The notes beneath the pieces are model-generated. The model saw only the letters and a program-made list of their open reading frames with translations, was not told the DNA's origin and did not search any database. Positions 1-64,000 of a stretch of 64,000 nucleotides of DNA are shown piece by piece. The stretch lies in NCBI GenBank assembly GCA_025062195.1, contig JANXAS010000003.1, forward strand, positions 39,025 through 103,024, in the 5' to 3' direction. The position numbers and the translations under genes are program-made. The DNA comes from Armatimonadota bacterium. Lineage in GTDB: Bacteria > Armatimonadota > Fervidibacteria > Fervidibacterales > Thermosaccharophagaceae. The stretch's first letter is position 1. Each line of letters begins with the position of its first letter.

Positions 1-2
1 AG

Positions 3-845
3 AGCGTTCGTGTTGATTTTGAACTCAAAGCCATGTTCGGCATCGTGCAGGGTAATGTGAGGGATGCCGAGACAAAGCAGCCAATTAGGGGCGCAACAGT
101 TACAGCAACGGTGGTTGGCGACCCGTGGTTTATTTGGGACAAGCGGGTTAAAGCCCCCGGACACGGGAAAGTAGTCATTATGCATGTCTGCCGTGCCAAG
201 CAGAATGTTATCCCGCCAATAGAGCCGATCCGACCGCCGCTGCCACCGATTACACCACCGGTGCGAGCAAGTGCTGTCACCGACGAAAATGGCTTTTATA
301 AGCTTGTGCTTCCAGAGGGCGAATACTTTGTTTCAGTTTGGAAGGAGGAGTATGTCCCAGATGGTGCTATTGTGACGGTGAGTGCTGGTCAGACTGTCAC
401 CCGGGACTTTGAACTAACCAAATGGCAGCCCGGCTTAGAGGTTGATTTGGAGTTGCCAGAAAATGTAGCCCTCGGTGAGCCTGTTAAAATGAAACTTATC
501 CTGCGCAATCGTGGCAATGAGCCAGTCAAGTTGTCCTTCCGCACGGGGCAGCGCTATGACTTTATAGTGCGCAACATGGATGGCGAAGTTGTCTGGCAGT
601 GGTCACATGGCAAAGCCTTTATACAAGTTCTTGGCGAGATTGAGCTACACCCTGGCGAAGAGAAGTCATTCGTTGAGGAATGGGCACAGGTGGATAACAA
701 CGGCAATCAAGTTGGCGCTGGCGAATATGAGGTTGAGGGCATCGTGACCTCAGACCCAGCGATGTCAGTTGCAAAATGGCTCATCATAGGCGGTGTAGAA
801 GGCGGTGAAGTAGCACTTAAGGGCAAGAGAACTCGCAAGCGTTAA
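3..845 (+). CDS. Carboxypeptidase-regulatory-like (CnaB-type) repeat protein, 5'-truncated by window edge
   Basis: Frame stays open upstream of the ATG at 33 (SVRVDFELKAMFGIVQGNVRDAETKQPIRGATV); 'DFELK..' is repeated later as 'RDFELTKWQ'; the C-terminal half resembles a BsuPI-type beta-sandwich. Confidence 0.7.
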   Translation, partial: SVRVDFELKAMFGIVQGNVRDAETKQPIRGATVTATVVGDPWFIWDKRVKAPGHGKVVIMHVCRAKQNVIPPIEPIRPPLPPITPPVRASAVTDENGFYKLVLPEGEYFVSVWKEEYVPDGAIVTVSAGQTVTRDFELTKWQPGLEVDLELPENVALGEPVKMKLILRNRGNEPVKLSFRTGQRYDFIVRNMDGEVVWQWSHGKAFIQVLGEIELHPGEEKSFVEEWAQVDNNGNQVGAGEYEVEGIVTSDPAMSVAKWLIIGGVEGGEVALKGKRTRKR

Positions 846-894
846 TATGTGTCAGTGTAGCTTGAAAGGCTGCACATCCTCAAAGGTGATATGG

Positions 895-930
895 GGCGCA
901 TGTGCCAGAATGGCGCATGTGCCTTTTCTC
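895..930 (+). terminator. Rho-independent terminator-like hairpin
   Basis: GGCGCATGTGCC-AGAAT-GGCGCATGTGCC followed by TTTTCTC; 12 bp stem including two G-U pairs, downstream of the CDS ending at 845. Confidence 0.65.
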
Positions 931-1313
931 GTTTAATGGTCCGCTCTGTTTTAGGCAGCGTGCCTAATACCATTTCGGGAAGTTAAAGCGATGCTTCGCC
1001 TACTTTCTCTTCTGTAGTTACCGGACTCACTCTTTGCTCAAAAATTTGTTATATCGGGGTGTTAAGCTGCCACCCGAGCGAAAACTTTCCGGCGGATTTC
1101 ATCTTGCCCATACATTCAATTGCATAACTCCTACTCCCATTTGAATCATGAGGCGACAAAAACCCTCGTCCTGCAGTGTTGCCTCTCGTTGGCGACGGGG
1201 TTAAGTTAAGCGGCTGTTGTGGGCAAGCTCTAATGCTGCATATGCTAAATAGGTTGGATGCTGCCTCATTTTTGAAACAACGGGATAACCGGTGTCTTAA
1301 GGTGGTGTCACAG

Positions 1314-2765
1314 ATGGCACAGTTAAAGCCGTTGTTCGTTGGCATTGATGTTGGCACTGAGGGTGTGCGTGCAGTTGCAGCAAGCGCTTCGGGAGAGATT
1401 GTGGGAAGCGTCAGCGTGCCGCATGAACAGCCAAAGTTTCAACTCCCTGATGGTTGGTTTGAGCAGGATGCAAGCTTGTGGTGGGAGACGACAAAGCTTG
1501 CCTTGGCAACTCTCTGCAAGCGTGTGGATGTGTGTGACATTGTGGCGCTCTCCGTCACTTCCACATCGGGCACATTTGTGCCGGTAGATAAATCTGGCAA
1601 GCCGTTGCGCAACGCGTTGATGTATAGCGACATGCGTGCCATTGAGGAGGCGGATGAAGTTCGTCAATGTGCTCATGAGCTTGAGGCAAAGCTTGGCTAT
1701 CGCATACAGCCATCTTTCGCCCTGCCAAAGATGCTCTGGTTGAAAAAGCATGAGCCGCATATATTTGAAATGTGTGCAAAGCTCCTTCACGCTGCCGATT
1801 TCATCGTAAGCAAGCTGACTGGCATTGTTGGTGTGAGCGACTTTTCAAACGCGCTTAAGACATGCTTTGACCTTGTTGAGATGCGTTTTCCTGAGTGGAT
1901 TGAAAGCGCTCTCGGGATACCGATTGATAAGCTTCCTAAAGTAGTTGCGCCGGGGGATGAGATTGGGTTTGTTAGCAGCGATGTAGCCGAAGAGATTGGC
2001 ATGCCGACAAGCATCGTTGTAGTTGCTGGTGCTACCGACGGGACCGCTGCTTTCATTTGTTCCGGGGCAAAGTGTATAGGTGAGTGGAATTCAAACCTCG
2101 GAAGCACACTTGTCTTGCGTGGCTTATGCAAACGGATTATTCCCGATGAGCGGGGTCGCATATATTACCATCGTCATCCAGATGGCTTTTGGCTCTCCGG
2201 TGCTGCAAGCAGCACTGGTGGTGAGTGCTTGCGCGTGCGCTTCCCAAATAAGGACCTTGCAGCAATGGATGAAATGGCGCTAAGGTGTATCCCGACTAAA
2301 CTGCTCATTTACCCATTGGTGAGGCGTGGTGAGCGTTTCCCGTTTGTTAATGGGCATGCTGAAGGTTTCGTTGTTGGTGAGCCAAAGGACGAAGCCGAGT
2401 TATATGCCGCTCACATTGAGGGTGTGGCATTTGTTGAAAGATGGTGCTTTGAAGTGTTTGAGCAGGTTGGACACGACATTTGCGGGACAGTCTTCATCAC
2501 TGGTGGCGGGTCAAAATCCAAGTTGTGGAATATTGTGCGCTCAAGCGTGCTGAGGAGAGCTCTCGTCCGACCGAAAACAATTGAGGCGGCGTTTGGCGCA
2601 GCGATAATAGCTGCATCTCGGAAATGGTTCTCTTCGTTGAGTGAGGCTGCAAGCATTATGGTGCAACTTGAGGAGACAATTGAACCGTGTGAGGGATTAT
2701 CAAAAGCTTACGAAGATGCATACATGCGCTTCCGTGAGGAGTGCGAGAGGCGCGGCTATGAATGA
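1314..2765 (+). CDS. FGGY-family carbohydrate kinase (xylulokinase-like)
   Basis: MAQLKPLFVGIDVGTEGVRAV start, GATDGTAAF and FITGGGSKSKLWNIVRSSVL motifs. Confidence 0.85.
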   Translation: MAQLKPLFVGIDVGTEGVRAVAASASGEIVGSVSVPHEQPKFQLPDGWFEQDASLWWETTKLALATLCKRVDVCDIVALSVTSTSGTFVPVDKSGKPLRNALMYSDMRAIEEADEVRQCAHELEAKLGYRIQPSFALPKMLWLKKHEPHIFEMCAKLLHAADFIVSKLTGIVGVSDFSNALKTCFDLVEMRFPEWIESALGIPIDKLPKVVAPGDEIGFVSSDVAEEIGMPTSIVVVAGATDGTAAFICSGAKCIGEWNSNLGSTLVLRGLCKRIIPDERGRIYYHRHPDGFWLSGAASSTGGECLRVRFPNKDLAAMDEMALRCIPTKLLIYPLVRRGERFPFVNGHAEGFVVGEPKDEAELYAAHIEGVAFVERWCFEVFEQVGHDICGTVFITGGGSKSKLWNIVRSSVLRRALVRPKTIEAAFGAAIIAASRKWFSSLSEAASIMVQLEETIEPCEGLSKAYEDAYMRFREECERRGYE

Positions 2766-2822
2766 GGCTTGACGATAATTTGTCATTCCAAGTTGAACAT
2801 CGCAACGGAGGCATCGTCAGCA

Positions 2823-3941
2823 ATGCTTGAGCATTTGCTTGCCGAGAAGGCGCTCACACTTCGTGGCGATGTCCTTGAGTGGGTTGAAGGAATGCGCCTA
2901 ACCAATAATCTATACGGGTGTTATCGCTTTTCTCCGTCACGCCAATTCCCAGATGCTTACTCTTCGGCGCTCGCCACATTCATTCGGGACTTGCTTGACG
3001 ACCTCATTATGATTGGCGATTTGGAGAGGTCACAGTGGATTGCTCTTCTGCGCTCATTTCAACAGCCGGGCAGTGGCTACTTCTTTGACGAGCGCTTACT
3101 TCATGGCATAGGAGATGACCTCTTCTCCGCGCTTGAGCTTACACATGCGTGTGTATCGGCGCTTGATATACTTGGAGCATTGCCATTACATCCGCTGCGC
3201 TTCTTGAATGAGTTTGCCCATGCGCCGAAACTGATAAGATGGCTTGATGAAAGGATGTGTGCAGCGTCATCCGGGAGCCATTTGATTGACAGAGCTTCAA
3301 TTGAGTGCAGGCTGATATTCCACATCGGTGGGTTGCTGATATGCGCGTGCGAGTGGGGCGACTTAAACCATGATATCCTTGAAGTGCTGTTCAGGTGGCT
3401 CGATGCAAGCGTTGATCCATCAACTGGTTTTTGGGGCACAAGGGAAGGTTGTGGCTTATTAAGCTCAATGTGTGGGTCAGCTTATATTTATTCCCTCTAC
3501 TTCCACCAGTCTCGGCTTGTGCATTACCCCGACAAGGTCATTGACTCCGTCCTCTTGCTGCAGCGCCAAGATGGGCTATTTGGTGGCACGCCGGAAAGTG
3601 ACTTTGCAGCGGCGATGCTTCTTGCTGGGATGCTGATGCGCTGCGAGTATAAGCAGATTGAAGCTGAAGCAGCGCTCAGGCGTTTGCAACACTCCATCCT
3701 GTCATTCGGCTTGCATAATGATGACGGCGGCTTTTGTGTTGGCAGGCGATTGCGCTCCGAGCATAGCCACTTTGGCCTTAAGTGGTTAAGTTCTCATCCG
3801 AGCGAGAGCAACATGCTTTCAACATGGCTTCGCTGCGGCACATTGGCGCTTATCTCCGAAGTCACTGAAACTCCGTTAACCCGTGTTGGGTGGGTGCTAA
3901 GGGAAGGCAATGAGGCGCCCACATTCGCCACTTGGCTTTAA
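2823..3941 (+). CDS. Prenyltransferase/terpenoid-cyclase-repeat-like protein
   Basis: LLQRQDGLFGGTPESDFAAAMLLAGML and HNDDGGFCVG resemble alpha/alpha-toroid repeats; GGAGG 10 nt upstream of the ATG at 2823. Confidence 0.5.
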   Translation: MLEHLLAEKALTLRGDVLEWVEGMRLTNNLYGCYRFSPSRQFPDAYSSALATFIRDLLDDLIMIGDLERSQWIALLRSFQQPGSGYFFDERLLHGIGDDLFSALELTHACVSALDILGALPLHPLRFLNEFAHAPKLIRWLDERMCAASSGSHLIDRASIECRLIFHIGGLLICACEWGDLNHDILEVLFRWLDASVDPSTGFWGTREGCGLLSSMCGSAYIYSLYFHQSRLVHYPDKVIDSVLLLQRQDGLFGGTPESDFAAAMLLAGMLMRCEYKQIEAEAALRRLQHSILSFGLHNDDGGFCVGRRLRSEHSHFGLKWLSSHPSESNMLSTWLRCGTLALISEVTETPLTRVGWVLREGNEAPTFATWL

Positions 3942-4435
3942 GGTGTGAGTCTGTTGCCATCTCAACATGCAACACCTCAGGGCATCATATCATGCGCCAT
4001 ACTGTCAAGCATGAAGTTACTTGCATTCCCTACCGATTAAGCGATGGGCAGATTTGTGAATAACAGTGGCGCAAAAATGCTCGCAGAAAGGTGAGACGGA
4101 CTTACCGTCCGAAACGCTTTTGTGTCATTTCCGTTTCATTGAAGGGAGGGCAAGATAGGATCGCTCTTTGCTGTGGTGTTGCTGGTGAACGCATTCCCAA
4201 CTATTCTATGGGCTCCCAAATTTCTATTGGCTTTAACTCATTGTCGGTGGCGAAATTTCTAAGAGCCCTATTTAGGTGGCGTGGAGAATTCACTCTGTAT
4301 GAATTTGGCGCTTATTGTTTTTATTAGTTAATGGTGGCTAAATTCAGTGGCATAGGTGGCAAAGCGCCAACAAACTTCTTATTAAAGAGCGAACGGGTTT
4401 TTGACATTTAGTGCTAATTTGGAGGGCGATGCTCT

Positions 4436-7063
4436 GTGGGCAGTGTTGAAAGATACGACTTCAAAGCTGTGGAACGAAAATGGCAGAAGCGATGGTCTGA
4501 TTGGAACTTGTTCAAAGTGGTTGAGGATCGTTCTCGCCCCAAGTTCTATTACCTTGACATGTTCCCTTATCCGAGCGGCGAGCTGCATATGGGGCACATG
4601 CGCAACTACATCATCGGCGATGTCATTTCCCGATACAAGCACATGCTTGGCTACAATGTGCTTCACCCAATGGGTTACGATGCCTTTGGGTTGCCCGCCG
4701 AGAACGCTGCAATACAGCATGGTATGCATCCGAAGGTTTGGACTGAACAATGCATTCAGAGGATGCGCAGCCAATTTGACATGCTCGGAATATCGTTTGA
4801 TTGGGGGCGCCAAATACGCACATGCTCTCCCGAATACTACAAATGGAACCAATGGTTCTTCCTCAAGTTTTACGAACGGGGTTTGGCATACAGGCGTCCG
4901 GCACCGGTAAACTGGTGTCCAGCATGCGAGACGACACTCGCAGACGAGGAAGCCGAGAGAGGCTATTGTTGGCGTTGCTCGACGCCGGTTGAGAAACGAT
5001 GGCTTGAGCAGTGGTTCCTGAAGATAACGGCATACGCTGAGAGACTGCTTGAAGACCTTGATTTGCTTGAGCATTGGCCGGAGCGGGTCAAGGTCATGCA
5101 GCGCAATTGGATTGGTAAGAGTGAGGGAGTTGAGTTTGATTTTGAGCTTGATGGGATTATGGAAAAGATTAAGGTGTTCACAACGAGGATTGACACTGTT
5201 TATGGTGTGACATTTGTTGTGCTTGCCCCAGAGCACCCGCTTGTTCCGAAATTGATCGAGCGCAGCCCAAGACGCTTTGAGCTATATGCTGCTGTCCAAA
5301 GGATGCTCTCAGAGAGCATTGAGGAGCGCTCCTCGGAGGAGGTTGAAAAAGAGGGTGCGTTCTTGGATGCATACGCCATTCACCCACTCACTAAAGAGCG
5401 TGTTCCAGTTTGGGTTGCAAATTATGTCCTGATGGAGTATGGCACTGGGGCAATCATGGCAGTGCCAGCGCATGACCAACGAGATTTGGAATTCGCACGC
5501 AAGTATGGCTTGGATGTGAGAGTCGTCATTAAACCGCCAGATGCGGAGCTTGATGCAGATCAAATGGAAAGGGCATATGTTGAGCCGGGCATAATGGTTA
5601 ACTCAGCTCAATTCAGCGGCATGTTCAGCGAACAAGCAAAGGATGCAATAGCCGATTATATGGAGCAAATGGGTGTGGGAAAGCGCAGCATCCAATACAG
5701 GTTGAGGGATTGGCTAATCTCAAGGCAGCGTTATTGGGGGACACCGTTTCCGATTATTTATTGCGACAAGTGTGGCATTGTGCCTGTTCCAGAGGAGCAG
5801 CTGCCGGTTCTTCTACCGCCCGATGTGAAGATAACTGGCAAGGGTGGTTCACCGCTCTCTCAAGTGCCAGAGTTTGTTAACACAACATGCACAAGGTGCG
5901 GCGCAATGGCTAAGCGAGAGACAGACACTATGGCAACATTCGTTGACAGTTCTTGGTATTTCCTACGGTTCTGCGACCCACATAATAACGATGCCCCATT
6001 TGGCAGTGATGCTGTTGACTACTGGATGCCGGTTGACCAGTATGTTGGTGGCATTGAGCACGCTGTCTTGCACTTGCTCTATGCTCGTTTCTTCACCAAG
6101 GTGCTTTATGACATGGGTTTGGTGAAAACAAAGGAGCCTTTCACGCGGCTGTTCACTCAGGGCATGATTTACCACGAGAGCTATTATTGCAGACGCTGCA
6201 GATCATATAGGCGTCCCGAGGAGGTGAGGAGCAAGCGGGCGGGCGAGAGAAGGATTGTAAAGTGCAATGTCTGCGGTAGTGAAGTTGAGGTTGGCATGGA
6301 CAAGATGAGCAAATCAAAGCTCAACATCGTAACGCCAGATTATGTGTGTGAGCAATACGGAGCTGATACAGCACGCCTGTTCATCCTCTTTATCGGTCCT
6401 CCGGAACTGGATGCCGAATGGAATCCACAGGGGGTTGAGGGGATGTATCGCTTCCTGAATCGCCTTTGGAGGTTAGTCAACGAGCGGTTGGATGATTATA
6501 TTCCAGATTGGCGCGAGAAGCTAAACGAACTTAAGCCAACTCTTGACGATGCTCAGAGGGGTTTGCGAAGGAAGTTGCACCAGACTATAAGAAAAGTCAC
6601 GGATGACATTGAGGGGTTTGGATTTAACACAGCCATCGCCGCGCTTATGGAGCTGTTCAACGAGATGCAATCTTTCGCTTCGTCAATGCGCCCTAAAGAT
6701 GAGGTTGAAGGCTTTGCCGACAGAGTTGTGCTCTCTGAAGCTGTGGAATTGATGCAGGTTATGCTCCACCCATTTGCGCCGCACATCGCAGACGAGCTTT
6801 GGGAAAGGCTTGGCAAGCCGGGGAGCGTATATCAGCATCGTTGGTGTGATGTTGATGAGGATGCCGCGAGGGAGGAGGAGCAAGTCATCGTCGTGCAAGT
6901 GAATGGAAAAGTTAGAGATAGACTCATTGTGCCGGTCGGCATCTCAGAGGATGAACTGCGCTCTCTCGCCCTCAATTGCAAGGGGGTGAAAGCGCATGTT
7001 GCCGGAAAGGAGATCAAGCGCATCATCGTAGTGCCAAACAGGCTTGTGAACATCGTCGTGTGA
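4436..7063 (+). CDS. leuS: Leucyl-tRNA synthetase
   Basis: [16 protein letters not shown] (HIGH-type), DKMSKSKLN, editing domain [19 protein letters not shown]. Confidence 0.97.
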
Positions 7064-7107
7064 AAACCGCAGTTTGAGTGCTTCATCTCAATGAGGGGTG
7101 AACAGAG

Positions 7108-7491
7108 GTGATTGACGAAGAGAGGTTGCGACGCAAGCTGCAGCAGTTGCGCCTGCAAAGGATGCAGGTTGAAAGGCATATGCTTCATCTTGAGCGCAGG
7201 ATGGCTATGCACCGTTCAGCGCCTATGCTGCGGCGCGAACTTGAACGCCTTGATGAGAGGCGCTCAAAATTGATTGAGCAGGAGGAGAGAATCCTGAGGC
7301 AGCTTTCCGTGGAGGTTGAAGCAACAAGCGAGGAATTGCAAGCAACACCATCACTTGAAGAAACTCAACCTGCAGCTGTAACAGAAGAAGTTAGCGAAGT
7401 GGTAAGCGCTGAGGCTCATGAGGAGGCTAAAATTACAGCGCCATCTGAAGGTGGCAGGAAAAGGCGCAGGCGAAAGGGTAAGGTAGCCTGA
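7108..7491 (+). CDS. Hypothetical coiled-coil protein with Arg/Lys-rich C-terminal tail
   Basis: ORF immediately downstream of leuS on the same strand; heptad-like R/L/E content; tail GGRKRRRRKGKVA. Confidence 0.6.
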   Translation: MIDEERLRRKLQQLRLQRMQVERHMLHLERRMAMHRSAPMLRRELERLDERRSKLIEQEERILRQLSVEVEATSEELQATPSLEETQPAAVTEEVSEVVSAEAHEEAKITAPSEGGRKRRRRKGKVA

Positions 7492-7526
7492 GTTTACAAT
7501 TTGAACTAAGCCATGGTGGTTGTGAA

Positions 7527-7934
7527 ATGTCATCTGAGAGGCAATTTAAGATACTTGTGGCAGATGATGAGGTGTCCATAACCGAGCTTGTAAAGGCAAA
7601 TCTTGAGCGTGAAGGTTACGAGGTCATTGTGGCAGGCGATGGCTCTGAGGCGCTTCGCAGGATTCATTCTGAGCATCCCGATTTGGTCATCCTTGATGTC
7701 CTCATGCCACACCTTGATGGTTACGAAGTCCTTGAAGCAATGCGAGCTCATCCAGAAACAGCTAACATACCTGTCATTATGCTTACAGCCTTTCCGAGCG
7801 ATATTGGCGCTATAGCCGCATTTGAACATGAGGCTGACAGCTACTTGCACAAGCCGTTTGACCCAGAAGTGTTGATTGCGCTTGTTAAAAGGTTGCTCTC
7901 GGAGAGAAATGCGTCCGGGTCACAATTTGATTGA
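7527..7934 (+). CDS. Stand-alone response regulator receiver domain protein
   Basis: KILVADDEVSITELV, DLVILDVLMPHLDGYEVL, VIMLTA, SYLHKPFDPEVL. Confidence 0.9.
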   Translation: MSSERQFKILVADDEVSITELVKANLEREGYEVIVAGDGSEALRRIHSEHPDLVILDVLMPHLDGYEVLEAMRAHPETANIPVIMLTAFPSDIGAIAAFEHEADSYLHKPFDPEVLIALVKRLLSERNASGSQFD

Positions 7935-8593
7935 GCATAAAGGCTGGTGCAGATGGGATGCAATGGTTTGACAGAGTGCTCATTTGTGCTCTCATCGTAA
8001 CCATCATCTTTGCAACAGCTGTTTTGATAGTCCATGTCCGAAAAGGGTCATCTCCAGAGATCGTCATCAGTGGTGTGGGTAGCGCTTCTTCCGGGATTGA
8101 AAGCGTAAGCAAGCCCTTGAAAATCAAAGTTCATGTCAAAGGGGCTGTGAGGAAGCCGGGAGTTTATGAGTTCGCTGCCGGTGAGCGAGTTGAGGACGCC
8201 ATCAGGAAGGCTGGTGGGGGATTACCGACGGCAGACATTGAAGCGATTAACCTCGCAGCCTTCTTGAAGGATGGTGATGAGGTGTTTGTTCCAGACAGGC
8301 GTGCAAGGGCACTTGAGGTATTCAGTGAGGCAATGAGTTTAACTCAGCGGAGCAGTTCATCAAGCCGCCACAAAGCAAAGACACAGAAGATGCCCGTTGG
8401 AAGAGTCGCTATCAATACTGCCACTGTGGAGCAGCTTGAGAGCCTGCCCGGGGTTGGTCCGGCACTCGCACAGCGCATTGTTGAGTATCGCAGGAGGAAC
8501 GGACCTTTCAAATCCGTTGAAGAGCTGCTCAATGTCAAGGGGATTGGCGAAAAGAAACTTGAGGCATTGCGCCCATATGTCAAGCTATGGTAG
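7931..8593 (+). CDS. comEA: ComEA-like protein (TM + SLBB + helix-hairpin-helix)
   Basis: VHVKGAVRKPGVYEFAAGERVEDAIRKAGG (SLBB) and INTATVEQLESLPGVGPALAQRIVEYR (HhH); followed by comEC. Confidence 0.88.
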   Translation: MSIKAGADGMQWFDRVLICALIVTIIFATAVLIVHVRKGSSPEIVISGVGSASSGIESVSKPLKIKVHVKGAVRKPGVYEFAAGERVEDAIRKAGGGLPTADIEAINLAAFLKDGDEVFVPDRRARALEVFSEAMSLTQRSSSSSRHKAKTQKMPVGRVAINTATVEQLESLPGVGPALAQRIVEYRRRNGPFKSVEELLNVKGIGEKKLEALRPYVKLW

Positions 8594-8604
8594 GACTTTT
8601 GTGA

Positions 8605-11376
8605 GTGGTAAGATTGGGTGGCGTTCAAAATTTGCAGGGTTGTAATAATGGCAATTATGGCTTGTGCTTAAACCGGTGCAGTGTGTGGCTTTGGCGAAAG
8701 TTGTATGAAGTGCTACATTGGCGCATCCTCATTGTGGCTTCGCTCATTTACATCCTCGGGGTTGTAGTTGGCTGGCTCGCAATTCCAGTTGAGTATTCAA
8801 AAGTGAGCGTCATCGCATGGTCAATTGCCTCATTTATCTATGCGCTGCTTAGCCTATACATCTGCTTTCGCGGCGGAATTCTTGAAGGGCTGACCATCTT
8901 GCTCATCAGTCTGTTCAGCATCGGCGTAGCATTTCAGCAGAGAAACACAGCGCGGTTGGTAGATGCATTATGGGCGGCATGTCATCCGATAAAGCCATGC
9001 AAGCTTTTCGTGTTTCCCTATGAGCATCCGAGGGAGAGATACCGAGCCATTGATGCATTGGAGGATGGGGAAGTAACTTACCAAGCAAGCGCTTTGGTGC
9101 TAAAGGTGATTGAGCCTGAGGAGTTGAGAGTGGCATTGCATCCCATTGAGGGGAAGAGCCTTCTCTTGTGCATAACCGGGGATGGCAAGGCGGCTTTGAA
9201 ACCGCCGATTGAACCCAACAGAGCTCTCGTGGTGGACGGGATTTTGAGTCCATTGCCACGGGTGAGCAACCCGGGGCAGGCTAACAGGGTGCGCAGGTTC
9301 TTGATGAATGGCATTGTTGCGCGCTTTAAGGCTGAAGCCCATGGCATCACCGTTGGTGAACCGAAGTTGGATTCATCTCCGCCTGTTGTCCACAGCCTTA
9401 GGGCAAGGTTGCATCTTTTCAGGATGCGTTTTAAAGAGCGCCTCTTTGAGCGCATGCGCTCTTGGCTGCCGGAGAAGTTCCGTGATGAAGCTATGTCAGT
9501 CATTGGAAGCATGCTCCTTGGAATGCATGCTGCAAACCTCCCTGAGGGTATAGCCGATGCTGCGAGGCGTTCCGGGACAGTTCATGTGCTCGTGATATCT
9601 GGTCTGCACATCAGTTTCATAGGCATGCTTATGGTCATGCTCACTCGCCCACTCGGTGGCTTCGGCATAGCTTTAAGCCTTCTCACCATTGCCTGCTATT
9701 GGCTCGTGAGCCAAGGCGAGCCATCCATATCCCGCGCAGCGCTGATGTTTGCATATGCTCTTATTGGCTCGTTGTTCAAACGGGTTCACAGGGTGAAAAA
9801 CTATGCGCGCGATTGGATGGCTGCGCTTTGTCTCTCAGCCGCTTTCATGGTGGCGATTTCTCCCGCTTCACTCCTTAACATTGGCTTCCAGCTCTCATTC
9901 GCGGCTACTTTCGGTATACTTTGGGTTGGCGCAGCTTTGGTTGATGCGATTGCACCTGTTGATGGCGAACGGAAAAATCAATTGGCTGTTATTACAACTC
10001 GCTCGCTACTTTGGTATTCAGCTGCTGCAGCCGGAGCACAGCTCATGACGATGCCGATCATCGTATATCACTTTTCCAATATTGTCCTTGCTGGCTTCAT
10101 ATCAAACTTATTCATAGTGCCATTGGCATTGCCTATAGTTGCGCTGTCATTCTTGTGCGCGCTGTTCGTAATCGCATACGAGGCAGCGATGTCGGTTAGC
10201 TTCGCCCCGTTCACTCTTATGGCGCAAAGCATCGCTATCGTCGGAAAGGCTTTAATGTGGGTGGCTAATGAGCTCTCTGGATGGCTCATCTGGCTCATGG
10301 GACAATTCGCGAATTTGCCCTACGCCACAGTTGGTGTTTCTGAACCGGTCGCTAAAAACGCAGCTACAATTATTGCTGCTTACACTGTGCTCGTCCTTGC
10401 TCCACTTGTTCTTCGCGCAGCTGCTGCCATACGGGACTGGCTTATGCGGTATAGGTCAAGGGTGCTCACCGCTTTCTCGCTTCGCTTAGCACTTGTATTC
10501 GCTCTCATCATCCTGCTTCCTATAGCGAGCCGCATCCTTTGGCATATAAATCCAACCGCCACATTGACTATGCTTGATGTTGGGCAAGGGCAGTGCATAT
10601 TCGTTCGTGCCCCAAATGGTGCGTGCATGCTTGTTGATGCGGGCACAGTCGGTAAGGACGAAAGTGCTGGCGATATTATTGCGAGGGAAGTTGTAATCCC
10701 ATTCCTTTATCGGGAGCGCGTGCGCCGGATTGATGTGCTCGTTATAACTCATCCTGATACCGACCATGTATCGGCATTGCCGCGAATAGTTGAGCGCATC
10801 CCCGTTGGTGTTGTGCTTGACCCTAAATTGCCGTCCGATGAAACCGCATATCTTAGAACCATCAGCATTTTGGCTCAACTTGGTGTCAAGCACATCTTGG
10901 CTCGTCGAGGACAGACTATCACGCTTGATGAACAGCATGGGGTGTATGCCCGTGTGCTTGCGCCAAGCGAACCGCTGCTGCGCGGCACAAGGGACGATGT
11001 GAACAACAATGTTGTGGTGCTGCTCTTAAACATGTTTGGGAAAAGAGTGCTGATTACAAGCGACATGATGGACGAGCAGGAAAGGCATTTGCTCTCAATA
11101 AGCCAACCTGGCGAACTTCTTTCAGATGTGCTCTATGTGCCCCATCACGGAAGCAAAACCTCATGCACTGATGAGTTGCTCATGAGCGTGCGCCCGCAAG
11201 TTGCGCTCATATCCTGTGGGCGCTTCAATCCGTTTGGTCACCCCCACTTGGAAGTGATTGAAAGGTTGCGGAAGCACGGAGTGAGGACAATACTTCGGAC
11301 AGATGAGGATGGAGCAATAATACTCCGCGCAAATAAGCGTGCGTTCTCAATCGTAAAGTTTGGCAGGCGTTGGTGA
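8605..11376 (+). CDS. comEC: ComEC/Rec2 DNA internalisation protein
   Basis: Competence domain VHVLVISGLHISFIGML plus metallo-beta-lactamase domain MLDVGQGQCIFVRAP, THPDTDHVSALP, VPHHGSKTS. Confidence 0.93.
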   Translation: MVRLGGVQNLQGCNNGNYGLCLNRCSVWLWRKLYEVLHWRILIVASLIYILGVVVGWLAIPVEYSKVSVIAWSIASFIYALLSLYICFRGGILEGLTILLISLFSIGVAFQQRNTARLVDALWAACHPIKPCKLFVFPYEHPRERYRAIDALEDGEVTYQASALVLKVIEPEELRVALHPIEGKSLLLCITGDGKAALKPPIEPNRALVVDGILSPLPRVSNPGQANRVRRFLMNGIVARFKAEAHGITVGEPKLDSSPPVVHSLRARLHLFRMRFKERLFERMRSWLPEKFRDEAMSVIGSMLLGMHAANLPEGIADAARRSGTVHVLVISGLHISFIGMLMVMLTRPLGGFGIALSLLTIACYWLVSQGEPSISRAALMFAYALIGSLFKRVHRVKNYARDWMAALCLSAAFMVAISPASLLNIGFQLSFAATFGILWVGAALVDAIAPVDGERKNQLAVITTRSLLWYSAAAAGAQLMTMPIIVYHFSNIVLAGFISNLFIVPLALPIVALSFLCALFVIAYEAAMSVSFAPFTLMAQSIAIVGKALMWVANELSGWLIWLMGQFANLPYATVGVSEPVAKNAATIIAAYTVLVLAPLVLRAAAAIRDWLMRYRSRVLTAFSLRLALVFALIILLPIASRILWHINPTATLTMLDVGQGQCIFVRAPNGACMLVDAGTVGKDESAGDIIAREVVIPFLYRERVRRIDVLVITHPDTDHVSALPRIVERIPVGVVLDPKLPSDETAYLRTISILAQLGVKHILARRGQTITLDEQHGVYARVLAPSEPLLRGTRDDVNNNVVVLLLNMFGKRVLITSDMMDEQERHLLSISQPGELLSDVLYVPHHGSKTSCTDELLMSVRPQVALISCGRFNPFGHPHLEVIERLRKHGVRTILRTDEDGAIILRANKRAFSIVKFGRRW

Positions 11377-11432
11377 AGCGCTGTATCTAACATCCAAATG
11401 GGCGCTATAATTGAGCAACGGGATGATTTGGT

Positions 11433-11507
11433 GGGGGCGTAGCTCAGTGGGAGAGCGCTGGAATCGCACTCCAGAGGTCAGGGGTTCAAATCCCCTCGCC
11501 TCCACCA
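11433..11507 (+). tRNA. tRNA-Ala (anticodon CGC), CCA encoded
   Basis: Cloverleaf: acceptor GGGGGCG/CGCCTCC, anticodon stem CTGGA-ATCGCAC-TCCAG, T-arm AGGGG-TTCAAAT-CCCCT, discriminator A + CCA. Confidence 0.95.
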
Positions 11508-11553
11508 AGTTGTCCGTTTGAGACCTCAACACCCTCAAGAAGCGTGGTAGCGG

Positions 11554-14100
11554 ATGGACAGCAAAAAGACCTCTATTCGTCATGCTGATTTAATCGCCGT
11601 CGTTTTACTTGTAGTGCTGTCTGTCCTCTTTCATTGGCGCTACATCATCGGCGGTAAGGTCATGCTTCCCGAAGCCCTTACGGTGCTATGCGGTGTGCCG
11701 GCGGAGTTAAGCAAAACTGTGCGTTGGGATGCCCTTCAATGGGATAGCGCCGCTCAATATTTGCCGTGGAGGCATGTTGCCGAGAAAATGCTGCGGCAAA
11801 ATACTATCCCCCTTTGGAACGCACATCAAGGTTGTGGTATGCCGCTGCTCGCCAACCCGCAGGTGGGTGTCTTCTATCCGTTGAATTTGTTGTTCTGGCT
11901 TCTTAAAGACGAGGTTGCTATAAATTGGTCAGCATTTTTGCACACTGTGATAGCTGTGCTTTCTGCATACTGGCTTGCAAGGGTGATTGGGCTCTCGCCC
12001 GTTGCAAGTGTTGCCAGCTCTATTTCATACGCATTCAGCGCCCCGCTCATCACTTGGCAAATGCTTCCTCCAGCCTTTAACACTATGTGTTGGTTGCCAT
12101 TCGCTATAGCGTGCATCGCCTTATATTTGCAGCAGCCAAGCCCGTTCAAATTAACGTGCATCTCCATTGCGTGTGTCATGCTCATCTTGAGTGGTCACCC
12201 ACAGATTTGCATATACTCGTTCATCGCCATGGCTGTAACTTCGCTGCTAATTTGCGCTGTCCTTAGCGAGCGTGTTGGGGTCGGTTCGCTTATGATGCAT
12301 CTTCTTCTCATCATCCTTTCAATCACCCTTGCTATATTCATTAGCGCCGTGCAACTCCTTACGACGCTTGAGCTTGCGATGTATTCTCACCGCTCCGGAA
12401 AGCCAACATGGGACAGCTACCTTTGGTTCTCCTCAAGAGGGATGCGCGTTGAGGACTTTGTTATGCTCATACTGCCATATGCTTGGGGCATGCCGCAGCT
12501 TGACAGCTATATTGGTAAGGAAAACTTCGCCGACTACTGTCCATATGTTGGTGTTATTGCCATCCTGTTTGCTGTTATCGCGAGCCTGCCCACACGAAAC
12601 GGCGTTAACAAATCAAAGCGCTATAGCATTGCGGTTGTAATGGGTGCCTGCCTCGCCATTGTTGGCTTCCTCTTAGCCACCGGAAGCCCGTTCAACATTC
12701 CGTTCTACTTCATCCTACCCGGCTTTGCTCAGATTGGCACCCCGACAAGGGCGTGGTTTATGAGCGCGCTCGGATTGGCTATGCTATGTGGTGTTGGAAT
12801 TGATCGGCTTTTGGAACAGAATAATAGGGTGCCATCGTTTTTAGTGGCTCTGTTCGTTGCATGCGCTGTCGGTTTGCTGATGGCAGTGGCGGCTTATCGT
12901 GCGCAGCTTTGCGGCACCGGATTTGGCAGCGAAGCAATGCAGCTTGTCCACTTGAATTTGGGTGTTGTTTTTGCGCTCTGTGTTGTTGGTCTCGTCTCGC
13001 TTTTCCTATCTTGTTTTCCACAGGTGAAGCGACTGACTCATGCAATAGTTGCCCCTATAATAGTTGAGCTTCTTCTTTTTGGCTATGGCTATAATCAAGC
13101 CTTAAGCCGTCAGGAAGCGCGCTCTCTACTTGATGTCACACTTAAAGCGATCCATGGAAGTATGTCCTATGATACAGCGGACTCGTTTCGTGTGTTGCCG
13201 GTGAGTGTAAGATGGAGGTTGCGCGCCATTCCGGGACAGCCAAATTATGCTCGGGGGATTGGTGATCCGAAAGTCTACGACGAATGGCTCAGGAGACATA
13301 AGTTGCCGGATGCCCTCCTTCCGCCAAACCTTATAAGCCTTGTTGGGTTATCCGACCCGCAGGCGTATGATTCACTCATGCTGCGAAGTTACAAGGCGTT
13401 GATGGAAGCTGTTGAGGGTGCTCATCCGTGTCCACCCGAGAATGGGAATATGGTTCTGCTACGCAATGTCAAATCATCGCTGCTAAGGCATATTTCAGTC
13501 CGTTACATAATTGTGCGAGAGCCGTCTCAAGCCACTGGCGCTCGGTGCAAGATGTTGAAGCAGATTGGGAACATGTGGCTGTGCGAAATTGAGGGTTCGT
13601 TGGAAAGAGCGTGGGTGCCAAAGCGCATTGTAAAGTGTGTAGATGGCGAAAAAGCCCTCGCCGTTCTCAAGAGGCTGTCTTGCAGCGATGAAATGCGAAC
13701 AGGTGCGCTGGCTGTTGTGACATGTCGGGATGATTCATCCAAGCTGCTGGCCGATGGTTGGCTCAAGTGCTCAATATATTCTGATGAAGGCGTCGCCGTG
13801 AGAATTGATTGCTATGGTGTTGGTGGTGTTGTGCTCGTCCTGAATGATACCTTCTATCCTGGGTGGAGAGCGTGGCTTTCATTCAGAAAGAAGCAACTTG
13901 AGCTGCCGGTGCTCACTGCACAGTATGCTCTGCGCTGCGTGCCAATCCCAAAATTCACAGAGCCGATGCAGTTGGAAATAAAATTTGCTTACCTGCCCAC
14001 ATCCTACTTAATCGGTTCGTTCGTCTCAGCCTCTTCTTTCTCTGCACTTATAGGGTTGCTGTTCTTTGCGCTCCTGCGTAAACGCTCAATCAGGCACTGA
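11554..14100 (+). CDS. YfhO-family multi-TM membrane protein
   Basis: Many TM segments, WDALQWDSAAQYLPWRHVAEKMLRQNTIPLWNAHQGCGMPLLANPQVGVFYPLNLLFW and DTFYPGWRAWL near the C-terminus. Confidence 0.8.
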   Translation: MDSKKTSIRHADLIAVVLLVVLSVLFHWRYIIGGKVMLPEALTVLCGVPAELSKTVRWDALQWDSAAQYLPWRHVAEKMLRQNTIPLWNAHQGCGMPLLANPQVGVFYPLNLLFWLLKDEVAINWSAFLHTVIAVLSAYWLARVIGLSPVASVASSISYAFSAPLITWQMLPPAFNTMCWLPFAIACIALYLQQPSPFKLTCISIACVMLILSGHPQICIYSFIAMAVTSLLICAVLSERVGVGSLMMHLLLIILSITLAIFISAVQLLTTLELAMYSHRSGKPTWDSYLWFSSRGMRVEDFVMLILPYAWGMPQLDSYIGKENFADYCPYVGVIAILFAVIASLPTRNGVNKSKRYSIAVVMGACLAIVGFLLATGSPFNIPFYFILPGFAQIGTPTRAWFMSALGLAMLCGVGIDRLLEQNNRVPSFLVALFVACAVGLLMAVAAYRAQLCGTGFGSEAMQLVHLNLGVVFALCVVGLVSLFLSCFPQVKRLTHAIVAPIIVELLLFGYGYNQALSRQEARSLLDVTLKAIHGSMSYDTADSFRVLPVSVRWRLRAIPGQPNYARGIGDPKVYDEWLRRHKLPDALLPPNLISLVGLSDPQAYDSLMLRSYKALMEAVEGAHPCPPENGNMVLLRNVKSSLLRHISVRYIIVREPSQATGARCKMLKQIGNMWLCEIEGSLERAWVPKRIVKCVDGEKALAVLKRLSCSDEMRTGALAVVTCRDDSSKLLADGWLKCSIYSDEGVAVRIDCYGVGGVVLVLNDTFYPGWRAWLSFRKKQLELPVLTAQYALRCVPIPKFTEPMQLEIKFAYLPTSYLIGSFVSASSFSALIGLLFFALLRKRSIRH

Positions 14101-14351
14101 GCCTCCTTAGACAACTCAAGAGAGTCAGCATCAAACATTGAGGCGACTTCAGCAAGCAGCATTGCTTTTACATACTCTGGCAGGCTGTGGTCAAGCACCA
14201 CAATCCACTTGCCCCTGTATCGTCCCGCACCACCTTTTCCAGAAAACTTTCCCTTAAGTATGCGCACACCGAGCTTGCAAAGAGCACCCTCAAGTTCCTC
14301 GCATAGCTTTGCTGCCTGTTCCTTTTGCATCGTGAGCTTCAATGTGCGCAT
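14004..14351 (-). CDS. Hypothetical 115-aa protein
   Basis: Coding-like composition; converges on and overlaps the YfhO-like gene tail by 97 nt. Confidence 0.55.
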   Translation of the reverse strand: MRTLKLTMQKEQAAKLCEELEGALCKLGVRILKGKFSGKGGAGRYRGKWIVVLDHSLPEYVKAMLLAEVASMFDADSLELSKEAQCLIERLRRSAKNSNPISAEKEEAETNEPIK

Positions 14352-14428
14352 AAGGCTGTGCCCCCAACAAATTGGGCTGCATACTATAAAGCCAGCCTGA
14401 CAAATAGTTCATAAGTGCGCAAGTATAA

Positions 14429-15394
14429 TTAGCGTTTGCGCCCTATCGTCCTCTTGGCAGTCTCAGCGATGTTATCTGCGGTCAAACCATAGTAGCGCAA
14501 GAGGTCATCAGGATCGCCAGAGCGTGAATATGTATCTCCGAGATTGACGAAGCCAATTGGCACGGGGTATCTCTCCGCAGCAGCCATTGCAACAACGCTT
14601 CCAAGCCCACCATATGCGAAATGCTCTTCAGCAACAACTATTGCGCCAGTATCCCTTGCAGCCTCTTCAATTGCGTAGGCGTCAATTGGCTTAACAGTGT
14701 GCATATCCAGCACTCGTGCACTAATCCCATCTTGCTCAAGCAGGTGGGCAGCTTCAAGTGCGGCTGCAACCATTATCCCGTTGGCTATGAGCGTAACATC
14801 CCTGCCGTCGCGAAGCTTATTTGCCTTGCCTATGGTGAAGTTGCACCCATCGGTGTAAACGATCGGGACTTCTGGGCGACCAACTCGTATGTAGACCGGA
14901 CCATTATGGTAGATTGCCGCTCTAACCGCTTCCCTTGTTTCAACTTCATCTGCAGGCACTATGACAACGAAGCCACCCAGCGCACATGCAAGTGCCACAT
15001 CCTCAACGCCCATCTGTGAAGGACCATCTTGACCGATGCTTATACCGGCATGGCTCCCGACAAGCTTGACATTCATCCTTGGATATGCAACTGACATGCG
15101 CAGTTGATCAAAAGCGTTGCACATAAGGAAGCAGGCAAAGCTCGCCACAACCGGTATCTTGCCGCACGCAGCCATTCCACCAGCAACACCAACCATGTTT
15201 GATTCGGCGATCCCGAAGTTGAAGAAGCGTTCCGGGAAGCGCTTCGCGAAGTGCTCTGTGCGAGTTGAATTGTTCACATCGCCGTCTATGACTACGATGT
15301 TTGGCACTTCCTCCCCAAGCTCAGCGAGGGCTCTTCCAAATGCTTCCCTTGTTGAGAGACCAAGCTTTAATCCAATTCTCCTTCCCAGCTCCAT
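14429..15394 (-). CDS. Transketolase, C-terminal subunit
   Basis: FNFGIAESNMVGVAGGMAACGKIPVVASFACF, VVAEEHFAYGGLGSVVA. Confidence 0.93.
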   Translation of the reverse strand: MELGRRIGLKLGLSTREAFGRALAELGEEVPNIVVIDGDVNNSTRTEHFAKRFPERFFNFGIAESNMVGVAGGMAACGKIPVVASFACFLMCNAFDQLRMSVAYPRMNVKLVGSHAGISIGQDGPSQMGVEDVALACALGGFVVIVPADEVETREAVRAAIYHNGPVYIRVGRPEVPIVYTDGCNFTIGKANKLRDGRDVTLIANGIMVAAALEAAHLLEQDGISARVLDMHTVKPIDAYAIEEAARDTGAIVVAEEHFAYGGLGSVVAMAAAERYPVPIGFVNLGDTYSRSGDPDDLLRYYGLTADNIAETAKRTIGRKR

Positions 15395-16239
15395 CCCAAT
15401 TCCTCCAATGCCCTTTTGGCTTCATCAATTTTTATCGCACGCCCATGCATGTCACTTCTGTGCTCAAGGAATGAAACACCCTTGCCCTTAATGGTGTGAG
15501 CGATAATGACTGTCGGAGTGCCCTTAATAGGCTTGCTCTTTGCAAGCCTTAATGCGCTCAGCACCTGTTCAAGGTCATGTCCGTCTATTTCCTGCACATG
15601 CCAACCAAATGCGCGCCACTTATCGGCGAATGGGCGATAGTCCATGACATCAAACACGCAACCTGTCTGCTGATACTTATTGTGGTCAACGATACATGTC
15701 AAGTTATCCACCTTGAAATGCTTTGCAGCCATTGCAGCCTCCCAAACTTGTCCCTCGTCGCACTCGCCATCGCCAACCATTGTGAAGACATGATAGTCTC
15801 TTCCATCAAGGCGAGCAGCGAGAGCATGTCCTAAACCGATTGAGAGTCCTTGCCCAAGTGAGCCTGTGGATGCCTCAATTCCTGGAAGAGCGCGCATGTT
15901 CGGGTGACCTTCAAGTGGGCTTCCGAGCTGACGAAGCGTCTTGAGTTGCTCAACTGGGAAGTAACCGGCTTCGGCAAGAACAGCATAGAGTGCTGGGCAG
16001 CCATGCCCTTTGCTCAAAATGAATCTGTCTCTATCTTCCCAGTATGGGTTGGATGGGTCGTAGCGCAATATGCCGCCAAAGTAAAGGGCAACAACCACTT
16101 CAACCATTGAGAGGGCAGTTGTTGGATGCCCTGAGCCTGCCAGAGTCGTCATCACAATGATATGCTTGCGAATGAGCCTCGCCTTTTCCCTCAACTGCTC
16201 AATGCCCAATGCTGGTGCGACTGCCATAGCACATTCCAC
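15367..16239 (-). CDS. Transketolase, N-terminal subunit
   Basis: GHPTTALSMVEVVVALYF, LSKGHGCPALYAVLAEAGYF, TMVGDGECDEGQVWEAAM; overlaps the C-terminal subunit gene by 28 nt. Confidence 0.93.
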   Translation of the reverse strand: MECAMAVAPALGIEQLREKARLIRKHIIVMTTLAGSGHPTTALSMVEVVVALYFGGILRYDPSNPYWEDRDRFILSKGHGCPALYAVLAEAGYFPVEQLKTLRQLGSPLEGHPNMRALPGIEASTGSLGQGLSIGLGHALAARLDGRDYHVFTMVGDGECDEGQVWEAAMAAKHFKVDNLTCIVDHNKYQQTGCVFDVMDYRPFADKWRAFGWHVQEIDGHDLEQVLSALRLAKSKPIKGTPTVIIAHTIKGKGVSFLEHRSDMHGRAIKIDEAKRALEELGWSWEGELD

Positions 16240-16578
16240 CCCTCGCTCAATCGCTGCTATCTTATGGGTCGTCTGCTATGCTTAAGGACACTCACCGCTT
16301 ATTAGTTGCAAGCCGCACATACGACAGTGTAGCGTAAGGGCGCACCAATATAGCCATGCCATTGAAGCACCATCGCCAGCTATGCTTACTGACAACGTTT
16401 TGAGCGGCACAACAGCATGCCCGATTTCTTTTGGCGCATTTTGCGCGCCCATACGGTTTGCAAACCGTCAACCCGCCGTTTGCGTCTCGCTCACAGTTTG
16501 ATTTTTGCCAACAATTTTGCAATACCAAGCAGCGCATCATTGCAATCGGATAATAAACATAGCCTATGTTTATGAGGT

Positions 16579-17028
16579 TCAAAATTGCCTCTTGCTGTCA
16601 AGGAGCAAAGTCACCGGTCCATTGTTATCTATCCTGACAACCATCCTCGCTCCGAACATCCCGTGAGCCACCTTTACGCCCTCTTTTTTCAGGGCGCTTA
16701 TGAATGCCTCATAAAGAGGCTGTGCTAACTCCGGCGGTGCAGCCTCAGTAAAGCTTGGTCGGCGACCCTTCCTGCAATCGCCATAGAGTGTGAAGTTGGA
16801 AACAACGAGCACTTCGCCATTGGTGTCAAGCACCGAGAGGTTGAGTCTCCCAGAGTCATCCTCAAAGACTCGCAGGTGCGCAACTTTGCCCGCAAGGTAG
16901 TGGGCATCCGCTTCCTCATCCTCAACTCCGATGCCAAGCAAAACTGCTAAGCCATCTCCCACTGACGCTATCACATTCCCATCAACCTCAACATGCGCGT
17001 ATTTTATGCGCTGCACTACTGCCCGCAC
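16579..17028 (-). CDS. dtd: D-aminoacyl-tRNA deacylase
   Basis: [63 protein letters not shown]. Confidence 0.95.
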
Positions 17029-17057
17029 TTTCGTTCACCCTTCCCCAAAATTATGGT

Positions 17058-18548
17058 TTAAAGTTCATTGTGCGCCATCTCAATTGCGGCTATAAGTGCC
17101 ATTGCCTTGTTCAATGTCTCCTCATATTCGCGCTGCGGTATTGAGTCCGAAACTATGCCAGCGCCAGCTTGAACATATGCGTCATTGCCCTTCATCACGA
17201 TTGTGCGAATCGTTATCGCCGTGTCCATATTCCCCGAGAAGCTAAAATAGCCAACAGCACCCGCATATGGGCCGCGCCTTGTCGGCTCAAGCTCCTCAAT
17301 TATCTCCATAGCTCTCACCTTTGGAGCGCCAGAGACAGTCCCGGCTGGAAATGAAGCCCTGAGCAAATCGTAGGGTGTATAGCGTTCATCAAGTTCTCCC
17401 TCAACCGTTGAATATATGTGCATGACATGTGAATAACGCTCAACCTGCATTAACTCCGTCACCTTGACGCTGCCTGTTTTGCAAACACGCCCAATGTCGT
17501 TTCGCCCGAGGTCAACGAGCATTATATGTTCGGCACGCTCCTTCTCATCTCTTAACAACTCCGTTTCAAGGCGCTTATCTTCCTCGGGTGTTTTACCGCG
17601 CCGCCTTGTTCCAGCTAACGGTCTTGTGCGCACGTGCCCGTCAATGCATGTGACGAGTATTTCAGGTGATGAGCCTATAAGATGCAGGTCTCCGAAGGTC
17701 AGATAGAACATGTATGGCGATGGATTGATTGAACGCAGCGCACGGTAGATATTAAAGCTGTCAACGCTCACCTTCGTTTGTAGGCGCTGAGAGAGCACAA
17801 CCTGGATGCAATCTCCTGCGGCAATATACTCCTTAGCTCTCCTGACGATGTCCAAGAAGTAATCACGGCTCATGTTTGAAGTGATGTTTAGATGAGAGGT
17901 TTTCGGCTGCGTTAAGGATTTTGGCAAATTGAGTTGTCCCCCACTCAATACCTTGAGCGTTTCCTCAATCCTTATAATGGCACTTTCATATGCGGCTTTT
18001 GGATCGCCCTCAACATAGGCATTAACGAGCACCCTCATCTTTCGCATCACATGGTCAAAGATAATGACGGTGTCAGCAAGCATGAAATAGCAATCCGGGA
18101 GCTGCAGGTCATCCTCAGCCAGCTCCGGTAGGTGCTCAAAGAACCTGACCATATCATAAGCTATGTAACCAACAGCACCACCACAGAATCGCGGCAACCC
18201 CGGCAACGAGGCGAATTTGAACTCGCTCATCATGCTTTGAAGGACATGCAAAGGGTCTTCACCGCTCTTTAGGTGCCTCTCAGTAACTGTCTCGCCACGC
18301 TCAATTCGCACAAGGTCACCCTTGCTTGAAAGGCACATTAGCGGTTTGGTCCCGAGAAAGGAGTAGCGAGCGATTATTTCACCGCCTTCAACGCTCTCAA
18401 GGAGGAATGAATAAGGTCCTTTGCGCAACTTCAAAAATGCCGACACGGGCGTCTCCAAATCGGCAAGCATCTCGCCATACACCGGGATCAAATTTCCATA
18501 TGAAGATAGCTCAATGAACTCGCTCAATGTTGGTCTGATGACACCCAT
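17058..18548 (-). CDS. trpE: Anthranilate synthase component I
   Basis: [79 protein letters not shown]; start refined to [11 protein letters not shown]. Confidence 0.95.
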
Positions 18549-18691
18549 CACTCTGCACCTCAAATTTTGTTCGTATGAAAGTCCGCTTGTTACAGTGTGC
18601 AGCCAAACTAACAATTTAATGGTTGAGCCTCGCTATTAGCATAACGGCATAAAATATCGCTGGCAACATTAAAACGGGTGATGTCGCTGCG

Positions 18692-19315
18692 ATGGCGGAT
18701 GAGCATAAACGCTCAAAGGCTCATTTTAGAAGGCTCGTCAAAGAAAGGTTTAGAACGCTGTCAGTTGGCGATAGGGAGAGGCTCAGCAAATTGATCTGTC
18801 AGCGCTCATTGCACCTGCTGCGTTCAATCGGCGCACATACAGTCATGCTATATGTCCCGATGCATGATGAGGTGGATGTTGAGCCGCTCATAAGGAGCTT
18901 ACTCGGTGAGGGTGTGAGGGTGTGTCTTCCTCGCATTGAAAAGCCCCTGTGTAAAGTCACGCCGAGGCTTATCTCTTCATTTGATGAACAAATTGCAATT
19001 GGCACTTTTGGCATAAGGGAGCCAAAGGAAGAATGCCAAGTTGTGCCATTAGACGAGATAGAGGTTGTCATAGTGCCGGGCAGAGCGTTTGACGAGCAGT
19101 GCAAACGCATCGGGAGGGGTGGCGGATATTATGACCGCTTTTTGTGTGAGCTGCCTGAAACAGCATGCTCAATTGGGGTTGCGTTTGAGTTTCAAGTGTT
19201 TGATTCAATCCCGGCTGACGAAAACGACATCTCGGTTGATTGCATCATCACCGAGAGGCGGATAATTTTTTCGGAGCGCTTCGTGAGGCGATTTGGCGCA
19301 TGCATTAGTTGGTGA
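18692..19315 (+). CDS. 5-formyltetrahydrofolate cyclo-ligase family protein
   Basis: VMLYVPMHDEVDVEPLIRSLL, VVIVPGRAFDEQCKRIGRGGGYYDRFL. Confidence 0.9.
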   Translation: MADEHKRSKAHFRRLVKERFRTLSVGDRERLSKLICQRSLHLLRSIGAHTVMLYVPMHDEVDVEPLIRSLLGEGVRVCLPRIEKPLCKVTPRLISSFDEQIAIGTFGIREPKEECQVVPLDEIEVVIVPGRAFDEQCKRIGRGGGYYDRFLCELPETACSIGVAFEFQVFDSIPADENDISVDCIITERRIIFSERFVRRFGACISW

Positions 19316-19333
19316 AGACGGTTTTGGTTAATG

Positions 19334-20776
19334 TCATGGGGCGCTTTGTTGGATAGCAACTTTACCCCTCCGTTCAATCACGCCGGTGATGCCAATTGAA
19401 GCGAGCATGATTAGCCACGGCTCTGCAACTGCTCTAAATCTTGGTTCAAGCTGTGGACCCGGAGTGAGAAGCAGATAGAGTGATATGGCGATGCAGATGA
19501 GGCAGATTGTTCTTGCGATGTCCCTGCGCACAATATACACTTTAATAGTGCCAAGAGCTATGCCCTCAATTAGCAATGTGAAGATGAGGCTGTAAAACCA
19601 AAGCAGCTTAGCTCCGAGGGGCAATGGTTTTAGGCGTTCATTCCATGCAAGGGAGATTGCCGTGCCCACCTTTCCATCATTGAGAAGCCTCATCAATCTT
19701 TCCCTTATCGGCTCATCAAACACTTTTCCCTCAACTCCGGAAAACTTCGCAAGCACATCTCTAATTGGTATGGTCATGAAAAGGTAATGCATAAAGCCCT
19801 CGGCGTGCACCAGGACGGTTTCAGTCGGGTGTTGCCTTACTATCTCTTTGGCGCGCCTCATCAACGCCATAGTGTTCCTTGGGTCTTGTATTGCTGGCTG
19901 CCATATATCCTCTGCGTCCTCAGCTTTGAACGGGCGCATCCCATCAAAGTCGGATATGGATTCATTGAACAGCCGAACTTGTGCTTGCTCAAGTGATAAG
20001 CCGGTTGCACGAGAGAGCACCGAGGCGGCATTGTAATAAGCAAATGCAATGTGATGCCCTGTGCAAAGGAAGAGCATTTTGAAGGCAATGAAGTTGCGAA
20101 TGAGCCATGGCACAATCGGCAGCAGTGACGAAACAGCGAATTTGACCATTGCAAGAAGCCATTGCGATAAAGTGAGCCTGCGCATCGCTATAGCGAGCGC
20201 TATGAACCAAATGAACCATATCCCGATGCCAACGGGTCTTGTGAGCGTAGCCAAGCCGAGCATCAAGCCACAAGTCATGATTGCAAGCGAGCGATGATGC
20301 GTAATGGCTTTTAAGCCGGAGAGCGTTGCTGCCAAGATGAAGAAGACAAAGAGTGTTTCTGTCAGCATCCTTTGACACTGGAATATGGGCAACGGCGCTA
20401 TGGCATATGCGAGTGAGGCGATAATGCCTGCCTGATTTGATGCGCTGCTCGCTATGGCATATATGAATGTGGTATTGAGGGCATCAATGAAGTTCTGGGC
20501 GAGTATGACCGCTATTGGATTTCTATCGGTGGCGCTATAGACTGACGCGATAAATAGAGGGTAGATTGGTGTGCGATGCGTGTCCAAAGTGAAAGGTGGC
20601 ATGCTGGACTGAGAGAATACACGATGTTCAATCAAATTGATGGCAAGCCTCTCGTAGCCATATGAATCGGGCGCGAGCACTTTCTCTCGCTGGTTAAACC
20701 ATGTGATTGTGATAGTGCATCTTATGATAAGTGAGAGCAATGCCATCAAGAGTGCGCTTGCGATTTTTCGTGCCAT
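19334..20776 (-). CDS. Membrane glycosyltransferase-like (GT39/ArnT-type) protein
   Basis: Multi-TM; N-terminal YERLAINLIEHRVFS...HRTPIYPLFIASVYS typical of dolichyl-P-mannose-type transferases. Confidence 0.65.
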   Translation of the reverse strand: MARKIASALLMALLSLIIRCTITITWFNQREKVLAPDSYGYERLAINLIEHRVFSQSSMPPFTLDTHRTPIYPLFIASVYSATDRNPIAVILAQNFIDALNTTFIYAIASSASNQAGIIASLAYAIAPLPIFQCQRMLTETLFVFFILAATLSGLKAITHHRSLAIMTCGLMLGLATLTRPVGIGIWFIWFIALAIAMRRLTLSQWLLAMVKFAVSSLLPIVPWLIRNFIAFKMLFLCTGHHIAFAYYNAASVLSRATGLSLEQAQVRLFNESISDFDGMRPFKAEDAEDIWQPAIQDPRNTMALMRRAKEIVRQHPTETVLVHAEGFMHYLFMTIPIRDVLAKFSGVEGKVFDEPIRERLMRLLNDGKVGTAISLAWNERLKPLPLGAKLLWFYSLIFTLLIEGIALGTIKVYIVRRDIARTICLICIAISLYLLLTPGPQLEPRFRAVAEPWLIMLASIGITGVIERRGKVAIQQSAP

Positions 20777-20893
20777 GATGATGCACCAGACTTTGCACTG
20801 CTAATTTGGGCACGGTCTGATTTGCTTCTTGTGTTCAATGAGTATGATGCGTCAATATAAAGATGTTCATTGGTTTGCGTTGTTTGGGGGTGG

Positions 20894-22345
20894 ATGCGCA
20901 GGATGGGCGATATTTTCATATACAACACGCTCACGCAGAGCAAGGAGAGGTTTGTGACGAGGGAACAAAATAAAGTCTACATGTATGTGTGCGGCATAAC
21001 GCCATATGATGCCCTCCATGTTGGGCATGCGAGAACATTCACAGTCTTTGATGTTATGCGCCGCTACTTGGAATATCGTGGCTATGAAGTCTTCCATGTG
21101 CAGAACATCACCGACATTGATGACAAGATAATCAACCGTGCAAGTGAACTAAACATATCTCCGGGCGAGCTTGTTCAGCGCCAAATTGCTGAGGCTGAAG
21201 AGGACTTGTGTGCTCTTGGGCTTTTGAAACCGCATGTTGAGCCGAGGGTGACAGAACACATTCCCGAGATAATCGAGATGGTGAGCACATTGATTGAGAA
21301 GGGTTATGCGTATCAGGTGGATGGCGATATCTACTTTGATGTTTCAAAGTTCCAGCGCTATGGGCAGCTGTCAAAGCAAGACTTAAGCTCGCTCATTGCT
21401 GGCGCAAGGGTTGAGGTTGACGAGCGACTTAAAAACCCGCTTGACTTTGCCCTGTGGAAGGCTGCCAAGCCGGGAGAGCCATGTTGGGATAGCCCCTGGG
21501 GGAAGGGTCGTCCCGGATGGCACATTGAGTGCAGCGCGATGTCGCTAAAGTATCTTGGGAGCGGTTTTGATATACACGGTGGCGCTCTTGACCTTGTTTT
21601 CCCACACCATGAAAATGAGATTGCCCAATCGGAGGCTTATACTGGTCAAAGCCCGTTTGTGCGTTATTGGGTGCACTCTGGACTTGTAACAGTTGGCGGA
21701 AAGAAGATGGCGAAGTCGCTCGGCAACTTCATTAGGTTGAGAGATGCCCTAAATGAACATGGCAAGGATGCGTTGCGCCTGGCATTTTTGAGCGTTCATT
21801 ACAGAAGCCCGATGGACTACACAGATGAGCGAATCAGGCAGGCAAAAGCAGCGCTTGAGCGAATAAGTGCTTTCCTTGCGACAGCTAATTCTCTGATGCG
21901 CCACCCTGCAATTGGCGAGACGAAAGACGAGCTTCTGGCGAAGCTTGTTAGTGAGCGTGAGCGCTTTGTGCTTTCATTCCACGAGGCGATGGAAGACGAC
22001 TTCAACACAGCTCAAGCCATCGGTGAGCTGTTTGAGTTTGTTAAAGCAGCAAACACGCTGCTCGTAGAGTTGTTGGCGTCACCATCAAACGCAGCTCGTG
22101 AAGAGGTTGCAAGGTGTGTTGCATCTTTAAGTGAAGCACTGCGCATATTGGGGATAGATGTGCAACCGGCTGCAGCCGGTTTTGGCGAGGTTGAGCGCCT
22201 GATTGAGCTTTTGATTGATGTCCGTCAGAGGCTACGCCAGAAAAGGGACTATGAACTTGCAGACATGATAAGGGAGCGAATGAAGGAGCTCGGCATAATA
22301 CTTGAGGACACACCTGCTGGGACGAGATGGAGAAGGGCTACATAA
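20894..22345 (+). CDS. cysS: Cysteinyl-tRNA synthetase
   Basis: YMYVCGITPYDALHVGHARTFTVFDV, GRPGWHIECSAM, KKMAKSLGNF. Confidence 0.97.
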   Translation: MRRMGDIFIYNTLTQSKERFVTREQNKVYMYVCGITPYDALHVGHARTFTVFDVMRRYLEYRGYEVFHVQNITDIDDKIINRASELNISPGELVQRQIAEAEEDLCALGLLKPHVEPRVTEHIPEIIEMVSTLIEKGYAYQVDGDIYFDVSKFQRYGQLSKQDLSSLIAGARVEVDERLKNPLDFALWKAAKPGEPCWDSPWGKGRPGWHIECSAMSLKYLGSGFDIHGGALDLVFPHHENEIAQSEAYTGQSPFVRYWVHSGLVTVGGKKMAKSLGNFIRLRDALNEHGKDALRLAFLSVHYRSPMDYTDERIRQAKAALERISAFLATANSLMRHPAIGETKDELLAKLVSERERFVLSFHEAMEDDFNTAQAIGELFEFVKAANTLLVELLASPSNAAREEVARCVASLSEALRILGIDVQPAAAGFGEVERLIELLIDVRQRLRQKRDYELADMIRERMKELGIILEDTPAGTRWRRAT

Positions 22346-22368
22346 AGCTGCAATGAAGGTGTGCGGTG

Positions 22369-23970
22369 ATGGACGAGATGTTAAAGGGGAAAGCAAATCG
22401 TGAGCGAAAGCACTTGAAGCGATGCGTGTTTTGGGGTGCAGTTGTCTTATTTGGTGTGTTGGTCATCTTTTTCCTTTGGGCATTTTCATTTGCTTTCAAA
22501 GATGATGGGCGTATCATCCGAGGGGTTCGTTTTGTTCCAGCTCCTCCTCCAAAGATTTGCTTTTCAAGCGGCATAATGCTTGGCGGCGCAACCCCTAAGG
22601 AAGCAGAGCTTAGGCTGCTTCAACACAAGGAACAGATTGAGCGAAGCAAAGTATGCATAGTTGCAAAGCCGGTGGGTGGTGGCTCTCAATGGAAGTTGGG
22701 TAATTTTGAAGCTCGCTCAATTGGCATCCGGTTTGATGTTAATTCAGCTGTCAGGGCTGCTTATGAGTATGGGCGGCGTGGTGGCTTTATGACTCGCTTT
22801 AAAGAGCGCTGGTGGGCGATGAGGCATGGCTTGGCAGTGTATCCGAAATATGTTTTGAATGAGACGCTTGCAGGGCGGATTGTAGAGCAGCTCAAGCGCA
22901 GCATAGAGCGTCCGCCAAAGGATGCGGGAATAAGGTTTGTTGGTGGGCGCATGCAAATTACTTCTGGCTGCTACGGCAGACGAGTTGGCGAAAACCAGAA
23001 AGCCATGAGCCTCTTTCTATGGAGGGCTCTCGTTGAAATGGGCGCTTTCACAAACTACGAGTTACCAATCTTCTTTGAGCCGGTGCGCCCACAAGTTTCA
23101 ACCGACGATTTAACTCACATAGATGCGGTCATTGGTAGGTGCATCACTTATTACAGCACCCGAAAGGTGTCTCGTGCGCACAATATTCGCCTTGCCGCTG
23201 CGGCTCTAAATGGAAAGCTTATTCGTCCGGGTGAGGTCTTCTCGTTCAATGAGGCAGTTGGTAAAAGGAGTTTTAAGCGCGGCTACAGGGTTGCACCAGT
23301 GCTTGTGCGAGGCGAGTATAGAGACGACATTGGTGGCGGCGTGTGCCAAGTAGCTGGGACATTGTTCAATGCAGCATTGTCTGCCGGCTTGGAAATTGTT
23401 GAGAGGCACCGCCACAGTCGTCCAGTTGGCTATTTGCCAGCTGGGATGGATGCAACAGTTGACTATGGAAGGCTTGACCTAAAGTTGCGCAACCCATATC
23501 CATATGCCGTTTACATAAAGGCGCATTCTAATAGTGGGAGGCTGACGGTGCTTATTCTCGGTAAGCAAGGTAAGCTGCGGTATGAAGTGCGCAGCGAGTT
23601 GATTAAAGTTATTCCGCCACCTGTTGTGGTAAGGTTGGACTCGTCGCTGCCTGTTGGGGCAAAGCGAGTGGAAAAGCGTGGTCGACATGGATATGTGACA
23701 GCCACATGGCGGTTGGTGTATAGGGACGGCAGGGTTGTGCAGAGGGAGTTGATTTGCAGGGATACATATCCGCCGCAACCCAGGGTTATAAGGGCGTATG
23801 CGCCAGCTAATAGGCTGCAGTCATCGGAGAAAACTGCACCGGCATCTCGTAGCGGAGAGAAAAACACCCATGCATCATCACACGCAAACCAGCAATCGGT
23901 GCACAAAGAAGGGTCATCAAATGAACAGTTAATTGATGTGCACAAGCTCTTCTTCCGAGACAGAGAATGA
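22369..23970 (+). CDS. VanW family protein with peptidoglycan-binding-like region
   Basis: RPGEVFSFNEAVGKRSFKRGYRVAPVLVRGEYRDDIGGGVCQVAGTLFNAALSAGLEIVERHRHSRPVGYLPAGMDATVDYG; N-terminal TM. Confidence 0.88.
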   Translation: MDEMLKGKANRERKHLKRCVFWGAVVLFGVLVIFFLWAFSFAFKDDGRIIRGVRFVPAPPPKICFSSGIMLGGATPKEAELRLLQHKEQIERSKVCIVAKPVGGGSQWKLGNFEARSIGIRFDVNSAVRAAYEYGRRGGFMTRFKERWWAMRHGLAVYPKYVLNETLAGRIVEQLKRSIERPPKDAGIRFVGGRMQITSGCYGRRVGENQKAMSLFLWRALVEMGAFTNYELPIFFEPVRPQVSTDDLTHIDAVIGRCITYYSTRKVSRAHNIRLAAAALNGKLIRPGEVFSFNEAVGKRSFKRGYRVAPVLVRGEYRDDIGGGVCQVAGTLFNAALSAGLEIVERHRHSRPVGYLPAGMDATVDYGRLDLKLRNPYPYAVYIKAHSNSGRLTVLILGKQGKLRYEVRSELIKVIPPPVVVRLDSSLPVGAKRVEKRGRHGYVTATWRLVYRDGRVVQRELICRDTYPPQPRVIRAYAPANRLQSSEKTAPASRSGEKNTHASSHANQQSVHKEGSSNEQLIDVHKLFFRDRE

Positions 23971-24034
23971 GCTTCCTAAACCAGTTGCAGCTGATAGGGT
24001 TTTGCGTTTTGCAGTTTAGCTTTTAGCGTCACCC

Positions 24035-25093
24035 TCATTTCACTTCATGGATATGTTCAATCAGCCTTGATATTATTTGGTCAGCCACCACACCCTCAGA
24101 CTCAGCGGAATAGCTCAATACAATTCTGTGCCTTAAGACAGAATGCGCTATTGCCTTCACATCCTCAATTGATGCTGCATGTCTTCCCATCACTATAGCT
24201 CTTGCCTTCGCGCCAAGTATGAGGCATTGCGAAGCCCTCGGTCCGGCGCCCCAGCTGATCCATCGCCTGACGAATTCTGGTGCAAGCTTATCTTGCGGGC
24301 GTGTGCTCCTGACCAATCTCGTTGCGTAGTCAATAACATGTTCTGGTGCTGGCACTTTTCGCACAAGTGCTTGCACTTCAAGTATCTCCTTTGCGCCCAT
24401 CACTGTGCTAAGGTTTGCGTTCCTCGCCGATGTTGTCAAACGCACGATCTCCTTCTCCTCATCGTGTGATGGATAGTCAAGCACGATAGCAAACATGAAC
24501 CTGTCAAGCTGCGCCTCTGGCAGTGGGTAGGTCCCCTCAAGCTCTATCGGGTTCTGTGTGGCGAGCACGAAGAATGGCATTGGCAGTTCATAAGTTCTGC
24601 CGCCGGCTGTCACACGGTATTCTTGCATGGCTTCAAGCAATGCCGATTGGGTCTTTGGCGGTGCACGATTTATCTCGTCGGCGAGTATAATGTTTGCGAA
24701 TATTGGTCCTTTAGCGAACTCAAATATGCGCCTGCCAGTCTGAGCATCCTCTTGCAGTATATCGGTGCCAATTATGTCAGCCGGCATCAAGTCCGGTGTG
24801 AACTGAATTCGTTTAAAGGAAAGGTCAAGCACTTTCGCTATGCTGTTCACAAGCAGTGTCTTTGCCAATCCGGGAACACCTATGAGAAGGCAATGACCCT
24901 GTGAGAATAAGGCTATAAGCACAAGCTCAATGACCTCATCCTGTCCAACGATGACTTTTCGTATCTCGCCGAGTATCGCCTCCCTTGCCTCACGCAGCTT
25001 CTTAACAGCCTTTAGTTCGTCGCTCTCAATTTGGCTTGTTGAGCGAGCGTTGCCCAATTGTCTCACCTCTCCCAGAAAACGGTCGCTACACAT
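24035..25093 (-). CDS. MoxR-family AAA ATPase
   Basis: IGVPGLAKTLLVNSIAKVLDLSFKRIQFTPDLMPADIIGTDI, ILADEINRAPPKTQSALLEAMQE. Confidence 0.95.
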   Translation of the reverse strand: MCSDRFLGEVRQLGNARSTSQIESDELKAVKKLREAREAILGEIRKVIVGQDEVIELVLIALFSQGHCLLIGVPGLAKTLLVNSIAKVLDLSFKRIQFTPDLMPADIIGTDILQEDAQTGRRIFEFAKGPIFANIILADEINRAPPKTQSALLEAMQEYRVTAGGRTYELPMPFFVLATQNPIELEGTYPLPEAQLDRFMFAIVLDYPSHDEEKEIVRLTTSARNANLSTVMGAKEILEVQALVRKVPAPEHVIDYATRLVRSTRPQDKLAPEFVRRWISWGAGPRASQCLILGAKARAIVMGRHAASIEDVKAIAHSVLRHRIVLSYSAESEGVVADQIISRLIEHIHEVK

Positions 25094-25450
25094 TATGGCG
25101 CACAGCTATGGCACAAAAAGTGCATCAGTTACTCTTTTGAGCACCGCCTTTCAAGGTTTAGTGAAAGCATTGCTGTCTAAACGGTTGAATTTAATTCAGA
25201 GCTGTGAGCTACGGTGCGAACACCGGGAAGTAAGAGGCGAACAATAGCCCGCCCCCAACTTATTCGGATGCACTTTATGCACACCACTCTTTTGACCATC
25301 ATAACGGTATGCCATCGTGCGCAATAAAATTACACCAGCTGCGATGCTAAGGCATGTGCTCTGGAGTTGGTTTGCGCGCTCGTTTATGTTTTTACCCATG
25401 AGTTACAAGTTTGTATTTTTGTAAAGCTCCTTTATCGCAAATTGTGGTTT

Positions 25451-25634
25451 GCTCTTCGCTACAAAGTTTGTTGGTTCGTAGTAAGGCACGAACGAAGTGG
25501 AGTGCTGTCAAAATGGGTGCGTGGTGTGAATAAAATGACACACACGCTCTGCGCTTAGCGCTTCACACCGGTTTTATGCCGCCTTGCTTGGTGGCTAACC
25601 AAAAACCCAACCAACAAAGTTCGCAGTGTAGAGC
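25451..25634. repeat. Class-1 TIR (MITE-like) element, copy A
   Basis: GCTCTTCGCTACAAAGTTTGTTGGTTCGTAGTAAGGCACGAACGAAGTGG ... GCTTGGTGGCTAACCAAAAACCCAACCAACAAAGTTCGCAGTGTAGAGC; inverted ends, variable core. Confidence 0.7.
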
Positions 25635-25784
25635 GTTGAAATTTTTATGAAGCAGTGCATGATGCATATTGCTTATGGTCTAACTGGCTCAAAGGCAGTG
25701 CCATATTGAAGGTTACGAACTTTTGTCGTGAGCGAATGCCAAACTTTTCAATTGGCAGATAGCTCCTTTACTGGAGTGGTGGTT

Positions 25785-26480
25785 ATGGGCAGCGAAAGGG
25801 GGCGCTATACGCTTAAGGACATGCCGGAGGAGCTTCGCCCGAGAGAGCGCCTAATGCGTGACGGTGCAGCTGCTCTCTCCGATGCGGAGTTGCTCGCTAT
25901 AATCCTTCGCATTGGCACAAGCTGCGAGACCGCCCTTGAGTTAGCTCAACGCCTTCTTGTGCATTTTGGTGGTCTGCGGCAATTGCACTCGGCTGGTATT
26001 GAGGAGTTGTGCAAGGTGAAGGGGGTGGGAAGGACAAAAGCAGTTCAAATTAAAGCAGCGCTTGAGCTTGGAAGGAGAGCTTTCACTGTTGCGCTGAGTG
26101 AGCGTCCGCTCATAAAATCACCTGAGGATGTAGCTCAGCTGCTTATGTCTGAGATGCGCTATCTTGACAGGGAGGTGCTTCGCATTATCCTATTGGATGC
26201 CAAGAATAGGGTGCTTGGTGCCCCAATAGTCTCTGTCGGAACTGTGAATTCATCGCTTGCTCATCCAAGGGAGTGCTTTAAAGAGGCGATAAGGCAAAGC
26301 GCAGTGAGCGTCATATTCGTGCACAATCATCCAAGTGGTGACCCACAGCCGAGTGACTGCGACATTGAACTGAGCAGACAGCTTGTAGAGGCAGGAAAGC
26401 TGCTTGGGATAAATGTGCTTGACCATGTCATCATTGGTGATGGCGTATTTGTGAGCCTTAAGGAGAGGGGAGTAATCTGA
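25785..26480 (+). CDS. radC: RadC-family JAB-domain DNA repair protein
   Basis: MPEELRPRERLMRDGAAALSDAELLAIILRIGT, VSVIFVHNHPSGDPQPSDCDIELSRQL. Confidence 0.95.
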   Translation: MGSERGRYTLKDMPEELRPRERLMRDGAAALSDAELLAIILRIGTSCETALELAQRLLVHFGGLRQLHSAGIEELCKVKGVGRTKAVQIKAALELGRRAFTVALSERPLIKSPEDVAQLLMSEMRYLDREVLRIILLDAKNRVLGAPIVSVGTVNSSLAHPRECFKEAIRQSAVSVIFVHNHPSGDPQPSDCDIELSRQLVEAGKLLGINVLDHVIIGDGVFVSLKERGVI

Positions 26481-26641
26481 GGGCGTATGGGCAGCACTTA
26501 TGCTCCCCTTCCCATATTTGAACGATGGTTCATTATGTGCCTTAGTATGGATGTGGGCGGCTTGTGGGCTTTTTGGTTGTTAAACTTTGTATTTGAGGGT
26601 TGGCATGCGGATGTCCAAAAGATAGAGACGGGGTGAGAGGC

Positions 26642-27679
26642 ATGTTCTGGAGGGCTTTGTTGAGGCGTTTCTCTTGTGATATGGGTATTGACCTTGGGAC
26701 TGCAACGACGCTTGTATATGTTCGTGGGCGTGGCATTTTGATCAGGGAGCCATCGGTGATTGCCGAAGACATTGAAACCGGCGAGATAAGGGCGGTCGGA
26801 GAAGAGGCAAAGCGCATGGTTGGAAGGACTCCGGGACACATAGTCGCCAAGCGCCCAATCAAAGACGGAACAATAGCCGATTACGACACGGCTCTAAAAA
26901 TGCTCAGCTACTTCATGAGGAAAGTTCACAGGCGTAGCAGCTTCATTTCTCCGAGGGTTGTAATTGGCATACCGTCGGTTGCAACTGAAGTTGAAAGGCG
27001 TGCTGTCAAGGAGGCTGCGATTGAAGCCGGAGCAGCAGAAGCTTGTATAATTGAGGAGCCTATGGCTGCTGCTATAGGTGCTGGCTTGCCGGTGAGTGAA
27101 CCAATCGGAAACATGATTGTTGACATTGGTGGTGGCACAACTGAGGCTGCTGTGATATCGCTTGGTGGGATAGTGACGGCGAACCCGATAAGGGTGGCTG
27201 GAGACGAAATTGACGAGGCAATAATGTCGTATGTGCGCCACACATACAATCTGCTAATTGGGGAGCACACCGCCGAAGAGATCAAGATTCGTATTGGCTC
27301 GGCTTTCCCATTTGAGAAGGAGTTGAGCATGCAGGTTCGCGGGCGCGACCTTATCTCCGGGTTGCCAAAAAGCATTGTTTTGAGGAGCGAAGAAATAAGG
27401 GAGGCAATTTCAGAGCCTGTATATCAAATCGTTGAAGCTGTAAAGGCTACACTTGAGCACACGCCCCCCGAACTTGCTGCCGATGTTATGGAAAGGGGCA
27501 TCGTGTTGTGCGGTGGCGGCGCATTATTGCGAGGTATAGATAAGCTCATATCAGCCGAGACTGGCATCCCTACAAAGATTGCCGATGATCCATTGACATG
27601 CGTTGTCATAGGTGCTGGGAGGGCTGTTGAGGAGTGGGATACTTACATAAAACGCATCATGGATGGGAGCAAACCATAA
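26642..27679 (+). CDS. mreB: Rod shape-determining protein MreB
   Basis: [70 protein letters not shown]. Confidence 0.97.
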
Positions 27680-27758
27680 TCCTTCGTCAAGGGCTATCCG
27701 GATACATTTTGAGTTTGCTTCAATATTTCCCTTTGCCGTTATCCGAGGGTGACTTTAG

Positions 27759-28607
27759 ATGGAGCCGGCAATGCCAAGGCGTCGTCTATCTCGTTTCTTT
27801 CTTCTCGGCGGGATAATTGGTGCTGCTCTCTCTTTAATGGTGTGGTTGCGTCCGAGCGCTCCAACATATGTCACAAAGGTTGAGCAGATAGGAGTTTTGC
27901 TCATGACGCCCATCAGTATGGTCACCGAGCGCGTGTGCTATGTTGCCGGGAAGATGGCGAGTGTGTTCAGGCTGTTTCACGAGGTTGAGCAATTGGAGAG
28001 GGAAAATAGGCAATTAAAAAGGAGGCTCGTTGAGCTTGAAAGTGAAAATAGGCAACTTCGCCGTTACATGACGGAGAATTATCGTTTGCGCCGTTTGCTG
28101 CAGCTTGAGCCTAAGCTGCCACAAACCCACACAGTTGCTGAGGTGATCGCAATAAGCCCATCCAATTGGGTTGCATCAGCGGTGCTAAACCGAGGAATTA
28201 AAGACGGTGTTTCTGCCGGCGATGTTGTTGTGGCATGTGATGGATTGGTTGGGCAAGTTGCTCGTGTATCACAAAGCAGCTGTGTTGTCCTCTTCATCAC
28301 TGATAAACGCTGTGGTGTGGGTGTGCGTGTTAAGCGCAACGGTGCAGTTGGGTTTTTGCGTGGTTGTGGCAACGGCAAGTGCTTGGTCAGGTTGCTTGAC
28401 TCAGAGGGCGACTTGAGGATTGGCGATGAACTTGTCACTTCGGGGCTCGGTGAAGTTTACCCTGCTGGTATCCCAATAGGGCGCGTAGTCAGCATTCACC
28501 AATTTGAGGCGAGCCAGCTCCTTGAGGGAATTGTTGAGCCATTCATCAAGTTCGGAGGCTTGCAAGAAGTATTCATCATACCTCAAGGGCAGGGTGTCAA
28601 ATGGTGA
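27759..28607 (+). CDS. mreC: Rod shape-determining protein MreC
   Basis: Follows mreB; TM + coiled coil + VIAISPSNWVASAVLNRGIKDGVSAGDVVVACDGLVGQV, LVTSGLGEVYPAGIPIGRV. Confidence 0.93.
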   Translation: MEPAMPRRRLSRFFLLGGIIGAALSLMVWLRPSAPTYVTKVEQIGVLLMTPISMVTERVCYVAGKMASVFRLFHEVEQLERENRQLKRRLVELESENRQLRRYMTENYRLRRLLQLEPKLPQTHTVAEVIAISPSNWVASAVLNRGIKDGVSAGDVVVACDGLVGQVARVSQSSCVVLFITDKRCGVGVRVKRNGAVGFLRGCGNGKCLVRLLDSEGDLRIGDELVTSGLGEVYPAGIPIGRVVSIHQFEASQLLEGIVEPFIKFGGLQEVFIIPQGQGVKW

Positions 28608-29134
28608 ACGGGTTAAAGTGGATACTCCTTTGGATTCTTTGCGTTGTTGCGTTGACCATTTTGGCGGTGGGTGTTTTGCCAAGAATGAGATATAGTTGGC
28701 ATCCAATTTTGCCAGACCTTTTCATTATCACATGCATTTGTGTTGGCATTCGTAAGGGCAGTCTTAGCGGCGCTATTGTTGGCTTCGCTCTCGGTCTGCT
28801 GCAGGGAAGCTTATCTGGCGCCTATGATGGTCAATATGTTGTGAGCAGACTTTCAGCTGGCTTTGCAGCCGGTTGGGTGAGGGAGTATATGCTTCGCGAG
28901 CACTGGCTTACTCCCTTTCTGTGTGCGCTTGTTGGGGCGGTTGCATGCGAAATAACGATGCTGTTGACGGCGCCTCAACTTTTGCTCTTGTTTGGCAGGT
29001 TGGATGCATTCGCTATTTTTACAGCTTTGGTTGAAGTCGCCTACACAGTTTCCATTACACCGATTGTCATCTTGGCACTGAACAAGCTGCATTCAGCATC
29101 TCATAAGAGGGGCAATGTTGTGCAAGCAGTCTAA
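28601..29134 (+). CDS. mreD: Rod shape-determining protein MreD
   Basis: Small multi-TM ORF overlapping mreC by 7 nt; PDLFIITCICVGIRKGSLSGAIVGFALGLLQGSLSG. Confidence 0.85.
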   Translation: MVNGLKWILLWILCVVALTILAVGVLPRMRYSWHPILPDLFIITCICVGIRKGSLSGAIVGFALGLLQGSLSGAYDGQYVVSRLSAGFAAGWVREYMLREHWLTPFLCALVGAVACEITMLLTAPQLLLLFGRLDAFAIFTALVEVAYTVSITPIVILALNKLHSASHKRGNVVQAV

Positions 29135-29164
29135 CCGTTCCTTGCGCAGAGGTGCGATCATCTT

Positions 29165-30814
29165 ATGGTTGAACAGCAACTTGGCTATCGCTACCAGTTC
29201 ATTGAGGAGATAGGAAGGGGGGTGCTTTTTTCAGTCTACAAAGCGAGGGATAGATTGACTGGGAGAGTGGTTGCCTTAAAAGTGGTCAATGAAGCGTGGG
29301 CGAGGAGCCAACAGTTTAGGGAACGCTTCAGGGAATGCGTTGAACCGAACTTGAACATACCTCATCCAAACCTGACTCGTTACCTTAACATCGGGGAGGC
29401 TGCCGGCACCCTTTACCTATCGTGCGAGTATGTCCCTGGGGAGAGCCTTGCTGCAATTCTTCACAGGCGCGCCCTTATACCTGTAACGCAGGCTCTCAGA
29501 ATTGGAATTCAAGCTTGTGATGCGCTCACACAACTTCACGAGCTTGGAGTAGTGCATGGTGACCTGCGTCCCGAGCACATACTCATAACTCATCGTGGCG
29601 AAGTCAAGCTAACCGATTATGCCCTTCATGAGGTAATAGCATCGGAGAAGCTCCTTGAGGCTGAGTGGGTTAGGAAGGCAATTTATTATCTGCCCCCAGA
29701 AAGATTTGAGGAAGACATCGTGGAGTTAGCTGGCGACATATACTCCCTTGGCATCGTTCTATTTCAAGCTGTCACCGGTGTGCTACCGTTTCGTGGTGGC
29801 TCAATGACTGACATTGCCACAATGCACTTGAGTGCGCCACCCCCTCTTCCGAGTGACTTAAATCCGGCAGTCCCAAGGGTTGTAGAGAGAGCTATATTGA
29901 GAGCGCTTGAGAAGGACCAAGCAAAGCGTTTCTCATCGGCTCAGGAAATGGGTAATGCTTTAAGGGAGGCAATCTCAGCGCTTGACCAAGTCAGCGTGTC
30001 CGTTCCGGCAATGCCCGTGCGCACGGAGGTTGAGGAGCGACAGCAAGTGAGCGTGAGTTTGCTCAGCAAGGCATTAATAACCATTGCAGGTTCAATCATT
30101 GGGATGTTCCTTCTTGCGCTCATCATATGGTGGCTTCTTGTGGGGACGCCGCCATCTGAGGTGAGTGTGCCCGATGTTGTTGGAATGCCACTGTCGGTGG
30201 CTCAGCAAAGGATGGCTGAAGTTGGGTTGCACCTTCGTGTTGCGCAGACAGAATACAGTCATGGTGTGCCAGCTAACCATGTCATCTCAATGATTGGTGT
30301 TGAGCCTGGTAAACTTGTGCGCCGCGGCAGAGTTATTGATGTCGTTGTAAGTAGCGGTCCTGAGCAGGTTCTTGTGCCAAATGTGCTTGACCTGCCAGCC
30401 GATGAGGCGCAGCAGAGGATCAGTTCCGAAGGGTTAGTTCCAAGGGTTGTCGGAAGAACATACAGTGAAGTCATTGCTGAAGGTTATATAGTTGGTCAAC
30501 AGCCGCCGCATGGGTATCGTTTGCCCAAGGGCGAGGTTGTGCAACTTGTGGTTAGCATGGGTCGTCCACCACAATTGCCAGAGCCAAAAATTCTGCCGGG
30601 ACATAAAGGAGCGAGGGTTACAGTCAGTGTGGGGAAAGGGCAGTTGCTTCAAACGGTTGAGATTGAGGTGATTGATGAAGATGGAAGGAGGGTGGTATAC
30701 AAGGGTGAGCATGTCCCGGGAGATTTAGTCACTCGCACAGTTGTTGGGAAGGGGGCGAAAGTTGCAGTAAGAGTTTATGTCAACGGAAGGCTTGTTCGTG
30801 AGGAAATGCTTTGA
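29165..30814 (+). CDS. Serine/threonine protein kinase with PASTA domains
   Basis: Kinase core VVALKVVNEAW, GVVHGDLRPEHILI, TM IGMFLLALIIWWLLV, then two PASTA repeats (SVPDVVGMPLSVAQQRM; LVPNVLDLPADEAQQRI). Confidence 0.9.
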   Translation: MVEQQLGYRYQFIEEIGRGVLFSVYKARDRLTGRVVALKVVNEAWARSQQFRERFRECVEPNLNIPHPNLTRYLNIGEAAGTLYLSCEYVPGESLAAILHRRALIPVTQALRIGIQACDALTQLHELGVVHGDLRPEHILITHRGEVKLTDYALHEVIASEKLLEAEWVRKAIYYLPPERFEEDIVELAGDIYSLGIVLFQAVTGVLPFRGGSMTDIATMHLSAPPPLPSDLNPAVPRVVERAILRALEKDQAKRFSSAQEMGNALREAISALDQVSVSVPAMPVRTEVEERQQVSVSLLSKALITIAGSIIGMFLLALIIWWLLVGTPPSEVSVPDVVGMPLSVAQQRMAEVGLHLRVAQTEYSHGVPANHVISMIGVEPGKLVRRGRVIDVVVSSGPEQVLVPNVLDLPADEAQQRISSEGLVPRVVGRTYSEVIAEGYIVGQQPPHGYRLPKGEVVQLVVSMGRPPQLPEPKILPGHKGARVTVSVGKGQLLQTVEIEVIDEDGRRVVYKGEHVPGDLVTRTVVGKGAKVAVRVYVNGRLVREEML

Positions 30815-30840
30815 CAATTGGGATGGCGTGACTGTAAGGT

Positions 30841-31554
30841 ATGGTATTGGAGGCGTTTCATTTCATGGCGAAAAGGTTAAGTAGTGATGGCTCAATGCCT
30901 GTGCGGAAGCACAAGATGATTGTAAATCATGATGATGGCGCTGCAGATAAAGTTATATCTCAACCGTTGGTTGGCGAAGCTTATGCTACTCATGGCAGCG
31001 AGTTGCAGGAGGAGAGGTTAATTGAAGCATGCCTGCGCGGTGAGGAATGGGCATGGCGCGAATTGATAGCGCTCTTTCACGGGCGAGTCTATGGGATGGC
31101 ATATCGTGTGCTTGGCAATCATGACGATGCAATGGATGTGACTCAAGAGGTCTTCATCAAAGTTCTTGAGGGGTTAAAGCGCTTCCGCAGAGGCTCAACT
31201 TTGAGCACTTGGATTTATCGCATTTCGGTGAATGTGTGCTTTGATTACCTTCGCAGGCGTCGTGAAGCACCGATGTCGTCCTTAACCGAGGACGAACGAA
31301 ATGAGGCATTCGCTTTGCCAGACCCATCTCCATCTCCCGACGAGATTGCCGAACGAGGCAATTTGAAGGAGTTAGTTCGCGCAGCTGTAAGTCGCCTTCC
31401 CGTGCATTTGCGTATTGTGATAGTGCTCTGTGATTTGGAAGGGCTGAGCTACGAAGAAGCTGCGTCTATACTCCATGTCCCAATCGGCACAATCAAATCA
31501 AGACTAAACAGGGCAAGGCTTTTGTTGAGGAATGAGCTGTCAAAATTGATGTGA
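30841..31554 (+). CDS. ECF-type RNA polymerase sigma factor
   Basis: Sigma2 YRVLGNHDDAMDVTQEVFIKVLEGLKRFRRGSTLSTWIYRISVNVCFDYLRRR; sigma4 LEGLSYEEAASILHVPIGTIKSRLNRAR. Confidence 0.93.
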   Translation: MVLEAFHFMAKRLSSDGSMPVRKHKMIVNHDDGAADKVISQPLVGEAYATHGSELQEERLIEACLRGEEWAWRELIALFHGRVYGMAYRVLGNHDDAMDVTQEVFIKVLEGLKRFRRGSTLSTWIYRISVNVCFDYLRRRREAPMSSLTEDERNEAFALPDPSPSPDEIAERGNLKELVRAAVSRLPVHLRIVIVLCDLEGLSYEEAASILHVPIGTIKSRLNRARLLLRNELSKLM

Positions 31555-31660
31555 CAGAAGATGTAACGAGAGTTTAGTGGCGCTCGGGAACAAGTGATAG
31601 CCAATTTCATGTCTAAAGCATGGGATGTGTTTTACCGAACTGAGCAAAGGGTGATAAGAG

Positions 31661-33478
31661 ATGTTAAGCAGGCTCAAATGCAAGCGCATACAGAAGTTAT
31701 TTGCCGATTACATTGACGGGAGTCTGAAACGCAACCAAAGACTTTTATCTGCATTCCATGAGCACCTAAATAGGTGCCACAGCTGTCGCGATGCACTTGA
31801 GGGCTATACGAATGTTGTGACTGCGTTGCATTCCATCTCTTCCGAAAAGATCACTCCACCCGAGTCAGTTTACGAGCGCACATGCGCTGCTGTTCTGCAA
31901 CGCCTTGAGAATTTGCCCTTGGAGCGCAAGAGCGCTTTGAGGAGGCTAATTGGTCAATCAGCATTCGCATGCGGTCTTGCAGCAGTGTTTGTTGTGGTGA
32001 TTTTCATGGTGCGTTCACACATCTTCGTAAGACATCATGAACTTGTTGGGGAAAGAATAGCTTCACCGGGGAAAACGATTGCTGGTCCACCAAGCCTAAG
32101 TGTCACACCGCCAGTCAGTAGCACGCCAGCAAGAGAGAAAGAGGGTGGCAGAGCTAAGTTAAGAAAAATGCCAGTAGTTACGCTTGAACGAAGGGACAAG
32201 GTGAGAATCGCTAAGGCTCCAGTTCGGCATCGCATTCCGGCTCTTACGCCTTATCCTGAGCCAATAGTGTCAGCGCCAGCGCTGTCCGAAGGCGCTGGAA
32301 CGGAGCGTGAAGCTCAAACAGATTTAGAACGCACATTGACTTTGTCTCGCAATGTGATGGATAAAGTGGAGCTACCAGAGCCAGCTGTTGCAGGGTTGCC
32401 ATCTGGCTCTCAAAGGTCAGAAGTGGCGGGTGATGGGATTAATGTATACCGCCCGAGCGGGAGAAGCTTCCAGAGACATCTACCACCTTCTGGTGCTCCT
32501 GCGTTGCAGCCGAGCCCGGATGAATTGGGCGAAGGTAGAACTATCCAGGGCGAATCATTAGGTCCAAGAGGTCCGGAGGGTCCGAGAGGTCCAGAGGGTC
32601 CAAGAGGTCCAGCAGGTCCGGGAGCTCTGGAAGGGTTAAAAATTTCAGAAGTAGCTGCCAAACTTTCAACTGAGCCTCACCCGTCAATGCGCTCTGCTCC
32701 AAGTGTTGCTCGTCCCGAAGCAGTGCCGCAAGATGTTGAGCGAATCACAAACGAAAGGTTGAAGGAGATTCACCGTCGGCAACCTTCCCCTGTGCATGCA
32801 ATAGAGGAAAGCAGCGCTGCTCAACCGTCAGTTGAGCTTGATATTTTGCAAGCATCGCCAGGGATACTAAATCAGAGTGGGTTGTGGCTGATGGCGCTTC
32901 GCCCAAGGCAAAACTTGGAGAATGTTCGTGTGTTGGCATATGCTCCAAAATTCCTTGATGTTGCAGCTGTGCAAGCTTTGTTGAATAAGCAAGTTGCAGG
33001 TGCGCCTGTAAAACCATCGCAGTATGCAACTCCACTTTGGGAGGGCAACCTTATCGCAAGTGAGTTGCAACATGTGCCAGTGCCGATTAACCCACTTGTG
33101 CCAGGCACGCATGAGGTGCGCCTTGTCATTGAGAGCGCAAATAAACCTATTGCGAGTTGGCTTGTCCTATACCCGGTTGCCAAGTCCGCAGGTTATTTCT
33201 CCGACTCCGTGGAAAGGCGAATTGTCAGCGTGAACGCAAAGGAGTGGCGCTTAGCAGACCTATGCCGTTATTTGGCTAACAGAGTTGGATCTGTGATTGT
33301 CCTTCCGGCTGAGCTGTCTGACATCAAGGTCTCGCTCAATGTGCAAAATGTGCAGTATGAGCATCTTGTAAAGATGCTTGCAAGTCAGTTGAGCTTGCAG
33401 GCACGCTTGAGTGGCAATGTGACTGTAATATCTCACCACAGAGGAAGCTTGCAGGGTGAGTCACAGCAAGGTAGGTGA
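31661..33478 (+). CDS. Anti-sigma-like membrane protein: zinc-finger N-terminus, one TM, collagen-like Gly-X-Y tract, STN-like C-terminal domain
   Basis: HLNRCHSCRDAL zinc-finger motif, TM FACGLAAVFVVVIFMV, GPRGPEGPRGPEGPRGPAGPG, C-term RRIVSVNAKEWRLADLCRYLANRVGSVIVLPAELSDIKVSLNVQNVQYEHLVKMLASQLSLQ; downstream of the ECF sigma. Confidence 0.8.
   Translation: MLSRLKCKRIQKLFADYIDGSLKRNQRLLSAFHEHLNRCHSCRDALEGYTNVVTALHSISSEKITPPESVYERTCAAVLQRLENLPLERKSALRRLIGQSAFACGLAAVFVVVIFMVRSHIFVRHHELVGERIASPGKTIAGPPSLSVTPPVSSTPAREKEGGRAKLRKMPVVTLERRDKVRIAKAPVRHRIPALTPYPEPIVSAPALSEGAGTEREAQTDLERTLTLSRNVMDKVELPEPAVAGLPSGSQRSEVAGDGINVYRPSGRSFQRHLPPSGAPALQPSPDELGEGRTIQGESLGPRGPEGPRGPEGPRGPAGPGALEGLKISEVAAKLSTEPHPSMRSAPSVARPEAVPQDVERITNERLKEIHRRQPSPVHAIEESSAAQPSVELDILQASPGILNQSGLWLMALRPRQNLENVRVLAYAPKFLDVAAVQALLNKQVAGAPVKPSQYATPLWEGNLIASELQHVPVPINPLVPGTHEVRLVIESANKPIASWLVLYPVAKSAGYFSDSVERRIVSVNAKEWRLADLCRYLANRVGSVIVLPAELSDIKVSLNVQNVQYEHLVKMLASQLSLQARLSGNVTVISHHRGSLQGESQQGR
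32571..32624 (+). repeat. Nine-nt tandem repeat encoding a collagen-like (Gly-X-Y) tract
   Basis: ggtccaagaggtccggagggtccgagaggtccagagggtccaagaggtccagcaggtccg. Confidence 0.9.
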
Positions 33479-34311
33479 TAACAATGCGCAAATCAAGGAG
33501 GCAACGCTTCAGGTCGCTGTTTGAGTTCTTGGCTGGCATTGCCATTGTTGTTGGTGCAATCGGATTTTATCAACTCGGCAAGGGTGTCATCGGTCCATAC
33601 TTGCGCACTCGCGTCAGTTCTGTAACGAACACGGTGGCGACTGGCACAGCTGGGCTTGGCAGTGAAGCCATATCGCAATCATTTGTCCGAAGTGACATGG
33701 CGCTCATACCGGACGAGACTACGGTCACAATTGAGCCAATTCAGGCACCCAGCGAGGAAACGATACAGCCTCAAAGCACTGCACCATCAGAGGGGCAGGA
33801 AACACCACCGGAAGCTATATCTGGTGTTTCCTCAGGGGAGGAGACACAATCATCAGAAGGTGAGGTGGCTAAACCCGTTCCAGATGCAACGGTAGCATTG
33901 CCACCTTCACGGACGACGATTGAAATTGCACCCCCTCAAAGAATTCCACAGCCTGAAAGACCTAAGCGCCAGGAGATGCCATCACCGCAGCCACGCCGAC
34001 AGGATGTTAAGCCGATCGGTGAGCAACCGCCATCAGAAACCAACCCTTCTGAAGTGCTGGCTGGGGGAATTAGAAGGCGGTATCAGGTTCAAGCCGGCTT
34101 GTTCAGGTTGAAGGAGAACGCGGACAGGCTTGTGCAAGAGCTTGTGAGCAAGGGCTATCAGCCATCGGTTGAAGTTGTTAAAGCACAAGGTGGCGAACTT
34201 TATCGCGTCGTGGTCGGTGCTTTTGATGATCGCAACGATGCTGAAAGGCTTGTTCAAGAGCTTGACGAGCTCGGCATAAAGGCGATTGTGCGAGAGGTTG
34301 AAAAAAGGTGA
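33475..34311 (+). CDS. SPOR-domain membrane protein
   Basis: N-terminal TM, Pro/Glu-rich linker, C-terminal RYQVQAGLFRLKENADRLVQELVSKGYQPSVEVV...YRVVVGAFDDRNDAERLVQELDELGIKAIV. Confidence 0.88.
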   Translation: MITMRKSRRQRFRSLFEFLAGIAIVVGAIGFYQLGKGVIGPYLRTRVSSVTNTVATGTAGLGSEAISQSFVRSDMALIPDETTVTIEPIQAPSEETIQPQSTAPSEGQETPPEAISGVSSGEETQSSEGEVAKPVPDATVALPPSRTTIEIAPPQRIPQPERPKRQEMPSPQPRRQDVKPIGEQPPSETNPSEVLAGGIRRRYQVQAGLFRLKENADRLVQELVSKGYQPSVEVVKAQGGELYRVVVGAFDDRNDAERLVQELDELGIKAIVREVEKR

Positions 34312-35282
34312 GGTCGCTAACTCGTGGGCGAGTCGGCAGTGAATATAGTGAATTAACCCGCTGCGCTGATGCTCTTCCGCTGAGGTTGAGCAGGCTAATT
34401 CGTGAGGCAAATTTGAGCGCTCAAAAGGTTTTGAATACGGGTTCACGGTCTTCATTTGCGCTGCCTGATGAAGTTCAACTCACTCGTCAAGTCGCGCAGC
34501 GGTGCTGTCCTATTGGAGTGCCTCATTATCGGTGTGAGGAGTTTGAGTTTGAGGACATGATTTGTGGCTTTGAGTTATCCCCAGATATGGTCAGTGCAGT
34601 TGATGTTGCATTTGAAGAGAACAATTATTCGTCTCTCCTTGCGCGTTCTTTAACGGCGTTGATGTGCTCTGATGTCATCGCTGATGCGATACGAAGCATC
34701 TCCAATAGCTCAGTTTCGGAACTGCTAAAGCTGCGCTCTGTTGAGCGCGTCCTGTTTGTTGATTGCGAGACGCTCGGCTTTCATAGCACGCCCGTTTTTC
34801 TCATCGGTGCACTTGAGCGGCTGAGGAGTTCAAAGAAAGTTACATTGCATCAATGGCTCGCACACGATTACTCCGAGGAGCCACTAATCATTGATGCTTT
34901 TCTCAAACTCGCAAGCGATAGCGCACTTGTCACATTCAACGGTAAATCATTTGACCTGCCGATGTTGCGCTCAAGATGCATGCGATATAAGCTCTCGTGG
35001 GTTGAGCCGAGAGCACACATTGACCTACTGCACATCAGCCGAAGGTTATGGCGAAAGCATCTTAGCAATTGTCGTCTCTCAACGATATGTGTCGCCATAC
35101 GCCACCCAGTTAGCTCACCACCCTCGTCTATCCTGCCCGAAATTTATCGCCAGTTTGTTGAGAGCAAAGATGAAGCGCTCCGTGAGAGCTTGCTCGTCCA
35201 TAATGCTGTGGATGTATGCGCCCTACCTGTGCTTTTGCACGCAATGCTTTCTTCAATCCACTGTAGTCTTCAACAACGCTAG
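34308..35282 (+). CDS. RNase H-like (YprB-type) 3'-5' exonuclease domain protein
   Basis: RVLFVDCETLGFHSTPVFLIGALE, LVTFNGKSFDLPMLRSRCM, LLHISRRLWRKHLSNCRLSTI; start overlaps the upstream stop. Confidence 0.85.
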   Translation: MRSLTRGRVGSEYSELTRCADALPLRLSRLIREANLSAQKVLNTGSRSSFALPDEVQLTRQVAQRCCPIGVPHYRCEEFEFEDMICGFELSPDMVSAVDVAFEENNYSSLLARSLTALMCSDVIADAIRSISNSSVSELLKLRSVERVLFVDCETLGFHSTPVFLIGALERLRSSKKVTLHQWLAHDYSEEPLIIDAFLKLASDSALVTFNGKSFDLPMLRSRCMRYKLSWVEPRAHIDLLHISRRLWRKHLSNCRLSTICVAIRHPVSSPPSSILPEIYRQFVESKDEALRESLLVHNAVDVCALPVLLHAMLSSIHCSLQQR

Positions 35283-36023
35283 GTGTGATGCCGTTTCAAG
35301 AAACCAGAGTAGCGTGGGAATGCTGACCAGTTTACTCGTATGATTTTTTCGGCTCGTTGTTAACCCTGCCCCATCAAGAAAATTTCTCGGCAGTTAGTTA
35401 GCTTCAAGGTTCTTTGGCATTTCCGGAACACGATAAGGGCTTTAGCTCAAAGTCGGTGACGAAATTTTTAGCGCCCTCTTCAGACGGAGAAAAACTCCTC
35501 GGCAAGTGGTGTAGCCTTACAATCCAGGATTCTTTGGCTTGGCAGTAGCCTTGCACTCCTAATCTCGCCGGGAATAAACGAGTGGCAAACTTACCGATGA
35601 ACCGCAAATCACCTCAGGAGCATTGTCTTCCCAAGTTGGAGAATGAGTTCAGCGCTCGCTTCATTATCAACAGCTTGCCAAAGCCGGTTGCGTAGGTAGC
35701 TGTCCATTAGCCACCTTTAAGTAAATAGCGATCAACAATTGCGGATTGTAATTAACAAGTATAGCTTTCAGTATGGGTTCCCTATGAAACCCGCTTTGCC
35801 CTTCACTGGGGATGTTTTTGGTGGAGACCCCTTCACAACCGTGCTATGCTCTTCAGCCCACAATAGCTTACGAAACTTCTGTATGCCCTCTTCAGGCGGC
35901 GGAAAGATATCTCGCCGAATGAATTCGTCACCCACTTATTTCGTCTTATTTCGTCAACAGCCACTGGCTGAAGCTAATGCCATGGATGGCTAAGGAGAAG
36001 CAAAGCCTTGATTGAAGAGCGAT

Positions 36024-36227
36024 TTACTTTCCACCGAGCAGTGTCGCAAGCCATCCTCCAATAAACCAACCAATAAGCGCAAAGAACCCCATTGACACGA
36101 TGGGGTTAGCAATTATGCCTCACGGCAATGTTCCACCCTTACATGCGCTGAGCCTGTAGAGCACAAATCCAATGACAGCGCCAATGAGCGCCATGACGAT
36201 GCTTATAAGGTTCAGCATCCTTAGCAT
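36024..36227 (-). CDS. Candidate selenoprotein: small two-TM DUF6132-like protein with in-frame TGA (Sec?) at 36120-36122
   Basis: Translation MLRMLNLISIVMALIGAVIGFVLYRLSACKGGTLP(TGA)GIIANPIVSMGFFALIGWFIGGWLATLLGGK; directly follows the PGI/PMI stop codon; TGA aligns with the Cys of the remembered CPIxxNP family motif; hairpin immediately downstream. Confidence 0.6.
36085..36107 (-). promoter_or_regulatory. Candidate bacterial SECIS stem-loop
   Basis: AACCCCAT-CGTGTCA-ATGGGGTT: perfect 8 bp stem, 7-nt loop with G at the second loop position, stem begins 12 nt after the TGA. Confidence 0.55.
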
Positions 36228-36231
36228 CACC

Positions 36232-37341
36232 TCACATTTGCAGGCTTGCTTTAAGGTAGTCAATGTTGATGATGGCAGTTGGGTCAACACGGTTTAAAAG
36301 GGCAAGATAGTAGGAGACGAAATCACCGAGCATGACCATTTGGAGAATTTCACTAAGTGGATGCTTTACAGCATCAATGCTAACTTGCTCGCATTGCATC
36401 CCGCAGTTCGTTAGAAGCTTTGCAACAATGTCTTCTCGCAGTTTGTTCCTTTGATGCGAGAACGCAGAGCGCAGTATAATCACAAACATTATCTCACCCA
36501 ACTGGCTTGGGTGTTCAAAGCCGACAATTGTATTGTGGCACATCTCTGGTAACTCCTCAAAGAAGCACGCTGTGTTTGCGTTTTCGTTCATCTGTGTCTT
36601 CCAACGCCTTGCCACCGCTGTCAATGGTGCTGAGGCGAGTATAAGACCAACTCGTCCATGAATTCGCATTGCAAGTTGCTTTGCCCTGTTTGACTCAGAT
36701 GGCACATCCGCATCCAGTTTCTGTCGGAGCTTATGCAAATCATAAATAGCCTCGCTGATTATGTTGTCATCAAGTTCATACAATCCAAGGGCATTCATCA
36801 ATGCCAAAATCGGCGTGAGCAGAAAGCCAAGAGAAGCCCTCGGTGGTGCATCGCTTTCATACCTGTAATATTGCACTTTGAATTTTTGGGCAAGTTCAAT
36901 CAGCCTGCCGCCACTTGCTATCGCGAATATTGTTGCGCCCCTTCTGCGTGCTTCCTCAAAGCCATTGATTATCTCCTCGGTATCTCCGGAGTGCGAGACA
37001 GCTACGACAAGAGACGAACTGTTAACACAAGCAGGCACACCATAATCACGGTGCACGATGATTGGTATCTTGGCTGCATCATGGGTAAGTGAACGAGCTA
37101 TGTCACCACCTATTGCGCTCCCTCCCATGCCAAGGATGACCATGTTACTCGGATTAATTCTGGGCAGCTCATGCATCTCATGAATTTGTCTCCATGCTGT
37201 TTCAATCTGCGCCGGCAAGCTCCGTATGTGTCCAAGCATGTCGCTTACATCTATCAGTTCACGATACAGAGGGTCATCAAGCACACCTATCATTTCCATC
37301 ACCCCGAGAGTTGCGAATTTGCTGTGCTGCAGCTTATTCAT
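36232..37341 (-). CDS. Bifunctional phosphoglucose/phosphomannose isomerase (SIS domain)
   Basis: NMVILGMGGSAIGGDIARSL, PIIVHRDYGVPACVNSSSLVVAVSHSGDTEEIINGFEEARRRGATIFAIASGG, KTQMNENANTACFFEELPEMCHNTIVGF. Confidence 0.93.
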   Translation of the reverse strand: MNKLQHSKFATLGVMEMIGVLDDPLYRELIDVSDMLGHIRSLPAQIETAWRQIHEMHELPRINPSNMVILGMGGSAIGGDIARSLTHDAAKIPIIVHRDYGVPACVNSSSLVVAVSHSGDTEEIINGFEEARRRGATIFAIASGGRLIELAQKFKVQYYRYESDAPPRASLGFLLTPILALMNALGLYELDDNIISEAIYDLHKLRQKLDADVPSESNRAKQLAMRIHGRVGLILASAPLTAVARRWKTQMNENANTACFFEELPEMCHNTIVGFEHPSQLGEIMFVIILRSAFSHQRNKLREDIVAKLLTNCGMQCEQVSIDAVKHPLSEILQMVMLGDFVSYYLALLNRVDPTAIINIDYLKASLQM

Positions 37342-38300
37342 TGTTTGCTCCCTTTGTGTTGGATGCATTCCACTGGCTTGCCGGAGCGCAAGTTTCCAAA
37401 GCAGCCCTCGTTGCAATATCGGCACGCAATTATCTCGCCCAGGCGCCCCTCAATTGTCTTTTGCACCCATTGTGGGTCGGCAATTAGCCCCCTTCCTATC
37501 GCGATTAAATCGGCACGCCCCTCACGCAATGCTTCAACTGCACGCTCGTGTATGCCCATCATGCCAACAGCTATAACTGGCACATTAAGTGCTCGCTTAA
37601 ACGGCTCCGCTAAATCCCCGGGGCGATTCTCACTTGCTGGAGAGATGTCAAGCACATCAACGCCAGCTTTTATCAGGTTCTGGCAAAGGGTCAAGCTCTC
37701 GTCAATCGTGTAACCATTGCTCTCCTTTGGCGTATGCCGATAAAGCAAGATCATTTCGCCACCGATTTCGGAGCGTATTGCGTTTGCGATTTCCAACGCA
37801 AGGCGCATCCTGTTTTCAATGCTCCCACCATACTCATCCGTGCGCCTGTTTGATTTAGGTGAAAAGAACTGGTTCAGCAAAAAGCCGTGAGCACCATGCG
37901 GCTCAACGCCATCAAAGCCAGCCTCTTTGCAAACTGCTGCTGCACGCTTGAACCTATCAATGCTCAGCCTTATGTCTTCAATCGTAAAAGCGTTGGGGTT
38001 ATTACGACCATCAACTGGCGACATAAAAAGCTGTATGGCAATCGCGGCACCCTCAGCCTTTACAGCTTCAACCAACCTCTTTAGCCCATCAACTTTTATG
38101 TCCTCACCGATGCGTGCAGTTTGTGTTGCCTCAACTATCACCAGACCAACACCACCATTGGCTATACGCCTATACCACTCAATTCCATCATCTGTGGTTA
38201 TGCCCCTGTTAGTCACCATTGGTGGACAGACAATCCGATTGCGAAGCATCATGTGCTTCACTTTAAATGGCTCAAACAATATATCATACTCACTCGCCAT
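37338..38300 (-). CDS. NADH:flavin oxidoreductase (old yellow enzyme family, Fe-S type)
   Basis: LRNRIVCPPMVTNRG, GFDGVEPHGAHGFLLNQFFSPKSNRRTDEYGGSIENRMRLALEI, IGRGLIADPQW, C-terminal CRYCNEGCFGNLRSGKPVECIQH cluster motif. Confidence 0.93.
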   Translation of the reverse strand: MASEYDILFEPFKVKHMMLRNRIVCPPMVTNRGITTDDGIEWYRRIANGGVGLVIVEATQTARIGEDIKVDGLKRLVEAVKAEGAAIAIQLFMSPVDGRNNPNAFTIEDIRLSIDRFKRAAAVCKEAGFDGVEPHGAHGFLLNQFFSPKSNRRTDEYGGSIENRMRLALEIANAIRSEIGGEMILLYRHTPKESNGYTIDESLTLCQNLIKAGVDVLDISPASENRPGDLAEPFKRALNVPVIAVGMMGIHERAVEALREGRADLIAIGRGLIADPQWVQKTIEGRLGEIIACRYCNEGCFGNLRSGKPVECIQHKGSKQ

Positions 38301-38644
38301 TTACTTCACCTCCACATATGAGGTTGCGGTAGGACATTAACTTCAAATTTTATCGCAGCATCATAGGCAACCGTTCTTGCGAAATGTTGCCTGCTCATCG
38401 CATCTAAGCGCCAAAGCGCTGGCACTTTAGCCTTGAACCTTAGGTGCAGGCTTCCCAATGAACTTTCCGTCTCGGAAAAACATATCGCTGCCTTTCGCTT
38501 TGCTACTTCTGCAACCGCAGAATTTTGATGCAAAGGTAACACCGTCTCAAAAACTCAATGTGACAACTCAATGTGGCATAGGCGTCATTGCCCATGAAAG
38601 CTTTTGGCAAAATGACCTGCCCCAAGCCCTTCACATAAAGGGAT

Positions 38645-38770
38645 TGAGAATTGCGCAGTTGAATGTAAGGGTAGTTGCCAAGCTGCCAGCATCATATGTT
38701 TTTGTAAGTGTGGAAGTTACGCAGTAGCAATGTTTTGTAAGTGCGGACGACAGTCTGCCAGAAAACACAC
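38645..38770. repeat. Class-2 TIR element remnants
   Basis: GAGAATTGCGCAGTTGAATGTAAGGG and GGAAGTTACGCAGTAGCAATGTTTTGTAAGTGCGGACGACAGTCTGCCAGAA resemble the ends and hairpin of the element at 62702-62820. Confidence 0.55.
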
Positions 38771-38845
38771 CACAAAAATGAATAATGCAAACGGCGTAAA
38801 TGACAACCTCGTAACTAAGAGGAAGCTTTAGCCCCGACGAATTTA

Positions 38846-39001
38846 GAGTGCCGTCAAAAATGGGACATGGGACAAGGGATAACTTATGATGCCATTTTGC
38901 TTGGTGGCTAACTACGAACTTAAACAGATTTTTGACGCCGCTACGCTACCGCTTCGTGGCTAACTACGAACCTAAACAACAGAGTTTGTAGTGAAGAGCG
39001 T
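38846..39001. repeat. Class-1 TIR element, copy B (left end truncated, right end duplicated)
   Basis: GAGTGCCGTCAAAAATGGGACATGGGACAAGGG..., GCTTGGTGGCTAACTACGAACTTAAACAG, TTTGACGCCGCTACGCTACCGCTTCGTGGCTAACTACGAACCTAAACAACAGAGTTTGTAGTGAAGAGC. Confidence 0.65.
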
Positions 39002-39587
39002 TATCCCTTCACTGCAAAGTAGCAACTTGGGTTAACTTAATTAAGACGGTGAGAGATGTTGTAACTACAGATGCTGTTGAAGGAGTTAACTTGGGCACGA
39101 GGCTGCGTTACGATTGGGAATAGCAGTTTCCCGTAAACGGTATCCATAGGTTACGAGACAGATGGCTTTCGGTTTCATCTGACAGTAGTTCAAATAGTGT
39201 TAGAGCAAGGCTCTGCCAAGCCAAAATCTGTAGTGGCAGATGGAGTGTGCGCGAAAAGATCAGTGTGAAGTTGCTGCTGAACCAAAGTGCGTAGTTTTGG
39301 AAGACAAGACTATTGTGCTGCCGAAGTAGGTTGGTAAGCTGAAGGTCTATCCTGTGAGAAATATTTGCTGACCTAGGTTTGCACTCAAGAGTGCCTCAAT
39401 GGCTGTTGCTAAAGCCCGTAGCATAAGTTGATTACTGTATGGGTGCAAAGTAGAGAGTGCGAAGTTTTTGAGGATGAGGTTTTTGGTGGAGCTAAGAAAT
39501 GTAAGGATGAGAGATTATAAGGCTGCTCCCTTAAGTGGGCGAGAATTGTCCAAATATTGTGAATAAAGATATCGGTGCAAAACTTGT

Positions 39588-41333
39588 TTGACAAAAGGTA
39601 TGGAGGCGAGCCTTATGGTTCAAGGCTACGATGAACTGGCAAATCAAGCATTGGCAGTTGCTAAAGCCGTCGCTTACGAGAATAAGCGAGCGATTTCTGT
39701 TGGAGATTTGTTTTTGGGTTGTTTGGCTGTTATCAACCCTTCTGGGTTGGGAATTACCTTCTCTCCTGACCTTCAAAGGCGACTTGAATCTTTGCGCAGT
39801 AAAAGGGTTCAAGAGAAGGTTAAAGTTGAGCCAGAAGTGACCGAGCTTGACAAATGCCTTAGACAAAAATGTCGCTCGCAAGGTCACTCAGCAATCACTG
39901 TGTGGGATATTTTGTCGGAATTGACTTCAAACCCAAATGCGACTATTAGGCAGTTGAGCGAGGATTTTGGTATTGACCTTGAGAAGGTGCGAATAGTTGC
40001 CCAACAAAAGCTGTCTTCGCCTGCCCAGTTTGTCTCCCCATTACCTTCTTCAGTTCTGGAGGCGTTGCATCATTTCACCATCAACCTGACAGAGCAAGCG
40101 GCACAGGGACGCTTAACTTACGCTTACGAGCGAGATAAGGAGCGTGAGCAAATCATCCGAATTTTGTTGCGCAAGACCGAGCGCAATGTAGCGTTAGTTG
40201 GACCTGCCGGGGTTGGAAAGACGAAGCTTGTTGAGGACTTGGCTTTGCGAATTTATCATGGTGAAATCCCACAACTTTCAAATTGCGTTGTTCTCGCCCT
40301 GAATTTAGTTGGTCTAAGGGCTGGAACGCATATTCACGGTGAATTGGAGGAAAGGGTAAATGTTTTTAGGCGAACTTTGGAGGAGTATGGCGAGCAAATT
40401 ATCCTCTTCATTGACGAGTTACACACAATTGTCGGGACGGCAGTTGGTGGTCCTGTTTTGGATGTTGCCAACGCTTTGAAACCACTGTTGGCTTCGGGTA
40501 GAATTCGCTGCATCGGTGCAACAACGAGGCAGGAATATGTTCAATTCATTGAAGCCGATAAAGCCTTAGCGAGACGCTTTGAGATGGTAACTATTCAAGA
40601 GCCGTCCAATGAGACAATGATGAGGATTCTGGAACGGGTTAAGGGTGAATATGAGCTGCATCATGGGGTAGTTTATCCAACGGAGACTTTGCGGACAATT
40701 TTGGATTTATGCGACAGGTTTCTGCCGATGCGCCACTACCCCGACAAAGCCCTTGACCTTCTTGACGAAGCAGGTTCCTACGCCTCAACTCAAGTTCATG
40801 CCGACAGACCGATAACTGTCACACCTGAAATAGTTCGCCGCGTCTTAGCAGAAAGGTTGGGGTTACCTTTGGAGGAACTCGAAGGTGTGAGTTATGTTGG
40901 GTTAGCGAAACGGCTTAGCGAGGTAGTTATTGGACAAGAAGATGCTTTAGAGCAAATAGAGCAAGCGTTAGTTGGTTCACTGTGGCAGGAGATAGACCGA
41001 GACAGACCAAAAGGCGTTTTTATCTTCGTTGGTCCAAACAGTGTCGGAAAGACTTTAACGGCTCAAGTGTTAGCCCGACATTTGTGCAGGAATGAGCGCG
41101 CCTTTTTGGAGGTTGATCTTGACCAAGTTTTGCGCCGATATAGGTTTGAGACTACAGGCGTTGATGCCTTGATTGGTGTTAGACCACCTTATGTTGGGTG
41201 GGAGAGGGGAGGTATATTGACAAATCATGTTTTGGAATTTCCAAGAAGCGTCGTCGTCATAAAAGGGTTGAAAAATGCCCCTCCAGAAGTCTATCAGCTC
41301 TTTGAAAGCATCTTTAGGGAAGGTGAATGTTAG
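39588..41333 (+). CDS. ClpC/ClpB-like ATPase, N-terminal part (Clp_N, intact D1, start of degenerate D2); ends at in-frame TAG
   Basis: D1: ALVGPAGVGKTKLVEDLALRIYHGEIPQ, IILFIDELHTIVGT, ALARRFEMVTIQEPS; D2: VFIFVGPNSVGKTLTAQVLARHL but Walker B replaced by SVVVIKGLKNAPPEVYQLFESIF. Confidence 0.85.
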   Translation: MTKGMEASLMVQGYDELANQALAVAKAVAYENKRAISVGDLFLGCLAVINPSGLGITFSPDLQRRLESLRSKRVQEKVKVEPEVTELDKCLRQKCRSQGHSAITVWDILSELTSNPNATIRQLSEDFGIDLEKVRIVAQQKLSSPAQFVSPLPSSVLEALHHFTINLTEQAAQGRLTYAYERDKEREQIIRILLRKTERNVALVGPAGVGKTKLVEDLALRIYHGEIPQLSNCVVLALNLVGLRAGTHIHGELEERVNVFRRTLEEYGEQIILFIDELHTIVGTAVGGPVLDVANALKPLLASGRIRCIGATTRQEYVQFIEADKALARRFEMVTIQEPSNETMMRILERVKGEYELHHGVVYPTETLRTILDLCDRFLPMRHYPDKALDLLDEAGSYASTQVHADRPITVTPEIVRRVLAERLGLPLEELEGVSYVGLAKRLSEVVIGQEDALEQIEQALVGSLWQEIDRDRPKGVFIFVGPNSVGKTLTAQVLARHLCRNERAFLEVDLDQVLRRYRFETTGVDALIGVRPPYVGWERGGILTNHVLEFPRSVVVIKGLKNAPPEVYQLFESIFREGEC

Positions 41334-41351
41334 GATGGTAGGGGACAAAAG

Positions 41352-42344
41352 GTGAGTTTTCGTGAGGTCGTCTTCGTGCTCATTTGGGATATGGATATCG
41401 CAGAGGAACGTGCGATTGGTTTTCGTGTCCATGAGGAGGGGAGAATTAAACCATTTGACCGTGAAGCCATTAAGGAAAGGTTGAAGCGACAGGGTATGCC
41501 TGATGAATTATTGGCTTATATCCAACACATTATCGTTTTCCGACCATTGGAGCGGCAGGATTTGATACAAATTGCGCGCCGTAAATTGGAAGAATTGAGG
41601 GAGAAGCTTTATCGGCAGGAGGGTAAAGTGCTTGACATTGATTTTAGGCTTGTGGAAAATTGGCTTGTTACAGATAGAGCATTGCCATCACCGTTGGAGT
41701 TAGAGCAACTGGTAGAACAGCATATACTTTTGCCGCTGCAAGATTTGAAGTCTAAGCGCCCTGAGGATTGGGCAAGCTGGAAGGTAATCACCGTCCAGAT
41801 GTTGGAAGGTGAAATGCAGCCTGCCCGTATTAAGCCAAGATTGCTTGTAGTGGATGATGTGACTGATTTTTGGGAAGCATTGAAGGATGCCTATCCGGAA
41901 TGGGTGTGGTATTACGCAGCTACAGTAGAAGAAGCTGAGCAGGTGATAAAGCGTGAGCGCCCGCATTTGGTTTTGGTAGACACATGTCAAAGTGCAACAG
42001 ACCCAACGGATGTGCGTGGTTTGGAGGTTTTGCGGAAGTTGAAGGAGCATTTCCCAAACCAGACGATTGTAATGGTGACTGCACAACCTATGAGTTTTGA
42101 AGCAACAAGAGAAGCCTTCAAAAGCGGCGCTTATGATTACCTTTGGAAACCGCCTGAGGAATCCGTTTTGCGACAAATCATTGCACTGTTGGTTGAAAGG
42201 GAGGAACAAGAACAAAGGTTGGCTTATCAGCAAAATTTGCTCAAGCGTTATCTATCAGTTGGTTATGAAGTTCGCCCAGAAGAGGACAAAGTGAGGGTAA
42301 TTTATAGCATTCCTTCGGAAGGAGTTACTAATTCACAGCGATAA
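41352..42344 (+). CDS. Same-frame continuation: end of Clp D2 domain + C-terminal response-regulator receiver domain
   Basis: VSFREVVFVLIWD (sensor-1 region), HIIVFRPLERQDLIQIARRKLEELREKL (Clp D2-small), RLLVVDDVTDFWEALKDAYPEW...HLVLVDTCQS...IVMVTAQP...YLWKPPEE (receiver); possible SD AGGGG before GTG. Confidence 0.8.
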   Translation: MSFREVVFVLIWDMDIAEERAIGFRVHEEGRIKPFDREAIKERLKRQGMPDELLAYIQHIIVFRPLERQDLIQIARRKLEELREKLYRQEGKVLDIDFRLVENWLVTDRALPSPLELEQLVEQHILLPLQDLKSKRPEDWASWKVITVQMLEGEMQPARIKPRLLVVDDVTDFWEALKDAYPEWVWYYAATVEEAEQVIKRERPHLVLVDTCQSATDPTDVRGLEVLRKLKEHFPNQTIVMVTAQPMSFEATREAFKSGAYDYLWKPPEESVLRQIIALLVEREEQEQRLAYQQNLLKRYLSVGYEVRPEEDKVRVIYSIPSEGVTNSQR

Positions 42345-42592
42345 GACAGAATTTGGAAAATATGGCAATTAATTGGCTGCAAAAATAACCAGCGTTAGTT
42401 TTACAATGCATTTTAGTGTGTTCAGGCTAAGCTAAGCAAAATTGAACAGATTTTGTGCCTCAAAGTTTTACAATGCATCTTGTGTTCAAGTTAAGCCCCA
42501 TAAAATTGAACAGAGTTTTATAATGCGAGAAGTTTATGGTAGCAAGATCATTGCACTGCTGAAAAGTCAAAAGAGCAAGCTATAGCAAGCTA

Positions 42593-44059
42593 TTGTCTTA
42601 CTGGGAGGCGGCACATTACGCCAGCAAAAATCTAGCCGAAGTTTTACCTTCGCAATTTGAGGGTGTGAGAACCGGAGCAATGACGACCGTTGGGATTACC
42701 CTATCCTCTCTACTTGGCGGGTTGATTTTTGGCGCTTCAATCTCACCGTGTAAGTGGTGGGTTTTCGGGTTCATTGGTTTTGGGATTTTACTCGCCTTGA
42801 ACACTTTCCCACTAAGATGGCACGAAAGGGCTATTTCTTCCATGGTTTGGGGGATCTCATCGGCAATTCTCCCAATAGCTTTCGGAATTAAAATGGCAAA
42901 GGAACATTTTGCGGATTATCCAAACGATTTTTCTGGATGGCTCTATGCCCTTCAGCCATTCTTTCTTTTGTCAATTTTCGTTCACCTAACTTGTTCAGTT
43001 GCTGGCGAATTGTGGTTGAGCGGCAAGTGGAAAAGGACTGATTGGGTCTTCTTAGTTGCAGCTTTTGGTGTCGTTGCCGAGTGGTTTACTCTTTTCCTGC
43101 CATTGCCTATTACCTTAGCGGTAACGCAATCTCGCTCCCCTGCCAATTCAATTGCCTTTTTTGCTGGAGTTTGGGGAGTTTCATGGTTCGTTTGGTTTGT
43201 TGCTGCAGCCGTTGTGGAAATGGTGTTAAAACAAAAGTTGAACTGGACGACGATATGTTGTGCTTTTCTATTTCTCATCGTCCCTCATATGCTGGTTAAG
43301 TGGCTTCATAAAAATGCCCCAAAGCGGGCTTTAAAAGTGGCGCTAATCCAGAACGGTTATGAAGAGCCTCTGACATTGGCAGCGAAAGTTCGCGATGTTG
43401 AGCTCATCGTCTTGCCTGAACTTGCGCTCGGTCAAGAAACACAATTGACGATGAAATCACTAAAGGAGCTTGCACAAAAGAGTGGAGCAAAAGTCGTTGC
43501 CGGCTTTGAGGAAGCAAACCCACTCTCAAATTCTGCCGTGCTTGTTAGCCATAATGGTGAGGAACTTTTGCGTTACCGCAAAATACATCTTTTTGGTGCA
43601 GAGCGCTTGCGATACCAACGGGGCAGAGAAGTTAAAGTGTGGAATGGACTTGGCGTTGCAATTTGTTTTGACACCGTTTTCCCCGATATTACGAGAATGT
43701 TGGCAAAACAAGGCGCTATATTGGTTGCAGTCCCAAACTATGACCCACCTGTCGTTGGCTTTTTGCTACATCACTTGCACGCTGCTCTTTTGCCCATACG
43801 AGCAATTGAAAACTTTGTCGGCATTGTCAAGGCTGACAGCTTTGGTTTATCGCAAGTAATAGCGCCCGACGGGAAAATCATCGCTGAAGCACCTTTGGGT
43901 AAAACAACTGTCCTACGAGCGGACGCAATAACTTATCCGCATTTGCAGGGCTTTACGCCGCGTTTCCTGACACCATACACACTTTTCGGTGATTGGTTTG
44001 TCATCTTTTGTGCCATAATAGCTATGTTGCTTCTAATTTGGCGAATTAGGTTCGCGTAA
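42593..44059 (+). CDS. Apolipoprotein N-acyltransferase-like protein (TM region + carbon-nitrogen hydrolase domain)
   Basis: Multi-TM N-terminal half; LIVLPELALG, LLRYRKIHLFGAERLRYQRG, VAICFDTVFPDITR (Glu-Lys-Cys positions). Confidence 0.8.
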   Translation: MSYWEAAHYASKNLAEVLPSQFEGVRTGAMTTVGITLSSLLGGLIFGASISPCKWWVFGFIGFGILLALNTFPLRWHERAISSMVWGISSAILPIAFGIKMAKEHFADYPNDFSGWLYALQPFFLLSIFVHLTCSVAGELWLSGKWKRTDWVFLVAAFGVVAEWFTLFLPLPITLAVTQSRSPANSIAFFAGVWGVSWFVWFVAAAVVEMVLKQKLNWTTICCAFLFLIVPHMLVKWLHKNAPKRALKVALIQNGYEEPLTLAAKVRDVELIVLPELALGQETQLTMKSLKELAQKSGAKVVAGFEEANPLSNSAVLVSHNGEELLRYRKIHLFGAERLRYQRGREVKVWNGLGVAICFDTVFPDITRMLAKQGAILVAVPNYDPPVVGFLLHHLHAALLPIRAIENFVGIVKADSFGLSQVIAPDGKIIAEAPLGKTTVLRADAITYPHLQGFTPRFLTPYTLFGDWFVIFCAIIAMLLLIWRIRFA

Positions 44060-44811
44060 TTCGGGAAAACTAATGCTGCACCATATCGTCACTGCCCAAA
44101 AATTTTCGTGTGTGGAGTAACTGGCGAGAGAAGGTTTTTGGCGAGCCGAAAAAATTGAGTGGTAAAACTTATGCCTGCCAAAACTCAGCACGCTAAAGCG
44201 TGAATACCGATTTCGTTAGCAGTTCGGGGTAAAGCTAACAGATATATTTGGTTAATGATGCGAAAACTTATGATACATGAAATTAGCCCGATAAATTTTA
44301 TAGGCTATCGTCACAATACCTCGTCGCTAATAAAGCAATAAGTGCCGAATTTATTTGGCGAGTTCTCGGGGGCAGGATCCCTGCCAAGCCAAAAACATTT
44401 TAAGAAAAATTGGGAGGAAAAAGGCACACCAGTAGGCGTGCCCTCCGAATTGATGAAAAAATCCGGGAACAATTTCAATCATGGGAGGGCGAGGCTCCTG
44501 CTGAGCCAAAATTTTTCTTGGTCATCCATGCCACTGGCTTTAACCATTGGTTGATGATGAATTAATGAGGGCAAAATTTATTCGGCTTGTTTTTGTTAAA
44601 GTTTTCGCCGACTGAAGTCGGCGCTAAGTGAGGTTCGTCATTAGCTACGGACTAAAGTCCGTAGCATGGTTTGAAGTAAAAGTCAACAACTACGGACTAA
44701 AGTTTGTAGCATAGTTGGAATAAAAGTGGCTATGGCGTGGTTATGGAGAATGCGTTTGCCAAAAACATTTGAGGTAAAGAGCGAGTGAAAAATTCAGGCA
44801 CTTTTTGCCGC

Positions 44812-44968
44812 GAGCTTTGTTGGTTAGATTCGTAGTTAGCCACAAAGCAAAGTGGCATAAATTCGGCGCTAAGTGCTGTGTGAGGAGTGTATGTCGTCGT
44901 TTTAATTCACACACCGCACTCATTTTGACGGCGCTCTACTTCATTTTGTGCCTTACTATGAACTAATT
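44812..44968. repeat. Class-1 TIR element, copy C
   Basis: GAGCTTTGTTGGTTAGATTCGTAGTTAGCCACAAAGCAAAGTGGC ... TTTTGACGGCGCTCTACTTCATTTTGTGCCTTACTATGAAC. Confidence 0.65.
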
Positions 44969-44989
44969 GCCTTTGTAAGGTGACAGTCC

Positions 44990-45436
44990 ATGCCAATTAG
45001 TGGTGCTGCTGGAGAGGCATCTTTGAAGCGGTTCTTTGTCTTCAAATTGGGTGATGATGAATTTGCCATTGATATATCAATCGTCAAAGAGGTGCATTTG
45101 CCACTTGAGGTTTTCCCCGTGCCGTGTGCACCTCACTTCATCTTAGGTGTGGCGAATTTGCGTGGCAGAGCTGTGCCAGTTATTGATTTGAAGGAACGGC
45201 TCGGATTGAGGTTGCAAGAGCGTGAACCATCACGGATGGTTGTCGTTGAGGTGGATGGGTGCGAGTTCATCTTTGGCATTGATTCTCACGGTGAAGACCT
45301 GCTCATCCAGGAGAATGAAATACTGCAATCACCTCCAAACCTCCCGGATGAGATTCAGCAATATGCGGTTGGCGTTATATCCATCGGTGAAAGAGCGATC
45401 TTACTCCTTGAGTTTCAGCCATCTTTGCTTAGGTAG
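44990..45436 (+). CDS. CheW-like domain protein
   Basis: FFVFKLGDDEFAIDISIVKEVHLPLEVFPVPCAPHFILGVANLRGRAVPVIDLKERLGL. Confidence 0.93.
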   Translation: MPISGAAGEASLKRFFVFKLGDDEFAIDISIVKEVHLPLEVFPVPCAPHFILGVANLRGRAVPVIDLKERLGLRLQEREPSRMVVVEVDGCEFIFGIDSHGEDLLIQENEILQSPPNLPDEIQQYAVGVISIGERAILLLEFQPSLLR

Positions 45437-45712
45437 CACCGCCGTTTGCACATAACTTATGCAATGTTGCTTTGTAACACTGTTTTCAAAATTAGGGCAA
45501 CATCCAATCTATGTAGTCGGGGGTTATCTCCAACGGTCGTTAAATCCGCAGGGCACTCTTGACGGTTCAAAGCCATCGTCGCTTGAAGTGACAACGCTGC
45601 AGTGTGAAGTTTTTGTCATTTCATGATACAAGGCAATAGGGAGAGCACCTTGCCAAAAGTTTCCTTGAGGGGGTGGCTGCACCACATTGATTCCTTGAAG
45701 GTGATATAACCG

Positions 45713-46906
45713 CTACCTAAGCATCTTTCGTGCCTCGGCTATTGCAGCCTCAACCACAAACTTTAGTGGGACCCCACGCTCCCTTGAAATGGCTTTGCAA
45801 TCCTCATACTCTGGTGAGATGTTAATGACCTTATTGCGCCACCTCGCCACTTTTACCCTGACTTCACCAAACGGTGTGCTCGCCTTCACGATTTCCCTTG
45901 GGATGCATACTCTTTCAACCGGGACAATTCTCACTCCAAGTGTTGTTGTCTCGCCGAAGATGCAATCCAGCAAGCGTTGCGCATCATTGTGTCTACAGAG
46001 CACATTCAATTGTGCAGCTGGGCGACCCTTCTTCATTTGCGCCGGCAGGATATACGCATCAAGCGCCCCAAGTTCAAGCAGCCTCTCAACGACATGCCCA
46101 AACCACTCAGCTGGCATATCATCAATATTCGTTTCAAGCATGAGCAGTTGTTCGCATATGGCATCGTCTGACACCTCAAAATGGCCCGCAGTCTCTCCAA
46201 CAATGATGCGAAGCAAGTTTGGTATGGGTAAACGCTTGTGCCCTGCGCCATACCCGATTGCAATTGGTGACATCATCGGAAAGATGCCGAAGGACTCACA
46301 GGTGGCGCTGAGTATGGCTGCGCCAGTTGGGGTGACTAACTCGGCATCAACATCTGTGTGACGCCATGGTGCGCCCTTGAGAAGCTCAAGCGCTGCTGGT
46401 GCCGGCAATGGCAATGTGCCATGAGATGATTTGACTAAACCAGTGCTGTATGGTATGCATGACGAGTATGCCCTTTCAATACAGAGTTGATGCATTGCAA
46501 GCATCGTCCCGACGATGTCTATGATTGCATCTGTTGCACCGACTTCATGCAGATGGACATCGTCAAGGCTGACGCCGTGAACTTTTGCCTCGGCGATTGC
46601 CAGCTTCTTGAATGCTGCGATGGCTTTGTCTTTAACGCCGTCAGGCAAGCTTGAGGAGGAAATAAGTTCAATTATCTCGCTTGGCTTTTTGGCATGTGCT
46701 TCTCTGTGTTCCTCAACAGCAACGGTTACTCTCGTTGCAGCTATGCCGTGTTCGTTTACCGTCTCGGCTTTAATCTCAAACTCTGGCAGGGGCATTCGCT
46801 TCAGCTCCGAGGTTATGAATTCCAAATCAGTGCCAGCGTTTATAAATGCACCCAGTGTCATGTCGCCGCTTATGCCGGCGATGCAGTCAAAGTAAACGAT
46901 CTTCAT
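45713..46906 (-). CDS. larC: Nickel insertion protein LarC
   Basis: MKIVYFDCIAGISGDMTLGAFINAG, DVHLHEVGATDAIIDIVGTM, TPTGAAILSA, LETNIDDMPAEWFGHVVERLLELGALDAYILPAQMKKGRPAAQLNVLC. Confidence 0.93.
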   Translation of the reverse strand: MKIVYFDCIAGISGDMTLGAFINAGTDLEFITSELKRMPLPEFEIKAETVNEHGIAATRVTVAVEEHREAHAKKPSEIIELISSSSLPDGVKDKAIAAFKKLAIAEAKVHGVSLDDVHLHEVGATDAIIDIVGTMLAMHQLCIERAYSSCIPYSTGLVKSSHGTLPLPAPAALELLKGAPWRHTDVDAELVTPTGAAILSATCESFGIFPMMSPIAIGYGAGHKRLPIPNLLRIIVGETAGHFEVSDDAICEQLLMLETNIDDMPAEWFGHVVERLLELGALDAYILPAQMKKGRPAAQLNVLCRHNDAQRLLDCIFGETTTLGVRIVPVERVCIPREIVKASTPFGEVRVKVARWRNKVINISPEYEDCKAISRERGVPLKFVVEAAIAEARKMLR

Positions 46907-47066
46907 CCTCATCACCGTTGCCAGTGTTGTTGAAAACAAGAGGTGCTTCAAGCGAGCTATTTGCCGCTCAAAACGCATTAGCTCAGTGATGGCTTAGTCA
47001 TCATACTACAGAATGTCGCAGAGCATTGCAGTTGTGGTGGCGTAAGGAAAAAACAATTGCAGTGAG

Positions 47067-47912
47067 GTGAGTGTAGCGATGCCATTCAAACTCGGCTTCA
47101 GCACACTTGGCTGTCCAGAATGGTCAATTGAGCAAGTCATACGCATTGCCCAAGAGGCAAATGTTGATGGAATTGAATTGAGAATGCTAAAGGGCGAGTT
47201 ATACCTGCCGAAGTTGCCGGAGTTCTCAGAAGGCAACATTGAGCACACAAAACGCAAGATAACTGATGCTGGGCTTTGCATAAGCTGTGTATCGTCGTCA
47301 GCGCGGATGGGCGTCGTTGAGGACATGGAAGCTACAAGGCAAATGCAAGAGGCGCAGGAGTTTATTAGGCTCGCTAATGGACTTGGAGCAAAGGTTGTCA
47401 GGGTGTTTGGTGGCGATCCACCAAAAGGTGTATCAATGGAGGATCACATAGCTCGCGTGGCTGACAGGCTGATGCAACTTGGCGAATTCGCATCCAATTA
47501 TGGTGTTGTAGTTGCAGTTGAGACGCACGATGCATTTACGAAGTGCGCCGATATTGCAAAGTTGCTCTCAAGGGTTGCATCGGAGCATGTCGGTGTGCTG
47601 TGGGACTTCCATCACTCATATCGCAGCGGTGAGACGATGCAGCAGTCAGTTGAGCTGGTGGGCAAACGCATCGTGGCAACACATGTTAAGGATTCACGCA
47701 TCGTTGATGGTAAGGTGCGTTATGTGAAGGTGGGTGAGGGTGATGTGCCGATTTACGAGGCGATAAAGGCGCTCGCTTCGGTTGGCTATGATGGCTTCTT
47801 AACACTTGAATGGGAAAAGGCATGGCATAAGGAGCTTGAGCCACTCACCGAAGTATTGCCGCACTATTCCGCCACCATGAGGCGAATGATTGAGCAACTT
47901 GGGTTGATTTAA
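47067..47912 (+). CDS. Sugar phosphate isomerase/epimerase (xylose isomerase-like TIM barrel)
   Basis: FSTLGCPEWSIEQVIRIAQEANVDGIELRML, VAVETHDAFTKC, VGVLWDFHHSYRSGET, GYDGFLTLEWEKAW. Confidence 0.88.
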   Translation: MSVAMPFKLGFSTLGCPEWSIEQVIRIAQEANVDGIELRMLKGELYLPKLPEFSEGNIEHTKRKITDAGLCISCVSSSARMGVVEDMEATRQMQEAQEFIRLANGLGAKVVRVFGGDPPKGVSMEDHIARVADRLMQLGEFASNYGVVVAVETHDAFTKCADIAKLLSRVASEHVGVLWDFHHSYRSGETMQQSVELVGKRIVATHVKDSRIVDGKVRYVKVGEGDVPIYEAIKALASVGYDGFLTLEWEKAWHKELEPLTEVLPHYSATMRRMIEQLGLI

Positions 47913-47918
47913 ACTATC

Positions 47919-48108
47919 GCTCTTTACTCAAAAGTCTGTTTGTTCGTAGTAGTATGGCACGGGACAAAGCGAAGTGCTGTCAATGCGAGTTTGGAATGCA
48001 AAGTGCAAGTAAAATGATAACATCGCACTTTGCACCAATTTGACGCCACTACGCTTTCGCTTAGTGGCTAATTACAAACCTAACCGACAAAGTTTGTAGT
48101 AAATAGCG
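47919..48108. repeat. Class-1 TIR element, copy D (most complete)
   Basis: CGCTCTTTACTCAAAAGTCTGTTTGTTCGTAGTAGTATGGCAC ... GACGCCACTACGCTTTCGCTTAGTGGCTAATTACAAACCTAACCGACAAAGTTTGTAGTAAATAGCG; inverted ends. Confidence 0.75.
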
Positions 48109-48506
48109 TAAACCATTCTTTAGTCGGTTTAGCTTTCCAACTTCTGTTGCCTATGAAGGGCAATGTCACATTTGCAATTCAAATCTATCGCTGTCGTTGT
48201 AGCGTTTGGGCTTGTTCCCGGCGTTCATCAAACTGCTGTTGCTTATGGAGGGTGGCATTGAGTTTTTTTTGCTTTCACATCCGCAGCCAGTTCCATAGCT
48301 TATTTGGGCAGCATCACCGATGTGATTCAACTACATCATTGTGGTGTCAGGATTTATCCCCACTGCCCATAAGGAATGATGCCATCATTTACTGTTTGAG
48401 TCGCTTCACCATTACGATATGGTTAGGGTTCGCTCACAACGGTCGTTTGAGTTGCCGATACCTATGAGAGGTTAAAGTCCCCCTTCACCTTCAAGTTGGT
48501 GGAGGG

Positions 48507-51500
48507 ATGGCAGTGGTGAGGTATATGGTGCTGCTAATGCGATTTTTCGGGATGGTAACAATAGTGGCAGTGTTAGCGGGCGTGGTTGCAGCGCGGGCAT
48601 TAGAGCGTCCTTGGATTGGTGCTGTGTTTTTCTACTGGTATGAATGGGATGAAAATGCCCAATGGGGCAATTGGATCGGCGGTGTCCACAACACGCCGCT
48701 TTATGGCTACTATGATAACCGCAAACTCCAAGACAACCTCCGCTCGCTTCTCATCGCTGCTGATTGGGGCATGACCCACTTCTTTTTGGACTATTGGGGG
48801 TATGATTGGCGTGGCGAAAATGACGAACCGCGAGAGACAACAATTTTGAGAGCTGCTGAGAAAGTGCGCGCCTTGGGTTATCCGATTTTTATCGGCTATT
48901 ACCAAGATGGCACAAACTTCGCCATGCGAGAGTTTTGGCGCAACATAAGCGAGCGGCGCGACACCTACCGATGGCTTCGCGATTATGCGCGCTCGCCTGT
49001 ATGGACTTGGCTTTTAGGGAAACCATTTCAAATGATCTATGTTCGTAACGGCATCCCGGAACTGACCATTGACCATGAAGGCTTTCAAGCATGGCTCAAG
49101 GGGCGTTACGGCACAGTAGATAAACTCAACGCTGAGTGGGGCACAAACTTTCGCTCATTCTCCGATATCCGCATGGATTTCAACGCCATCGGTTTCCAGC
49201 GGGCGATGAGCATCGCTTATCAATTTGAGCGTTGGCAGCAGGATTGGGCAAAGCTGGAGCAACTCATTCGCGACGAATTGGGATTGCCGGGCTTGAGAGC
49301 ATCCTTTGACGCTGCGTATGCGCCATTTCGTGGCTTCGGCTTTGAGCGGTTTGCGCGTGTCTTTGGCGGACCACACTCATATGGTGGCATCTTTGGTGTC
49401 CCACATGAGCAAGATGCGCAGCGCTTCCTGCAGGCTGCTGTTGCCAAGAAGTGCGGGACGATTTTCTTTGACCACCTCAAGCATTGTTACTTTGATTGGA
49501 ACATACGCGTCCCGGGCACAGCATATCCATACGAACCGCATCACTACGACCGATTTTGGGTTGGCAACTTGATGCGTTTCGTTGACGGCGTCTTGCATAT
49601 GAGTTGGAACGAATGGTGGGAAGGATCAAATCTGGAGCCGTCAATGGAGGGTGGCAAACGCTTCTGCGAGACCAATTTGCTTTATAGCACAATCTGGCAA
49701 CTTGCTCATCGCGATATGAGGCAAAGAGCTGTGAATGCCGATATCGGATTGCTCATCAATGATTGGATTTTTGAGCATGGTGGTGGAGATGCAGACGACC
49801 TTTACAACGCTGTGCAAGGCTTGCGAGCCATCAATGCGCCATTTGAGAGCGTGCTGCAAAGTGAAGCGACTTTGGAAAACCTGAAGCGCTTCCGTGTGCT
49901 CGTTGCACCATCAGGGGGTGTTGGGTTCGGCTTCAACGGGAACGGCGAGCGAATTGAGCGGGTATTGGAAGCGTGGCTGAAGTTGGGTAGGCGGATGCTC
50001 ATTACATCTGGGCAGTTTGTGATTGAGCACACGGTGAAGCAAGGTGCCATCAGCACAAGGCGTCGTTTTGATTCACCTCGTGGCTCGCAACAGAAATTCA
50101 ACTTCTTCGTGGACATCGGGATGCCGAACGACAAGGCTGTATTAGTGCATGGCTTTAGCTTTTGCGAGGATTGGGGCAAGTTACCGCAAGGAGCATTTGG
50201 CGCAGGCAGTCAAGCAACAGTGCGATGGATACCATCGGTCGGTAATGCGACGGCATTTCTGCTCCCAGCGTTGCCTAAGAACAGCTTGTTGTTACGCTTT
50301 CATGGTAGTGCCATTTGGCGAAATCGTTTAACCGTGTCTGTGAACGGACAGCGTGTTGACGAAATCGTGATTGAGCCAAAGTGGCATGTTTACGATGTGC
50401 ACCTTCCAGCCAATGTCATTGGCGAAGCAGATGTCATTGAGGTTGAGTTTAAATTTGCTGAAACGCATATACCCGGGGAGAAAGAGCCACAACGGTTTCG
50501 TGGCGAGCAGCGTGTTTGCAACTTTGCACTTGACTGGGTTCAAATCAGCACTGCCGATGTTGTCGTCGGTGAGCGAAAAGGCATTCCGTGGCAGCCTAAG
50601 GAAATGGCTCAGTTTGTAAAACCGCTTTCCGGCACATTCCGAGTGCCATTGCATCACCGCCGCGTGCGCTTGCCCAAAGGGAAAGTTATCAGCACCTATG
50701 CCGATGGCATTCACCGTGACTTGCTGCTCGTCATCCCATCGCCTTATGCATCCGTTGCCTCATCGTTCTTGCTCGTAAATGGCATTTTCACCGATGACCC
50801 GCGCTGGTGGATGGCGGTTTTAGAACAGATGGCAAAAGTTACCTGCGGCAAGTCCGCCACATTGGCAAATAGACAAATGCCCGACCAACCTGAGCTGATG
50901 AGCGCCATCTTAAGTGCTGGGATGACAAAGTTTTTGTTGGTTGAAAACCGCTCCAACGAGAGACGAAAGTTGCGATTGAATGTGCCAGCAGCAAGCAACT
51001 TGCCGCTCGCTGAGATCGTCGCTTTATCTCGTGATGGTGACCGCTTCGTTTCTCTTCCGACCACTTCGTCGTTTCATCAACTTGTTACCTTTACCGACAC
51101 CGTGCGTTACTACTCTGTCTATCAGGTTGTCTATGCCCCTGTGCGGTTGACAATGCCGAATTGGCTTGCTTTCCCGGGGCAAAAAACTCGGCTGCCTATA
51201 GGTTTGCAAAATCTCACGGACAAGCCGTTGACAATCACGCTACAGCTTGGTGCTGTTATCGCCAGCGTCAGCGGTGAACCTCTAACTGTTCAGCTAAAGC
51301 CGAAGGAGCAAAAGAAAGTGACACTGCCCGTTGAGGTAGAGCCTTTTGCTGATTGGGGTATGAAGACAGTTTTTGTGAAGGTATCGTGGAGTAGGGGAGG
51401 AGGGGTGTGGGAAACAGCGTATTTGCTGCGACCGTTAACCATTGGGCGCAATGCCAATGTGCATTGCTTGACTGTTGCTGTGACTTCGCACATGCCGGCT

Positions 51501-53426
51501 GTCACAATCGCTAACTCCGCAATGACACCGTTTGGCAACTTGACTTGGTGGCACCCTGCAAGAGATGTTCAGGGTGAGACGGCGCGTGATGTTGAAATTG
51601 CCCTCAATTTGGGAGCGGGTGTCAGCCTGCCCGAAGAAGTTCTTAAAGCAGCGGATGAGCTGACTTTAATCAAAGTTGGCGACTTGCGCGATGGCGAACA
51701 GAAGCAGGTTCGCTTGCCATTGCCGTTTTGTCCATCGCCATTTTCCGGGCGCTTTCGGTTTGTCATTCGTTGGCGCGACAGTTCAGGCGTGCATGAACGC
51801 ACTCAAATTTTGAATGTAGCAATGCTGCCCAAGTGGTTGCCAAACACGAGACATGACCAAGTCGCAACAATAATCGTTTCCGATGCCGAGATGGCGCATG
51901 GCTTGCCGTTGAGTGCTGATCTGCCTGCGGAGTTAAAAGGCAAGGTGCTCGTTGTTAGGTTGCCGGATGGCACACCGTTGCCAACCTATATGGAACGAGT
52001 TTTGGGAGCGGATGGTTCGGTGAGAGTTTCCGCATCACAAAAAAGAAAGCCATCCAAGAGGGTTGAGACCATCCGATTACATTTTGTTCTTCCGCCGCAG
52101 AAGCCGTCATTGCGGGTGGATATCGGCACAGAGGGTGACGAGAGAGTTTTGGTGCATGGATTCAGTCATCGTGAAACATGGTCTTCGGGCACGACAATTC
52201 GTTGGTTGCCAGGAGAAGGACAGGAGACTGTTTTGCGACTCCCGTGCGAACCAACTCGCGCTCATTATTTGCGATTGCACGGGCAAGCGTTTTGGAATAA
52301 TGCAGTGAGCATTTATGCCGATGGGAATAAAGTCGGCAGCTACAGCATTGGCATTGGTTGGCAGACGCTGACGATAAGGCTGCCGGGACAAGCCCCGCAA
52401 AATAGGGAGATGATAGTGCGCATCATTTTTCATCAATTAAATGTCCCCGCTGAAAAGGCTGTGGGCAGCAAGGACAAGCGCGTTTGCAACTTTGCTTTGG
52501 ATTGGTTATCGTTAGAACCGGTTGTTGATGAACAGCCGTTGTTGCTGGCATTGTGCGAAGCAACCCCGGCTGACATTCCTACAACGATGGCTGTTGAGGT
52601 AGGCAACGGCATTGTTCGTGTGGACAATGGTGTGTTGGAGTTGGAATGGAACGAGGATGCCGGTGGGACATTGACAAAGCTATGCTCCAAAGTGACGGGG
52701 AGAAATTATGCTGCATATAGCTTTGGCGCAGGTATCGGCACATTCGGTCGCTTCACCCCCAGCCACCCGGCTGTCAATACAGCTCAATTTGTCGTGGACG
52801 ATTTTATCTGGCAGCGCAACAGTAAAGCTAAAGTGCGCATCGTAGAGCAAAATCCAGTTTGGGTGACAGTGGAAACGACCGCGTGCGTAGATAGATTCAA
52901 GGCAACACAACGATACCGAGTTTTTGCTGGCTTGCCGTTGGTAGAGTTGTCCACCGTTGTTGAAATCACTCTTCCGTCCTCAGCCAAATCGCCCGATGAA
53001 ATTGTTGCATTAGAGGGTCGGTTCAATGCGCAGTGGTGGACAAAATCCTTCCCCAATTTCGTTGGGTTGGGCGATAAGCCACCAGAAGTTTATGGTCAGC
53101 TGGTTCATTTCGGTTGGCGCATGGGAGAATGGGTGCCACCAGTTTTGTGTCTATTCAATTCGGACGATTTGATAGAGACGCTCTCTTTGCTGATTGCCGA
53201 AAACGACGGGGCAAACTGTGTGCGACAGGGCTTTTGGGGTGAGCAGCGCGGCAAGGCTACTCTAAAACGGTGTTACGCAACGGTGGAGCTGATTGCTAAA
53301 CCACCGCAAGCAGTGCGGTTGCGGCTTTGGCTGTTGCTTCACGAAGGACACCATGCAATTGCGGTCAAGAGGCGCAATCAGTTGCTTTTTCAGCAAGAAC
53401 TTCCCATAGTGATGCAAACGATGTAA
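48507..53426 (+). CDS. Large secreted GH99-like (WbsX-type) putative glycoside hydrolase with duplicated beta-sandwich-like module
   Basis: N-terminal signal/TM, IGAVFFYWYEWDENAQWGNW, DWGMTHFFLDYWGYDWRGEN, MSWNEWWEGSNLEPS; two RVCNFALDW-ending repeats; GH38-C-like C-terminal region. Confidence 0.7.
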   Translation: MAVVRYMVLLMRFFGMVTIVAVLAGVVAARALERPWIGAVFFYWYEWDENAQWGNWIGGVHNTPLYGYYDNRKLQDNLRSLLIAADWGMTHFFLDYWGYDWRGENDEPRETTILRAAEKVRALGYPIFIGYYQDGTNFAMREFWRNISERRDTYRWLRDYARSPVWTWLLGKPFQMIYVRNGIPELTIDHEGFQAWLKGRYGTVDKLNAEWGTNFRSFSDIRMDFNAIGFQRAMSIAYQFERWQQDWAKLEQLIRDELGLPGLRASFDAAYAPFRGFGFERFARVFGGPHSYGGIFGVPHEQDAQRFLQAAVAKKCGTIFFDHLKHCYFDWNIRVPGTAYPYEPHHYDRFWVGNLMRFVDGVLHMSWNEWWEGSNLEPSMEGGKRFCETNLLYSTIWQLAHRDMRQRAVNADIGLLINDWIFEHGGGDADDLYNAVQGLRAINAPFESVLQSEATLENLKRFRVLVAPSGGVGFGFNGNGERIERVLEAWLKLGRRMLITSGQFVIEHTVKQGAISTRRRFDSPRGSQQKFNFFVDIGMPNDKAVLVHGFSFCEDWGKLPQGAFGAGSQATVRWIPSVGNATAFLLPALPKNSLLLRFHGSAIWRNRLTVSVNGQRVDEIVIEPKWHVYDVHLPANVIGEADVIEVEFKFAETHIPGEKEPQRFRGEQRVCNFALDWVQISTADVVVGERKGIPWQPKEMAQFVKPLSGTFRVPLHHRRVRLPKGKVISTYADGIHRDLLLVIPSPYASVASSFLLVNGIFTDDPRWWMAVLEQMAKVTCGKSATLANRQMPDQPELMSAILSAGMTKFLLVENRSNERRKLRLNVPAASNLPLAEIVALSRDGDRFVSLPTTSSFHQLVTFTDTVRYYSVYQVVYAPVRLTMPNWLAFPGQKTRLPIGLQNLTDKPLTITLQLGAVIASVSGEPLTVQLKPKEQKKVTLPVEVEPFADWGMKTVFVKVSWSRGGGVWETAYLLRPLTIGRNANVHCLTVAVTSHMPAVTIANSAMTPFGNLTWWHPARDVQGETARDVEIALNLGAGVSLPEEVLKAADELTLIKVGDLRDGEQKQVRLPLPFCPSPFSGRFRFVIRWRDSSGVHERTQILNVAMLPKWLPNTRHDQVATIIVSDAEMAHGLPLSADLPAELKGKVLVVRLPDGTPLPTYMERVLGADGSVRVSASQKRKPSKRVETIRLHFVLPPQKPSLRVDIGTEGDERVLVHGFSHRETWSSGTTIRWLPGEGQETVLRLPCEPTRAHYLRLHGQAFWNNAVSIYADGNKVGSYSIGIGWQTLTIRLPGQAPQNREMIVRIIFHQLNVPAEKAVGSKDKRVCNFALDWLSLEPVVDEQPLLLALCEATPADIPTTMAVEVGNGIVRVDNGVLELEWNEDAGGTLTKLCSKVTGRNYAAYSFGAGIGTFGRFTPSHPAVNTAQFVVDDFIWQRNSKAKVRIVEQNPVWVTVETTACVDRFKATQRYRVFAGLPLVELSTVVEITLPSSAKSPDEIVALEGRFNAQWWTKSFPNFVGLGDKPPEVYGQLVHFGWRMGEWVPPVLCLFNSDDLIETLSLLIAENDGANCVRQGFWGEQRGKATLKRCYATVELIAKPPQAVRLRLWLLLHEGHHAIAVKRRNQLLFQQELPIVMQTM

Positions 53427-53632
53427 CCGTGCAAAAAATAATGTCACTTTGTGGATCAAGCGGCTATATGGATGGCATATTTCCAAAAGCTTTCGTAGGT
53501 GGGGATGGATATGTTACTTTAGGTTCTTGAAATGGTATTGAGCCTCACCGTGGGTGTGCCCGATTTTACAATGAGCTGCGTGTTACGATTATGATTTACG
53601 AGATACTGCTCGCCTGAATCGGATGATGCGAT

Positions 53633-54610
53633 ATGGGTTCATTGAAGGATGTCGCCAAGGTGATAGTTGAAAATCATTCATTTGTCATCACATGTCATAT
53701 TCACCCTGAGGGCGACGGCATTGGCAGCATGCTTGCGTTGATGTATATGCTTAACGAACTCGGGAAGAGGTGCGAAGCAGTTTGTAGCGATGGCGTCCCA
53801 ACGATACTTCGCTTCCTTCCCGGCAGCGAACATATCAAGTTGGATTGTGAATGCGAATGCGATGTCATTATTGCACTTGATGTCAGCAGGAAGGATAGGC
53901 TTGCCATACCGCCAAGTTCGCTTGAGCGCCTTATTGAGGGTGCTTGCCTCACTGTGTGCATTGACCATCACATTGTTGAGCAGCCATTCGGTGATGTGGC
54001 ATGGGTTGACAAATCAATGCCAGCTACCGGGCTTATGATTTATAAGCTTTTCAAGCATATGGCTGTTGATGTGACGCCGCAAGTTGCAACATGCCTTTAT
54101 ACAGCCATTGCCACCGATACCGGTGCATTTAGGTTTGAGAACACAACACATGAGTGCTTAAGTGTGGCAGCCGAACTTGTGAAAAGCGGGGCAGATCCCG
54201 CATTGATAGCCCATTATGTCTTTGAGAGGCGTCATGAAGGTGCTCTGAGACTTTGGGGGAGAGCGCTGGCACGAATACGGTTGGAAAGAAGAAGCGGTAT
54301 AGCATGGACATGGCTTAAAAGAAAGGACTTTGAAGCGGCTGGCGCTAATGATGAGGACACCGAAGGATTGGATAACCTGCTAAGAGGTGTTGAGGGCGCA
54401 AAGGTTGTCGTGCTATTTCGCGAACTAAGAGACATGAGCATAAAGGTGAGCTTGCGTTCGCTCTCGGAGATTGATGTGGCTAAAGTTGCGGGGCAATTTG
54501 GCGGTGGTGGACATATTAAATCCTCTGGGTGCATCCTGAAAGGGGTGACGCTGCAGGAGGCTATCTCGCTCATCAAAAAAGCGTTGCGCAGAGAGATGCG
54601 TTGGCATTGA
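53633..54610 (+). CDS. nrnA: DHH-family phosphoesterase (NrnA-like oligoribonuclease/pAp phosphatase)
   Basis: CHIHPEGDGIGSMLALMYML, CIDHHIVEQPFGDVAWVDKSMPATGLMIYKL, QFGGGGHIKSSG. Confidence 0.92.
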   Translation: MGSLKDVAKVIVENHSFVITCHIHPEGDGIGSMLALMYMLNELGKRCEAVCSDGVPTILRFLPGSEHIKLDCECECDVIIALDVSRKDRLAIPPSSLERLIEGACLTVCIDHHIVEQPFGDVAWVDKSMPATGLMIYKLFKHMAVDVTPQVATCLYTAIATDTGAFRFENTTHECLSVAAELVKSGADPALIAHYVFERRHEGALRLWGRALARIRLERRSGIAWTWLKRKDFEAAGANDEDTEGLDNLLRGVEGAKVVVLFRELRDMSIKVSLRSLSEIDVAKVAGQFGGGGHIKSSGCILKGVTLQEAISLIKKALRREMRWH

Positions 54611-54793
54611 GCCATTATTTCAATTTTGGGAGTTACACGGTTGAATTTAGGGGTAGCTGTCAACCTGTCGGCGTCATTCGTTTCTGTGGGCATTTATTGT
54701 GCAGGCTATTGTCAACCTTGCAAAAGAGCGCCGGCTGTGTAATTCCTGAGCGATCTGCGTCGCCTCAAATTGGAGGGGTGAATTTTCAAAGCC

Positions 54794-55750
54794 ATGCGCA
54801 CAATGGATGGTGCAGGTGAGCGGAACGGCAAATTTGAGGGTGTGCTCCCGGTAATAAAGCCTCCCGGGATGACTTCGCACGATGTGGTTGACTTCATGCG
54901 CAATTTGCTAAGGATGCAGCGAATTGGGCATGCTGGCACGCTTGATGTGCATGCTTCTGGTGTGCTTGTCATCTGCATAGGAAGAGCAACTCGTATCACC
55001 AACTTCATCATTGATTGCGACAAAGTCTATAGGGGAGAAATGGTCTTGGGCATAAGGACGACGACTCAAGATAGTGAGGGAGAAGTCGTTTCCGTGTCAT
55101 CAACAGAGCAAGTCTGTGAGGAAGCGGTGCGCTCTGTCTTCAAGCGATTTTGTGGCGTGATATCTCAAACGCCGCCGATGCTCTCGGCATTGCGCCATCA
55201 CGGTAAGCGCTTGTATGAACTTGCAAGGGAAGGAAAAGTGATTGAGCGCAAGATGCGTCATGTGACGGTCAAGCGCCTGGAGTTGCTCAAGTTCTATGAT
55301 GAGGAGCCAAAGAGAGTGCTGTTTGAGGTTGAATGTTCGCGAGGGACATATGTTCGGACACTTGTGGCGGATATAGGTGATGCGCTCGGTTGTGGCGCAT
55401 ACCTTTCGTTTCTTGTGCGCACCGCGGTCGGTCCTTTTTCGGTTAATGATTGCTTGACTCTTGAGGAAGTTCAAAAGTATCACGCCAACGGCAATTTGCG
55501 CGAATTCATTTTGAGCATTGATCAAGCACTGTGCTTCCTTCCAGCGCTCCCTCTAACGCACATTGAGGCAAGAAGAGCAATCAATGGTGCGGTGACGAGT
55601 GTGAGGGCGATTGACATCCTGCCGAACATTACGGTTGGCAATCTCGTGAGGCTTTATGCTCCGGGCGGGAAGTTCATCGCCGTTGCCCGTGTGATCATGG
55701 GCAAGCATGGGCTTGTATGTAAGCCCGAGTGTGTCTTTCCGGCAAGGTGA
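54794..55750 (+). CDS. truB: tRNA pseudouridine(55) synthase TruB
   Basis: LPVIKPPGMTSHDVVDFMRNLLRMQRIGHAGTLDVHASGVLVICIGRATR, RGTYVRTLVADIGDALGCGAYL. Confidence 0.96.
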   Translation: MRTMDGAGERNGKFEGVLPVIKPPGMTSHDVVDFMRNLLRMQRIGHAGTLDVHASGVLVICIGRATRITNFIIDCDKVYRGEMVLGIRTTTQDSEGEVVSVSSTEQVCEEAVRSVFKRFCGVISQTPPMLSALRHHGKRLYELAREGKVIERKMRHVTVKRLELLKFYDEEPKRVLFEVECSRGTYVRTLVADIGDALGCGAYLSFLVRTAVGPFSVNDCLTLEEVQKYHANGNLREFILSIDQALCFLPALPLTHIEARRAINGAVTSVRAIDILPNITVGNLVRLYAPGGKFIAVARVIMGKHGLVCKPECVFPAR

Positions 55751-55759
55751 ATCACTGCT

Positions 55760-56758
55760 ATGGAAGTTTACAATGTTAGCCTGAGAGAGATTGAGAACCG
55801 AGGTCTGCCGAGGCAGTCCAGAGTCATGTGCATCGGGACATTTGATGGCGTGCACATTGGGCATCAACGCCTCATTAATGAAGCTAAGGTTATAGCCGAA
55901 GAAAGTGGTATGAGCCTTTGCGTCCTCACATTTCGCAATCACCCTTTGAAAGTTCTTTCGCCAAATGAAGCGCCGAAGCTGCTCACTACGGTCAAAGAGA
56001 AGCTACTCATGCTATCCCAACTTGGCGTTAATGAATGCCTCCTTGTTGAGTTTGATAGCGCTTTGGCTGGCATGCGTGCCGTTGAATTTTGCGAACTGCT
56101 CTCGGAGGCGCTTTCGGTAAGAGTTTTGGTTATGGGAGAAAGCTCATCAATTGGCTGCGGGCGTGATGGAACCGCCGAGAGGTTACACCGGATGAGTGGC
56201 GAAGGGAAGCTCAAAGTTGAGATTGTCGTCGTTGAACCAGCACGGCTTGGAAGAAGTATAGTCAGCAGCAGCTGGATAAGGTCGGAGTTAATTCGTGGGC
56301 ATGTAAGGCTTGCACAGATGATGCTAAATAGACCTTATTCGCTAACTGGCACTGTAGTAGCGGGCAGGGCGCTTGGAAGACGGATTGGCTTTCCAACAAT
56401 TAACTTGCAGCTGGATGAGGAGAAGCTATTGCCACGATTTGGAGTTTATGCTGGCATTGCCGAGGCTGAAGATTTTGCGACTCAATATCATATGGTCGCT
56501 AATATAGGCATGCGTCCAACAGTCGGTGGCGAATGTGCCTCAGTTGAGGCACACATTGTGAATGAGCAGGTTGAAGTGGGCTATGGGAGAGAAGTTACGC
56601 TTTACCTTCTCTATTTCCTTCGTCCCGAAAGACAATTCCAAAGCCTGAAAGAGCTTGCCAACCAGATTGGTCATGATGTTGAGCGTGCAAGGAAATTGCT
56701 GCATAGCAGATTGGCGAATTCATTTCGTGGCGCGCACCGATGTATTAGCAGCGTCTGA
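55760..56758 (+). CDS. ribF: Bifunctional riboflavin kinase/FAD synthetase
   Basis: VMCIGTFDGVHIGHQRLI, SSSWIRSELIRGHVRLAQMMLNRPYSLTGTVVAGRALGRRIGFPTINL. Confidence 0.95.
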   Translation: MEVYNVSLREIENRGLPRQSRVMCIGTFDGVHIGHQRLINEAKVIAEESGMSLCVLTFRNHPLKVLSPNEAPKLLTTVKEKLLMLSQLGVNECLLVEFDSALAGMRAVEFCELLSEALSVRVLVMGESSSIGCGRDGTAERLHRMSGEGKLKVEIVVVEPARLGRSIVSSSWIRSELIRGHVRLAQMMLNRPYSLTGTVVAGRALGRRIGFPTINLQLDEEKLLPRFGVYAGIAEAEDFATQYHMVANIGMRPTVGGECASVEAHIVNEQVEVGYGREVTLYLLYFLRPERQFQSLKELANQIGHDVERARKLLHSRLANSFRGAHRCISSV

Positions 56759-57013
56759 ATCGCAAACGACATAACGAGTATGGAGTGCTTTGTAAGGGGG
56801 AAATTTTTCTCCGTGGCTAAAGCCCTTGTGGGCATTTTGGAGATACTTTGGAAGAAGACCGTCGTCAAACATCCAATAGGGAACAGGCTTGGAAACGAGA
56901 ATGTTGGTGCACCCGAAACAATGGTGAGTATTAGCCACATTATTGGGGCGTGTTTTGGACTGACACTGTTTTGTTGCTGTGCGGGTTGAAAGCTTTTTGG
57001 TAGGTGAAAAGGA

Positions 57014-58117
57014 GTGGTTGAAGTCAAGCTTATCAATGTCACGAAAATGTTTGGCGATGTTGCAGCTGTTGATAAGGTTAGCATAACAGTTGCGCCCGGT
57101 GAGCTTTTCTTCGTGCTTGGTCCGTCAGGGTGTGGAAAGACAACCCTGCTCAGGTTGATTGCTGGATTCATCAATCCCGATGAAGGCGAAATATGGTTTG
57201 GCGACAGGTTGATGAACGAAATTCCGGCGCACAAGCGTAACGCTGCTATGGTATTTCAGAACTATGCGCTGTTTCCTCACATGACTGTCTTTGAAAATGT
57301 AGCTTATGGATTAAGGTTGAGAAAGCTTGGCAAACGCGAGATTGCCGAGAGGGTTGAAAGATGTCTTGAGCTTGTAAGGATGAGCGATGCCAAATGGCGC
57401 TACCCAGGGCAGCTTAGCGGTGGACAACAGCAGCGTGTTGCGCTGGCAAGGGCATTGGCAGTTCAACCGGATGTGCTTTTGCTTGATGAGCCATTAAGCA
57501 ATTTGGATGCGCAACTGCGCAAAGAGATGAGGCATGAGCTTAAGCGCATACATTCGCAGCTGCGCATAACGACTATATATGTCACACACGACCAAAAGGA
57601 AGCTTTGGCGATGGCGGACAGGATAGCTGTGATGCGTTCGGGAAGGGTTGTTCAGGTTGGGACGCCGTATGAGTTATATCGCAAGCCGTCAAGCAAATAT
57701 GTTGCTGAGTTTATTGGCGATGCGAATGTGATTGAGGGCGTCGTTCAAAAGGTTAAAGGTGATAGAGCGTTGTTGATAACGCCACTTTGCGCCATTGAGT
57801 GTCATTGTGACGCTGCCACTGACTTGATTGAGGGCATGCGAACCGCTGTTGCCATTAGACCTGAAGCTGTGCAGGTTGCATTAGCTTTTGATGCTGATAT
57901 ACATGCTGCAAACGAAATGCGCGCAAAGGTGATTGATGTCACATACATGGGCGATGAGGAACTCTTGGAACTCTCGGTAAAGCAAGCTTATGGCGAGTGG
58001 CGTATGAGGGCGTTGCGCACAAATCCTCATGAGCGGGTGCTCGTCGGAGATGAGGTCATCCTCAAATTTGACCCAAGCGATGTCATCCTCATACCGCCGA
58101 ACGAGCATGATGAATAG
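57014..58117 (+). CDS. ABC transporter ATP-binding protein (iron/spermidine type, TOBE domain)
   Basis: LGPSGCGKTTLLRLIAGFINPDEGEI, LSGGQQQRVALARALAVQPDVLLLDEPLSNLDAQLRKEMRHEL, TTIYVTHDQKEALAMADRIAVM. Confidence 0.95.
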   Translation: MVEVKLINVTKMFGDVAAVDKVSITVAPGELFFVLGPSGCGKTTLLRLIAGFINPDEGEIWFGDRLMNEIPAHKRNAAMVFQNYALFPHMTVFENVAYGLRLRKLGKREIAERVERCLELVRMSDAKWRYPGQLSGGQQQRVALARALAVQPDVLLLDEPLSNLDAQLRKEMRHELKRIHSQLRITTIYVTHDQKEALAMADRIAVMRSGRVVQVGTPYELYRKPSSKYVAEFIGDANVIEGVVQKVKGDRALLITPLCAIECHCDAATDLIEGMRTAVAIRPEAVQVALAFDADIHAANEMRAKVIDVTYMGDEELLELSVKQAYGEWRMRALRTNPHERVLVGDEVILKFDPSDVILIPPNEHDE

Positions 58118-59804
58118 GCTCTTTCGGGATTACGACATCAAGCCAGATGTGGTGTTCACAGTTGGAGCGCTTGTTGCCTTTCTTGCAGCGTTCCTCATCT
58201 ATCCCGTGCTATATAGCCTTCGTGAGGCGTTCTTTGCCGATGGCAAGTTTACGGTCGAATTCTTCATACTGCTCTTTCGCAACCCAACTATCCTAACATG
58301 CATAGTCAACAGTTTCAAGGTTGCGGTTGTCTCAACGATTGTAACGATGATGATAAGCATGCCACTGACATGGGTGATGGTGAGATACAAGTTCCCGATG
58401 CAGAATGTCCTTGGAGTGCTATTGCTTATGCCACTCATACTGCCGCCATTCGTCGGCGCCATAGGTATGAAGCAACTCCTGGCACGCTATGGTGCTCTGA
58501 ACAGCTTACTTATGAGCATAGGTTTGATGGATCGCCTGCACCCAATTGATTGGCTTGCAATGGGCTTTTGGTGCATCGTCATTGCGCAAGCACTGCACCT
58601 TTATCCGATTGCTTATCTGAACCTTGCTGCAGCTCTCTCATCTGTAGATAGGACACTTGAGGAGGCAGCGCAATCACTCGGTGCCGACCCAATGAGGCGT
58701 TTTTTGACGGTCACGCTGCCACTTATGTTTCCCGGTGTCTTTGCGGCATGCATCCTAACATTCATCTTTGCGTTCACAGACTTGGGCACGCCTCTTATCT
58801 TCCTTTACACCCAAGTCATACCCGTGCGCATATTCAGCATGGTTGAGACTGCCACTGAAGACCCAACAGGGTATGCACTCATTGTGCTTGTGCTCGTAAT
58901 CACATCTGTGCTATTTGTCACATCAAAACGCCTATCGGAGAGAAGACAGGTTGCTGTTGTGTCAGTAAGTGGTATCGTGCCAAAACAGCTTATTGGATTA
59001 AAGGGTTGCATTGTAGCCTTAATCATATCGGCTCTTTGCCTCATTGCAATCGTGCCACATGCATGCGTAGTCCTGAATTCACTCGCCAAGAGTTGGGCTA
59101 TGAGTGCACTGCCGAGCGAGTTCACATTGCAGCACTATGAGGCACTTATTAGGCATCCGATCACAACTGTGAGCATACGAAACAGCTTTGTTTATTCTCT
59201 TGCCAGCACATCATTGGACATCATTCTTGGCGTCGCGCTCGCTTATGTTCTTACGAGGAGACGAATCCCGTTTAGAGGCTTGCTTGATATCATTGCCATG
59301 ATGCCTTTAGCGATACCCGGAGTGGTGCTTGCCTTCGGCTATGTAGGGTGCTACGCCGGAACCGTTCTTGACCCGAGGATTAATGCAGCGCCGCTCCTCA
59401 TCATAAGCTACGCAGTTAGAAGGCTTCCATATTCAGTTAGGGCTTGCTATGCTGGCTTCCAGCAAGTCAGCACGACACTTGAAGAGGCTTCAATGAGCCT
59501 TGGAGCATCACCTCTCAAGACGACTGTCAAAGTGACATTGCCGCTCATCTATGCGCATTTGGTTGCTGGAGCAATACTCACTTTTGCATTTGCGATGCTT
59601 GAGGTAAGTGACAGCCTAATACTTGCGCTCAACCCATCAAACTTCCCGATGACGAAAGCCATCTATGTGCTAAGTAAGCGAGTTGGTGACGGACCAAGGA
59701 TTGCTTCTGCTATGGGTGTCCTTGGAATGGTGATACTTGCTGCAAGCCTTGCCGCTGCCTCAAAAGCACTCGGAAAACGGTTTGGAGAGTTGTTCAGAGC
59801 ATAA
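58107..59804 (+). CDS. ABC transporter permease (double-length, FbpB-like)
   Basis: Two BPD_transp-type EAA loops: EEAAQSLGADPMRRFLTVTLPLMFPG and EEASMSLGASPLKTTVKVTLPLIYAH; overlaps the ATPase gene end. Confidence 0.93.
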   Translation: MMNRLFRDYDIKPDVVFTVGALVAFLAAFLIYPVLYSLREAFFADGKFTVEFFILLFRNPTILTCIVNSFKVAVVSTIVTMMISMPLTWVMVRYKFPMQNVLGVLLLMPLILPPFVGAIGMKQLLARYGALNSLLMSIGLMDRLHPIDWLAMGFWCIVIAQALHLYPIAYLNLAAALSSVDRTLEEAAQSLGADPMRRFLTVTLPLMFPGVFAACILTFIFAFTDLGTPLIFLYTQVIPVRIFSMVETATEDPTGYALIVLVLVITSVLFVTSKRLSERRQVAVVSVSGIVPKQLIGLKGCIVALIISALCLIAIVPHACVVLNSLAKSWAMSALPSEFTLQHYEALIRHPITTVSIRNSFVYSLASTSLDIILGVALAYVLTRRRIPFRGLLDIIAMMPLAIPGVVLAFGYVGCYAGTVLDPRINAAPLLIISYAVRRLPYSVRACYAGFQQVSTTLEEASMSLGASPLKTTVKVTLPLIYAHLVAGAILTFAFAMLEVSDSLILALNPSNFPMTKAIYVLSKRVGDGPRIASAMGVLGMVILAASLAAASKALGKRFGELFRA

Positions 59805-60175
59805 GCCAAGTCACAAAAACAACACTCTTGGATTTCTGTATTAGGGCTTAGGCATTTGAGGCTGTTTTGCTGGGGCGCAGGGAAGGGGAAAATTCCCAAA
59901 GAAATCATCAGTTCTTTCGTATTTCATCCGAGCAAAATCCAACTGTGTAACTCTTATCCCAATTTGCCAACTTGCCAATTTATCTATCTTCCAACCTTCC
60001 CAACTTTTGGCTCGTCGGTAGCCTCGCCCTAAGATGTTTTTTGTCAACTTGGAGGGCAAGCCTACTGGCTTGCCGATTTTTCACAAGGGTGGATGAAATC
60101 CTCCCAGTTTTTCGGACAGGCTTTGCCTGTCCCTACAAATTTTCGGCAGGGCAGTAACCCTCTCCACCAATGCTC

Positions 60176-60276
60176 CTATCTCAACCTTGCAACTGCTGTT
60201 GCTTGAACTTGCCTGCCTTCTTCATCGGTTGCAATAACACGAATCAAGTATGCACTCAAAGGCAATACTTCACCTT
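60176..60276 (-). pseudogene. Remnant of the C-terminal end of a FlgD-Ig-like protein, paralogous to the ORF at 60589-61053
   Basis: Minus strand reads GEVLPLSAYLIRVIATDEEGRQVQATAVARLR*, near-identical to GEVLPMGVYLIRVLATDEEGRQVQAATFARLR*. Confidence 0.75.
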
Positions 60277-60348
60277 AATCGCTCTCCTTCACGGTTTAAT
60301 ACTTTCAACCTTAAAGTTCGCGCTTGAGAGATGGTGGTATTTTGGACG

Positions 60349-60507
60349 GTAGGTTTGTAGTTAGCCACGAAGCGATAGCGAAGTGGCGTCATAAATTGCC
60401 CATTGTCCGTTGTTCCGTGTCCCATGCCCCATGTTCCATTTTTGACGGCACTCCGCTTCGCTTCGTGCCTTACTACGAACAAACAAAATTTTGTTGAGCA
60501 AAGAGTG
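60349..60507. repeat. Class-1 TIR element, copy E, with heptamer-like core
   Basis: GGTTTGTAGTTAGCCACGAAGCGATAGCGAAGTGGCGTCA ... TTTTTGACGGCACTCCGCTTCGCTTCGTGCCTTACTACGAACAAACAAAATTTTGTTGAGCAAAGAG. Confidence 0.75.
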
Positions 60508-60588
60508 AACCATGAAGTGTATGACAAAACCGTGTGGGCAGGTGAAGCTTGTCCGAGAATTTTTTGGGCAGATTATCTTTCATCTCTA

Positions 60589-61053
60589 CTACCTCAACCT
60601 TGCGAATGTTGCCGCTTGAACTTGTCTTCCTTCTTCATCAGTAGCGAGAACTCGTATCAGATAAACGCCCATCGGCAATACTTCACCATTGTTGGTGCGA
60701 CCTTGCCAGATAATTTGTTGAAGCCCTGCCGTTCGGCTTTGCCCTGCTTCCAAAATCGCAACTTTTCGCCCCGTCAAACTCAAAACTTCAACTTGCATCT
60801 GTGCTGACTTCTTCAAGGCAAACTCTATCGCAAGGCTTCTTCCACGCATCGGAACCGCTTTCAACCCAACAGCCTGCAAAGGTCTCGTGTTGCCTGTCTC
60901 TGCTATCACCTTAAATCGCCTTGATGTCTCAACTTCACTTGCAACGAACCTGTATGAGTTTTGCGTCCTCATGTAAAGCCTTTTGCCCGTCACCATATCA
61001 ACGAGCCACAAACTCACATCCTTAGGTGCATAACCTACTCCATCAAAACTCAA
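60589..61053 (-). CDS. C-terminal (FlgD-Ig/sorting-domain-like) part of a cell-surface protein; same frame as 61102-62631 across a TGA
   Basis: LKKSAQMQVEVLSLTGRKVAILEAGQSRTAGLQQIIWQGRTNNGEVLPMGVYLIRVLATDEEGRQ. Confidence 0.6.
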   Translation of the reverse strand: MSFDGVGYAPKDVSLWLVDMVTGKRLYMRTQNSYRFVASEVETSRRFKVIAETGNTRPLQAVGLKAVPMRGRSLAIEFALKKSAQMQVEVLSLTGRKVAILEAGQSRTAGLQQIIWQGRTNNGEVLPMGVYLIRVLATDEEGRQVQAATFARLR

Positions 61054-61101
61054 AGCAATTTCTTTGCCTCGTCCTGTGCCCCTTGTTCCATGTCCCGTGC
61101 C

Positions 61102-62631
61102 TCACTTCACAACGACATCCCGCTCTTGCCTTTGACCCAAACCTGTCCTGAAATCGGCAACGGTTGCCTTCCCGTTTTTGTCAAGGAACAAAACTTGAAC
61201 TGATTGGTCGCTTTGAGTTTCAGGTGGAGAAGGCGGTTGAGCGATTTGCAACCTTGTGTTGTGTGAAACTCCGAAGAAGCCTTGTCCTTCTTGCCCTTCA
61301 ACTTGAGCGACAAACTTGGCAAACCAACCTTCGGGCTTTTTTCTGGCAGTTTTTGTTCTTCTGCTTCTGTTTCCTTCAGGTGCAGGCAAAATCAAGTTGC
61401 AATTTTGCCAAGCGAAAATCCATGCACCTTCCCATGCTAAGATTTTATCGGCAACATTGGTGAGTAGGCTGCTGTCAAAAACCAAATGATATTTGCTGCC
61501 ATCCCATCGCCAAGCGTAAGGTTCAACGATGCCTTCTGCGTTTTTGAGGGTTTTTGTTTCGCTTCCTGCTTGAACTTTGATTTCGCCCAAGTCCCAAATC
61601 AGGTCAACGAACCAAGGGTTGCCAATTAAGTTCCAGCCACGCTTGAGTTGAATTGTGAAAGGTTTGGCATCATCGGGCAGTTCACCTTTCGCATTTGGCG
61701 TTACATATTCAACAAACCTTGCCCAGAAGCCTTTGCCAACTTGCAGAGTAGAAGCGGGGGCAAAAGGGTAGCGGACATACTGATTTGTCGTCGGGTCATA
61801 CCAAGCCCATCTGTCACCATCAAAGTTAAAGACTTGTTTGGGGTCAGTGATTTCGCTGATGATGGGCAAGGTTACTATCTTCAAGCCAGCAGCAATTCTT
61901 GGCGGAACACCTGCTCTTGTTATTGCTTGTGGTTGTGCGGGATGGGATTGTTGATTGCCAACTTTGTCCACAGCGATGGCATAAAAGCGATATTCATGTC
62001 CAAACTTGCCTTTGAATGATATCTCAGTTGGGATCGCCCGTTCACCTAAGCCTAAGATGTCCAAAAGTTGGAAAGGACTGCCATCGTCTGAAACCCAAAT
62101 TCGGATTTCCCTAACGCCTGAAGCATCATCACTTCCTTCCCAACGAATAGGGAACAATGGGGATGGCTGTTCGGATGGCAAGGCAGCAGTGCGAACATTT
62201 GGTGGTTCCTTGTCCAGCGTTAACACATGTTCGTTAGTGTCCATCGGGTCTTCTAAGTCAAAAACAATCGTTGCTTTGTTTGTAATCTGAGCACCAGATG
62301 GTGCATCGGCTCTTGGCTTTATGGAGAAGCGGAAAAATCCTTCACCCTCTGGACGAGTTTTGTTTGGTGGCAAGAAGCCCAAACCGATATCGGGGTCTGA
62401 ACCTTGAAATCGGACACGAATGGTTTTTGTGGCTTTATCCAATGAACCTTCTATCGTCACTGTCGTGGAGAGGTTGAAGGTTTGGTCACCCATTTGGAAA
62501 GTGTAACTGTAAGGGATGGAGAGACTAAAGGATTGCCCGCTAACTTGAAAACTTCGCCCGCTGAAATTGATCTCTTCAAAAGCAAAGGTCTCCAAGTCAA
62601 AGTTGTCGTTTAACATATCCGTAATCTTCAC
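61102..62631 (-). CDS. Cell-surface beta-sandwich protein fragment, probably 5'-truncated and pseudogenised
   Basis: Open frame extends upstream as IRYEVHFENDPKKATAPAREVKITDMLNDNFDLETFAF, DGSPFQLLDILGLG...YRFYAIAVDKVGNQQ; ends in TGA in frame with the 60589-61053 ORF. Confidence 0.6.
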   Translation of the reverse strand: MKITDMLNDNFDLETFAFEEINFSGRSFQVSGQSFSLSIPYSYTFQMGDQTFNLSTTVTIEGSLDKATKTIRVRFQGSDPDIGLGFLPPNKTRPEGEGFFRFSIKPRADAPSGAQITNKATIVFDLEDPMDTNEHVLTLDKEPPNVRTAALPSEQPSPLFPIRWEGSDDASGVREIRIWVSDDGSPFQLLDILGLGERAIPTEISFKGKFGHEYRFYAIAVDKVGNQQSHPAQPQAITRAGVPPRIAAGLKIVTLPIISEITDPKQVFNFDGDRWAWYDPTTNQYVRYPFAPASTLQVGKGFWARFVEYVTPNAKGELPDDAKPFTIQLKRGWNLIGNPWFVDLIWDLGEIKVQAGSETKTLKNAEGIVEPYAWRWDGSKYHLVFDSSLLTNVADKILAWEGAWIFAWQNCNLILPAPEGNRSRRTKTARKKPEGWFAKFVAQVEGQEGQGFFGVSHNTRLQIAQPPSPPETQSDQSVQVLFLDKNGKATVADFRTGLGQRQERDVVVK

Positions 62632-62701
62632 CTCTCGGGCAGGAGCAGTCGCCTTCTTTGGGTCGTTTTCAAAATGAACTTCGTAGCGGATGATTTCATA
62701 G

Positions 62702-62820
62702 GAGTTACGCAGTTGGATGTAGGGGCGGATGAAATCCGCCCGATTTGTTGAATTTTTTGCGACAGTTTCTTCGGGCAGACTGTCGTCTGCCCCTACAAAA
62801 CAACGCCAACTGCGTAAGTC
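62702..62820. repeat. Class-2 TIR element (119 bp, two internal hairpins)
   Basis: Ends GAGTTACGCAGTTGGATGTAGGGGC / GCCCCTACAAAACAACGCCAACTGCGTAAGTC are inverted repeats; hairpins GGGCGGAT-GAA-ATCCGCCC and GGGCAGAC-TGTC-GTCTGCCC. Confidence 0.75.
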
Positions 62821-62910
62821 TTAGTTATTTTGGGAGGGTCTTGATTCTGCCTGACCAATTTTGTCAAGTCTGAAAGGCTTACATTTTGGGCATAGGTAGG
62901 TGGTTCAAAG

Positions 62911-63732
62911 TTGGAACGATGGATAAAGTTGGCTAACAACCTGCCAAGTGTTTGCAGGCTTGGCTTAGCCACAAGGGGCGATAGGTCAAAGTTGATGCCC
63001 GAAGACTGCTTCCACGCTTTGGAGCGAGGCATCAACTATTGGAACTGGTGCGGCGTTGAAGATGGCATGAGCCAAGCCATAAGGCAGTTGGGCAAGATGA
63101 GAAAGCAAATTGTCATCGCTTTCCAACTTGAAGCGAGAACTGAAAACAAGGCTTGGCGTGAACTTGAGCAAGTTCTGAAAACGCTGAAGGTTGACAAAGT
63201 TGAAGTTGCGACCTTTTACTATGTTGAGCGTGAAAGCGAGTGGCAAACCATTGCGGGCAAAAATGGCGCTCTGAAAGCCATGCTCAAAGCGAAAGAGCAA
63301 GGTTTGGTCAATTTGATTGGATTGACATCGCACCAACGGAAGTTGGCAGCGAAAATTGCTCAAACGAAAGAAGTTGATTTGCTCATGGTTCGCTACAACG
63401 CTGCCCACAGAAGTGCTGAGCAAGATGTCTTTCCTGTAACTCAACTTTTGAACATGCCCGTCGTCGTTTACACTTGCACTCGTTGGGCTCAATTGATGAG
63501 ACCAACTCCTTTTGACCCGCCGAACTTTTCGCCACCGCCAGCAAAGGAGTGGTATCGCTTTGCGCTCGCTCATCCAGCGGTCAGCGTCGCTCTGATGGCA
63601 CCGAGCAACCGAAAGGAACTTGACGAAAATTTGACCATCCTTGACGATTGGCGTGAGCCAACACAAAGCGAACTTGAAGTTTTAGTCCAACACGGCGAGC
63701 GAGTAAGGCAATATCGCAAATGGTTTCCGTAA
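62911..63732 (+). CDS. Aldo/keto reductase family protein
   Basis: CRLGLATRGDRSKLMPEDCFHALERGINYWNWCGVEDGMSQAIRQLGKMRKQIVIAFQLEAR, KVDKVEVATFYYVE, LVNLIGLTSHQRKLAAKI, HPAVSVALMAPSNRKELDENL. Confidence 0.75.
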   Translation: MERWIKLANNLPSVCRLGLATRGDRSKLMPEDCFHALERGINYWNWCGVEDGMSQAIRQLGKMRKQIVIAFQLEARTENKAWRELEQVLKTLKVDKVEVATFYYVERESEWQTIAGKNGALKAMLKAKEQGLVNLIGLTSHQRKLAAKIAQTKEVDLLMVRYNAAHRSAEQDVFPVTQLLNMPVVVYTCTRWAQLMRPTPFDPPNFSPPPAKEWYRFALAHPAVSVALMAPSNRKELDENLTILDDWREPTQSELEVLVQHGERVRQYRKWFP

Positions 63733-63832
63733 GCCTTTCGGTTGGAGCACCAAAAAGCTGAAATTAAATTTGCCAAAACGGAAACCCAATTCGCTGGCTT
63801 CGCAAAAAATTCCTGTGCGTCAAATTTCGCTC

Positions 63833-64000
63833 TCAAATGAGCCCAACTTTCAGTCCAAAAGACAAAGCCTGATTTGACAGAGCATTGAAAGCATCAGGAT
63901 CAGGCTTCGTCAAGTTTTGCTGTCGCAACAGCCTGAATTGGACAGCGGTCAAAATGCCTGCCAGCGAAGTTTCTTTTACAAATCCAAGTTCATTCAACAG
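63833..64000 (-). CDS. C-terminal end of an unidentified protein, truncated by the window edge
   Basis: Minus frame open from the window edge: LLNELGFVKETSLAGILTAVQFRLLRQQNLTKPDPDAFNALSNQALSFGLKVGLI*. Confidence 0.5.
   Translation of the reverse strand: MLNELGFVKETSLAGILTAVQFRLLRQQNLTKPDPDAFNALSNQALSFGLKVGLI

Follow-up and report, generated by a model that had tools for sequence, protein, structure and literature searches.

A DUF6132-like membrane protein gene with an in-frame TGA and evidence for an apparently uncatalogued selenoprotein family in Armatimonadota

Bacterial selenoproteins catalogued to date share a UGA codon read as selenocysteine (Sec), a SECIS hairpin of published geometry, the SelA/SelB/SelD/tRNA-Sec machinery and the existence of homologues with Cys (PMC13188914). 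The bacterial SECIS model used there has a loop of 3-9 nt, a stem of 4-16 bp, a spacing of 16-37 nt from the TGA, a G as first or second loop nucleotide, often followed by G or U, and a minimum free energy of -7.5 or lower (PMC13188914). The catalogue also includes membrane proteins with Sec in the position of a functional Cys, i.e. the Sec-containing MerT-like (PF02411) and YeeE/YedE (PF04143) proteins (PMC13188914). The Pfam family DUF6132 (PF19628) is of unknown function; its members resemble the proteins described here in size, in their two helices and in the connecting loop, where a single conserved Cys column precedes xxxNP. However, in our family this Cys column is occupied by selenocysteine in 59 genomes, and most Armatimonadota members remain below the Pfam cut-off. 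The family has the coding features of catalogued bacterial selenoproteins, but it is not listed among them, lacks an NCBIfam model and does not have a thioredoxin fold. With the MerT-like and YeeE/YedE proteins it shares the membrane location and the Sec at a functional Cys position, whereas there is no sequence match to those models and both motif and gene neighbours differ.

The gene in question is located on the minus strand of the window, i.e. the whole stretch of 64,000 nucleotides that was analysed, at 36024..36218. It encodes a two-helix DUF6132-like membrane protein of approximately 63 residues with one in-frame TGA at 36122-36120, which we read as selenocysteine, and ends with TAA at 36026-36024; the order of the frame is MLRMLNLISIVMALIGAVIGFVLYRLSACKGGTLP-TGA-GIIANPIVSMGFFALIGWFIGGWLATLLGGK-TAA. 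The original prediction had described frame, TGA, flanking sequence, hairpin and stop, and all of them were found where it had placed them. Of the gene span proposed there, 36024-36227, the end was confirmed, whereas for the translation start we favour the ATG at 36218 over the alternative ATG at 36227. This inference was drawn because a Shine-Dalgarno-like GAGGTG (36228..36233, minus strand) is separated by 9 nt from the former but has no spacer to the latter; accordingly numbered, Sec would be residue 33 (ATG 36218) or residue 36 (ATG 36227). The putative ribosome binding site overlaps the stop of the upstream gene, which is of the bact-PGI_C type (phosphoglucose/phosphomannose isomerase; 36232..37425, minus strand; Pfam PF10432, 147 bits). 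The two genes are probably co-transcribed without an evident functional link. Standard gene-finders overlook the selenoprotein gene because its in-frame TGA looks like a stop. Further upstream, an ORF for an Old-yellow-enzyme-type flavin oxidoreductase (37338-38300, minus strand; Oxidored_FMN, 196 bits) extends with its end about 88 nt past the GTG listed as start of the PGI-type gene, the true start of which probably lies further in.

The SECIS-like hairpin of the window, AACCCCAU-CGUGUCA-AUGGGGUU (36085..36107, minus strand), begins after a gap of 12 nt from the TGA and consists of a perfect 8-bp stem (36107-36100 with 36092-36085) closed by a 7-nt loop (36099-36093), which starts 20 nt after the TGA. 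With G as second loop nucleotide and a predicted energy of -9.9 kcal/mol it satisfies the published bacterial model (PMC13188914), and the SECIS geometry claimed in the original prediction thus holds. Taken alone, the hairpin deviates only slightly from expectation (P about 0.025 compared to synonymous recodings). Folding of the whole stretch gave no excess (z -0.55). The Rfam model SECIS_1 had no match anywhere, the controls included, and is therefore uninformative. We nevertheless judge the hairpin to be beyond chance, because homologues share the TGA column and an independently built profile matches the frame, as outlined in the following.

A single-protein scan of genome contigs found no relative, and a search with a TSNP-type alignment returned only two contigs, both from Armatimonadota. 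A homologue that belongs to another family of the same order carries TGA at the same codon. An eight-sequence profile was run over 291 Armatimonadota genomes and matched in 85, which were reduced to 77 family carriers after reading of the loci; the survey of Sec forms covers this phylum only, and the contig titles of two matching genomes name it explicitly (Armatimonadetes, Candidatus Zipacnadia). Exactly one column holds TGA in 59 of these genomes and a Cys codon (TGC/TGT) in the other 18. Random stops elsewhere in the orthologues would have refuted the original prediction; none of the 77 matches contains a stop apart from the one TGA, and an assembly error for TGC/TGT cannot explain a TGA that occurs in 59 genomes. 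Typical Sec loops read GST-U-GILCNP, GGG-U-PMTSNP and GSS-U-INCRQP, typical loops of the Cys form GGG-C-PLTCNP and GSV-C-INSRIP. A profile built without the order of the window matched the window frame at E 3.1e-10 when 927 window frames were searched with TGA read as Cys; this was the only convincing match, the next best reaching E 0.096. Because this match is independent of the window's own order, we assign the window protein to the family and its TGA to the Cys column, which agrees with the Cys-to-Sec substitution proposed at the outset. What had been put forward as a single candidate is hence supported as a member of a phylum-wide family.

AlphaFold modelling (3 sequences, pLDDT 73) predicts helices at residues 2-26 and 39-62, joined by a loop that contains Sec33. 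All but two of the 59 Sec forms have a Cys no more than 7 residues from Sec. In these 57, Sec+4 (22) and Sec+3 (17) are the commonest positions, and the others fall at Sec-3 to Sec-7; the window protein has its Cys at Sec-7. The relationship to DUF6132, which was also part of the original prediction, could be upheld only indirectly. The window protein itself has no match to PF19628 up to E 10 and does not reach the gathering score of 23.2 bits, and this is why we speak of a DUF6132-like protein. However, some Sec members pass this threshold with Sec read as Cys, among them the homologue of G253 (31.7 bits), and the profile that includes such intermediates but leaves out the order of the window finds the window frame at E 3.1e-10. 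Other homologues gave 13-19 bits or nothing, and the Pfam model alone recovers few family members. Five weak DUF6132 matches (L019, L020, L025, L028 and L029) were rejected as unrelated frames.

The claim also depends on Sec machinery in the host, and its genome (3.4 Mb in 170 contigs) was found to contain all components: SelA (581 bits), SelB (422 bits, in a 667-aa ORF), tRNA-Sec (73.8 bits; classified by ARAGORN as SeC with anticodon TCA) and SelD (364 bits), the gene of which has a TGA in frame at the position of the catalytic residue (...ASG-U-ASK...). Judged by this gene content, the host can insert selenocysteine. Its other genes are ordinary long ORFs in which TGA serves as stop, and the formate dehydrogenase-like gene that was found has no in-frame TGA. 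The host selD gene (L066; C140:7808-8743 of its own genome, minus strand) is itself a selenoprotein gene, in which the TGA is followed by a GCCC-GGU-GGGC hairpin with the loop 18 nt downstream, a SECIS style like that in the relatives of the new family.

Across the phylum, SelA was detected in 55 of 59 TGA genomes but in only 2 of the 18 with Cys (Fisher 5e-11, a value inflated by the relatedness of the genomes). The four TGA genomes without SelA match, three of which are incomplete, all have tRNA-Sec (72-80 bits); either SelA or a strong tRNA-Sec is thus present in 59/59 TGA genomes, whereas SelA is missing from 16/18 Cys genomes. The comparison shows Cys in place of Sec in lineages that, by their gene content, lack the Sec system. 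The tree of the family protein, which rests on 58 columns and is therefore coarse, requires about seven changes between Sec and Cys, at least four of them forced by well-supported branches. The exceptions with a Cys form, G192 (L057; SelA and tRNA-Sec) and G124 (L082; SelA), suggest that Sec was lost from the family protein while the Sec system was retained. Separately, 85 of the 142 SelA-bearing Armatimonadota genomes have no family member detectable with the profile used; their Sec systems must be maintained by other selenoproteins, unless more divergent family members escaped the search.

Hairpins after the TGA are a further common property of the Sec forms. Within genome families f14/f15, which form the largest clade, all 25 genes that can be compared directly have a five-pair stem like CCGGC-GGU-GCCGG, with GUU, GGC and GGG as alternative loops, and in each the distance from TGA to loop is exactly 20 nt. 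The stem overlaps the codons for Pro-Ala-Val-Pro, and these codons are frozen: Pro at Sec+6 is encoded by CCG in all 25 genes, CCG making up 36% of Pro codons in the flanking ORFs, and with amino acids and local codon usage as given, such a stem has a mean chance of 3.6% per gene. A compensatory change, CCGGU-GGU-ACCGG, occurs in two genes, and three more genes of the clade realise the same device with other sequences (GGGCAC-GGUC-GUGCCC, CCAGUG-GGUC-CACUGG and GCACC-GUG-GGUGC). Among Cys homologues the pairing is lost, each of the five positions being paired in only 4-6 of 10. Genomes G001-G003, which share the order of the window, have the hairpin GCCCC-GUN-GGGGC at a distance of 18 nt from the TGA. 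The clades with CNP motif show a longer predicted hairpin, GCAACCC...GGGUUGC, with its loop about 30 nt from the TGA; in genus g92 the consensus is predicted at -22.7 kcal/mol. RNAalifold returned little on the pooled CNP-motif clades and a clear long hairpin on single ones. We give this structure less weight, because it is partly fixed by the protein sequence and persists in part in two Cys relatives. By its energy alone, the hairpin is a weak discriminator between TGA and Cys genes. Nevertheless, the codon patterns indicate that the hairpins of the homologues are maintained by codon choice at a fixed distance after the TGA.

The gene neighbourhoods of several homologues contain redox genes. 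Of the 9 genomes of genus g92, 8 have a thioredoxin gene (Pfam E 3e-31) as immediate upstream neighbour on the same strand; G229, from another family, has one with a lipoprotein-like signal in this place. A TlpA/AhpC-type thioredoxin-like gene follows in G041, an OsmC gene in G223, G224 and G228, and the Cys form of G191 has a gene resembling thioredoxin reductase in its vicinity. The neighbours of the window gene itself are not redox genes, and the sugar-phosphate isomerase upstream gives no functional hint. The most frequent f15 neighbour is HemW-like (radical SAM): in 12 genomes, with Sec as well as Cys forms (e.g. G101, G138 and G153-G155; L103, L106, L096, L104 and L097), such a gene comes next downstream in the same orientation, which has no clear meaning. 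In G254 (L017) and G253 (L018), the selenoprotein gene is flanked by a ClpB-like gene on one side and the groES operon on the other, with a CIRCE-like inverted repeat (TTAGCACT...AGTGCTAA) and then the GroES-like gene about 60-100 nt downstream.

How the TGA is decoded could be explained differently. It might be a true stop, or the gene might be decaying, with the downstream frame a chance or dead extension; this would be the standard meaning of the codon, and the window hairpin by itself is not strong. However, such a reading is hardly reconcilable with a TGA kept at one column throughout the family, with a conserved second helix behind it and no other stop, with changes downstream of the TGA that are mostly synonymous between close pairs, and with Cys homologues that read straight through; we regard it as highly improbable. 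The same very low likelihood is given to a read-through of UGA as Cys or Trp by a suppressor or a reassigned codon. The homologous residue is indeed Cys in genomes without Sec machinery, but the TGA form tracks SelA and tRNA-Sec, is accompanied by SECIS-like hairpins with GGU or GU loops, and occurs in a host that otherwise uses TGA to end ordinary long ORFs. Hence, on comparative evidence and in the absence of protein-level data, it is nearly certain that the window gene encodes a selenoprotein, the UGA of which would be decoded with the aid of a short SECIS hairpin that SelB recognises.

What the selenoprotein does is far less clear. The thioredoxin, TlpA-type and OsmC genes that adjoin several homologues suggest a membrane thiol/selenol redox role, and we consider a function together with thioredoxin-like partners to be an inference for and against which the arguments weigh about equally; it is unproven. 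The protein would sit in the membrane as a helical hairpin (the topology is inferred) with Sec in the connecting loop, where it would usually be paired with a cysteine 3-7 residues away and could undergo selenenyl-sulphide exchange. Thiol/selenol exchange with partners of the thioredoxin, TlpA or OsmC type may then pass reducing equivalents at or across the membrane, with neither substrate nor electron direction being shown. Alternatively, the selenoprotein could act in the transport of ions, metals or sulphur compounds, like the Cys relays of MerF/MerT or YeeE, instead of exchanging with thioredoxin. A small two-helix membrane protein with a reactive Sec or Cys in its loop would fit such a task, Sec-containing proteins of the MerT-like and YeeE-like kinds do exist, and near the G041 homologue lies an MBL-fold gene that we presume to resemble persulphide dioxygenases. 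Yet the family matches no Mer or YeeE model, and transport genes do not recur among the neighbours of its homologues; we therefore see transport as possible though rather unlikely. Returning to thiol/selenol exchange, the more far-reaching picture of an undescribed family, early or ancestral in Armatimonadota, whose minimal two-helix membrane selenol proteins exchange reducing equivalents between proteins of thioredoxin type and the membrane, can only be offered tentatively and with some doubt.

The family was not found in the 2026 catalogue (PMC13188914) or among the families newly described in the 2025 deep-Sep paper, and ten representatives matched no NCBIfam model, hence none of its named selenoprotein models. 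Our literature search found no mention of DUF6132 as a protein family or of PF19628 (one text match was unrelated) and none of Armatimonadota together with selenocysteine, although unvalidated candidates of a 2026 groundwater survey may overlap. The family is thus apparently new, and taken as a whole the observations are, in our view with good confidence, best explained by an uncatalogued phylum-wide selenoprotein family of Armatimonadota with SECIS-aided decoding of UGA as Sec and an inferred membrane redox role. It appears to extend the 119 catalogued prokaryotic selenoprotein families and subfamilies by one, in a phylum whose selenoproteins are hardly touched on in the literature searched. 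It also provides a lead on DUF6132: evolution has placed selenium exactly at the loop Cys, and because it occurs at precisely that residue, the loop Cys is likely the reactive centre of these proteins. If the redox reading is true, this would be the first functional lead on DUF6132, and the paired Sec and Cys orthologues offer material with which the contribution of selenium to a membrane protein could be tested.
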